Assembly (NCBI GenBank): GCA_018818405.1 | Contig: JAHIRY010000027.1 | Coordinates: forward strand, 1 to 41,764 | Length of the DNA stretch: 41,764 bases | Origin: Patescibacteria group bacterium | GTDB lineage: Bacteria; Patescibacteriota; Patescibacteriia; UBA11705; JABHMO01 | Direction: 5' to 3' | Shown: one piece after another, positions 1 to 41,764 of the stretch | Numbering within the stretch: the stretch's first letter is position 1 | Layout of the letters: each line of letters begins with the position of its first letter | The notes under the pieces: model-generated | Told to the model about the DNA's origin: nothing | The model's input: the letters and a program-made list of their open reading frames with translations, nothing else | Databases searched by the model: none | Position numbers and translations under genes: made by a program

Positions 1-7
1 GCAACCA

Positions 8-211
8 ATGCTATATTTATGTTTTCCAATTACAGAATTAAAAACAAAAAATAATTTAATCGGACGATGTGCCGAAGTAAAAGAAATTGCCCATTTTGAA
101 ATTTCAGAAAGCAATATCAAAGTATTTTTGGAAATGCTAAAAATGTTTGGCATTTTATCTAAAAATCACAAACACGATATTTTGCAAATTATCAATACGA
201 TCATAGAATAA
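8..211 (+). CDS. C-terminal part of an unidentified protein, open to the window edge
   Basis: Frame is open upstream to base 1 and ends in TAA; no family recognised. Confidence 0.35.
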   Translation: MLYLCFPITELKTKNNLIGRCAEVKEIAHFEISESNIKVFLEMLKMFGILSKNHKHDILQIINTIIE

Positions 212-314
212 TCTCAATATTTTTATCTATTATTTGAAGAGAATAAGGAGTTTTGGATTTTGGGCATTCACCCCTCGTATACTGAAGTCAAATAATCCCC
301 GTGGACAAATCCAA

Positions 315-640
315 TCAATTGATACAATACGGATGTTTTTTTAAATTATGATAAATTTCACATAAAAGTTTTCTGGCAATAGCTGATAGGCAGGTGTAAT
401 AATGTTTGTTTTCACCTCTTTTCTTTTGATAATACTGTTTATATTTTTCATTATGCATCATAACGCCCCAAGCTGACTGAAAGAGAAAATATCTCATGGT
501 TTTTGACCCTCGTTTTGAGAGCTTGCTTTTTCTCGTGGCAGTTTAATTGAGCAGTTGAAATATGACGGATTCACGCAAGCACAGGCAGAGTATGGAGCTA
601 ATTCGGTTGGGCTATAATAGTCAACGAAATAAAAAGTGCC
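315..640 (-). pseudogene. Remnant of an IS110/IS116/IS902-family transposase C-terminus
   Basis: Minus-strand translation KSKLSKRGSKTMRYFLFQSAWGVMMHNEKYKQYYQKKRGENKHYYTCLSAIARKLLCEIYHNLKKHPYCIN matches the IS110 C-terminal pattern (SKRG..LR..L.QAA, YY..KR..GK....A..A.ARKLL..IY). A second frame upstream reads ...AYSACACVNPSYFNCSIK-like sequence resembling G.DPS.FQSG, so it is frameshifted and truncated. Confidence 0.75.
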
Positions 641-758
641 AAAATTGAATTAGATTTTTTTCACAAAAGAGAACTCAAGGGGTCGCTGCGCTTTCGCTCC
701 ACTCCGTTATGCTCACCCTCGCCTAACTAATTATATCGCCGTCAACACAAAACTGTGG

Positions 759-795
759 ACAAAACTAGGACGAAAAAATCCTAGTTTTGTTTTTC
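759..795. terminator. Bidirectional intrinsic terminator-like hairpin
   Basis: ACAAAACTAGGA / TCCTAGTTTTGT 12-bp stem followed by TTTTC. Confidence 0.6.
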
Positions 796-967
796 TTCAA
801 ACAGCTTTCAACTTGTCAAAACCGAATAAATATCATGCGTCATCTTTACATTGCCCCCGATGGCGCCGTTTTGAACAAGTTTCCAATTTTAATTATTTGC
901 TTGTCTTAATTTAGCATATTTGCTATTATTTAATTGATAGGCGATTCAGAGATTGATCGATTTAGCC

Positions 968-1164
968 GTTCTCGTAATTGGCGGCTGCTCAAATAACTTG
1001 TAATAGAGTAATAAAGTAATAAAGGGATTACGCCGACATTTACCTTAATTACTCAATTCCTCTTAGTTGTTCTCATAATTACCGGCTGCTCAAATAACTT
1101 GTAATTGAGTAATAAAGTAATAAAGGGATTACGCCGTCATTTCCCTTAATTACTCAATTCCTCT
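968..1164. repeat. Tandem duplication of a 96-bp palindromic unit (copies 968-1063 and 1069-1164)
   Basis: Near-identical copies GTTCTC(G/A)TAATT..CGGCTGCTCAAATAACTTGTAAT.GAGTAATAAAGTAATAAAGGGATTACGCCG(A/T)CATTT.CCTTAATTACTCAATTCCTCT, period 101 bp. Each contains inverted arms AATTGAGTAATAAAG / CTTAATTACTCAATT. Confidence 0.85.
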
Positions 1165-1186
1165 AACTTAACCAAATCACAAAACT

Positions 1187-1993
1187 ATGTCATCACTAAA
1201 ACTACTCTTCATCGGCGATATCATGGGAAAAAGCGGACGCGCGGCCATCAAAAAAGCTCTTCCCGAATTAAAGGAAAAATACAATCCGGATTTAATCATT
1301 GCCAACGCGGAAAATCTGGCGCACGGAAAAGGCGTGACAGAATCCACTCTGCAGGAAATGCTTGACATTGGAATTGATTTTTTCACTTCCGGCGATCATA
1401 TCTGGGACAACAAAAAAGAAATTGAAAAAATTTTTTCGGAAAACAAACTTCCGATTATCCGTCCGGCGAATTATCCTGAAGGAATTCCGGGATATGGATA
1501 CAAAGTAATTGAAATCGGCACAAACAAAATCCTGATCGTCAATCTGATCGGCCGAGTTTTCTTCCGCTCGAATTTCGAATGTCCGTTCAGAGAAATGGAA
1601 AAAATATTGGAACAATTCAAAGATGAAAATTTGTCCGCGATAATTGTCGATTTTCACGCGGAAGCGACTTCGGAAAAAAATACTTTGTCCAGATATTTCG
1701 ACGGAAAAGTCAGCGCCGTTCTCGGCACGCACACGCACATTCAAACAGCTGACGAACAAATCCTGCCGAACGGCACCGCTCACATCACTGATGTCGGCTT
1801 TGTGGGAATAAAAAACTCCAGCCTCGGACTGGATCTGAAAAATGTGACGGAAACATTTCTCTATCAAACACCGAGAGAACATGAGATTCCGGAACACGGA
1901 ATTTGCCAAGTCAATGCGGTTTTTGTTATAATTAAGCCAGAAACCAAATTGGCTGTGCAAATAGAAAGAATAAATATTGATGTAGAAATTTAA
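1187..1993 (+). CDS. ymdB: YmdB-family (TIGR00282-type) metallophosphoesterase
   Basis: LKLLFIGDIMGKSGRAAI...NAENLAHGKGVT...GDHIWDNKK...DFHAEATSEK...GTHTHIQTADEQILP.GTAHITDVG. Confidence 0.93.
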   Translation: MSSLKLLFIGDIMGKSGRAAIKKALPELKEKYNPDLIIANAENLAHGKGVTESTLQEMLDIGIDFFTSGDHIWDNKKEIEKIFSENKLPIIRPANYPEGIPGYGYKVIEIGTNKILIVNLIGRVFFRSNFECPFREMEKILEQFKDENLSAIIVDFHAEATSEKNTLSRYFDGKVSAVLGTHTHIQTADEQILPNGTAHITDVGFVGIKNSSLGLDLKNVTETFLYQTPREHEIPEHGICQVNAVFVIIKPETKLAVQIERINIDVEI

Positions 1994-2027
1994 ATATTGA
2001 TTTTAATAAAAAATTAATCAAAAAATT

Positions 2028-2444
2028 ATGAATAAAGCAGAACTCGCGGGCGTACTCGCCAACAAATGCGGCGTCACAAAAAAACAAGCTGAAGATGTGC
2101 TTGACTGTCTGACCTCAACAATTATTGATACCATCAAAACCGGCGGCGAAGTGACTCTGACCGGATTCGGCACTTTCTCCGCCAGAATCAGAAAAGGCAG
2201 AATCGGCGTCAATCCTCAGGATCCGAGCAAACCGCTGAATATCAAACCGACAAAAGTCGTAAAATTCAAAGCCGGAAAAACATTGAAAGACGCGCTGAAA
2301 GCCAGCCAAACAACGGAAGCGCCGGCGCCGGCGCCGGCGCCGCCGGTTGCAGTTCCCGCACCCGAACCGCCGGCTGAATACAAGCAACCTGAAGTTCCCA
2401 TGGAAATGCCGGAGGAAAAACCGGAAACAACGCCAACGGAATAA
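2028..2444 (+). CDS. HU-family DNA-binding protein with Pro/Ala/Glu-rich C-terminal tail
   Basis: MNKAELAGVLANKCGVTKKQAEDVLDCLTSTIIDTIKTGGEVTLTGFGTFSARIRKGRIGVNPQ; tail APAPAPAPPVAVPAPEPPAE. Confidence 0.95.
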   Translation: MNKAELAGVLANKCGVTKKQAEDVLDCLTSTIIDTIKTGGEVTLTGFGTFSARIRKGRIGVNPQDPSKPLNIKPTKVVKFKAGKTLKDALKASQTTEAPAPAPAPPVAVPAPEPPAEYKQPEVPMEMPEEKPETTPTE

Positions 2445-2452
2445 TAAAAATC

Positions 2453-2481
2453 CAAAAGCGGGCGAAAGCTCGCTTTTTTTG
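2453..2481 (+). terminator. Intrinsic terminator after HU gene
   Basis: AAAAGCGGGCGAAAGCTCGCTTTTTTTG. Confidence 0.7.
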
Positions 2482-2588
2482 TACACTGAACTTTTTGAAA
2501 TATCACGGTCCGTTTCCTCGAAAAAACTATTGCCAAAACGCCGGATTTCTTTTATAATACAACTGTGAATAATAAATAAAATAAAAAA

Positions 2589-3092
2589 ATGGAATTTGAA
2601 ATTCCCGAATGGCAAAAACATCTGGATGATCTGGACAAACACTATGATCCGGAAACTTTTTTCATTGATCAGCTCTCGAGACCGACCAACGAACCTGATG
2701 TGCGCGAACATTTTTTCACGCCAACTCTGGCCGAAGCAACGGAAATTTCCGAGCAAGGCCAGCTCACGCTCGATGTTTTTCAGGACAATGAAAATATTTA
2801 TGTCATTGCGCCGGTCGCCGGAGTGAAGCAGGGCAACATTGACATTTCCATTGACGATGATATTCTGACGATCCAAGGACAAAGAGAAAACGAATTTTCG
2901 CGCGAAGAAAAAGATTATTTGTTTCGAGAATGCTACTGGGGGAAATTTTCACGAAGCATAATTCTGCCGGCAAATGTCAATGAAAACAAAATTCAAGCGA
3001 TCCTGCAAAACGGAATTCTGAAAATCACTTTGCCAAAAATCGAAAAAACAAAAAAACAAGGAATCAGCGTAAAAGAATTGCCCGATTATTAA
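2589..3092 (+). CDS. Hsp20/alpha-crystallin family small heat-shock protein
   Basis: ENIYVIAPVAGVKQGNIDISIDDDILTIQGQR...YWGKFSRSIILPANVNENKIQAILQNGILKITLPK. Confidence 0.95.
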   Translation: MEFEIPEWQKHLDDLDKHYDPETFFIDQLSRPTNEPDVREHFFTPTLAEATEISEQGQLTLDVFQDNENIYVIAPVAGVKQGNIDISIDDDILTIQGQRENEFSREEKDYLFRECYWGKFSRSIILPANVNENKIQAILQNGILKITLPKIEKTKKQGISVKELPDY

Positions 3093-3244
3093 TTGCCGTT
3101 TTTTTACAAACCAATCAGGTAAACGAGTTTCTTCGCTGCGAGCGAGGAAATTTTTAGCAAATTAAACATTTCAACCATTGCCGGCAGATATTCTCTTGAA
3201 GCAACAACCTCGGCAAAATTTTCTGAGCATTAAAATCATAATCC

Positions 3245-3481
3245 ATGGAAAAAAATACAATTGTCAGAAAACTTGATGGCGCAAATATGGACATTGACCT
3301 TACGACCGATTCCTCGAATATTTCCTGGAAACAAGATGCGTGTCCATGGAATACTGCTGAAAAATCAAAAAAGCATAAATGCGCTATAAAAAATGTATCA
3401 ATTTGTAAATATTTTTGCGGGATAGAATATTTGGATAATGTTTTGTGCTGCTATCCGAACGCTAATCCCAACACTAATTGA
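3245..3481 (+). CDS. Small Cys-rich hypothetical protein
   Basis: 78-aa ORF with DACPWNTAEKSKKHKCAIKNVSICKYFCGIEYLDNVLCCYP; co-directional with neighbours. Confidence 0.7.
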   Translation: MEKNTIVRKLDGANMDIDLTTDSSNISWKQDACPWNTAEKSKKHKCAIKNVSICKYFCGIEYLDNVLCCYPNANPNTN

Positions 3482-3487
3482 AGAATT

Positions 3488-3754
3488 ATGGAAAAAATAT
3501 ATAAACAATGCCAATCGTGCGGAATGCCTCTGAACAAAGATAAAAAAGGAGGCGGATCGGAAAAAGACGGCACATTAAGTAAGAAGTATTGCAGTTCCTG
3601 CTATCAAAATGGTGAATTCAAAAATCCAAATATGTCCATAAAGGAAATGCAAAAACTCGTTGATGATATTTTAAAAAATGAAATTAAATTTCCGAAAATC
3701 CTCAGATGGCTGGCAGTAAAGCAAATACCAAAACTTGCGAGGTGGAAAAAATAA
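3488..3754 (+). CDS. Zinc-ribbon domain protein (zf-ribbon_2-like)
   Basis: KQCQSCGMPLNKDKKGGGSEKDGTLSKKYCSSCYQNGEF.NP.MS.KEMQ. Confidence 0.88.
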   Translation: MEKIYKQCQSCGMPLNKDKKGGGSEKDGTLSKKYCSSCYQNGEFKNPNMSIKEMQKLVDDILKNEIKFPKILRWLAVKQIPKLARWKK

Positions 3755-3778
3755 TTTAATAACTTAACCGAAAATTCT

Positions 3779-3997
3779 ATGAAAAATTGTATGGAGGGTA
3801 CAATAGATAGAACAGAGGGCGACCACGCGGTGATTATTATGAAAAATCACCAGCTCATCTATTGGCCGAAAGAAAATTTGCCGAAAAAATGCATCGAAGG
3901 AATTACCGTCATCGTTTCGATTGAAATCGAGGAAACTAACACAAAAGACAAGGAAAATCTGGCAAAGGAATTTCTAAACAAAATCATTGATAATTAG
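3779..3997 (+). CDS. DUF3006-like small protein
   Basis: GTIDRTEGDHAVIIMKNHQLIYWPKENLPKKCIEGITVIV resembles the DUF3006 pattern (IDR.EGd.AV....WP...LP....G..). Confidence 0.6.
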   Translation: MKNCMEGTIDRTEGDHAVIIMKNHQLIYWPKENLPKKCIEGITVIVSIEIEETNTKDKENLAKEFLNKIIDN

Positions 3998-3998
3998 T

Positions 3999-5867
3999 AT
4001 GAAATTTTTTTCGCTTGAAAAAAAATCAAAAACCGTCAAATGGTTAATAATTGTATTTGCGATTATTTTTTTATTGATTGCCATTTTTGGAATTTCCTCG
4101 ATTGTGCTCGCCTACAAATATCAGAACAAAATATATCCGGGAGTAATGCTCGACGGACTCGACCTCAGCGGACTGACAAAAACGCAGGCAGGCAATGTCA
4201 TTGACGGAAAATTCAAACAACTCTATGGCAATGGCTTTGAATTTCACGCGGAAAATCAAATGAAGCTGATTCCCAATGAAGAAAACAAAATTCTGGCGCT
4301 TCATCTGGACAATATGGCGGACAGCGCCTTCAAAACGGGCAGACAAAATCATTGGCTGGTGAATTATCTGCAAATTCCTTTTCTGCCGATATTCAAAAAA
4401 AATATTTCCTTGGATTATCGCTTTGACAAAAATTCATTGAAAGAAAATCTGACTCAGGCATTTTCACTCCAGGAAACTCCGGTGAAAAATTCGGCTGTCA
4501 ATGTGAAAATCCTCGACTCGAAAACCAAACAAGTTGAAATTGATTTCACTGAATCAAATACCGGCGAAACATTCAATTATATTTCAGCCGTTGACACGCT
4601 CGAACGATCAATCAAAAATTTCCAAAACATTCCAATCACACTGATCAAAGAAAAATCTTATCCTGATATTACAATTACAACCGCGCTGGCGAAAAAAGAA
4701 AAAATCGAAAAATTATTGCAATTGCCTGAAGTAAAATTCAAATACGCGGAACAAGAATGGCCGATCAAATGGGAAGATTTCACTCATTGGATTTCTCTGG
4801 GCGAAGATGAATTCGGCAATATTGCGGTTCTTCTGGATGAACAAATCGTAAAAGGACAGCTGGAAGCCATCGCCCAATCGGTCGATCAACCGGTAATTGA
4901 TGCCAAATTTCAAATCAAAGACAATAAAGTGATTGAATTCGAGAGCCACAAAAACGGACAAGCGGCAGACATTGACGCGACTTACAAAAAAACGATTGAT
5001 GAAATTGTAAATAAATTCAATACGGAAATTGAACTGATTGTCAGTGAAACCGAGCCGGAAATAAAAACCGAAAAAGTGAATGATCTCGGAATAAAAGAAC
5101 AAATCGGAATCGGTATTTCTGATTTTTCCGGCAGTCCCGCGAACCGCAGACACAATATCGGAGTCGGCGCGGCATCGCTCAACGGACTGCTGATAAAACC
5201 GGATGAAGAATTTCGTCTTGTCGCATCGCTCGGCGACATAAATTCGCAAGGCGGATATTTGCCGGAATTGGTAATTAAAGGAACCAAAACGGTTCCGGAA
5301 TATGGCGGAGGATTGTGCCAGATCGCGACAACTTTGTTTCGAACAATTCTTGCCAGCGGATTGCCGGTGACCGCGAGAAGTCCGCACACATATCGAGTTT
5401 CATATTATGAACCTGCCGGAACGGACGCCACCATTTACGATCCCCTGCCTGATGTCAGATTCATTAATGATACGAACAACTATATTCTGATTCAAACGAA
5501 AATGCAGGGCAATTTGCTGACCTTTGAATTTTGGGGAACATCGGACGGCAGAAAAGTTAGATTCGAAGGGCAAAATAAAACCGATGATTTATCAAAATTA
5601 AAACCAATCATTTTCAACATTACCAGTCCGGGTCCGACGAAATTCATTGAAACCGAAGAATTAAAACCGGGCGAGAAAAAAATGATGGAACACGCCCACA
5701 ACGGAGCTGATGCTGTCTTCTATCAATACATAACAATGCCCGATGAAATTGAAAGCAAAGAAACCTGGAGCAGTCATTATTCTCCCTGGCAGGAAGTCAT
5801 TCTGATCGGAGCAAACAAAGAAGCTGAAGCAGTGCAACCGGAGCCGGAACCTCCGATAACTCAATAA
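3999..5867 (+). CDS. VanW-family protein (signal anchor, putative peptidoglycan-binding domain, VanW domain)
   Basis: N-terminal TM; PGVMLDGLDLSGLTKTQA; FSGSPANRRHNIGVGAASLNGLLIKPDEEFRL...EYGGGLCQIATTLFRTILASGLPVTARSPHTYRVSYYEPAGTDATIYDP. Confidence 0.95.
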   Translation: MKFFSLEKKSKTVKWLIIVFAIIFLLIAIFGISSIVLAYKYQNKIYPGVMLDGLDLSGLTKTQAGNVIDGKFKQLYGNGFEFHAENQMKLIPNEENKILALHLDNMADSAFKTGRQNHWLVNYLQIPFLPIFKKNISLDYRFDKNSLKENLTQAFSLQETPVKNSAVNVKILDSKTKQVEIDFTESNTGETFNYISAVDTLERSIKNFQNIPITLIKEKSYPDITITTALAKKEKIEKLLQLPEVKFKYAEQEWPIKWEDFTHWISLGEDEFGNIAVLLDEQIVKGQLEAIAQSVDQPVIDAKFQIKDNKVIEFESHKNGQAADIDATYKKTIDEIVNKFNTEIELIVSETEPEIKTEKVNDLGIKEQIGIGISDFSGSPANRRHNIGVGAASLNGLLIKPDEEFRLVASLGDINSQGGYLPELVIKGTKTVPEYGGGLCQIATTLFRTILASGLPVTARSPHTYRVSYYEPAGTDATIYDPLPDVRFINDTNNYILIQTKMQGNLLTFEFWGTSDGRKVRFEGQNKTDDLSKLKPIIFNITSPGPTKFIETEELKPGEKKMMEHAHNGADAVFYQYITMPDEIESKETWSSHYSPWQEVILIGANKEAEAVQPEPEPPITQ

Positions 5868-5874
5868 CAACAAA

Positions 5875-5910
5875 CAAAAAACGCGAGAATTAATTTCTCG
5901 CGTTTTTTTA
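5875..5910. terminator. Bidirectional intrinsic terminator
   Basis: AAAAAACGCGAGAATTAATTTCTCGCGTTTTTTTA. Confidence 0.85.
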
Positions 5911-5921
5911 TCTTTGCATTT

Positions 5922-6059
5922 TAAAATAAAACTCCCCTCCAATGGACAGACAAAAAATTTTTACTCAGGCGAAATCGAGCAAAAAGCCTGATTTAACCTA
6001 AAGTAAAAATCCCATGCTTGTCGTGTCTGTCCGTTGGAGAGGACTTTGTTCTAATTTAA
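5922..6059 (-). ncRNA. Candidate rod-like structured ncRNA (about 140 nt)
   Basis: Minus-strand promoter at 6066-6094. Nested stems: 5932-5952 with 6024-6044 (TCCYCTCCAAYGGACAGACA), 5958-5965 with 6002-6009 (TTTTTACT/AGTAAAAA), 5965-5970 with 5986-5991 (TCAGGC/GCCTGA). T-rich tract follows on the minus strand. No ORF. Confidence 0.6.
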
Positions 6060-6065
6060 CTCTTA

Positions 6066-6094
6066 ATTTTAGCATTCTTTTCAGATGTTGTCAA
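6066..6094 (-). promoter_or_regulatory. Sigma70-type promoter TTGACA-N17-TAAAAT
   Basis: Reverse complement reads TTGACAACATCTGAAAAGAATGCTAAAAT; spacing 17 and TGC extended -10. Confidence 0.75.
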
Positions 6095-6218
6095 TGGCTT
6101 ACACCAGCAAAATCGCTTTTTACTAAATTTAGACAAAATAATTTAGAAATCACAATCTAATTATATCATTAAACGCAAACAATTTCCAGCCGATTCGAAA
6201 AAATGCCTCAAATAATTC

Positions 6219-6794
6219 TTATTTAATGATCTTATCGATCAACCCATACTCCTTTGCTTCTTCCGCAGTCATATAATAATCCCGATCAGTGTCTTTTTCT
6301 ACCTTTTTCAATGGCTGTCCCGTATGTTTTGCCAAAATCTTGTCCAAAGTTTCTCTGACTTTTAAAATTTCTTCAGCTTGAATCTTGATATCACTGGCCT
6401 GTCCTTTGGCGCCTCCCATCACCTGATGAATCATAATTTTGGAATTTGGCAGAGAAAACCTTTTTCCGCCAGCTCCGGCTGCGAGCAGAAAAGCTCCCAT
6501 ACTGGCAGCCATTCCCAAGCAAATTGTGGCCACATCCGGCTTTATGTATTGCATTGTATCGTAAATCGCCATTCCGGCTGTCACAGATCCGCCGGGGGAA
6601 TTTATGTATAATTTAATGTCTTTTTTTGAATCCTCGCTCTCGAGAAATAACAGCTGGGCAATAATGGAATTCGCAACCTGATCATCCACTCCTGTTCCCA
6701 GAAAAATGATTCTATCCTTCAATAATCGAGAATAAATGTCATAAGCGCGCTCGCCGTAATGAGTTTTTTCTATAACCGTGGGAATGAGATTCAT
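6219..6794 (-). CDS. clpP: ATP-dependent Clp protease proteolytic subunit
   Basis: [62 protein letters not shown] with Ser and His motifs. Confidence 0.98.
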
Positions 6795-6823
6795 AATTGA
6801 AATTGATAAATAGTTATTAAAAT

Positions 6824-6852
6824 ATTGTATTACAAATATAACACTCCGTCAA
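6824..6852 (-). promoter_or_regulatory. Probable clpP promoter TTGACG-N17-TACAAT
   Basis: Reverse complement TTGACGGAGTGTTATATTTGTAATACAAT upstream of clpP. Confidence 0.65.
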
Positions 6853-6932
6853 TTCATCAAATTTGTCATCAATAGCTGACACCAATACTACTGTAAATTT
6901 AGACAATCCAACAATAACACACTGCGAAACCG

Positions 6933-6961
6933 TTGACAAAATATGAAAATCATGCTATACT
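6933..6961 (+). promoter_or_regulatory. Consensus sigma70-type promoter TTGACA-N17-TATACT
   Basis: TTGACAAAATATGAAAATCATGCTATACT; extended -10 (TGC). Confidence 0.85.
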
Positions 6962-6967
6962 AATATG

Positions 6968-7420
6968 TTCCTTAAATAAAAAACTTTTATCGGAAAAATG
7001 ATGCAGAGGAGAGAGACCTTTGTCCGCCGCTCATTCACTTGCTTGTCATTTGAATCGGCTCGGACATTCAAATATACATTTTGGCATCTGGGGATTTAAT
7101 TATTTCATTATTGCTCCAACAGCCGAGATATTATTCCTCTCCATCATCTTTCCGATAACAAAAATTTCCGGAAAATGGTGAGGCGAGGCGAAGGCCACAA
7201 TTCATTTACTTTTTGGGCCTTCCCGCCCTCCCTCATCGTTTTTCGGAAATCTTTCCAAAAGAGTAGACAACCTCTTGGAGGGAATCTCTCTCCTCAATTC
7301 CGCAGTCCCAAACTTGATCTTTTCATTTTTTCTGCGGAATCTGTCTACTCCTTTGGGAAGTCCCTCCACTTCCCTACTTCAAAGGGGCGGTTCCTCGTGA
7401 ATCGTCCTTTTGTTTTTTTA
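6968..7420 (+). ncRNA. Candidate large structured ncRNA (about 450 nt, five stem domains, intrinsic terminator)
   Basis: Starts after the promoter at 6933-6961. Stems: 6987-7010/7135-7158, 7164-7196/7215-7250, 7255-7269/7342-7357, inner 7297-7305/7332-7340, 7355-7361/7368-7374. Terminator 7381-7393/7399-7410 then TTTTGTTTTTTT. No credible ORF. Confidence 0.75.
7381..7420 (+). terminator. Intrinsic terminator of the candidate ncRNA
   Basis: AAAGGGGCGGTTC CTCGT GAATCGTCCTTT TGTTTTTTTATTTT. Confidence 0.75.
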
Positions 7421-7647
7421 TTTTAAAAACGGTTTGAATCATAATCATCAATTATCGAAATTCCGTTCAACGAAAACGAACGCAATAAACAAAGATTTTT
7501 GTTCCCTGTGCTTGATATAAAATATCACTTTTCTTCCCTCTATTAATATGCTAAAATATGCAGTATACGAAGATTGCTCGCCAACCATTGTTTTTATTGG
7601 CGAATTGGTTTGCAATCAAACAAAAAACTAATAATTCAAAAAAAAAA

Positions 7648-9909
7648 ATGTCACGCAAAAAAAAACAAAAATATACGGAAGTGGAATATTACAGTCTCAG
7701 TCCTGAAACAAAAAAAGGCATAGTCATTGTCGCGCTCTTCGCCTTTGCCGTCATTTGCATTCTGAGTTTTCTGGGAATTGCCGGACGGGCGGGATTTTAC
7801 CTTGACATGGGAATGGGAATCGCATTTGGCTGGGGTCGATATCTTTTTCCGATTCTGCTAATGCTGATCGGCTATATGATGGCGCGACCCAGCCGCTACA
7901 AAATTTCAATATCAAATTATGTTGGAATTTTTATTTTTTTATTGAGCGTTCTCGGTCTGATGCATTTGAAAATGCCGATTTCCGGTTCGTTTGATTTGAA
8001 TTTCGACGGAATCGGCGGCGGAGTTGTCGGATATTTGGTATTATTCCCATTAAATCTTTATCTGGGATTTTGGGGCGCTCTCAGCATTCTAATCGCGCTT
8101 TTCATGGCAGCTCTCCTGCTGATGTTCAATACCGGATTCGAATTGCTCCTGGAAAAATTAAATATCATCAAACACATTTCGCCATTCAAAAAGCAAGGAG
8201 ACTCTGATGCAGCAGATGAAGAGGATGATGATGAGGAAGAAGAGGAAGAAGAAATTGAAGAAGATTCTGAAAATCAAGCGACAGAAGTGAAATTCTCCCG
8301 CCGAGGAGTTCTGACCGAAGAATCAGCGCCTGTCGGCAGAACGAAAATAAAAACTCCGAAAGTAAGAATCGATTTGCCGTTAACTCTGCTCGATTCAAAA
8401 ATTTCCAAGCCGACCAGCGGAGATATCAAAGTCGGACGGGAAAGAATTCAAAAAACATTGGAAAATTTCAATATTGACGTGGAAATGGATGATGTTCAGG
8501 TCGGACCGACTGTCACTCAATATACATTCAAACCGGCTGAAGGCATCAAATTGTCAAGAATTACAACTTTGAGCAATGATCTCGCTCTTTCTCTCGCAGC
8601 GCATCCCATCAGAATCGAAGCGCCGATCCCCGGGAAATCTCTCGTCGGCATTGAAGTTCCGAATAAAAAACCCGCAATCGTGCGCGTGCGCGAAATTCTG
8701 GAATCACCTGAATTCAAACAACGAAAAAACAACCTGACAATTGCATTGGGAAAAGATGTCAGCGGAAAATGCTGGGTCAGCGATATTGCCAGCATGCCTC
8801 ACCTGCTCGTCGCCGGAGCCACCGGATCAGGCAAGAGTGTTTGCTTAAATACCATTATCATAAGTTTGCTTTATCAAAACAATCCCGATACTTTGCGAAT
8901 GCTCCTGGTTGATCCGAAGAGAGTGGAATTTCCGATTTACAATGGAATACCGCATCTGCTGGCGCCGGTAATTACGGATGTGACAAAAACGGTTTACGCT
9001 CTGCGCTGGGCGATCACGGAAATGGATCAGCGCTTTGACATATTATCAAAAGCAAACAAGAGAAACATTGAAGCATACAATCAAACGGCAAAAGAAAAAA
9101 TGCCTTACATTGTCATAATTATCGACGAATTGGCTGATCTCATGGTGGCGGCCTCAGCTGAAGTGGAAGGCAGCATCATTCGTCTGACGCAAATGGCGCG
9201 CGCCGTGGGAATTCATCTGATCGTGGCAACGCAACGGCCTTCGGTGGATGTCATCACCGGACTGATCAAAGCCAATATTCCATGCAGAATCGCCTTCAGC
9301 GTCGCTTCTCTCATGGATTCCCGAACAATTCTCGATTCTTCCGGAGCGGAAAAACTGGTCGGCAAAGGCGACATGCTTTTCATGACTCCGCAAGCGTCAA
9401 CTCCGCGACGGCTCCAAGGAACTTATTTATCTGACGATGAAACGAAAAAAGTCGTCTCATTCCTAAAAGACGCATTCGGAGAAGAACCTGATTACAATGA
9501 TGAAATAGTAAACAAGCAATCAAGCGCCAGCAGTTTTGATTTTCAAGGCGGGAATAATGATAATGGCGATGATTTGTTCGAAGAAGCCAAGGATGTTGTT
9601 CTTCGTTCCGGAAAAGCGTCGGCTTCGCTCTTGCAAAGACGGCTGAGAGTCGGTTATGCGAGAGCGGCCAGATTGATCGATCTGCTCGAAGACGCGGGAA
9701 TCGTCGGACCGGCTGACGGAGCAAGGCCGAGAGAAATATTGATGGACAGAAATTCAATTCAAAATTCAAAACCGACAGCTCCGCCCCATTCATTTGAAGA
9801 AGATAATGATGAAGAAAACGAAGAAGACGATTCGGACGATTTTGAAGAAGAACCGCCGAAAAAAACCAATTCTTTTCCAAACGAATCCGATGATGATGAA
9901 ATTTATTAA
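7648..9909 (+). CDS. ftsK: FtsK/SpoIIIE-family DNA translocase
   Basis: N-terminal TM helices, acidic linker, AGATGSGKSVCLNTII Walker A, RMLLVDPKRVEFP.YNGIPHLLAPVITD, IIIDELADLM, ATQRPSVDVITGLIKANIP, C-terminal winged helix. Start at 7648 preferred because ATG 7558 overlaps a putative -10 (TGCTAAAAT). Confidence 0.96.
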   Translation: MSRKKKQKYTEVEYYSLSPETKKGIVIVALFAFAVICILSFLGIAGRAGFYLDMGMGIAFGWGRYLFPILLMLIGYMMARPSRYKISISNYVGIFIFLLSVLGLMHLKMPISGSFDLNFDGIGGGVVGYLVLFPLNLYLGFWGALSILIALFMAALLLMFNTGFELLLEKLNIIKHISPFKKQGDSDAADEEDDDEEEEEEEIEEDSENQATEVKFSRRGVLTEESAPVGRTKIKTPKVRIDLPLTLLDSKISKPTSGDIKVGRERIQKTLENFNIDVEMDDVQVGPTVTQYTFKPAEGIKLSRITTLSNDLALSLAAHPIRIEAPIPGKSLVGIEVPNKKPAIVRVREILESPEFKQRKNNLTIALGKDVSGKCWVSDIASMPHLLVAGATGSGKSVCLNTIIISLLYQNNPDTLRMLLVDPKRVEFPIYNGIPHLLAPVITDVTKTVYALRWAITEMDQRFDILSKANKRNIEAYNQTAKEKMPYIVIIIDELADLMVAASAEVEGSIIRLTQMARAVGIHLIVATQRPSVDVITGLIKANIPCRIAFSVASLMDSRTILDSSGAEKLVGKGDMLFMTPQASTPRRLQGTYLSDDETKKVVSFLKDAFGEEPDYNDEIVNKQSSASSFDFQGGNNDNGDDLFEEAKDVVLRSGKASASLLQRRLRVGYARAARLIDLLEDAGIVGPADGARPREILMDRNSIQNSKPTAPPHSFEEDNDEENEEDDSDDFEEEPPKKTNSFPNESDDDEIY

Positions 9910-9918
9910 ATTACCACT

Positions 9919-10620
9919 ATGACCAGTTTTGTCAGCAAAAAACTTTCATCAATAAACACTCTGGGAGAAAAACTCCAGTCATACAGAAATGAAAAAAATT
10001 GGACGCGGGAACAAGCCGCAAAAATACTGAATATCAATGTAAGATACATCAAAGAATTGGAAGCAGATGATTTCGAACATCTGCCGGCAGATGTTTACAC
10101 AATAAACATTTTGAAAAGCTACGCTGACATTCTGGAACTGAATCCCATCACAGCGGTGAATCTGTACAAACGGCAAAAAGCGCTTTATCTCGGAACCAGA
10201 AAAAAAAAGTACGACAGGAGCGGATCATTATTGAACAGAACACTGAATTTATTTCTGAATCCAAAACTGATTAAATACACAATAGGAAGCATTTTTTTGG
10301 TCAGCGTGTTATTATATATCGGCTGGCAGGTAAACAAAATAATCGAACCGCCGAAGCTGGTCATTGATTCGCCGGACGACAATATGATAATCAACAGCCG
10401 GGAAATAGAAATTTCCGGAACCACGGACAAGGAAGTCAATCTGACAATCAACAATCGGCTCTTGCTCAGCGACAAAAGCGGACATTTTTCACTGAAAATC
10501 GATTTGCAAAAAGGATTGAACATCATCAAAATTTCCTCGCAAAAAAAACACAGCAAAGAACAAGTCATATATCGCCGCATTATTGTGACGGAAGAAGAAA
10601 CCGATGATTCGGACAGTTAA
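9919..10620 (+). CDS. RodZ-like HTH protein with one TM helix and extracytoplasmic beta domain
   Basis: LGEKLQSYRNEKNWTREQAAKILNINVRYIKELEADDFEHLPADVYTINILKSYADIL; TM; PKLVIDSPDDNMIINSREIEISGTTDKEVNLTIN. Confidence 0.85.
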   Translation: MTSFVSKKLSSINTLGEKLQSYRNEKNWTREQAAKILNINVRYIKELEADDFEHLPADVYTINILKSYADILELNPITAVNLYKRQKALYLGTRKKKYDRSGSLLNRTLNLFLNPKLIKYTIGSIFLVSVLLYIGWQVNKIIEPPKLVIDSPDDNMIINSREIEISGTTDKEVNLTINNRLLLSDKSGHFSLKIDLQKGLNIIKISSQKKHSKEQVIYRRIIVTEEETDDSDS

Positions 10621-10641
10621 TAATTTTTCAAATAATTTACA

Positions 10642-10670
10642 TCAGAAAAATTTCATGCTTATTTTTCTGA
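10642..10670 (+). promoter_or_regulatory. Hairpin immediately upstream of recA start codon
   Basis: TCAGAAAAAT / ATTTTTCTGA perfect 10-bp stem ending 10 nt before the ATG. Confidence 0.5.
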
Positions 10671-10679
10671 AAAACCAAT

Positions 10680-11714
10680 ATGGCAAAAAAGGAATCCGGT
10701 GATATTTCACAAGTAAAGTTGGACGCGGCGGAAGATGCTATCCATCAGATCAAAGAAAAATATGGTGAAGGCGCGATCATGCGGCTCGGCGAAGCTCATG
10801 CGATGAATGTGGAAGCGATCCCAACCGGAAGCATTTCACTGGATCTCGCTCTCGGAGTCGGCGGAGTTCCGCGCGGCAGAATAATTGAGATTTTCGGACC
10901 GGAATCTTCCGGCAAAACAACTCTGGCGCAACACATTGTAGCTGAAGTTCAAAAGCAAAAAGGAACAGCCGCTTTCATTGACGCGGAACACGCGCTTGAT
11001 CCTGATTATGCGAAAAAAATCGGAATCAATATCAATGAAATGTTTATTTCCCAGCCGGATACCGGAGAGCAAGCGCTGGAAATTGTGGAAACCCTTGTCC
11101 GCTCAAATGCGATTGACATTATAGTAATCGATTCTGTGGCCGCGCTGACGCCAAGAGCGGAAATTGAAGGAGACATGGGAGATCACCACATGGGACTGCA
11201 AGCCAGACTCATGAGTCAGGCGCTGAGAAAATTGGCCGGAATTATCGGAAAAACAAAGACAACCGTTATATTTATCAATCAGACCAGACAAAAAATCGGC
11301 GTGTTTTTCGGCAATCCGGAAACAACTACCGGAGGAATGGCATTGAAATTTTACAGCTCAGTGAGAATTGAAGTCAGACGCGCCGCGCAAATCAAAAAAG
11401 GAGAAAACACAATCGGCAATCGAGTAAAAGTGAAAGTAGTGAAAAACAAAGTCGCTCCGCCATTCCAATCCTGCGAATTTGATATCATGTACAATGAAGG
11501 CATTTCCGTTTCCGGAGATTTGATCGACACTACACTGACCTACAATATCATTTCAAAAAGCGGCAATTCCTATTCATACGGAGAAGAAAAGCTGGGCGTC
11601 GGCAGAGAAAACGCAAAACAATATCTCCGCAGCAATCCGAAATTAATGGAAAAAATGACAAAGCAAGTCTGGGAAATCGTCGATAAAAGAAGATTGGAGG
11701 AAAACGGTTCGTAA
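10680..11714 (+). CDS. recA: Recombinase A
   Basis: [42 protein letters not shown]...[18 protein letters not shown]...[32 protein letters not shown]. Confidence 0.99.
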
Positions 11715-11727
11715 AAAAACCTTAAAC

Positions 11728-11774
11728 GCAATAAAAAAAGAAAGGCAATTGATCTGCCCTTCTTTTTTTTCTTT
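11728..11774. terminator. Bidirectional intrinsic terminator between convergent recA and rpsR
   Basis: AAAAAAAGAAAGGCAATTGATCTGCCCTTCTTTTTTTC. Confidence 0.75.
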
Positions 11775-11994
11775 ATCGATTGAGATATGGAAGAATTGCC
11801 ATGAATCGCGCGCGCTTGATCGCTGTCGCCAATTTCCGTTGATGCTTCGAGCACAATTTACTTCGTCTCGGAGGCATGATTTTCGCGTAAGATGAAATAA
11901 ATTTTCTGAGCAACTGTCCGTCAGTATAGTTGACTTCTTTTATTCCATTTATGCAAAAGTAACAGCCTTTATCCTTATTTAAACTTGGTTTCAT
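11773..11994 (-). CDS. rpsR: 30S ribosomal protein S18
   Basis: CYFCINGIKEVNYTDGQLLRKFISSYAKIMPPRRSKLCSKHQRKLATAIKRARFMAILPY. Confidence 0.97.
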   Translation of the reverse strand: MKPSLNKDKGCYFCINGIKEVNYTDGQLLRKFISSYAKIMPPRRSKLCSKHQRKLATAIKRARFMAILPYLNR

Positions 11995-12008
11995 AAAATG
12001 TTTTGTTA

Positions 12009-12464
12009 TTAAAATGGTATGTCTTCAACCTTTATTTCTTCATCAGCTTGATTGTTTGCCGTGGGAATTTCAGTTGCGACAGCGCTCGTTGCCACTGGCT
12101 CAAAATTTGCAGAACCGCCGGAAGATGTTGACGCGCCCGCGCGATCCAGCATGATCATATTGTCAGCCACAATTTCCGTTTTATATTTTTTCACTCCATC
12201 CTGCCCCTCCCAATCTCTGGTCTGCAATCTTCCTTCAATGTAAACTTTACTGCCTTTTCTCAAATACTGATTGCAAATTTCCGCCAATTTGCGCCAGACT
12301 ACAATGCCGTGGTATTCGACTCTTTCCTGTCGCGCGCCATTCGCGTCTGTCCAGGTAAAATTCGTCGCCACGCGAAATGAAGAAACCGATGTTCCCTGAG
12401 GAGTTGTTCTTCCCTCGGGATCAGCCGTTAAACGTCCGATGATCATTGCTCGGTTGAGATCCAT
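12009..12464 (-). CDS. ssb: Single-stranded DNA-binding protein
   Basis: MDLNRAMIIGRLTADPEGRTTPQGTSVSSFRVATNFTW...EYHGIVVWRKLAEICNQYLRKGSKVYIEGRLQTRDWEGQDGVKKYKTEIVADNMIML; acidic EDIPF tail. Confidence 0.97.
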   Translation of the reverse strand: MDLNRAMIIGRLTADPEGRTTPQGTSVSSFRVATNFTWTDANGARQERVEYHGIVVWRKLAEICNQYLRKGSKVYIEGRLQTRDWEGQDGVKKYKTEIVADNMIMLDRAGASTSSGGSANFEPVATSAVATEIPTANNQADEEIKVEDIPF

Positions 12465-12510
12465 ATTGATTTTTGTTAATTGAATTAAATGTGTTTTGGA
12501 ATTGTTAGAA

Positions 12511-12770
12511 TGATTAGCTTGTAGCTGATTAGCTTTTTAGCTAATTTTAAACCTTGCGACTAATTTATAATTTAGGTTGCTGCGAATGTTCGAATAATCG
12601 CGAATTCTCCACCGCAGCGTGCGGGGCGGGCGAATTATAATTTAGAATTTTATTGTGCTCCTTGCTTAGTGCTCCTTGCCGTAGGTTGCTGCCACCGCAT
12701 CGTGCGGGATCCCGCCCGCGGCGATGATTTAGGATTTCGTATTTCGGATTTATAATTTCATTTGATTGAA
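12511..12770 (+). repeat. Modular intergenic repeat, copy R1 (between rpsF and ssb)
   Basis: Shares AGCTTGTAGCTGATTAGCTTTTTAGCTAATTT, GGTTGCTGCCACCGCA, GGGCGGGCGAATTATA, ATTTTATTGTGCTCCTTGCTTAGTGCTCCTTGCC and GGATTTCGTATTTCGGATT modules with R2/R3. Confidence 0.8.
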
Positions 12771-12850
12771 TTCCAGGCGCAAGATTTTGCGCCGGATTAG
12801 GCGGGTGCAACCCGCCTCTACAAAAATTGTTATATGCTATATGCTACGTG

Positions 12851-13378
12851 CTAAAGCATATCATCCGTCAAAATATCATCCAACTTCTTGTCCAAATCCT
12901 CCAAACTCAATTTCTGTTTTTCCGCTTTCACCTTTTCCGTCGGCGCTTCAGGCGCTTTTGCCAAGGTTTCCGGTTCTTCCTTTATCGCGCCCGGCTTTGC
13001 GTCTTCATCTAGTTTTTTCAATTCATCTTCTTTTTCTTGTCTCAAATTTTCCTGAATCTTGTTTTCACGCTTGATCTCAGCTTCTGTTTTAATTCTCTTT
13101 TTCACGATCAAATGCCGAATAATCTCGGGCATCAATTTCAACAAAGAATCAAGCTTTTTCATTTGCTCTCCTTCCATGTTGAATTCAACCGCAACATAAG
13201 TTCCTTGAAACGCTTGTTTTATCGGATACGCCAACTTTTGTCTTCCGAAAATTTGATCAGCCGTCAATTCGCCTCCTTGCTCCTTGATCACTCCGGAAAT
13301 CTTTTCAATAACCTTTGTCAATTCATCATCCAGATATTTAATCGGAACAATGTACAACAATTCATAGTGTTGCATCAT
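12851..13378 (-). CDS. rpsF: 30S ribosomal protein S6 with acidic/lysine-rich C-terminal extension
   Basis: MMQHYELLYIVPIKYLDDELTKVIEKISGVIKEQGGEL...FGRQKLAYPIKQAFQGTYVAVEFNM...EIIRHLIVKK. Confidence 0.93.
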   Translation of the reverse strand: MMQHYELLYIVPIKYLDDELTKVIEKISGVIKEQGGELTADQIFGRQKLAYPIKQAFQGTYVAVEFNMEGEQMKKLDSLLKLMPEIIRHLIVKKRIKTEAEIKRENKIQENLRQEKEDELKKLDEDAKPGAIKEEPETLAKAPEAPTEKVKAEKQKLSLEDLDKKLDDILTDDML

Positions 13379-13884
13379 AAACTCTAAAATTTTGACATTC
13401 TGTAATCTCCGAGACGGAAATTAATGGACTTAAAGCAGAACATCATTAATTTATTAAACTAAGGTCAATTTAACATAAAGAATAAAATTTGGCAAGATCT
13501 ACAATAAGTGCATTTAATAAGGTTCCACAACATGCTTTCTTTCAATTCCCTCAAAACTTATTCTCTATTAGCAAACTGCGATAATATTTTTGTCCCAGAC
13601 ATAAACTTTTGAGTTATATTTTTCACCTTTACTCTATAAATACCTGCACCCATTGCTTCATCACCTATGTACAAAAATTCACAATGACGACGGTTGGCTA
13701 AAGAGGGGGAAAATAGTGTTTAATCATTTCTGACATATAAAACTATTTTTTATAGATATTTGTAGGAGTTAAACTTTAATTTTAATACCCCCGATACAAT
13801 TTAATACAATTATTCGTACTAACTTGCACCATTCACTAACTTTCGTTATACTATAATTGTTAATAATCTAATAAAATAAACCGT

Positions 13885-15066
13885 ATGATAAGAAAAGTAA
13901 AATTTAGTAACTTCTATTCGTTCCACAAAGAACAAGAAATTAGCTTTTTGGCAAAAAAGAAAAAAACTTATGATTATTATCAATCAAAATCTGGCGACCA
14001 AATAACTAAAATTGCTGGTTTTATTGGTGGTAATGCGGCTGGTAAAACAAATATTATGAGGTTTTTCAGTTTCTTGAGTTATTTTGTATGCAGAAAGGTA
14101 TCCGATGAATCTCCGCTAATAGTAGACATTGCGTATAAAACATTTTTTAACAACAATGAGCCGTCAAAATTTTACATTGAATTTGAAAAGACAGATTCTA
14201 TATTTTTTTATGACTTTTCAATTCAAAACAATGAAATATTTAGTGAATCTCTTTTTGTAAAAAAAATACAAAAAGGATCTCGAAAAATTGAAATTTTTTC
14301 GCGCCGCTTGAATTCCATTAAAATATTAAATGCTGATTTTTTTAAAAATTTATCAGCGGATGCTTTTCCTGATATTAGAAAGGATGTTTCTTTTATTGCA
14401 TTCATAAAAAAATCCACTTACAACGTTGATATACTAAATGTTGTTTATGATTACTTTCTAGAATTTAAAACTAATATTAATGAAACAGGAGAAACAAATC
14501 ATCTTGGCCACCAACTTAAAACACTTAATAATTATCTTAATGATCCTAACCTAAAAAAAGAGATGGAAAAATTTATTAGCCATTTTGATGTGGGATTAAG
14601 TGGTTTTGAAATTATAAAAGAAACAAAAGATAAAAATTCTTTTATAACAGTTCATGGCGTTCATTCTACGAAAGGAAACAATAATAAGCTTGATTTTATT
14701 TACGAATCGAGAGGTACACAATCCTTATTTTTTACTATTGGGGATATTTTAAGCGCCTTAAAAAACAATAGCATTGTTATAATTGATGAAATCGAAACTG
14801 GATTTCATCCAGAAGCTTTAAATAAAATTATTAGCTTCTTTATAGATGAAGACAAAGATAAAAAATCTCAAATACTCTTTTCATCGCATTCCCTAGGATT
14901 CATGAACAAGCTAGACATACATCAAATTTTTCTAACAGAAAAGAACGAAAACGGCGAAAGTACTGTGTATCGCCTAAACGAGGTTGAAGGAATTCGGACA
15001 GATGAAAACTATTTAGCAAAATACATGACTGGAGCTTATGGGGCATTCCCTAAAATAAGAGTATAA
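13885..15066 (+). CDS. ABC-type AAA ATPase (AAA_15/AAA_21-like; RloA/AbiL/AriA-type)
   Basis: MIRKVKFSNFYSFHKEQEISF; Walker A GGNAAGKTN; signature-like ESRGTQSLFFTIGDIL; Walker B SIVIIDEIETGFHPEAL; H-loop QILFSSHSLGFMN. Confidence 0.88.
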   Translation: MIRKVKFSNFYSFHKEQEISFLAKKKKTYDYYQSKSGDQITKIAGFIGGNAAGKTNIMRFFSFLSYFVCRKVSDESPLIVDIAYKTFFNNNEPSKFYIEFEKTDSIFFYDFSIQNNEIFSESLFVKKIQKGSRKIEIFSRRLNSIKILNADFFKNLSADAFPDIRKDVSFIAFIKKSTYNVDILNVVYDYFLEFKTNINETGETNHLGHQLKTLNNYLNDPNLKKEMEKFISHFDVGLSGFEIIKETKDKNSFITVHGVHSTKGNNNKLDFIYESRGTQSLFFTIGDILSALKNNSIVIIDEIETGFHPEALNKIISFFIDEDKDKKSQILFSSHSLGFMNKLDIHQIFLTEKNENGESTVYRLNEVEGIRTDENYLAKYMTGAYGAFPKIRV

Positions 15067-15070
15067 ATTT

Positions 15071-15550
15071 ATGACATCTCTTTATTCTTGCTTAATGTTT
15101 GGAGAAGGGAAAAAAGATAAAAAATTTTTGATAACCCTGATTGATTTACCTAAATTTAAATATCATACATCAAAATGGACTATCAAAATCGAGGGGGCAA
15201 GCGGGTCTTCTCCGGAGGTAATCCTCCGCCAATGTCAGGCAATTCCTTATTTCCAAAATTACAATTTAGTTATTTGCTTCATTGATTTAGATAAATTGAA
15301 AAATGATTACCCCCAAAAGTGGGAAACTAAAAAGAAACAGCTTGAAAAAAATTACTCAAATATTACAATTATATGGCAAATCGATAATGCAGAAGACGAA
15401 TACCGAAAAGTATTGGGGGCTCAATACGATAATAAACATAAATTAAATAAAATGGCGAAAAAACAGGTAGCCCTATTTATAAATTCCTCGCTTTGGAAAA
15501 GAATATTAAAACCTATACGAGATACGGAAAAAGAACTGAATAAATTATGA
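15071..15550 (+). CDS. Small Toprim-like protein (RloB/AriB-type partner)
   Basis: MFGEGKKDKKFL (Toprim Glu motif) and LVICFIDLDKLKNDYP (DxD motif); starts 4 nt after the ATPase stop. Confidence 0.6.
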   Translation: MTSLYSCLMFGEGKKDKKFLITLIDLPKFKYHTSKWTIKIEGASGSSPEVILRQCQAIPYFQNYNLVICFIDLDKLKNDYPQKWETKKKQLEKNYSNITIIWQIDNAEDEYRKVLGAQYDNKHKLNKMAKKQVALFINSSLWKRILKPIRDTEKELNKL

Positions 15551-15675
15551 GTTCTAGTCATTAGGCTTTCACCGAATGCCCACTTTATTTTTCTTCCCCG
15601 CATTCCGAAAAACATCTCATATCCTAGTATGCCATGGAAAATAATTAAAAAATCTTTCTTATTTTTTACAAAAAT

Positions 15676-16143
15676 ATGACCGACAACAAAACACTATCGT
15701 ATTCAGAGATGATTAATTTAGGCAAACAAAACCTTGAGTCTTTACTGGATACTGGGACTACAGCATCTGGCAAAAAGATGATGTCTTATGAGGAAATGCT
15801 AAACTTAAGTAGCGAAGATGCATTTCAAGAAATATTAATCCTGAAAGCAGAATTTGACAGAAAGAATCTCCTCCAAGAAATGATTGAACACGAAGAAAAA
15901 ACCAACACTATCAAAGACGAATTATTAAACGATGTCAAAAGAGGAAAACAAATTTCGGCGGAAAGTATCGCGCTTCGAATGGTTTTTGACAAAAATGAAA
16001 GTGCCGAGATTGTTTCGATATTTGATAAAGTAAAAAAAAGATTAAAGCACTTAGAAAAAACAGATGACACGGATCTCGTACAAGACGCAATATACGCCAA
16101 GGCTGCATCTGATTTTGTTAATTCAAGTAAACACAAAAATTAA
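15676..16143 (+). CDS. Hypothetical 155-aa protein with duplicated N-terminal motif
   Basis: LSYSEMINLGKQNLESLLDTG and MSYEEMLNLSSEDAFQEILIL; same strand as the ATPase/Toprim pair. Confidence 0.65.
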   Translation: MTDNKTLSYSEMINLGKQNLESLLDTGTTASGKKMMSYEEMLNLSSEDAFQEILILKAEFDRKNLLQEMIEHEEKTNTIKDELLNDVKRGKQISAESIALRMVFDKNESAEIVSIFDKVKKRLKHLEKTDDTDLVQDAIYAKAASDFVNSSKHKN

Positions 16144-16275
16144 GACAATCTTTTATTACATCCGCCAACCGCTTATTTCACCGCCACCAATTACCTTTCA
16201 TCCGCTTTATTTACAAAAACAATCACTTTTTCCATACGACGCAGGTAATGCGCAGTCGCAATTTGTACGCGAAAT

Positions 16276-16308
16276 AAAAAAAGGCCCGCCGAACGCGTTC
16301 GACGGACC
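16276..16308 (-). terminator. Intrinsic terminator for the 16374-16841 gene
   Basis: Minus strand GGTCCGTCGAACGCGTTCGGCGGGCC followed by TTTTTTT. Confidence 0.75.
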
Positions 16309-16373
16309 AAATTTCCTCAATCCGTTGAAACCGGAACTTGCTCCGGCTGTTTTACTAAAAAAAACGACTTCAG

Positions 16374-16841
16374 TCATTCTTTCACCCGGCTCTTCCCTAC
16401 GGGCAGAGATTCACAACTGATAAAATAATAAAAACAAATAAAACTCACCGTAGCCATCAAATCCAGACTGCACAAGACTCTATCTTTATTCATCGCAAAA
16501 AATAAAATTACTCCAGGAAAAACACACAACACCCAAACCAATCTAAGCAGTTGATGCATCTCCGGATTTTTTCTCGCGGTTGAACTTCTCTCCCTTTTCG
16601 TGTCCTGCAATAAATACCAACATACAAAACCAGAAATTACGAACAGCAATACTGCTTTCGCGATGAACATATTTCCTTCCAACATGCCGTAACAAACCTC
16701 GGAAACCACAAAAATCATCGCATTGAGGTAGGCAATCTTATAATTTAATTTCCCGATTCCCGTTATCTTCGCGCCCCAGTCGGAAAATCGCTGAAATTTG
16801 TCCAGCACCCAGCGGTCGATGGAAGAGATAACTCTCCACAT
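16374..16841 (-). CDS. Hypothetical membrane protein
   Basis: Hydrophobic helices; SD AAGGAGG-N5-ATG supports a start at MWRVISS rather than the longer ORF. Confidence 0.75.
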   Translation of the reverse strand: MWRVISSIDRWVLDKFQRFSDWGAKITGIGKLNYKIAYLNAMIFVVSEVCYGMLEGNMFIAKAVLLFVISGFVCWYLLQDTKRERSSTARKNPEMHQLLRLVWVLCVFPGVILFFAMNKDRVLCSLDLMATVSFICFYYFISCESLPVGKSRVKE

Positions 16842-16873
16842 GGCGTCCTCCTTGTCAATGTTCAAACCTTGTA

Positions 16874-16902
16874 AGTTTACAAAAAACCGCGAATTTTGTC
16901 AA
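16874..16902 (-). promoter_or_regulatory. Promoter TTGACA-N17-TAAACT of the 16374-16841 gene
   Basis: Reverse complement TTGACAAAATTCGCGGTTTTTTGTAAACT. Confidence 0.7.
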
Positions 16903-16922
16903 TCAATTACCGCAAACATTAA

Positions 16923-16951
16923 TTGACTGCCTATTTAATTCATGCTATACT
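16923..16951 (+). promoter_or_regulatory. Probable nusA promoter TTGACT-N17-TATACT
   Basis: TTGACTGCCTATTTAATTCATGCTATACT with extended -10. Confidence 0.75.
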
Positions 16952-16961
16952 TTCCACGAAA

Positions 16962-16991
16962 GCTAGTTTAGATAATAAACTAGCATTTTTT
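16962..16991 (+). terminator. Attenuator-like intrinsic terminator in the nusA leader
   Basis: GCTAGTTTA GATAA TAAACTAGC perfect 9-bp stem followed by ATTTTTT; lies between promoter and nusA start. Confidence 0.65.
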
Positions 16992-17030
16992 ATAAATAAA
17001 TTTAGTTTTTACCAACTATTTGCAAAAGTT

Positions 17031-18509
17031 ATGATAGACCCATCAATCAAAGCCGCGATCAAGCAAATTTGCGCGGAAAAAGGACTTTCCGAAGAATCTG
17101 TCCTCGAAACAATCAATTCCGCATTGGCAGCCGCTTACCGAAAAGATTTCGGCGACAAAATGCAAAATATTCAGGCTGAATTTGAATTGGACAAAGGAAC
17201 AATAAAAATTTTCGATGTAAAAGAAGTTGTGACAGACCTGTCTCCCGAAGAATTGGCCGCAATGGAAGAAATGCGATTGAAGCGTGAAGCGATCAAAGAA
17301 GCGCTGGAAAAAGGAGAAATTACGCCCGAAGAATTGAAAAAACAGCGGGATGAAGAAGAAATAAAATCAGCTGAAGCAAAGGAAGAAAAAGCCGAAGGCG
17401 AGGAAGCGGAAGAAGAACGGCATTTCAATCCGAAAACGGAAATTCAAATTTCAGACGCGAAAAAAATCGATGAAAAATATGAAATCGGAGATTTTGTAAA
17501 AACCGAATTGGCAATTCCCGGAGAATTCGGCCGAATGGCAGCGCAAACCGCGAAGCAAGTGATCATTCAGCGACTGCGCGAAGCGGAAAGAAATATCATT
17601 TATCAATCATTCAAAGACAAAGAAGGCGAAATTCTCAACGGCATGGTTCAAAAAATCGAAGGCCGCAACATTATAATTGATCTGGACAATGCGACCGCCA
17701 TCATGCCGCCGTTCGAACAAATCAGACGGGAAAATTACCGCATCGGCGACAGAATAAAAATTCTGCTCGTCAGCGTTTCTCTCACAACCCGCGGACCGGA
17801 ATTGATCGTTTCTCGCGCCAGCACGGACTTTGTAAAAAAACTTTTTACTTTGGAAATTCCGGAAATCTCCAATAATACGATTGAAATAAAAGAAATCGCC
17901 AGAGAAGCCGGCTCTCGAACAAAACTTGCCGTATTTACGGCTGACGAAAACATTGATCCCATCGGATCATGCATCGGACAGCGCGGCGCCCGCATTCAGA
18001 CTATCATCCAAGAATTGGGCGGAGAAAAAATCGACATTATCGAATATAGCGAAGATCCGAAAAAATTCATTACAAATTCATTGTTGCCCGCTAAAATCAC
18101 AAGCGTTGAACTCAATGAATCTGACAAAACTGCGGAAGTCTCGGTTCCGCAGGATCAATTATCATTAACGATCGGACGCGCCGGACAAAATGTCCGACTC
18201 GCCTCGAAAATCACCGGCTGGACAATCAAAATAAAAGAAGCCGCGGCTGAAGCTCAACCGGAAACTGAAACAACCGAGAAAACGGAAGAACAGCCGGCAG
18301 TTGAAGCGGAAAAACCAAAGGCTAAAAAGAAATCCAAGAAAAAAGAAACTTCAGACGAAGCGGAATCAACGAAAACCGAGCCGGTTGCCGAGAAGAAATC
18401 CGCCAAGAAAAAGAAATCTGAAAAAGTTGAAGCGGAAAAAAAAGAAGAAGAACCGATGAAAGAAGCGGAACAAGCCGCGGAAACTTCAGAAGAAAAAATC
18501 GCTGAATAA
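17031..18509 (+). CDS. nusA: Transcription termination/antitermination factor NusA, with lineage insert and Lys/Glu-rich tail
   Basis: LSEESVLETINSALAAAYRKDFG; GEFGRMAAQTAKQVIIQRLREAERN; LIVSRASTDFVKKLFTLEIPEI..N.IEIKEIAREAGSRTKLAVF; DPIGSCIGQRGARIQTIIQELGGEKIDIIEYSEDP; LTIGRAGQNVRLASKITGW. Confidence 0.97.
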   Translation: MIDPSIKAAIKQICAEKGLSEESVLETINSALAAAYRKDFGDKMQNIQAEFELDKGTIKIFDVKEVVTDLSPEELAAMEEMRLKREAIKEALEKGEITPEELKKQRDEEEIKSAEAKEEKAEGEEAEEERHFNPKTEIQISDAKKIDEKYEIGDFVKTELAIPGEFGRMAAQTAKQVIIQRLREAERNIIYQSFKDKEGEILNGMVQKIEGRNIIIDLDNATAIMPPFEQIRRENYRIGDRIKILLVSVSLTTRGPELIVSRASTDFVKKLFTLEIPEISNNTIEIKEIAREAGSRTKLAVFTADENIDPIGSCIGQRGARIQTIIQELGGEKIDIIEYSEDPKKFITNSLLPAKITSVELNESDKTAEVSVPQDQLSLTIGRAGQNVRLASKITGWTIKIKEAAAEAQPETETTEKTEEQPAVEAEKPKAKKKSKKKETSDEAESTKTEPVAEKKSAKKKKSEKVEAEKKEEEPMKEAEQAAETSEEKIAE

Positions 18510-18557
18510 ACTTTCATTCGAAAAAATTAATTTTATTTTTCCAATTACTTCACAATT

Positions 18558-19295
18558 ATGATTCAACTTTTTAACACGGTTCTATATCAGCCCATTTACA
18601 ATTTGCTGGTTTTTCTCTACAACATTGTGCCGGGCAATGACATCGGACTGGCGATCATCGCGCTCACAATTATAATAAAAGTAATCTTATATCCATTCGG
18701 AGTTCAGGCGATAAAAGCGCAAAAACAATTGCAAGACATTCAGCCTAAACTAGATGAATTGAAATCAAAACACAAAGACGACAAAGAAAAGTTGGCATCG
18801 GAAACAATGAAAATTTACAAGGAACAAAAAGTAAATCCGCTGTCTTCCTGTCTGCCCCTGCTAATTCAATTTCCATTTCTGATCGCGGTTTATCACGCTT
18901 TTCGCACCGGTCTGGCGTCCAGCGATTTGAACCTGCTCTATTCATTCGTGCCAAATCCCGGACACATCAATTCGATTTCAGCCGGAATTATCGATCTGGC
19001 CGTTCCCAGCATTCTCCTCGCCGTTCTGGCCGGAGCCGCGCAATTCGTTCAGACAAAAATGATGCCGATGGCTCAGCCGAAAATAAAAACGGACGCGTCA
19101 AAAGACGAAAGCATGATGGCGAGCATGAACAAAAGCATGTTGTATTTCATGCCGGTAATGACAATAATAATCGGAATAAATCTGCCGGCCGGACTGACTC
19201 TTTATTGGCTACTGACAACAGTATTAACAACGGTTCAGCAAAAAATTCTTTTCCGAAAAAAACAAAACATGACGACAATAGTCGAAGCAAAATAA
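18558..19295 (+). CDS. yidC: YidC/Oxa1-family membrane insertase
   Basis: NTVLYQPIYNLLVFLYNIVPGNDIGLAIIALTIIIKVILYPF..QAIKAQKQLQDIQPKLDELKSKHKDDKEKLASETMKIYKEQKVNPLSSCLPLLIQFPFLIAVYH. Confidence 0.97.
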   Translation: MIQLFNTVLYQPIYNLLVFLYNIVPGNDIGLAIIALTIIIKVILYPFGVQAIKAQKQLQDIQPKLDELKSKHKDDKEKLASETMKIYKEQKVNPLSSCLPLLIQFPFLIAVYHAFRTGLASSDLNLLYSFVPNPGHINSISAGIIDLAVPSILLAVLAGAAQFVQTKMMPMAQPKIKTDASKDESMMASMNKSMLYFMPVMTIIIGINLPAGLTLYWLLTTVLTTVQQKILFRKKQNMTTIVEAK

Positions 19296-19296
19296 A

Positions 19297-19608
19297 ATGA
19301 TTATCAACTTTCAAAAATTAAAAAACTTGCCGGTGGAAACGGAAAAAGGCATTCACCTCGGAGATCTTATCGACATTGAAATCAATGTCAACGACCATTC
19401 GATAACGAAATATCTGGCCAATGACAAAAAATATTTGATTACCGGAAATAAATTTCTCATTTCTCCGGAACAAATCATCAGCATTTCCGAAGAAAAAATC
19501 ATTGTGGCTGACAACACGGTTCTGAGCGAAGAACAAGAAAAAGCAACGCCAGCGCTCAATGTGGAAGAAGCGGGAATAATCAACGCAAAATTGGAAAACC
19601 GGTTATGA
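19297..19608 (+). CDS. PRC-barrel-like small protein
   Basis: NFQKLKNLPVETEKGIHLGDLIDIEINVNDHSITKYLAN...PEQIISISEEKIIVADNTV. Confidence 0.6.
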   Translation: MIINFQKLKNLPVETEKGIHLGDLIDIEINVNDHSITKYLANDKKYLITGNKFLISPEQIISISEEKIIVADNTVLSEEQEKATPALNVEEAGIINAKLENRL

Positions 19609-19609
19609 T

Positions 19610-20596
19610 ATGCGAAAAATTGAAAAAAACATTTCAGAAACTCTCGCGTATTTCAACCTTTTCCAAATGCCGCTGACATCATGGGAAATATACAAAAATC
19701 TTTTTAATCCCGAGAAAAATTATTTTTTTTCCGAAATTCTGGAAACATTGGAAAACATGAAAAATAAAAGTCTTCACGAACAAGAAGGCTTTTATTTTTT
19801 TGCCGGAGAAGAAAAAAATATCGCGATTCGAAAAGAGCGATATCTCATTGCAAATGAAAAAATAAAAAAAGCGCGCCAATATTTGCGACTCATCGGAATT
19901 CTGCCGTTCGTTCGCGCGATTTTCATCTGCAATGATCTCGGCTATCTTAATGCTCCGGAAGGAAGCGACATTGATCTGGCAATCATCGCGAAAAAGAATA
20001 GAATTTGGACGGCAAGATTTTTTTCAACTCTGCTCATGGCTATTCTCCGAAAAAGACCAACAGCAAAATCGCGCAAAAATAAAATTTGTCTGAGTTTTTA
20101 TATAACTGAAGACAATCTGAGTCTGGAAAAAATCGCATATGAAAATGACATTCATTTCGTTTATTGGATCAATCAATTCATGCCGATTTTCCAAATGGAA
20201 AATCTGGCTGAACGGTTCTCAACGGAAAATGAATGGACGCGCCGATTTCTGCCACATTCATATCCCCACAAAACAAATGATCGCTGGTCAATAAAAATAA
20301 ATTCTTTCGCAAAAAATACAATGGAATTTTTCATCAAAGGAAAACTCGGAGATTTGCTCGAAACAATCTTGAAAAAAATCCAACTGAAACTTTTTCCCCG
20401 AACACTGGAGCTTAAAAAACTTGAAGAAAATACGGATGTAATTATCAATGACAAAATTCTGAAATTCCATTGCAAAGATTGCCGGCTGGAAATCAAGAAA
20501 AATTGGAAAGAAAAAACCGGCCGAAATGTTATCCGGCCGGATTATTTTCCCCTTGATTCAAAAAGTTCGGCAGCGCGAGAAGTCAAAACTCTTTGA
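19610..20596 (+). CDS. Nucleotidyltransferase-fold protein (MNT-like)
   Basis: GYLNAPEGSDIDLAIIAKKNRIWTARFF resembles GS-x-D-x-D nucleotidyltransferase motif; N-terminal winged-helix-like region. Confidence 0.6.
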   Translation: MRKIEKNISETLAYFNLFQMPLTSWEIYKNLFNPEKNYFFSEILETLENMKNKSLHEQEGFYFFAGEEKNIAIRKERYLIANEKIKKARQYLRLIGILPFVRAIFICNDLGYLNAPEGSDIDLAIIAKKNRIWTARFFSTLLMAILRKRPTAKSRKNKICLSFYITEDNLSLEKIAYENDIHFVYWINQFMPIFQMENLAERFSTENEWTRRFLPHSYPHKTNDRWSIKINSFAKNTMEFFIKGKLGDLLETILKKIQLKLFPRTLELKKLEENTDVIINDKILKFHCKDCRLEIKKNWKEKTGRNVIRPDYFPLDSKSSAAREVKTL

Positions 20597-21001
20597 TTCG
20601 CCCTTGTATGAAATCGATCCTCCGATTCGATCATTGATGGGAGCGTGCGCAATGGAAACGGAAATATTCGGCTCCAGACGTTGGACAGATCCTTCGCATC
20701 CATTGATATCGTAGGAAATGTCGCTGATCGACGCGCGACTTTGATTGAAAATTTTTATCCCGTTTTTATCAGCTGAAATTTCCATTTCATCCCATGAATA
20801 TTGGCAGAGGAGCTGACGCTCGAAATTTGATTCTTCGGCTGCCTCATCGATAAAATAGATAAAAAAGAAAATCAAAACAAATACTAAAATAAACGGCCAT
20901 ATTCCAACAGCTGAAATTCCGCGAAAACCATGATTTTTCAGCGACAGCGCCAGCCCCGCTAACAACAAAACCAAACTCAAAGTTATAAGATAACTTGCCA
21001 T
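20558..21001 (-). CDS. Hypothetical membrane protein
   Basis: Start at MASYLITLSLVLLLAGLALS supported by CGGAGG-N6-ATG; two hydrophobic segments. Confidence 0.65.
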   Translation of the reverse strand: MASYLITLSLVLLLAGLALSLKNHGFRGISAVGIWPFILVFVLIFFFIYFIDEAAEESNFERQLLCQYSWDEMEISADKNGIKIFNQSRASISDISYDINGCEGSVQRLEPNISVSIAHAPINDRIGGSISYKGESKSFDFSRCRTF

Positions 21002-21051
21002 GATAAACCTCCGTTGTTCATTCGTTAGTGGTTGCGGTGAAAGATTCCCTT

Positions 21052-21504
21052 TTATCGTTTTGCGATTTTCTCGCATTTCTTGAAATTCAACTCAAATTCA
21101 AGTTCTCCCGTTCTCAACGTTGCGGTTGGAAGCGATCGTATCCAGCTTTGATCGCTCACGAATATTCTGCCGCCTTCCGGCAAATTCGCGTCAATTTTCG
21201 CTGAACCGCGATCCAGAAACACCGGTTTTTCTTCCTTCCCGGTATTTTCCACCAGCAATACTTCTTGAACGGAAGTTATTTTCAACCCGTTTTCATGAAA
21301 AATACATTGTCCGCCCAGCATTTCCGGGGACAATTGCATTAAAACAACCAAATGCATCGCCAGAGACAAAAACTCCACGACCAATCCTGAGGTCAGAAAA
21401 CAATGGCGCAGTCCGTGCATTACTCTGCTTCTCTTGCAGAATAGAAACGTTGCGACAAGAAAAAAACCCAACATTTCGAAAATCACGATTCCCCAGCTGA
21501 TCAT
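21052..21504 (-). CDS. Hypothetical membrane protein
   Basis: Start at MISWGIVIFEMLGFFLVATFL supported by AAGGAGG-N4-ATG. Confidence 0.65.
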   Translation of the reverse strand: MISWGIVIFEMLGFFLVATFLFCKRSRVMHGLRHCFLTSGLVVEFLSLAMHLVVLMQLSPEMLGGQCIFHENGLKITSVQEVLLVENTGKEEKPVFLDRGSAKIDANLPEGGRIFVSDQSWIRSLPTATLRTGELEFELNFKKCEKIAKR

Positions 21505-21580
21505 GCGTCCTCCTTTTTCACGCAAATTGTCAAAAAACCATTGATTTAATGTATAATGAATATAATTAATTGTCAATCCT

Positions 21581-22876
21581 ATGCAAAAACTAAAACAAAT
21601 CATCGATTATCTTATTTATCTTCTGATTTTTCTCCTTCCTCTGCAAACGCGCTGGATTTATCATGAAGGAATATTGAACGGAGAACCGTGGGAATACGGC
21701 GCATTTTCCCTGTATGCCACGGAAATTCTGTTCGGCGTTATTTTGATTCTCTCCATAATTCATCTGATCGGAACATGGAAATCGAAATTTTCAAAGCCGG
21801 ATAAACGAAGAATTTTCCGCGTTTCCATTTTGATAATTTTTATCTTATTTTTCATTCTCAACGCTTTTTTCGCGATCAACTCTTCCATCGCTATTTACAA
21901 ATTCGTCCAGCTCATTCTCGCAACCGCTTTTTTCATAATAATTTTAATCAGCCGGCTTGATCTCAAAAAAATTTCCTGGGCGATCGCGCTGAGCGCCCTG
22001 TATCAAAGCATTGTCGCGATTCAGCAATTCATCGGACAGAAAGTTATTGCCAATAAATGGCTGGGAATGTCAGCGCAAGATCCGGCAACGCTCGGAGTTC
22101 CGGTGATCGAATCAGCTGGAATTCGCACGCTTCGCAGTTTCGGCACAATGCCGCATCCGAATATTTTGGCCGGATTTCTTCTCATCAGCTTAATAGTTAT
22201 CATCGGTTTGTACGCCATGACAAAAATTTCCAAACGAAAAAAACTATTGCAGCTTTTATTCACAATAAATTTCATCGGACTGCTCACCGCTTTTTCCCGC
22301 TCAGCCCTTCTGGCTTTTGCTGTCGTCACAATTTTCATGGCTTTTTATTTCAGCAAAGACAAAATCATGAGTCGCGCGACAACCAAATTCATCATCATCG
22401 CGATTTTCATTTTCATATTATTTTCCGTTTCTTTTCCAAATCTTATGGCAGCGCGCGCGTTCGGCGAAGGAAGACTCGAAGTTCAATCCAACGCTTCCCG
22501 GCTGGAGCAATACAATGAATTCGCAAAAATATTTTCAAACCGTTGGCTCATCGGCGTCGGTCTCGAAAATTATTCCTTGGCGGTGAATGAAATCAATCCG
22601 AATCAGCCGGCTTGGAATTATCAACCGATTCACAATGTTTATCTGCTGATAATTACTGAACTCGGTATTGCCGGAATCGCAATTCTCGGATTGCTCGGAT
22701 TTATGATTTTCAAATTGATAAAACTTCAGAAAAACAAAAATTATTATCTTCCCTGCCTGGTCGCGCTCGGATTTCTCGCTCTGTTCGACCATTATTTATG
22801 GAGCTTTTATTTCGGAATAATGTTCTGCGCGCTGATCCTCGGACTGGCGCTAACCGAGCAATCGGGAAAAAAATAA
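21581..22876 (+). CDS. O-antigen ligase/polymerase family protein
   Basis: Multiple TM helices; GTMPHPNILAGFLLISLIVII; FSRSALLAFAVV; IGVGLENY...QPIHNVYLLIITELGIAGIAILG. Confidence 0.88.
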   Translation: MQKLKQIIDYLIYLLIFLLPLQTRWIYHEGILNGEPWEYGAFSLYATEILFGVILILSIIHLIGTWKSKFSKPDKRRIFRVSILIIFILFFILNAFFAINSSIAIYKFVQLILATAFFIIILISRLDLKKISWAIALSALYQSIVAIQQFIGQKVIANKWLGMSAQDPATLGVPVIESAGIRTLRSFGTMPHPNILAGFLLISLIVIIGLYAMTKISKRKKLLQLLFTINFIGLLTAFSRSALLAFAVVTIFMAFYFSKDKIMSRATTKFIIIAIFIFILFSVSFPNLMAARAFGEGRLEVQSNASRLEQYNEFAKIFSNRWLIGVGLENYSLAVNEINPNQPAWNYQPIHNVYLLIITELGIAGIAILGLLGFMIFKLIKLQKNKNYYLPCLVALGFLALFDHYLWSFYFGIMFCALILGLALTEQSGKK

Positions 22877-22877
22877 T

Positions 22878-23879
22878 ATGAATAAAATTTCTGAAAAATA
22901 TTTCGGCAAGCACACTTTTCATCCTGATATAAAAAAAATCACTGCCCAAACAATCGATGAAACCGGATTCAAAATCAAAAAGGAAATCTGGCGCGGCATT
23001 ATTTATGACAAAAATAAAGTCGGCAGTTTGATTTATTCAGGCGAATATAATGCAAAACCGGCAATTCTAAAAATTCAAGGTTTGAAACCGGAGATTGACG
23101 AAATTGATATTTTCAATCTATTCAAAAAAAATAATCTCAGCGCAAAAATAAAACTTCCGGAATTATTCGCCAAGAAAAAATATTCACGAAAAACCGGATT
23201 CGGCTATTTGATCATGGAAAATATTCCGCAAAAGAAAATTTTTGCGCCTCCATTTGCTTCGGAAAAACAAATCAAGCTGTTTTGTGAATTTTACAATGAA
23301 TATCGCGAAAAAGTTTTTGCGGTTCCCTGGTGGAAAAATAGTATCAATACTGAAAAATTCATCTTGCAGAGACTGGCGGGCTGGATCAAAATCAGCAAAC
23401 ACAAAAAATTTTGGGATGAAAATCTCCAAGGAATCCGCGTAAAACAATTCAGAAAAATCATCAAAGCAAATTCCGATAAAATACCCATGGTCTTCTCCCG
23501 CGGACATCTGTCTTGCAATGATCTGTATCTTCAAAAAAACAAATTCGTTCTTCTCTCAAATTTATTCTGGAGCTGGCGGCCGAAATATTATGATCTGGCG
23601 TTCAATCTCTGGGCGTGTCTGTTAAAACTTCCGGCTGATTATTCATTTGAAAAAACGATTCTCTTTTTGGAAAAATGGATTACGGCTTATCGCTCCATTC
23701 CATGGATAAAAAAACAAAAAGATTTTGATGAAATTTTTTATATTTTATTGCTGGAAAGATTGCTCGGATCTCTTGTCATCGATGTTCGCGCGGGCAATCA
23801 ACCGAAAAGTGAACAAAAAAAACTTTTTGAACTTCATTTGAAACTTTTTGATTATTTTGCTAAATTAATTCAAGGGTAA
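22878..23879 (+). CDS. Hypothetical protein, possible aminoglycoside-phosphotransferase/kinase-like fold
   Basis: KPAILKIQGL; FSRGHLSCNDLYLQKNKFVLLSNLFWSWRPKYYDLAFNLWACLLKLP resembles a degenerate HGDL..N...D....P..YDLA pattern. Confidence 0.5.
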   Translation: MNKISEKYFGKHTFHPDIKKITAQTIDETGFKIKKEIWRGIIYDKNKVGSLIYSGEYNAKPAILKIQGLKPEIDEIDIFNLFKKNNLSAKIKLPELFAKKKYSRKTGFGYLIMENIPQKKIFAPPFASEKQIKLFCEFYNEYREKVFAVPWWKNSINTEKFILQRLAGWIKISKHKKFWDENLQGIRVKQFRKIIKANSDKIPMVFSRGHLSCNDLYLQKNKFVLLSNLFWSWRPKYYDLAFNLWACLLKLPADYSFEKTILFLEKWITAYRSIPWIKKQKDFDEIFYILLLERLLGSLVIDVRAGNQPKSEQKKLFELHLKLFDYFAKLIQG

Positions 23880-23907
23880 TTGTTCTCTCAAAACAAAGGA
23901 GCCGAAA

Positions 23908-24471
23908 ATGAAAGAAAAACATGGCGCCGCGATTCTCGGTTATGGAGTACCGCCGGACATTTTCAAGGATGGAAATTACAACCGCTACCTGGAGAATGCC
24001 TGGCTGGCGATCAATCTCAGCCAATGCGAGGAATTACTTCTGAGCGGCGGACATACAAATATTCATTATCCCGAAAAATCGGAAGCCGAAGAAATGCACA
24101 AGTATTTGATGACAATACCGGGATTCAGAGAATCCGGAATCATCGTTTTCAAAAATGAAGATTCCATCACCAGCTGGGAAAACATCAAATGGATTGATTG
24201 CATGATACGCGAAAATTCTCTCACTCACATCACTATTCATGGCGAGTTTTCACGCCGACGCAAAGTCAGGCTTCTCTGTCGCAGAATCCTTTCGCGCCAA
24301 GTCAAGGCAACTGTGAACGTCATTGATTTCGACCGCTCGCGAACGATTTTTTCCGATCTGAAGCAAATGATTGATTTTTTCGCCACTTTGTTGCAATTCA
24401 TGTTTCCAAAAATTCGCGACCTTCGCCATTGGCGGCAAATGCGCCATATCAAAAAAGTTTCACAACCGTAA
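23908..24471 (+). CDS. YdcF/DUF218-like protein
   Basis: AAILGYGVPPDIF..GNYNRYLENAWLAINLSQCEELLLSGGHTN...SEAEEMHKYL...GIIVFKNEDSITSWENIKW; SD GGAG-N7-ATG. Confidence 0.75.
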   Translation: MKEKHGAAILGYGVPPDIFKDGNYNRYLENAWLAINLSQCEELLLSGGHTNIHYPEKSEAEEMHKYLMTIPGFRESGIIVFKNEDSITSWENIKWIDCMIRENSLTHITIHGEFSRRRKVRLLCRRILSRQVKATVNVIDFDRSRTIFSDLKQMIDFFATLLQFMFPKIRDLRHWRQMRHIKKVSQP

Positions 24472-24482
24472 AAAACAATTTC

Positions 24483-24512
24483 CAAGGCTGTCTAACAGCC
24501 TTTCTTTTTTTC
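24483..24512 (+). terminator. Intrinsic terminator
   Basis: AAGGCTGTCTAACAGCCTTTCTTTTTTTCC. Confidence 0.8.
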
Positions 24513-24676
24513 CGAAAAATGTCATAAAATAAATCGCCGGACCAAACTTGACGAACAGCGGTTTTTTATTATAAGATTGTGATTGCAAAATAGCGCTCGA
24601 AATTATTAATTGCTAAAACGGATATGAAGAATATTTAATTTAACCGAAATATTTTCATGTCTGCAAAATCAAAAAT

Positions 24677-24964
24677 ATGATCAAACCATTGAATGACCAT
24701 GTGGTCGTAAAACCGATCGCCAAGGAAGAAAAAACTTCCGCCGGAATTATTCTTCCGGACACCGTTAACAAAGAAAAACCCGAGCAAGGCGAAGTGATTG
24801 CCGTGGGACCGGGAAAATTGCTGGAAAACGGAACGCGCGCAACAATGTCAATTCAGCCGGGAGACAAAGTCATATTTACAAAATATTCTCCTCATGAAGT
24901 CAAGATCGACAAAGAAGAATATTTGATTTTGAGCGAAGCTGATATTTTGGCGGTAATTGAATGA
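24677..24964 (+). CDS. groES: Co-chaperonin GroES
   Basis: MIKPLNDHVVVKPIAKEEKTSAGIILPDTVNKEKPEQGEVIAVGPGK...GDKVIFTKYSPHEVKIDKEEYLILSEADILAVIE. Confidence 0.98.
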   Translation: MIKPLNDHVVVKPIAKEEKTSAGIILPDTVNKEKPEQGEVIAVGPGKLLENGTRATMSIQPGDKVIFTKYSPHEVKIDKEEYLILSEADILAVIE

Positions 24965-26851
<1,887 letters not shown>

Positions 26852-26867
26852 AGCGAGCGGGTGCCAG

Positions 26868-26938
26868 GAAACCAGTGACCCGGGAACCAGGAATCCGGAT
26901 AGCCTGGTCCCCTGGTTCCCGGATAGCCTGGTAGCCTG
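26868..26938 (+). repeat. GC-rich CCAGG/CCTGG repeat with inverted arms after groEL
   Basis: CCAGGAAACCAGTGACCCGGGAACCAGGAATCCGGATAGCCTGGTCCCCTGGTTCCCGGATAGCCTGGTAGCCTG; GGGAACCAGG/CCTGGTTCCC. Confidence 0.7.
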
Positions 26939-26960
26939 AAATCACAACTAGCAAATTAAA

Positions 26961-26999
26961 AAGCGGCGACCCATGCTGGAGTCGCCGCTTATGTTTTTT
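26961..26999. terminator. Strong terminator hairpin between groEL and convergent gene
   Basis: AAGCGGCGAC CCATGCTGGA GTCGCCGCTT ATGTTTTTTT. Confidence 0.85.
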
Positions 27000-27002
27000 T
27001 CG

Positions 27003-27527
27003 CTATTTCCCGCCACCCGCGCTGACCATGACGCGAAGTTGCTCTCGTGACATGAGACGCACTGACGCAGTTGAAAAATGTTCATTCCAAAGAAGAATTT
27101 CTTCGCTTCTGATCCGCCCCCGCGCGAGCAGTTCCTGAACGATTTCAAAAAACTTCAGTTCACAAGCCTTCTCGAACCCATGAAAATTGAAATCCATGCT
27201 GAACGAATAAATCGTCGAAACCTCGCTTTCTTTGAGGCAAATTCTTTGTGAGATTCGATATGCCGGCAACTTCACATGCAGCAATACCACCTGAATATGA
27301 ATGACTTGGATGCCGCTGGAATACGCGCAATCCACCACACTCCGGATCATTTCGGGAATAACCGTGCGAACTTTCTCCAGCTTTTCGCTGCGATCGTCCC
27401 TCCGAATTTGCAATGCTTTAATTTCGCGGTCACAATCGAGAATTTCCTTGAGATACAATGATTCAGTTTCGAGGCAAATCTCCAAGTCCCTGAGACTACT
27501 CTTGGTCGGAGAATACATCTCTGTCAT
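27003..27527 (-). CDS. Hypothetical protein
   Basis: 174-aa ORF, SD GGAGG-N6-ATG; upstream TTGACA-N17-TAATTT. Confidence 0.7.
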   Translation of the reverse strand: MTEMYSPTKSSLRDLEICLETESLYLKEILDCDREIKALQIRRDDRSEKLEKVRTVIPEMIRSVVDCAYSSGIQVIHIQVVLLHVKLPAYRISQRICLKESEVSTIYSFSMDFNFHGFEKACELKFFEIVQELLARGRIRSEEILLWNEHFSTASVRLMSREQLRVMVSAGGGK

Positions 27528-27621
27528 GGCCCACCTCCAGCCGTCAACTGTTAATCAGGCACTCCACTAAATTAACCCGACAAAACAATTTTGTCAATCC
27601 CGCAATTCTCAATAAATAACC

Positions 27622-27668
27622 AAAAAAAAATTGTCATACTTCGACTGGCTCAGTATGACAATTTTTTT
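27622..27668. terminator. Palindromic terminator-like repeat, copy A
   Basis: AAAAAAATTGTCATACTTCGACTGGCTCAGTATGACAATTTTTTT. Confidence 0.8.
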
Positions 27669-27669
27669 A

Positions 27670-27903
27670 TTATACGATTCCCTTGCGGATCTTTTCAATT
27701 TCCTCTTCATCTTGTTTGCTTTGCTCTTCCGCCGTTCTTTTCAACTTTACTTTTTTACTTCCTTCAATTTCATCTTCCAATTCATTGATTCTCATGTTTT
27801 TTCCTTTCGTATATTCATCCAGCCAGTCCAGATATTCATCCAGTTCTTCATTCGACAATTTTTTAATTTCCTCGGAAGACAATAATTCCCATTCTTTTGC
27901 CAT
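27670..27903 (-). CDS. Small acidic coiled-coil hypothetical protein
   Basis: MAKEWELLSSEEIKKLSNEELDEYLDWLDEYTKGKNMRINELEDEIEGSKK. Confidence 0.65.
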   Translation of the reverse strand: MAKEWELLSSEEIKKLSNEELDEYLDWLDEYTKGKNMRINELEDEIEGSKKVKLKRTAEEQSKQDEEEIEKIRKGIV

Positions 27904-27910
27904 AAAATTT

Positions 27911-28336
27911 CTAAATGTTAATTCCCTTTTCACTCAACTCTTCTTTGCTTTTCTTTATAATTTCCTGCGCTATCAATGCATATCTTCTCGCCGTTTCTCC
28001 TTGAAGTTTTTCTTTTTTCAATGCAGGCAAAATTCCGACAAGATCTTTGATTTCTTTCTTTTTGTCCGGCAAATTTCTGGCAATCAAGATTAACTTCGCG
28101 GCCACACTTCCAAATCCCGCATCTTTTACCGCATTGCTAAACGCTTCAATCTCATCTTCCAGTTTCAAATCCGCCGCTTCTTGCTCCAAACCTTCTTCTT
28201 TCGCACTCAGAACACTCGCTTCCTCGGTTAATTCAAACGCTTTTGCCTGAGGAGTTTGTTCTTTTTTCAATTCCGGCGCTTCTGCCGCCGTAGTTTCCTG
28301 TTTTGCTTGTGAAGTTTCATCTTTCATAATTTGCAT
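27911..28336 (-). CDS. Hypothetical protein of the coiled-coil cluster
   Basis: Contains AAEAPELKKEQ motif shared with adjacent genes. Confidence 0.7.
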   Translation of the reverse strand: MQIMKDETSQAKQETTAAEAPELKKEQTPQAKAFELTEEASVLSAKEEGLEQEAADLKLEDEIEAFSNAVKDAGFGSVAAKLILIARNLPDKKKEIKDLVGILPALKKEKLQGETARRYALIAQEIIKKSKEELSEKGINI

Positions 28337-28368
28337 GTTTATAAATAATTCTCCGGTAAAATAATATT

Positions 28369-30450
28369 TTATGCCGCCAATTTCACATCCAACGGCTGGC
28401 CGCTCGCATTTTCAATCGCAATTTTCAGATTTTGCGCGATTCCTTTGTAAAACTCTCCATCCACCGGTTGCATAACCATTCTGCTTTCTCCTCCGGCGCC
28501 CTTCTGTATTGTGGCGGATTTCTGAGATTCCAGATCTGTTGCGAATTTATTTATTGCCGTTTTTATCGCATCAACCTTGTCTCCCATTTCAATAATGAGC
28601 GTATTAAGCGGATTTTTTCGATCGCTTGACCGCCTTGCAATCAATATATCATCGAATGCATCAATCTTTGCCGCCAACGCTCTGACTTTTTTCACTTTAT
28701 TATCAATAATTGCCGTCGGATCCTGCTCATTCAATTCCGCGTCAGTCAAAAACAATGCATCAGCTCCTTTTGCCAATTCCTTGACTGAATTTTCCCATTC
28801 TTTTTCCAGAGCTTCCGCTGATTCGGCTTTTGATTCGGCTGTTGCCGATTCTTGCTTCAATTCCGGCGCTTCTTCCGCTTTTGAACCGACAGTCGTTTCC
28901 ATTGCCGCGGCCTCTGATGGCGGCGCAACGGTTTCCGCGATTTCCGGCGCAATGGTTTCTTTTTCCGGTTTTATTTCTTTTTTCAATTCCGGCGCTTTTT
29001 CAACCGGCTTTTCCACCGGTTTTTCAGCAATAACCGGTTCTTCAACTTTTTCCGCTTCCAATGGTTTTTCTTCAATTATTTGCTCTTCATCAATCGGCTC
29101 ATATCCCACCGCGTCTTCATACGCCTGCCGTTTTGTCCGCAAATCTTCCAATTGCGCGGTTGATTCCTTGATCAGTTTTTGCATTGTTGTCATAATTCCC
29201 TTTCTGGCAGATCCTTTTTCTTCATTGCGCAGAGCAATCTCGGCAAATTTCAATTCAGCTTCCGTATCTTTGATCGATTCATTTACTTTTTCCAATTCAA
29301 CATTCAAAGCTTTCTCATCTTCAGGCGAAAGCTTTTTCTCAGCCACTTCAATTATTTCCGGCTCAACTTCCAGATGACCTTCGCTTATTTCTTCTTTTCT
29401 TTTTGCCAGTTTTGCGATTTCTTCATCAGCTTCCTTTATTTCTTTTTGAAAAGCTTCAACTTCCGCGCCGTCACTTGTTCCCGCGGCTTTTAATTTAGCC
29501 AAGGATTCCTGCGCTTTTGTCTTCGCTTCAACTTCGAGTGACACATCATCATCGATTTCATTCAACTGCGCTCTTATTTCTTCTTCAGAATGTTTTGGCT
29601 CGATTTCTTCCAAATCAGCTTCAGTCAATTCAATTTCTTCTTCCGCCTGTTCCGGCGCTTCCGGCTTTTGCGATTCTATCGCGCCGATAATTTCCGGCTC
29701 AACTTCAAGATGACCCTGGCTTATTTCTTCTTTTCTTTTTGCCAGCTTTGCAATCTCCTCATCCGCTTCCTTTACTTCTTTTTGAAATGCTTCAACTTCC
29801 GCGCCTTCGCTTGTTCCTGCGGCTTTCAATGTATCCAATGATTCCTGCGCTTTTGTTTTCGCTTCAACCTCGAGAGATACATCATCATCGATTTCATTCA
29901 ACTGAGCCGCTATTTCCTGCGGAGAATGTTCAGCTGAAATATCCGGTTCATCCGGAACAATCGGCGCTTCGATTTTAATTTCTTCTTTTGGCAATGGCGG
30001 CGGTTTTATTTCTTCCATATCTTCAGTTGTCAATTCAATCACCTCTTCCTTCCCTCCCTCAATCACTTCCAATTTCGGTTTTGCTTGAACTTCTTTGTCA
30101 ACATTCGCCGGCTCGCCGAGCATTTCAGCCAATTTTATCTCAGCAGTCAATCTTTTCATTCTTTTTTCAATATCATCCATTGATTTTTCAATATTTTCAA
30201 TTTCAGCGGTTATTTCCGCTTGTTTGTCAGGATCAATGTCTCCGCCGGCTTTTGATTTTTCCAGATCAGCCTCAGCATCTTTCAAATAACCGTCCGCAAT
30301 ATCAAAATCCTCTTGAATCGCTTCAAGCTTTTTTTGCAAACGCCCTTTTTCTCCTTCAACTCCGGTTTCCTTTTTCGATTCCGGCGCTTCCGGCGTTTGA
30401 ACGGCTTCTTGCATCGCCGATTTTTCAACATCTTGCGGTTGTTGCACCAT
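28369..30450 (-). CDS. Large Glu/Lys/Ala-rich coiled-coil protein with internal duplication
   Basis: Two copies of AQLNEIDDDVSLEVEAKTKAQESL..LKAAGTS.GAEVEAFQKE.KEADEEIAKLAKRKEEIS.GHLEVEPEII. Confidence 0.85.
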   Translation of the reverse strand: MVQQPQDVEKSAMQEAVQTPEAPESKKETGVEGEKGRLQKKLEAIQEDFDIADGYLKDAEADLEKSKAGGDIDPDKQAEITAEIENIEKSMDDIEKRMKRLTAEIKLAEMLGEPANVDKEVQAKPKLEVIEGGKEEVIELTTEDMEEIKPPPLPKEEIKIEAPIVPDEPDISAEHSPQEIAAQLNEIDDDVSLEVEAKTKAQESLDTLKAAGTSEGAEVEAFQKEVKEADEEIAKLAKRKEEISQGHLEVEPEIIGAIESQKPEAPEQAEEEIELTEADLEEIEPKHSEEEIRAQLNEIDDDVSLEVEAKTKAQESLAKLKAAGTSDGAEVEAFQKEIKEADEEIAKLAKRKEEISEGHLEVEPEIIEVAEKKLSPEDEKALNVELEKVNESIKDTEAELKFAEIALRNEEKGSARKGIMTTMQKLIKESTAQLEDLRTKRQAYEDAVGYEPIDEEQIIEEKPLEAEKVEEPVIAEKPVEKPVEKAPELKKEIKPEKETIAPEIAETVAPPSEAAAMETTVGSKAEEAPELKQESATAESKAESAEALEKEWENSVKELAKGADALFLTDAELNEQDPTAIIDNKVKKVRALAAKIDAFDDILIARRSSDRKNPLNTLIIEMGDKVDAIKTAINKFATDLESQKSATIQKGAGGESRMVMQPVDGEFYKGIAQNLKIAIENASGQPLDVKLAA

Positions 30451-30515
30451 ATTTTTTCTTTTTATTTTTAATATTTGCTATAATTATATCAGAAAATTAA
30501 TAACAAACCAAAAAT

Positions 30516-30713
30516 ATGGCGGAAATCAAATCAGAAGCAATCGCTCCGGCGACAAAAGAACAAAAAATAGCATCGCTCGAAGCGGAAATGGCCGAGCTGG
30601 CCAAGGAAGCGGCTGAAGCGAAATCAGCGTCAGCCAAAGTAAAAATAAAAATCCGGCAAATGCGCGCGGAAAAAAAATTAAAGGAAATAAGAACGCAGAT
30701 TACCGCAATGTAA
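30516..30713 (+). CDS. Small Ala/Glu/Lys-rich coiled-coil protein
   Basis: 65-aa ORF with upstream TGCTATAAT and downstream terminator. Confidence 0.6.
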   Translation: MAEIKSEAIAPATKEQKIASLEAEMAELAKEAAEAKSASAKVKIKIRQMRAEKKLKEIRTQITAM

Positions 30714-30714
30714 T

Positions 30715-30745
30715 AAAAAAAACGACCGAACGGTCGTTTTTTTTG
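30715..30745. terminator. Bidirectional intrinsic terminator
   Basis: AAAAAAAACGACCGAACGGTCGTTTTTTTTG. Confidence 0.85.
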
Positions 30746-30755
30746 TATTGAAAAT

Positions 30756-32171
30756 CTACAACTTATAATATTCTTTAAATCTTCTCATTGCATCATTGTC
30801 AGCCCTATTGAAATTATCTGTTATTTGTCTTGCTTCCAAATCTGCATTTAGATTCATGCCATATTTATTTGATAAATCAGTAATTTCTTTGGTTAAGACA
30901 CTTTTATCAGGATAAACTGATCTGCGAATTTCGTTTATGGCTCCCCTCAATTGCTCCTTGCGGATCGGTAGGGAGGCCCTGAGACCTTCCGCGTTCTCTA
31001 TCATTGTTTGCACCTGCTCTTTTGTCAACTTAAAGCTTCCTTGTTGAATTTCACCTTTTTCATCAACAATTTTTTCAACCACTACCGTTTTTGTAAAAAA
31101 ACCGAATTTTTTTAACAATGGAGCTAAAGATGCTCTCACTTGAGACACCTGCTTTAACTTTTCATCAATTTCTATCATCTCATCCGCAGTATTGGACAGG
31201 GATTCTCCCAACGAGTTAACTTTTTCTGAAATGTTCTCCTGATATTCTTTCAGCTTCGCTTCTCCTTCTTCGAATTTCATTTTTTTAGCTTCATCTTCCT
31301 TCCGCATCTCTTCCAATTTCGCTTCGTGTTCTTTATCTATCCCCTGTTCCGCCGCCGCCTCCTTTAGCGCTTCAGCTGTAATTTCTTGATCTGCCGCCTC
31401 AGGACTTTCTTCTTTTTTCTCCATCCCCGCCTTTAATTCATCTCGTCTTTTCCCCAAAGCAACCATTTCCTGATATTCTGCGGAATTGAACAACTGCGAA
31501 ACATTATTCATCTGTTCCTCCGAAATTTTACCCGGTAAATTTTTTTGCGCATACCCAGCCAGTTGCTCCATGTTCATTTTTTCAATTTCTTTACGCTGCT
31601 CATCAGAAATTGGTTCCAGTTTATCCAATGCATCGCCAATATCATACTTTTGAAGTATCGCATTCATCCTACCACTCCAATGATCAACTATTTCTGAATA
31701 TTCCTCCGCTGGTGTTTTTTCCCCTGGCAATTCTTCAATTATATCGGCTTCGGATAATTCGATAGTATCTTTCGCCGCTTCAACCAGTTCTTCTTCCACT
31801 GCTTCCGCCGGAGCTTCCTCTTTCAATTCAGGCGCCTCTTCCACGACTTCCTCAGCCGAACCGGTCAAAGCCGCTTCCTGCTCTCTCAAAATAGCCAGTC
31901 TCTTCTCAATCTTGTCTTGCCTCGCCTCGACAAGTTCGATTCCTTTTTTAATCGCATCCATTTCTTTTTTATTCTCAGCTGTTTCTGGTCCGAGCGATTC
32001 CAGCTCTTCCTCCATCATTTCCAGATCAGCATCCATATTCTCAAAATCCTTTTCAATTTTTCCCCTCGACTTTTTCAAATCCTCCATTTTTTCCGCTGTT
32101 GATTTTTCCCGCGCTTCCGCTTTTACGGGCTGTTCTTTTGAATCTTGTCTTTTTTCCGCAGTAAATGCCAT
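30756..32171 (-). CDS. Glu/Lys-rich coiled-coil protein
   Basis: Contains EEAPELKEEAP and TIELSEADIIEELP motifs shared with the 28369-30450 protein. Confidence 0.8.
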   Translation of the reverse strand: MAFTAEKRQDSKEQPVKAEAREKSTAEKMEDLKKSRGKIEKDFENMDADLEMMEEELESLGPETAENKKEMDAIKKGIELVEARQDKIEKRLAILREQEAALTGSAEEVVEEAPELKEEAPAEAVEEELVEAAKDTIELSEADIIEELPGEKTPAEEYSEIVDHWSGRMNAILQKYDIGDALDKLEPISDEQRKEIEKMNMEQLAGYAQKNLPGKISEEQMNNVSQLFNSAEYQEMVALGKRRDELKAGMEKKEESPEAADQEITAEALKEAAAEQGIDKEHEAKLEEMRKEDEAKKMKFEEGEAKLKEYQENISEKVNSLGESLSNTADEMIEIDEKLKQVSQVRASLAPLLKKFGFFTKTVVVEKIVDEKGEIQQGSFKLTKEQVQTMIENAEGLRASLPIRKEQLRGAINEIRRSVYPDKSVLTKEITDLSNKYGMNLNADLEARQITDNFNRADNDAMRRFKEYYKL

Positions 32172-32221
32172 AATGTTTAAATTATTTGTCTTGCTTTAAT
32201 TTTACCACATTATAAAAAAAC

Positions 32222-32263
32222 AAAAAAATGTCATGCTTCGACAGGCTCAGCATGACATTTTTT
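32222..32263. terminator. Palindromic terminator-like repeat, copy B (downstream of ychF)
   Basis: AAAAAAATGTCATGCTTCGACAGGCTCAGCATGACATTTTTTG. Confidence 0.8.
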
Positions 32264-32302
32264 GTTTCGCATTAATTCGCATCAATTCGCACTTATTCGC
32301 AT

Positions 32303-33391
32303 TTAAACACTAAACCGAAAAACGCAAACATCGCCATCTTTCACTTCATAAATCTTTCCTTCCAGCCGAATCAAACCTTTTTCCTTTGCCGCCGGCTCGC
32401 TCCCGCTGTCCAGCAAATCCTTCCAGTTGATCACCTCGGCCGCGATAAATCCGCGCTCAAAATCGCCGTGAATAACGCCGGCCGCTTGCGGCGCTTTTGT
32501 TCCTCTTTTTATTGTCCACGCTTTTGTTTCCATTTCTCCTGTTGTGATAAAACTGATCAAATCCAAAATTTTATAAGCTTCCACAATTATTCTGTCCAGT
32601 CCGGTCATGCTGATTCCCGCTGACTCCAAATATTCTATCACTTCATCGGAATTAAGTTCCGCCAGCTCGGATTCCAGCTGCGCGCAAATCGGGATTACCA
32701 CCTCTTTTTTCAAAATCTCGATTTCAACCGGCTTATTCAATTCGCTTTCATCCACATTCAAAACATAAATCATCGGCTTTATTGTCAGCAAATTCAATTG
32801 TTTTAAAATCTTCATTTCATCTTCATCCAAATCAAACGTTCTCAACAATATTCCATTTTCCAAAGCCGGAATTATTTTTGTTTCCAGAAATTCCGCGGCT
32901 TTTCGGTCATCTTTTTCCGTTTTCAAGGCAGCTGTTTTTAATTTACTTTTCAATTTCGACAAATGCTTGCTCGCTGTTTCCAGATCAGCGAAAGCCAATT
33001 CAATATTTATCACTTCAACATCGCTCGCCGGATCGACTTTTCCCGCGACATGAATAATGTCGCCCGATTTGAAATCGCGAACAACCTGACAAATCGCGTC
33101 AACTTCTCGAATATTGGCGAGAAATTTATTTCCCAGACCTTCGCCTTTGTGCGCGCCTTTTACAATTCCCGCAATATCGATAAACTCGATCGCGGTTGGC
33201 ACGATTTTTTTTGATTTGGAAAATTCCGCCAATTTTGACAGCCGCTCATCCGGCACAGCCACAACGCCTTTATTCGGCTCAATCGTGCAAAAAGGATAAT
33301 TGGCAATATCAATTTGTTTTTTCGTTAATGCTTTGAATAATGTAGACTTGCCCACATTCGGCAGGCCGACTATTCCGATTGAAAATGACAT
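32303..33391 (-). CDS. ychF: Redox-regulated ATPase YchF / OLA1-like GTPase family
   Basis: [47 protein letters not shown]...[36 protein letters not shown]...[10 protein letters not shown]. Confidence 0.98.
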
Positions 33392-33487
33392 AGATTTATT
33401 AGTATTAATCGTTACGACTATACGAAATTTCGGCTATCCGGCTATCCGGCTAGCAAAATATTGAAATTTATAATTTCCGGATCCACT

Positions 33488-33583
33488 GGTCTCCGGGTCT
33501 CCTGGTCCCCTGGTCCCCGGGTCTCCTGGTTCCCTGGTCTCCGGGTCTCCTGGTTCCCTGGTCTCCGGGTCTCCTGGTCCCCA
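33488..33583 (+). repeat. 24-bp tandem repeat, four copies
   Basis: Units 33488, 33512, 33536, 33560: GGTCTCCGGGTCTCCTGGTYCCCT with few substitutions. Confidence 0.9.
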
Positions 33584-33637
33584 GCTCCCCTCGTTCACCG
33601 AAACATCAACTCCACCAATCTACCAGAAATCCAGCAA

Positions 33638-33668
33638 AAAGAAAAGACCGGAAATCCGGCTTTTCATT
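33638..33668. terminator. Intrinsic terminator
   Basis: AAAAGAAAAGACCGGAAATCCGGCTTTTC; A-rich flank gives U-tract on the minus strand. Confidence 0.6.
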
Positions 33669-33684
33669 GATGCACAGTCAAATC

Positions 33685-34575
33685 TTACTCGGTCAGCGCA
33701 AAAGTCGCGACAATTTCTTCAAATGTTTTCCTGGCGTCAAAATAACCGGTCAATTTTTTGTTTGCGATATTGAATGTCGCGCGATAAATTTTGTCTTCCG
33801 TTAAAATCATTATTGTCGGAATTTGATTGTTCGCTTCATCAACATTTATGTAATACAACATTTTTCCATCGTCAAAGTCATAAATGTCCAGCATTTCCAA
33901 TCCTGAAAACGCCGCATATTTCGCTCTGACCGTCATGTCTGACATTTCCGGATAATCCGACTCTATTATCACTGCGTTCAAAAAATCCGCTTGCCCTGTC
34001 GGCTGTAAATACACGATTTCCGAATCAATATTTTCTTTATCATTTGCTTTTATCAATGAACGAACCACTTCCCAATTTCTCGGATAATTAACAGTGAAAC
34101 TCAAATTTTCATCAGACAAAGCATTCCAATTCCCCGCATTCACCGAAGTGGGAATTTTCCTTGTTTTTTCGAATATATCAATCACCGCGGATTTGTTCGA
34201 AGCGCTCTCTTCTTCAAGGTTATTTGTTTTTTCTCGGAGATTGTTCAATTCCGCCTTCAAATCATTCACTTCCTGCTCCATGTTTTCCTTCACCAAATCT
34301 CCGCCCGCTTTTATTTCTCCGAATTTATCTTTTGTGTAGCCGACAAGAATTCCTATAATTCCCAGCGCGATTATGACAGCCACCGCTATGCTGAAAACTT
34401 TTGTTTCGCTTATCGATGTTTTTTTTCTCTCGGGAATTTCCCGCTTTTCCGGTTTTTCCATCTTGGCCGGTTTTGCCGGCTTCTCCGCTTTGCTCGCGGT
34501 TTTTCGGCTTCGTCTCTGTCGCGGCTTTTTCACTCCGCCGCTCTCCAATTCTTCTATTATATTTTCCAAAGCCAT
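33685..34575 (-). CDS. Membrane-anchored hypothetical protein with basic N-terminus, coiled coil and C-terminal beta domain
   Basis: KKPRQRRSRKTASKAEK; TM VFSIAVAVIIALGIIGILVGY; LSFTVNYPRNWEVV. Confidence 0.75.
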   Translation of the reverse strand: MALENIIEELESGGVKKPRQRRSRKTASKAEKPAKPAKMEKPEKREIPERKKTSISETKVFSIAVAVIIALGIIGILVGYTKDKFGEIKAGGDLVKENMEQEVNDLKAELNNLREKTNNLEEESASNKSAVIDIFEKTRKIPTSVNAGNWNALSDENLSFTVNYPRNWEVVRSLIKANDKENIDSEIVYLQPTGQADFLNAVIIESDYPEMSDMTVRAKYAAFSGLEMLDIYDFDDGKMLYYINVDEANNQIPTIMILTEDKIYRATFNIANKKLTGYFDARKTFEEIVATFALTE

Positions 34576-34706
34576 ACGCGTTTTGATTACTTATTATCAA
34601 TAACATTTTAGCATCTTCAATTATTTTGGCAAATAAGTTTTTCCGCAATAAATTGTATAACCGCGATAAAAAATGTATAATGCAATTATTGAAATAACAA
34701 AATCTT

Positions 34707-36464
34707 ATGGCAGACAGTCACCTATCAATCGAAGAATTATTATCAAAAAAAGCAAAAACCCAATTAAAAGGCGGAGCCGCTCCTGCCGCCGGCGCCGCGC
34801 CAACTTCCGATGAAGATGAATCAACGGGCGGGAAATTGGAAAAAAAATTGGAAAACATTCAAATCTCAGGAGCGGAAGCAAAAGTAAAAAGCGATGCTGA
34901 CGCGCTCGGACTTCCATATCTTGATCTAACTGCATTTCCCATGAGCGAGGAAGCGCTGAAAACCATTCCGGAAAATGTTTGCCGGGAAAATAATTTGATT
35001 TGTTTTGTAAATACGGGCGAAGAATTTCGGCTGGCCTCAACCGATCCGAAAAATCCCAAAATTGAAGAAATCAAACACAGCCTCGAAGATTCTCTTCATT
35101 CAAAAGGCGCGCTGTACCTGATTTCAAAACGCAGTCTGGAAAAAGCGCTGAAACAATATGCAAGGCTGCCGAAACTAAAAGCCGCCCCAAAAGGAGTTGA
35201 AGTGAGCGCCGAAGAAATGGAAAAATTCAAATCAATTGTCACCAATTTCAAACAATTGGATGAATATATCAAAAAAGTTAATGTCACCGAATTGGTAACT
35301 CTTATTATCGCGGCCGCGGTTCAGGCGAATTCTTCCGACATTCATATTGAAGCCGAAGAAAATGATGTTAAAGTCAGATTTCGCGTTGACGGAATTTTGC
35401 ATGATGCCGCGTCAATCGACAAAGCTCTCTGGCCGAAAATAATTTCCAGAATAAAACTGCTTTCAGGTTTGAAACTTAATATCACGGAAAAACCGCAAGA
35501 CGGCAGATTCAGCATCAAAATGACTGAAGGAAAAATGGATGTCCGCGTATCCTGCACTCCGATCACTTGGGGCGAGAGCGTTGTTATGAGATTGCTAAAG
35601 GCTTCTTCAACTTCTCTGACATTTGAAGATCTGGGAATTATCGGCAAAGCTTATGCTGAACTGAAAACGCAAACGGAACGGCCGAACGGAATGATTATCA
35701 CCACCGGTCCGACCGGATCCGGAAAAACGACAACTCTTTACGCGATTTTAAATAAGTTGAATACGGAAGGAATAAAAATTTTCACGCTGGAAGATCCGGT
35801 GGAATACAAACTCGAAGGAATAAATCAAAGCCAGATCGATCACAGCAAAGGATATTCATTTGCCGACGGACTAAGATCGATCCTGCGCCAAGATCCTGAT
35901 ATTGTCATGGTCGGAGAAATGCGCGATCTCGAAACAGCGGAAACCGCAATAAACTCGGCGCTCACCGGACATCTGGTGCTTTCCACCATTCACACCAACA
36001 GCGCGGCCGGCGCAATTCCAAGATTTCTGGCGCTCGGAGTAAAACCGTTTCTTCTGGCACCCGCATTGAACATTGTCATGGGTCAGCGATTGGTGAGAAA
36101 AATTTGTCAGGAATGCAAACAAGAAGTTCAACTGGATCCGGAAAAATTAAAAAGAGCGACTGAACTTTTATCCGCCATTCCGGAAAAACATCCTGATCGG
36201 CCGGATCTGAGCAAACTTGTATTCTATGAATCAAAAGGCTGCAAAACCTGCAATGATATCGGATACAAAGGACGGCTGGGAATTTATGAAATTATGATTC
36301 TCTCTCCGGAAATAGAAAAACTAATCTCAGTGGAAAATGTTTCGGAAAATGATATTCAAAACGAAGCGATCAAAGGCGGAATGATTACAATGGCGCAAGA
36401 CGGATTGCTAAAAGCGCTCAAAGGAATAACTTCGGTGGATGAAATCTTCAGAGTCAGCGAATAA
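34707..36464 (+). CDS. pilB: GspE/PulE/PilB-family type II/IV pilus assembly ATPase
   Basis: SDIHIEAEENDVKVRFRVDGILHD; TTGPTGSGKTTTLYAIL; LEDPVEYKLEGINQSQID; LRSILRQDPDIVMVGEMRDLETAETAINSALTGHLVLSTIHTNSA; C-QEC...CKTC zinc site. Confidence 0.95.
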   Translation: MADSHLSIEELLSKKAKTQLKGGAAPAAGAAPTSDEDESTGGKLEKKLENIQISGAEAKVKSDADALGLPYLDLTAFPMSEEALKTIPENVCRENNLICFVNTGEEFRLASTDPKNPKIEEIKHSLEDSLHSKGALYLISKRSLEKALKQYARLPKLKAAPKGVEVSAEEMEKFKSIVTNFKQLDEYIKKVNVTELVTLIIAAAVQANSSDIHIEAEENDVKVRFRVDGILHDAASIDKALWPKIISRIKLLSGLKLNITEKPQDGRFSIKMTEGKMDVRVSCTPITWGESVVMRLLKASSTSLTFEDLGIIGKAYAELKTQTERPNGMIITTGPTGSGKTTTLYAILNKLNTEGIKIFTLEDPVEYKLEGINQSQIDHSKGYSFADGLRSILRQDPDIVMVGEMRDLETAETAINSALTGHLVLSTIHTNSAAGAIPRFLALGVKPFLLAPALNIVMGQRLVRKICQECKQEVQLDPEKLKRATELLSAIPEKHPDRPDLSKLVFYESKGCKTCNDIGYKGRLGIYEIMILSPEIEKLISVENVSENDIQNEAIKGGMITMAQDGLLKALKGITSVDEIFRVSE

Positions 36465-36473
36465 TCAGACAAA

Positions 36474-36504
36474 ACAAAAAAGAGCTTTTCAAAGCTCTTT
36501 TTTA
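36474..36504. terminator. Intrinsic terminator
   Basis: AAAAAAGAGCTTTTCAAAGCTCTTTTTTA. Confidence 0.8.
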
Positions 36505-36593
36505 TTTTCATTCTTGACAACCCCGTAAATCGTGCTATTCTATATTATTGTTTGTTCATTACCCCACAACGAACAAAGGCGGAGGAGGCAATA

Positions 36594-36977
36594 ATGCGGA
36601 ATGACTTTCGGGAAAAAATCCAAGTGCTCAGCGACAAAGCAAATGATCTTCGTCGAAAACTTGATGATCCCTACCGCCATGAAACTCATAGACTGTTCAT
36701 GCTCAGTCAATTGAAACAAGTGTCAATCGCCCTGCTAAAAATTCGTATAACTCCTGCAGCTTACGGATCATGCGAGAAATGCGAGGAACTCATCGAGGAG
36801 GCTCGGCTCGCAATTATTCCGGAAGCTCAATTCTGCGTTGATTGCGCGGAAGAGCAAGAAAAACTTCAGCGAAAGACGGCGCCCGAACTGACCGATCTGG
36901 CGAAAGACTGCGAAACATTTTCTCCGGAAGATCCGCATGAAAACATCGTGGCTCGATTCAAAGCGGCGGAGGTGTAA
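36594..36977 (+). CDS. DksA/TraR-type C4 zinc-finger protein
   Basis: YGSCEKCEELIEEARLAIIPEAQFCVDCAEEQE; SD GGAGGAGG-N5-ATG. Confidence 0.75.
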   Translation: MRNDFREKIQVLSDKANDLRRKLDDPYRHETHRLFMLSQLKQVSIALLKIRITPAAYGSCEKCEELIEEARLAIIPEAQFCVDCAEEQEKLQRKTAPELTDLAKDCETFSPEDPHENIVARFKAAEV

Positions 36978-36978
36978 G

Positions 36979-37248
36979 ATGTCAAGGGGGGAAGAAATCA
37001 TTCAACTTGCGGTCCAATCGCTCGGACAAATGCAACCGGATATTCCCATTGATTTGGCGCTGGCAACATTGATTCCGCTGTGGCAAGACTATGTCCGGCA
37101 GATCATGCCCGGCAACCTGCGCGAACAGTTTGAAAGAATCGAATGTGTTAGAAAAAAAATTGAATTCTGCGATCAAGGCGATCCGCAATTCAGACTGACC
37201 GCATTCTGGCGGATTTCTCTCCAGCGCTACATTCAGACTTTCAACTAG
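36979..37248 (+). CDS. Hypothetical protein
   Basis: SD GGAGG-N6-ATG; start nearly abuts the upstream stop codon. Confidence 0.65.
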   Translation: MSRGEEIIQLAVQSLGQMQPDIPIDLALATLIPLWQDYVRQIMPGNLREQFERIECVRKKIEFCDQGDPQFRLTAFWRISLQRYIQTFN

Positions 37249-37421
37249 AAAGTCAAAAAAAATTGACCGGGTTCACAATCCGGTCTTTTTCTTTTCATCA
37301 GATGAACTAAATGTTAAAATTAGTTCAAATTCCATGTAATTATTCAACAAACTGCAAATACTTGACATAATCAAATATTTATTATAATCTTAATTCTCCA
37401 CTCAAAAAAAGGAAGATCACC

Positions 37422-37595
37422 ATGAAAGCAACAGAATTAACCAAAACCCAAAAGGAGTATTTCGAACTGCTGACGGCAATCGCCGCTGAACGAGGATTGA
37501 CGATTCAGATCAGAAATCAAAAGATTCTGTGGAGGAGCCGTAAAACCGGAAGATTCGTCACGTGGTCTTCCATCAACATTTTGTCCAAAAAATAA
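37422..37595 (+). CDS. 57-aa hypothetical protein, absent from the supplied ORF track
   Basis: MKATELTKTQKEYFELLTAIAAERGLTIQIRNQKILWRSRKTGRFVTWSSINILSKK; upstream TTGACA/TATAAT and AAAGGAAG; own terminator. Confidence 0.6.
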   Translation: MKATELTKTQKEYFELLTAIAAERGLTIQIRNQKILWRSRKTGRFVTWSSINILSKK

Positions 37596-37633
37596 AACAG
37601 AGCCCTTGCAACAAGAGCTCTGTATTATTTTAA
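37595..37633 (+). terminator. Intrinsic terminator
   Basis: ACAGAGCCCTTGCAACAAGAGCTCTGTATTATTTT. Confidence 0.65.
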
Positions 37634-37639
37634 AAAACT

Positions 37640-38995
37640 TTATTGAAACAACTTCAAAGAGAAAACTAATTTATTAATTGTTGATATTGGAATTTGTTCC
37701 TTTGTCACCACATTTGAAATGAAATTTTTTACCGAAGAAGTGGTGGCCGCTCCCAGATTTATTGACTTCAACAGAAAGATACTTATCAAATCCACTTTAA
37801 AATTTTCGCCTCCGGGAACATGCATTTGCATTATCTGATGAAAACCTTCTTTCAAAATATCAGTATCTTTTTCCGCACTTTCAAAAATTTTCTCCAAAAA
37901 GTTTTTCCAAATCAGATTGAATCTTTGATTTTTTCCGATCCTTTCTTCCAACTTTCTCAATTCTTGTTTTTTTCGCTCGACTTCCACATCAACCTTCTCA
38001 TTTTTTGTTATTGCAAACTGTCTCATAATGCGTATAACGGCTCGGTCATCAATAAATCTTTTTGTCGCACCCAAATAACATTCTTGCGGCGGCTCTGTAC
38101 CTTCGAAAACAGTGGATGATCCGAAATCAATAATATATCCTTGATAACTTTTTTCAGACGGACCTTCCTTTTCCTCAATCATAAAATTTCTTTGATGCGC
38201 ATCGCGCCAGCAAACTCCATTTTCATGCAGCGCATTGATTGCCGCGTTATACTGATCCAACAATTCCCGAGGAAAACGAAATTCTTTTCTTTCCAAATAT
38301 TGATAAAGCAATTCTTCATTTTTATTGTAAACTTTTTCCTCCTCAATACTTTTCGCTTCTCTCGTTTTGCCCTTTCCTCCCGGGTCGCTGAAACCGAGAG
38401 CCATTCCGACATTTTCATGCAATTCGGAAAAACTCAATTGATCCACAGCTGAAACAAGATGCCGCAATCGCGAATGCGTCTTTACCACCGCTCGATATAA
38501 ATAATTCGCCAGATCAACTCCGGGAATAAAATCCATCAAAATTATTTCCGCTCGACCCGGAGCGCTCTTTAATCCTCTGTTCATCAGGAAATCTTGAGTC
38601 GCTTTTGTCAACGAAATATCTCTGAACAAAATCGGATTCGCAACTTTCGCGATCGAACCGGAAGTTTTATTGATAATATCAAAAGCTCTTTTCTGCATTT
38701 CAAATTCATGTTTTCCCGCACCCGGCCGATAAACTTTCAAAACTTTAACAACGCCAGTACCTTCAATCGACAATCCGAATTCCCGCAGAACCTCACCGAA
38801 CTCAACACCCATATCATCACTTACTTTGTCAAAATCAACCAGAAAAACCACACCATTGTTGCCTTCATTTATTTTTTCCGCGTACTTCACCAAAATCAAT
38901 TCCATCTGAGCATCCAGGGCTTTTTCTTTTTCAGATGAAACCGCTTCTTCAACAGCCGGTATTACCGGCGCTCCGGTTATTTTTTTCTCTGCCAT
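37640..38995 (-). CDS. Protein-kinase-fold protein (eukaryotic-like/RIO-Bud32-like motifs)
   Basis: GNNGVVFLV (Gly-loop-like), VVKVLKVYRPG (Lys), KHEFEMQKRAFDI, VCWRDAHQRNFMI (catalytic-loop-like), GYIIDFGSS (DFG). Confidence 0.75.
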   Translation of the reverse strand: MAEKKITGAPVIPAVEEAVSSEKEKALDAQMELILVKYAEKINEGNNGVVFLVDFDKVSDDMGVEFGEVLREFGLSIEGTGVVKVLKVYRPGAGKHEFEMQKRAFDIINKTSGSIAKVANPILFRDISLTKATQDFLMNRGLKSAPGRAEIILMDFIPGVDLANYLYRAVVKTHSRLRHLVSAVDQLSFSELHENVGMALGFSDPGGKGKTREAKSIEEEKVYNKNEELLYQYLERKEFRFPRELLDQYNAAINALHENGVCWRDAHQRNFMIEEKEGPSEKSYQGYIIDFGSSTVFEGTEPPQECYLGATKRFIDDRAVIRIMRQFAITKNEKVDVEVERKKQELRKLEERIGKNQRFNLIWKNFLEKIFESAEKDTDILKEGFHQIMQMHVPGGENFKVDLISIFLLKSINLGAATTSSVKNFISNVVTKEQIPISTINKLVFSLKLFQ

Positions 38996-39000
38996 AATTT

Positions 39001-39435
39001 TTAAGTAATAATTATTTCTCTGGTATTTTCATCCAGATCGTTAAATTTTATTTTTTTCATTCTAATTTTTCCTTTCCGCAAATAATCTTCCAGCCCGGCG
39101 CCCCATTCCACGAAACAAACACAATCATCGCGTCCGAAATATTCCAAAGCTCCGATATTTTCCAAATCATTAATATCCAATCCGCGATAAGTGTCAATGT
39201 GGATCAAATTTTTTATTTTCAAATGTTTGCTGATTTTATAAATCTTCATAATCACAAAAGTCGGACTGGTAATATTTTTCCTCAGATCAAATCCAACGGC
39301 AACGCCTTTCACAAAAGTGGTTTTTCCCGCACCCAAATCTCCGACCAACAAAATAACTTCGCCGCCTTTCAAACGCGCGGCGAATTTTTTCCCTTGCATT
39401 ATTGTTCCTTTTTCGCTTTTTGTAATTATTTTCAT
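39001..39435 (-). CDS. tsaE: tRNA t6A biosynthesis ATPase TsaE
   Basis: LVGDLGAGKTTFVKGVAVGFDLRKNITSPTFVIMKIY...LIHIDTYRG...FVEWGAGLEDYL. Confidence 0.95.
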   Translation of the reverse strand: MKIITKSEKGTIMQGKKFAARLKGGEVILLVGDLGAGKTTFVKGVAVGFDLRKNITSPTFVIMKIYKISKHLKIKNLIHIDTYRGLDINDLENIGALEYFGRDDCVCFVEWGAGLEDYLRKGKIRMKKIKFNDLDENTREIIIT

Positions 39436-39439
39436 TTTT

Positions 39440-39715
39440 AGCTGATTAGCTGATTAGCTTCTTCCCGCCGCGGGCGGGATAAATAGCTTTTTAGCTAGTT
39501 TAAAACTTTACGACTGATTTATATGTTAGGTGGCAACACCGCAGGTGCGAGGCAGGCGAATTATCTTTTCGTAATCATAATTTATCAGTTGCTTGGGATT
39601 TATAATTTGGAATTTAAAAATTGTTTAGGATTTCGTATTTCAAATTTCGGATTAAATATTTTGCTACATGCTACATGTTATGTGCTACATGATTAGTGCT
39701 CCTTGTTCCTTGCTA
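39440..39715 (+). repeat. Modular intergenic repeat, copy R3 (between tsaD and tsaE)
   Basis: AGCTTTTTAGCTAGTTTAAAACTTTACGACTGATTTATA, GGTGGCAACACCGCAGG, GGCAGGCGAATTAT, GGATTTCGTATTTCAAATTTCGGATT, ATTAGTGCTCCTTGTTCCTTGC shared with R1/R2. Confidence 0.8.
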
Positions 39716-39726
39716 ATTACTCCCTG

Positions 39727-40788
39727 TCACTCAACCAACTCCCAATTCGGATCAGCTGTCAATTCTTCCGGAACAATAAAATCTTTTCCCTTCGCGTGAA
39801 AATATCCGGCGATCGCAATCATTGCCGCATTGTCTCCGGTCATTTCCATTAAAGGCGTTAACAATTTCGCTCGAGGCAATTCCTCGGCAACCGCGGATTC
39901 CAACGATTCCCGCAAAGCCTTGTTCGCGCTGACGCCTCCGCCCAAAACTATTGTTTTCGCTTTGTTCGCCTGTGCGGCGCGCATTGTCTTCGAAACAAGA
40001 CATTCGACAACAGCATTTTGAAATTCAACCGCCAACTCGCGGCGCGCTCTTTCCAATTGTTTCTTGTTTAAACTTAATTTCAAATCTCGCCACTTGTACA
40101 AAACAGCTGTCTTCAATCCGGAAAAACTGAAATTGAAATTATCGGAATTCAACATTGGCCGCGGCAGTTTAATATTAAATTCGCTTGTACGTCCGTCCAA
40201 CTTGTCCGCTTCATTTGAAATCGCCGGTCCGCCGGGATAACCCAGATCCATAATTTTCGCCGCTTTGTCAAAAGCTTCGCCTGCCGCGTCATCACGCGTT
40301 TCACCGATCAATTTGTATTTCAAAAAATCTTTCATCAAAATAATCTGCGAATGACCGCCGGAAACAACCAACGCAATGGCGGGAAATCGAATTTTTTGTT
40401 CTGCATCATTCTTGCCAGCGAACACGGAATACAAATGTCCCTCAATATGATTCGTTCTAATCAATGGTTTATGCAAAACCATTGCCAAAGTTTTCGCTGT
40501 TTCCACGCCAATCAAAAGAGAACTCATCAATCCGGGACCGGCGCAAACGGCAATGCAATCAACATTTTCTATTTTTACTTTTGCATTTTCCAATGCACTC
40601 TCGATAATCGGCAAAATTTTCTGAATATGCAACCGCGCCGCCACCTCGGGAACAACTCCGCCGTATTTCGCATGCGTTTTTACCTGAGATGCAACAACGT
40701 TTGATACAACCTGAAAACATCCATTGTCCGCTCGAACAATGGAAGCCGCTGTTTCATCGCAGGATGTTTCGATTCCCAGTATTATCAT
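39727..40788 (-). CDS. tsaD: tRNA N6-threonylcarbamoyladenosine transferase TsaD
   Basis: MIILGIETSCDETAASIV...GGVVPEVAARLHIQKILP...IAVCAGPGLMSSLLIGVETAKTLA...NHIEGHLYS...ALVVSGGHSQI...DAAGEAFDKAAKIMDLGYPGGPAIS. Confidence 0.98.
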   Translation of the reverse strand: MIILGIETSCDETAASIVRADNGCFQVVSNVVASQVKTHAKYGGVVPEVAARLHIQKILPIIESALENAKVKIENVDCIAVCAGPGLMSSLLIGVETAKTLAMVLHKPLIRTNHIEGHLYSVFAGKNDAEQKIRFPAIALVVSGGHSQIILMKDFLKYKLIGETRDDAAGEAFDKAAKIMDLGYPGGPAISNEADKLDGRTSEFNIKLPRPMLNSDNFNFSFSGLKTAVLYKWRDLKLSLNKKQLERARRELAVEFQNAVVECLVSKTMRAAQANKAKTIVLGGGVSANKALRESLESAVAEELPRAKLLTPLMEMTGDNAAMIAIAGYFHAKGKDFIVPEELTADPNWELVE

Positions 40789-40851
40789 AATTATTCAACA
40801 ATTCTAAAATCATTTTCTCATTTTTTTTGACAAAAGTAAACTCAAAAACAT

Positions 40852-40880
40852 TTGACTTATCATATTTAATTTGTTATTAT
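40852..40880 (+). promoter_or_regulatory. tRNA-Glu promoter TTGACT-N17-TATTAT
   Basis: TTGACTTATCATATTTAATTTGTTATTAT. Confidence 0.7.
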
Positions 40881-40936
40881 TTTTCTCGTTCAGTCATCTC
40901 GAAAAAAACGGTTTCTTAATTTCAAGATCAAATCAA

Positions 40937-41011
40937 GCCGCCATCGTCTAGGGGTTAGGACACCAGGTTTTCATCCTGGTAACCGGAGTTCGAGTCTCCG
41001 TGGCGGTACCA
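40937..41011 (+). tRNA. tRNA-Glu (anticodon UUC), CCA encoded
   Basis: GCCGCCATCGTCTAGGGGTTAGGACACCAGGTTTTCATCCTGGTAACCGGAGTTCGAGTCTCCGTGGCGGTACCA folds as a cloverleaf; loop TTTTCAT. Confidence 0.97.
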
Positions 41012-41017
41012 AAAAAG

Positions 41018-41043
41018 CATTATCGAAAGATAATGTTTTTTTG
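41018..41043 (+). terminator. Intrinsic terminator after tRNA-Glu
   Basis: CATTATCGAAAGATAATGTTTTTTTG. Confidence 0.85.
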
Positions 41044-41187
41044 TTTTACTGAAAAAACATCTAATTGCTTTCAATATTCCAAAAATCGCCAACACATCAT
41101 TTAGCTGCTGCCATTGACAAAACCGCGGCTGTAATATAATATTCAAAGTAATCGCCAGGTCATTCTCAGCAGACACAAGGAGCAGAC

Positions 41188-41622
41188 ATGCGCACCAACC
41201 AACTGATCGAGTTCAGAAAAAAGCGAGAAAAAATTCTGAGAGAGTTGGACGCGGAAATTCGTTCAATGGCATCTGGCTTGTGGGATCGAATCCCCGCTGA
41301 ACTGCACAATTTCCGTTTCCAATTCTGGGGAAATGAAGTCGGATTTTTCAAATGGCTCAATGCCATCACAAAAGATCATACAGAATATCCTGCGCCAACG
41401 GGCTTGAAGTATGGACTTCCGGTTTTCTACTGCGCAAGAATTTTGAAAGATAACCTCGGAAATAACGGCTTCACCTCGCAGGAACAGGCAAAACAATGTT
41501 TTGAACAGCTCAGTCGTCACTGGAAAGGGGTTCTACAAACTGAAGTGAGAATTATGCCAAATAATTGCATCGAAATCTATTTCATGATCGATGATCCCGC
41601 GTTTACTCAGTCCGCGGACTGA
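41188..41622 (+). CDS. Hypothetical protein
   Basis: 144-aa ORF; SD AAGGAG-N5-ATG; upstream TTGACA/TATAAT elements. Confidence 0.7.
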   Translation: MRTNQLIEFRKKREKILRELDAEIRSMASGLWDRIPAELHNFRFQFWGNEVGFFKWLNAITKDHTEYPAPTGLKYGLPVFYCARILKDNLGNNGFTSQEQAKQCFEQLSRHWKGVLQTEVRIMPNNCIEIYFMIDDPAFTQSAD

Positions 41623-41644
41623 ATCAATCGGACAAAGTCCCCGC

Positions 41645-41745
41645 CTCTCAGCGTCATCGCCGAGGGGTTTTCAGTCAGAATACCCCCGCCAAAGGCGGTG
41701 GCTTGATGAATGGGAGCGCCTCAAAGGCGCGCAACCCTCACCGCT
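41645..41745. repeat. Hairpin-rich sequence after the last CDS
   Basis: CCCC..CCTC/GAGGGGTTTT terminator-like hairpin, then CCCCCGCCAAAGGCGGTGG, GCGCCTCAAAGGCGC and GCGGTG/CACCGC arms. Confidence 0.5.
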
Positions 41746-41764
41746 AGTTTTCTTTAATTAATTA

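Follow-up and report, generated by a model that had tools for sequence, protein, structure and literature searches.

The Patescibacteria make up a large share of bacterial diversity, and have genomes of approximately 1 Mb, and their regulatory RNAs are little known. In Listeria, the sRNAs of the LhrC family (PMC5880928), which are multicopy (LhrC1-5) and stress-induced, are small structured RNAs in which a CU-rich strand is exposed and can meet Shine-Dalgarno-like, purine-rich RNA. The sponge RNA CrfA of Caulobacter (PMC12559287) carries complements of an sRNA seed, and in the C-rich-loop sRNA PmaR of Agrobacterium (PMC6234868), a pyrimidine loop sits on a spoon-like stem. The 6S RNA (RF00013) is rod-shaped, with its ends paired and an unpaired region inside, and is present in a single copy with its own promoter, and in the 6S-1 RNA of B. 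subtilis, a central bubble and two short arms suffice in vitro (PMC8876501). Bacteria also have large RNAs, such as OLE, GOLLD, and ROOL, which are long, multi-domain, and structured.

The locus described here lies between clpP and ftsK in the window, that is, the whole stretch of 41,764 nucleotides of Patescibacteria DNA that was analyzed, and positions 6962-7420 of its plus strand encode a real structured non-coding RNA, which has a promoter and a terminator of its own. The promoter (6933-6961, plus strand) is of the sigma-70 type, TTGACA-N17-TATACT, with an extended -10 element, given that TG precedes the -10 hexamer, and matches at 11/12 positions. The approximate transcript, taken from promoter to terminator, ends in an intrinsic terminator (7380-7420, plus strand; fold z = -4.2), formed by a 14-bp stem at 7380-7412 with a T run next to it. 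The stretch 6964-7430 folds at -177 kcal/mol, compared with -107 kcal/mol in dinucleotide shuffles (z = -11.5), and none of 100 shuffles was equally stable. A coding reading of 6962-7420 was rejected, as the search for protein conservation in the lone inner ORF (83 aa, 7175-7426) returned nothing convincing. The independent transcription of the RNA is supported by these signals, in the absence of any transcript data, and it should be borne in mind that most of the genomes compared here are MAGs, with no expression data behind any claim on transcription. A separate extended -10 promoter-like site, TATGCTAAAAT (7547-7557, plus strand), is found 3' of the RNA terminator, and its assignment to ftsK is inferred from sequence alone.

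The main domains of the RNA are each exceptionally stable when folded alone. Domain I (6987-7158, plus strand; z = -6.4) is a helix, 6987-7010/7135-7158, around two hairpins, and is supported by covariation, with two-sided change in 14 of its 21 pairs, 50 such cells compared with 15 in the shuffles, and 89.8% of the cells paired. Its 5' side includes the GA motif GAGGAGAGAGA (7006-7016, plus strand), which is part helix and part unpaired, and which recurs in the order as the pattern RATGNNGAGGAGAGAG. Domain II (7164-7250, plus strand; z = -7.6) is a hairpin of approximately 30 bp, and similar hairpins of the form GATGrGG...CCTCATC are present in genomes G001, G002, G003, and G004. Domain III (7251-7360, plus strand; z = -8.1), the core of the molecule, has an outer helix, 7251-7269/7342-7360, around an inner hairpin (7297-7305/7332-7340) and the CU strand AATCTCTCTCCTC (7283-7295, plus strand), whose TCTCTCC core is invariant in alignment A1. 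In the window, this strand is also able to pair locally, in a hairpin with the GGAGGGA just 5' of it. The outer helix is paired in 98.5% of the cells, with two-sided change in 9/17 pairs, and the complete domain III structure far exceeds both shuffles and slid controls in the covariation test. The rows compared contain sister copies from single genomes, which means that some of the events are not independent of one another, and the shuffles ignore relatedness; the slid controls, which do preserve it, reach only 39-59% pairing.

A preliminary description, made before any comparison with other genomes, had proposed most of this architecture, and its promoter, terminator, lack of a credible ORF, 24-bp domain I enclosing two hairpins, and domain II of approximately 30 bp all held. 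Its domain III also held, with an amendment, since the outer helix had been placed at 7255-7269/7342-7357, and is extended here by several pairs. Its domain IV, a GGGAAGT/ACTTCCC hairpin, failed, as the outer helix of domain III, which is backed by covariation, consumes the GGGAAG in question, and the hairpin is at best a competitor of this helix. The description also missed the two most conserved sequences, GAGGAGAGAGA and AATCTCTCTCCTC, which are complementary to one another across 11 nt. As a separate observation, the inner hairpin of domain III has a loop (approximately 7313-7325 in the window, and its equivalents) that reads TTGATCTTTTCA, TTGTTCTTTAAC, or TTGTTCTTTACA in several members of the order, which recalls boxA antitermination sequences, possibly by chance.

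In the order of the window, Candidatus Falkowbacteria, the RNA is retained upstream of ftsK in 8/11 genomes (the typical members G000-G004, G006, G007, and G009), with a ninth, divergent copy in G008, whereas no copy was seen in G005, where none precedes ftsK, or in the incomplete genome G010. A DNA search alone recovered G001 as the only clear relative, together with a short match in G009, and the count was raised by the motif RATGNNGAGGAGAGAG, the inspection of sequences, and ftsK synteny; the motif pattern is found in six of the 11 genomes, and its reversed control in none. Named records with the RNA include Candidatus Falkowbacteria RIFOXYC2_FULL_36_12, UBA11705, and Parcubacteria GW2011_GWA2_40_23. 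The RNA is always upstream of ftsK and on the same strand, with clpP often divergent on the opposite side. All nine members have TTGACA-N17-TGnTATnnT at the equivalent position in front of the RNA, and all nine have a second extended -10 site between the RNA and ftsK, which is TATGnTAAAAT in seven and a variant in G006 and G008. In G007 and G009, the hairpins of domain I are arranged in tandem, with two to four repeats (three in G007 and four in G009), and the 5' side of every copy bears GAGGAGAGAG or a sequence close to it, while domain III contains one UCUCUCUCC or close variant.

A scan of genome contigs with GATGTRGAGGAGAGAGA returned 93 stretches, and the only genuine ones among those examined came from Falkowbacteria and Parcubacteria records; the remainder, judged by their taxonomy, are probably due to chance. 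An isolated hairpin of the domain I type, GATGTAGAGGAGAGAGAAAGC...CTACATCG, is found at locus L004 (G006:C3:521305, minus strand), 5' of a small ORF and approximately 2 kb from the RNase P RNA, and may conceivably serve the CU strand as a GA partner outside the main RNA.

The window RNA is the enlarged relative, found in the Falkowbacteria, of a rod-shaped RNA family distributed throughout the class, which displays a single unpaired strand of invariant sequence, (A)AAUCUCUCUCCUC, where helices join. These rods are short, roughly 100-190 nt, with paired ends and an unpaired AAAUCUCUCUCCUC adjoining a hairpin, and they occur throughout the class, with two further families, from other classes, also represented (loci L238 and L240). 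The family was recognized through covariance model R1, built from domain III, which matched short RNAs in other families, and the convincing matches all carry AUCUCUCUCCUC, the exposed 12-letter strand that is the only strictly conserved sequence of the family. The exact 13-mer AATCTCTCTCCTC was found in at least 52 of the 288 genomes sampled from the class, nearly always in one copy, compared with approximately five places for the reversed pattern; this count is a lower bound, given that only exact matches were considered and variants such as AAACTCTCTCCTC exist. Approximately 26 families of the class, judged by eye, are represented among the rods. Their layouts are stem-hairpin-CU-stem (type 1), stem-CU-hairpin-stem (type 2, as in the window), or a combination of the two.

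The folding of 51 rod sites left the CU motif almost always unpaired, and 39 of these sites had z < -3 (median -5.3), in comparison with 3/51 control stretches from the same loci (median -0.3). The helices have almost no sequence in common, yet those of type 1 covary (46 two-sided cells versus 23.6). Promoter-like sites scoring ≥10/13 accompany 38% of the rods and 5% of the shuffles, while a T run lies 3' of 79% of the rods and 27% of the shuffles. The window copy fits the family in two respects, with (A)AATCTCTCTCCTC at 7283-7295 lying between the outer helix of domain III and its inner hairpin, albeit with the possibility of local pairing to GGAGGGA, and with its detection by a model made without it. 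This model, R2, was built from 12 rods, none from the order of the window, and finds domain III with 22.8 bits (E = 2e-4 in its own genome), although most of the score comes from the common 13-mer.

A number of matches were set aside. Those of R1 at L149, L151, and L152 were judged to be chance, the motif matches at L157, L163, L167, L171, L172, L185, and L202 lack a rod fold, and the inspected R2 matches outside the class, other than L238 and L240, were either without the motif or inside ORFs. Most of the R2 matches across the phylum at E ~0.01 are probably due to chance, a judgment made without inspecting them. In several rods, mostly linked to murJ (L170, L179-L182, and L238), the outer stem is a similar terminator, AGCTGyCrG.../...yGGCAGCTTTTTGG, which is thus common even to L238, from another class. 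Short second rods with the CU motif also occur in the order of the window, between infB and a methyltransferase-like gene (L183 in G006, L184/L266 in G001, L267 in G002, and L272 in G009), with a degenerate motif in G002 (ATTCTCTCCTC) and G009 (GTTCTCCCCTC). The equivalent place in G000 showed no such rod.

The genes downstream of the rods are mostly on the same strand, within approximately 100-500 nt. In families f10, f11, f13, f33, and f42, as in the order of the window, the rod is followed by ftsK; the gene 3' of it is murJ in f25, f28, f35, f38, and f56, ftsW in f64 and f71, rpoB in f50, f60, and f87, and mraZ in f111. One example of each of the five genes was verified with Pfam, and the others were read from the sequence. 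As ftsK follows the rod in several families, the window RNA is therefore a syntenic relative of the rods found throughout the class.

The RNA of the window's order is a large variant, with one to four added hairpins bearing GAGGAGAGAG, which is complementary to the CU strand. This complementarity amounts to 10-13 contiguous pairs in all eight typical members of the order. Pairing between the two motifs is possible, and is not demonstrated by covariation: in a permutation test, cognate pairs were no more complementary than cross-species pairs (p = 0.55), a lack of signal explained by the near invariance of both motifs. The interpretation of the pairing as a proven tertiary contact was thus rejected, even though the complementarity is real. 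No trans target was found among the other exact copies of GAGGAGAGAG in the order, most of which are inside coding sequences and chance-like, and the GA motif was rejected as a common mRNA site for the same reason. A GA partner is also mostly absent near the rods of the class, with only seven occurrences of GGAGAGA in 47 rods with 300-nt flanks. A motif of this type is found 60-130 nt 5' of the CU strand in L153, L174, L188, and L189, a hint that the co-occurrence of GA and CU may not be restricted to the Falkowbacteria.

No known family accounts for the locus. At the Rfam 15 gathering threshold, no family matched 6933-7430, and the whole window yielded only a tRNA at 40937-41008. The E-value mode returned nothing credible, with a microRNA family at the top (29.6 bits, where the cut-off is 100) and the best sub-threshold matches all unrelated, and a scan of 20 rod loci gave no match. 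The tmRNA, the SRP RNA, and the remaining Rfam families were rejected for lack of a gathering-score match, and the class A RNase P RNA (RF00010) because RNase P is located at G000:C12 and elsewhere in 11/11 genomes of the order. Identity with the 6S RNA was also rejected, as RF00013 was unmatched in 145 genomes of the class, including that of the window, and did not appear in the window or rod scans. No description of the rod RNA was encountered in the open-access literature searched, of which the coverage was partial. The checks that could have refuted the preliminary description were run, and the RNA was found in close relatives, covariation was present, and no Rfam family matched. Its exclusion of RNase P, tmRNA, and SRP RNA held, while its suggestion of a lineage-specific RNA held only in part, being true of the large architecture with GA hairpins, whereas the core extends throughout the class. 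Its proposal of high transcription rests on the quality of the promoter only, without transcript data.

A further element was observed on the other side of clpP (6219-6794, minus strand). Just 3' of this gene, at 5925-6050 on the minus strand, there is a rod of approximately 110 nt with a T-rich end, in which nine genera of the order have an identical CAGACACGACAAGCATGGG, CGACAAGCAU forms a one-sided 10-nt bulge, and 23 of 49 pairs have a compensatory change. It has no Rfam match at the gathering threshold, and may be either a second unlisted structured RNA or an element of the clpP 3'UTR.

The reading favored here, which is wholly inferred and to which a probability of only about 0.4 is assigned, is that of an independent RNA acting in trans. 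The RNA would be strongly transcribed and would act on other molecules rather than as a leader of ftsK, and its independence is inferred because the ftsK promoter-like site sits 3' of the RNA terminator and because different rods precede different genes. The CU strand would be the working part, given that it is the sole conserved sequence while the helices vary freely, and may serve as a seed capturing purine-rich, GGAGAGAG-like RNA that resembles Shine-Dalgarno sequences. In the order of the window, the added GAGGAGAGAG hairpins may allow the RNA to mask its own CU strand or to compete with the targets, so that the seed and a built-in sponge would be combined in one molecule. The fact that the rods are mostly on the same strand as, and upstream of, essential genes counts against action in trans, being also compatible with a leader. 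A bolder reading, which is more likely to fail than to hold, although not by a wide margin, is that of a general, possibly housekeeping RNA of the Patescibacteria, with an undescribed mode of action, in which rods of free sequence would show the invariant single strand AUCUCUCUCCUC, and the Falkowbacteria would add up to four copies of the complement of this strand in the same molecule.

The possibility remains that the rod and its terminator form a cis-acting leader or attenuator, governing read-through into ftsK, murJ, ftsW, mraZ, or rpoB. The same-strand genes approximately 100-500 nt downstream, often ftsK, murJ, ftsW, or rpoB, are consistent with this, as are the T runs that commonly end the rods, but the order has a conserved, separate promoter-like site for ftsK behind the terminator, there is approximately one copy per genome with different genes 3' in different families, and the second copies of G001 and G006 sit in the infB region. 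It is equally conceivable that the CU repeat is recognized by a protein that binds single strands, with the RNA acting as a scaffold or decoy that titrates the protein, and base pairing being irrelevant. An invariant pyrimidine strand of 12-14 nt, kept open by helices of free sequence, would suit such a role, and no RNA target in trans was found; however, no candidate protein has been identified, and the presence of as many as four GA complements in members of the order would require some other reason.

A 6S-like regulator of RNA polymerase, in which the bulged rod mimics an open promoter in a clade with no recognized 6S RNA, is less likely but remains possible. The rod with paired ends, its single copy, the strong promoter in the order, the length of the canonical rods (roughly 100-190 nt), the frequent adjacency of rpoB, and the absence of RF00013 matches (0/145 genomes of the class) all favor it. 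This absence carries little weight, however, as the model matched only 5/14 control genomes and missed nine, and no 6S RNA appears when three rods are scanned in E-value mode, the bulge is one-stranded with an invariant sequence, and the window RNA is multi-domain, with a CU strand that is locally pairable in its fold. Least likely of all, and very doubtful, is that the locus lacks any RNA function and is merely a chance set of hairpins, or else what remains of a repeat or mobile element. The reliance on MAG data and the lack of transcript data leave room for this, but it is opposed by the covariation, the conserved promoter and terminator, the synteny, and the spread throughout the class.

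An RNA is thus present in some 25 families of one class, beside genes of division, the wall, and transcription, recognizable by a strand of 12 nt, and yet has no entry in Rfam 15. With its motif and the covariance models, the metatranscriptomes of groundwater communities become searchable, and the exact strand for mutation or pull-down is defined. The large version found in the window, with its repeated complements of the strand, is an unusual architecture that could reveal how the CU strand is controlled.

When compared with the known systems, the rods are like LhrC in their exposed CU-rich strand, but they differ in having approximately one copy per genome and a 12-mer that is invariant across the class, and no sequence or structural homology between the two has been shown. 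The GA hairpins stand in relation to the CU strand as the complements carried by CrfA do to sRNA seeds, and the stem and pyrimidine loop of PmaR are comparable to the rods, although the window RNA joins a putative seed and sponge in a single molecule, with no homology to either. The rods resemble the 6S RNA in their general form, but are not recognized by the 6S model, have a one-sided, invariant bulge, and include a multi-domain version in the window. Like OLE, GOLLD, and ROOL, the window RNA is long, multi-domain, structured, and large in one lineage, but it has no Rfam match and is built from repeats of one GA hairpin together with a CU rod. What is new is the RNA family itself, and its biochemistry may possibly prove to be a variant of the seed-and-sponge action of sRNAs.
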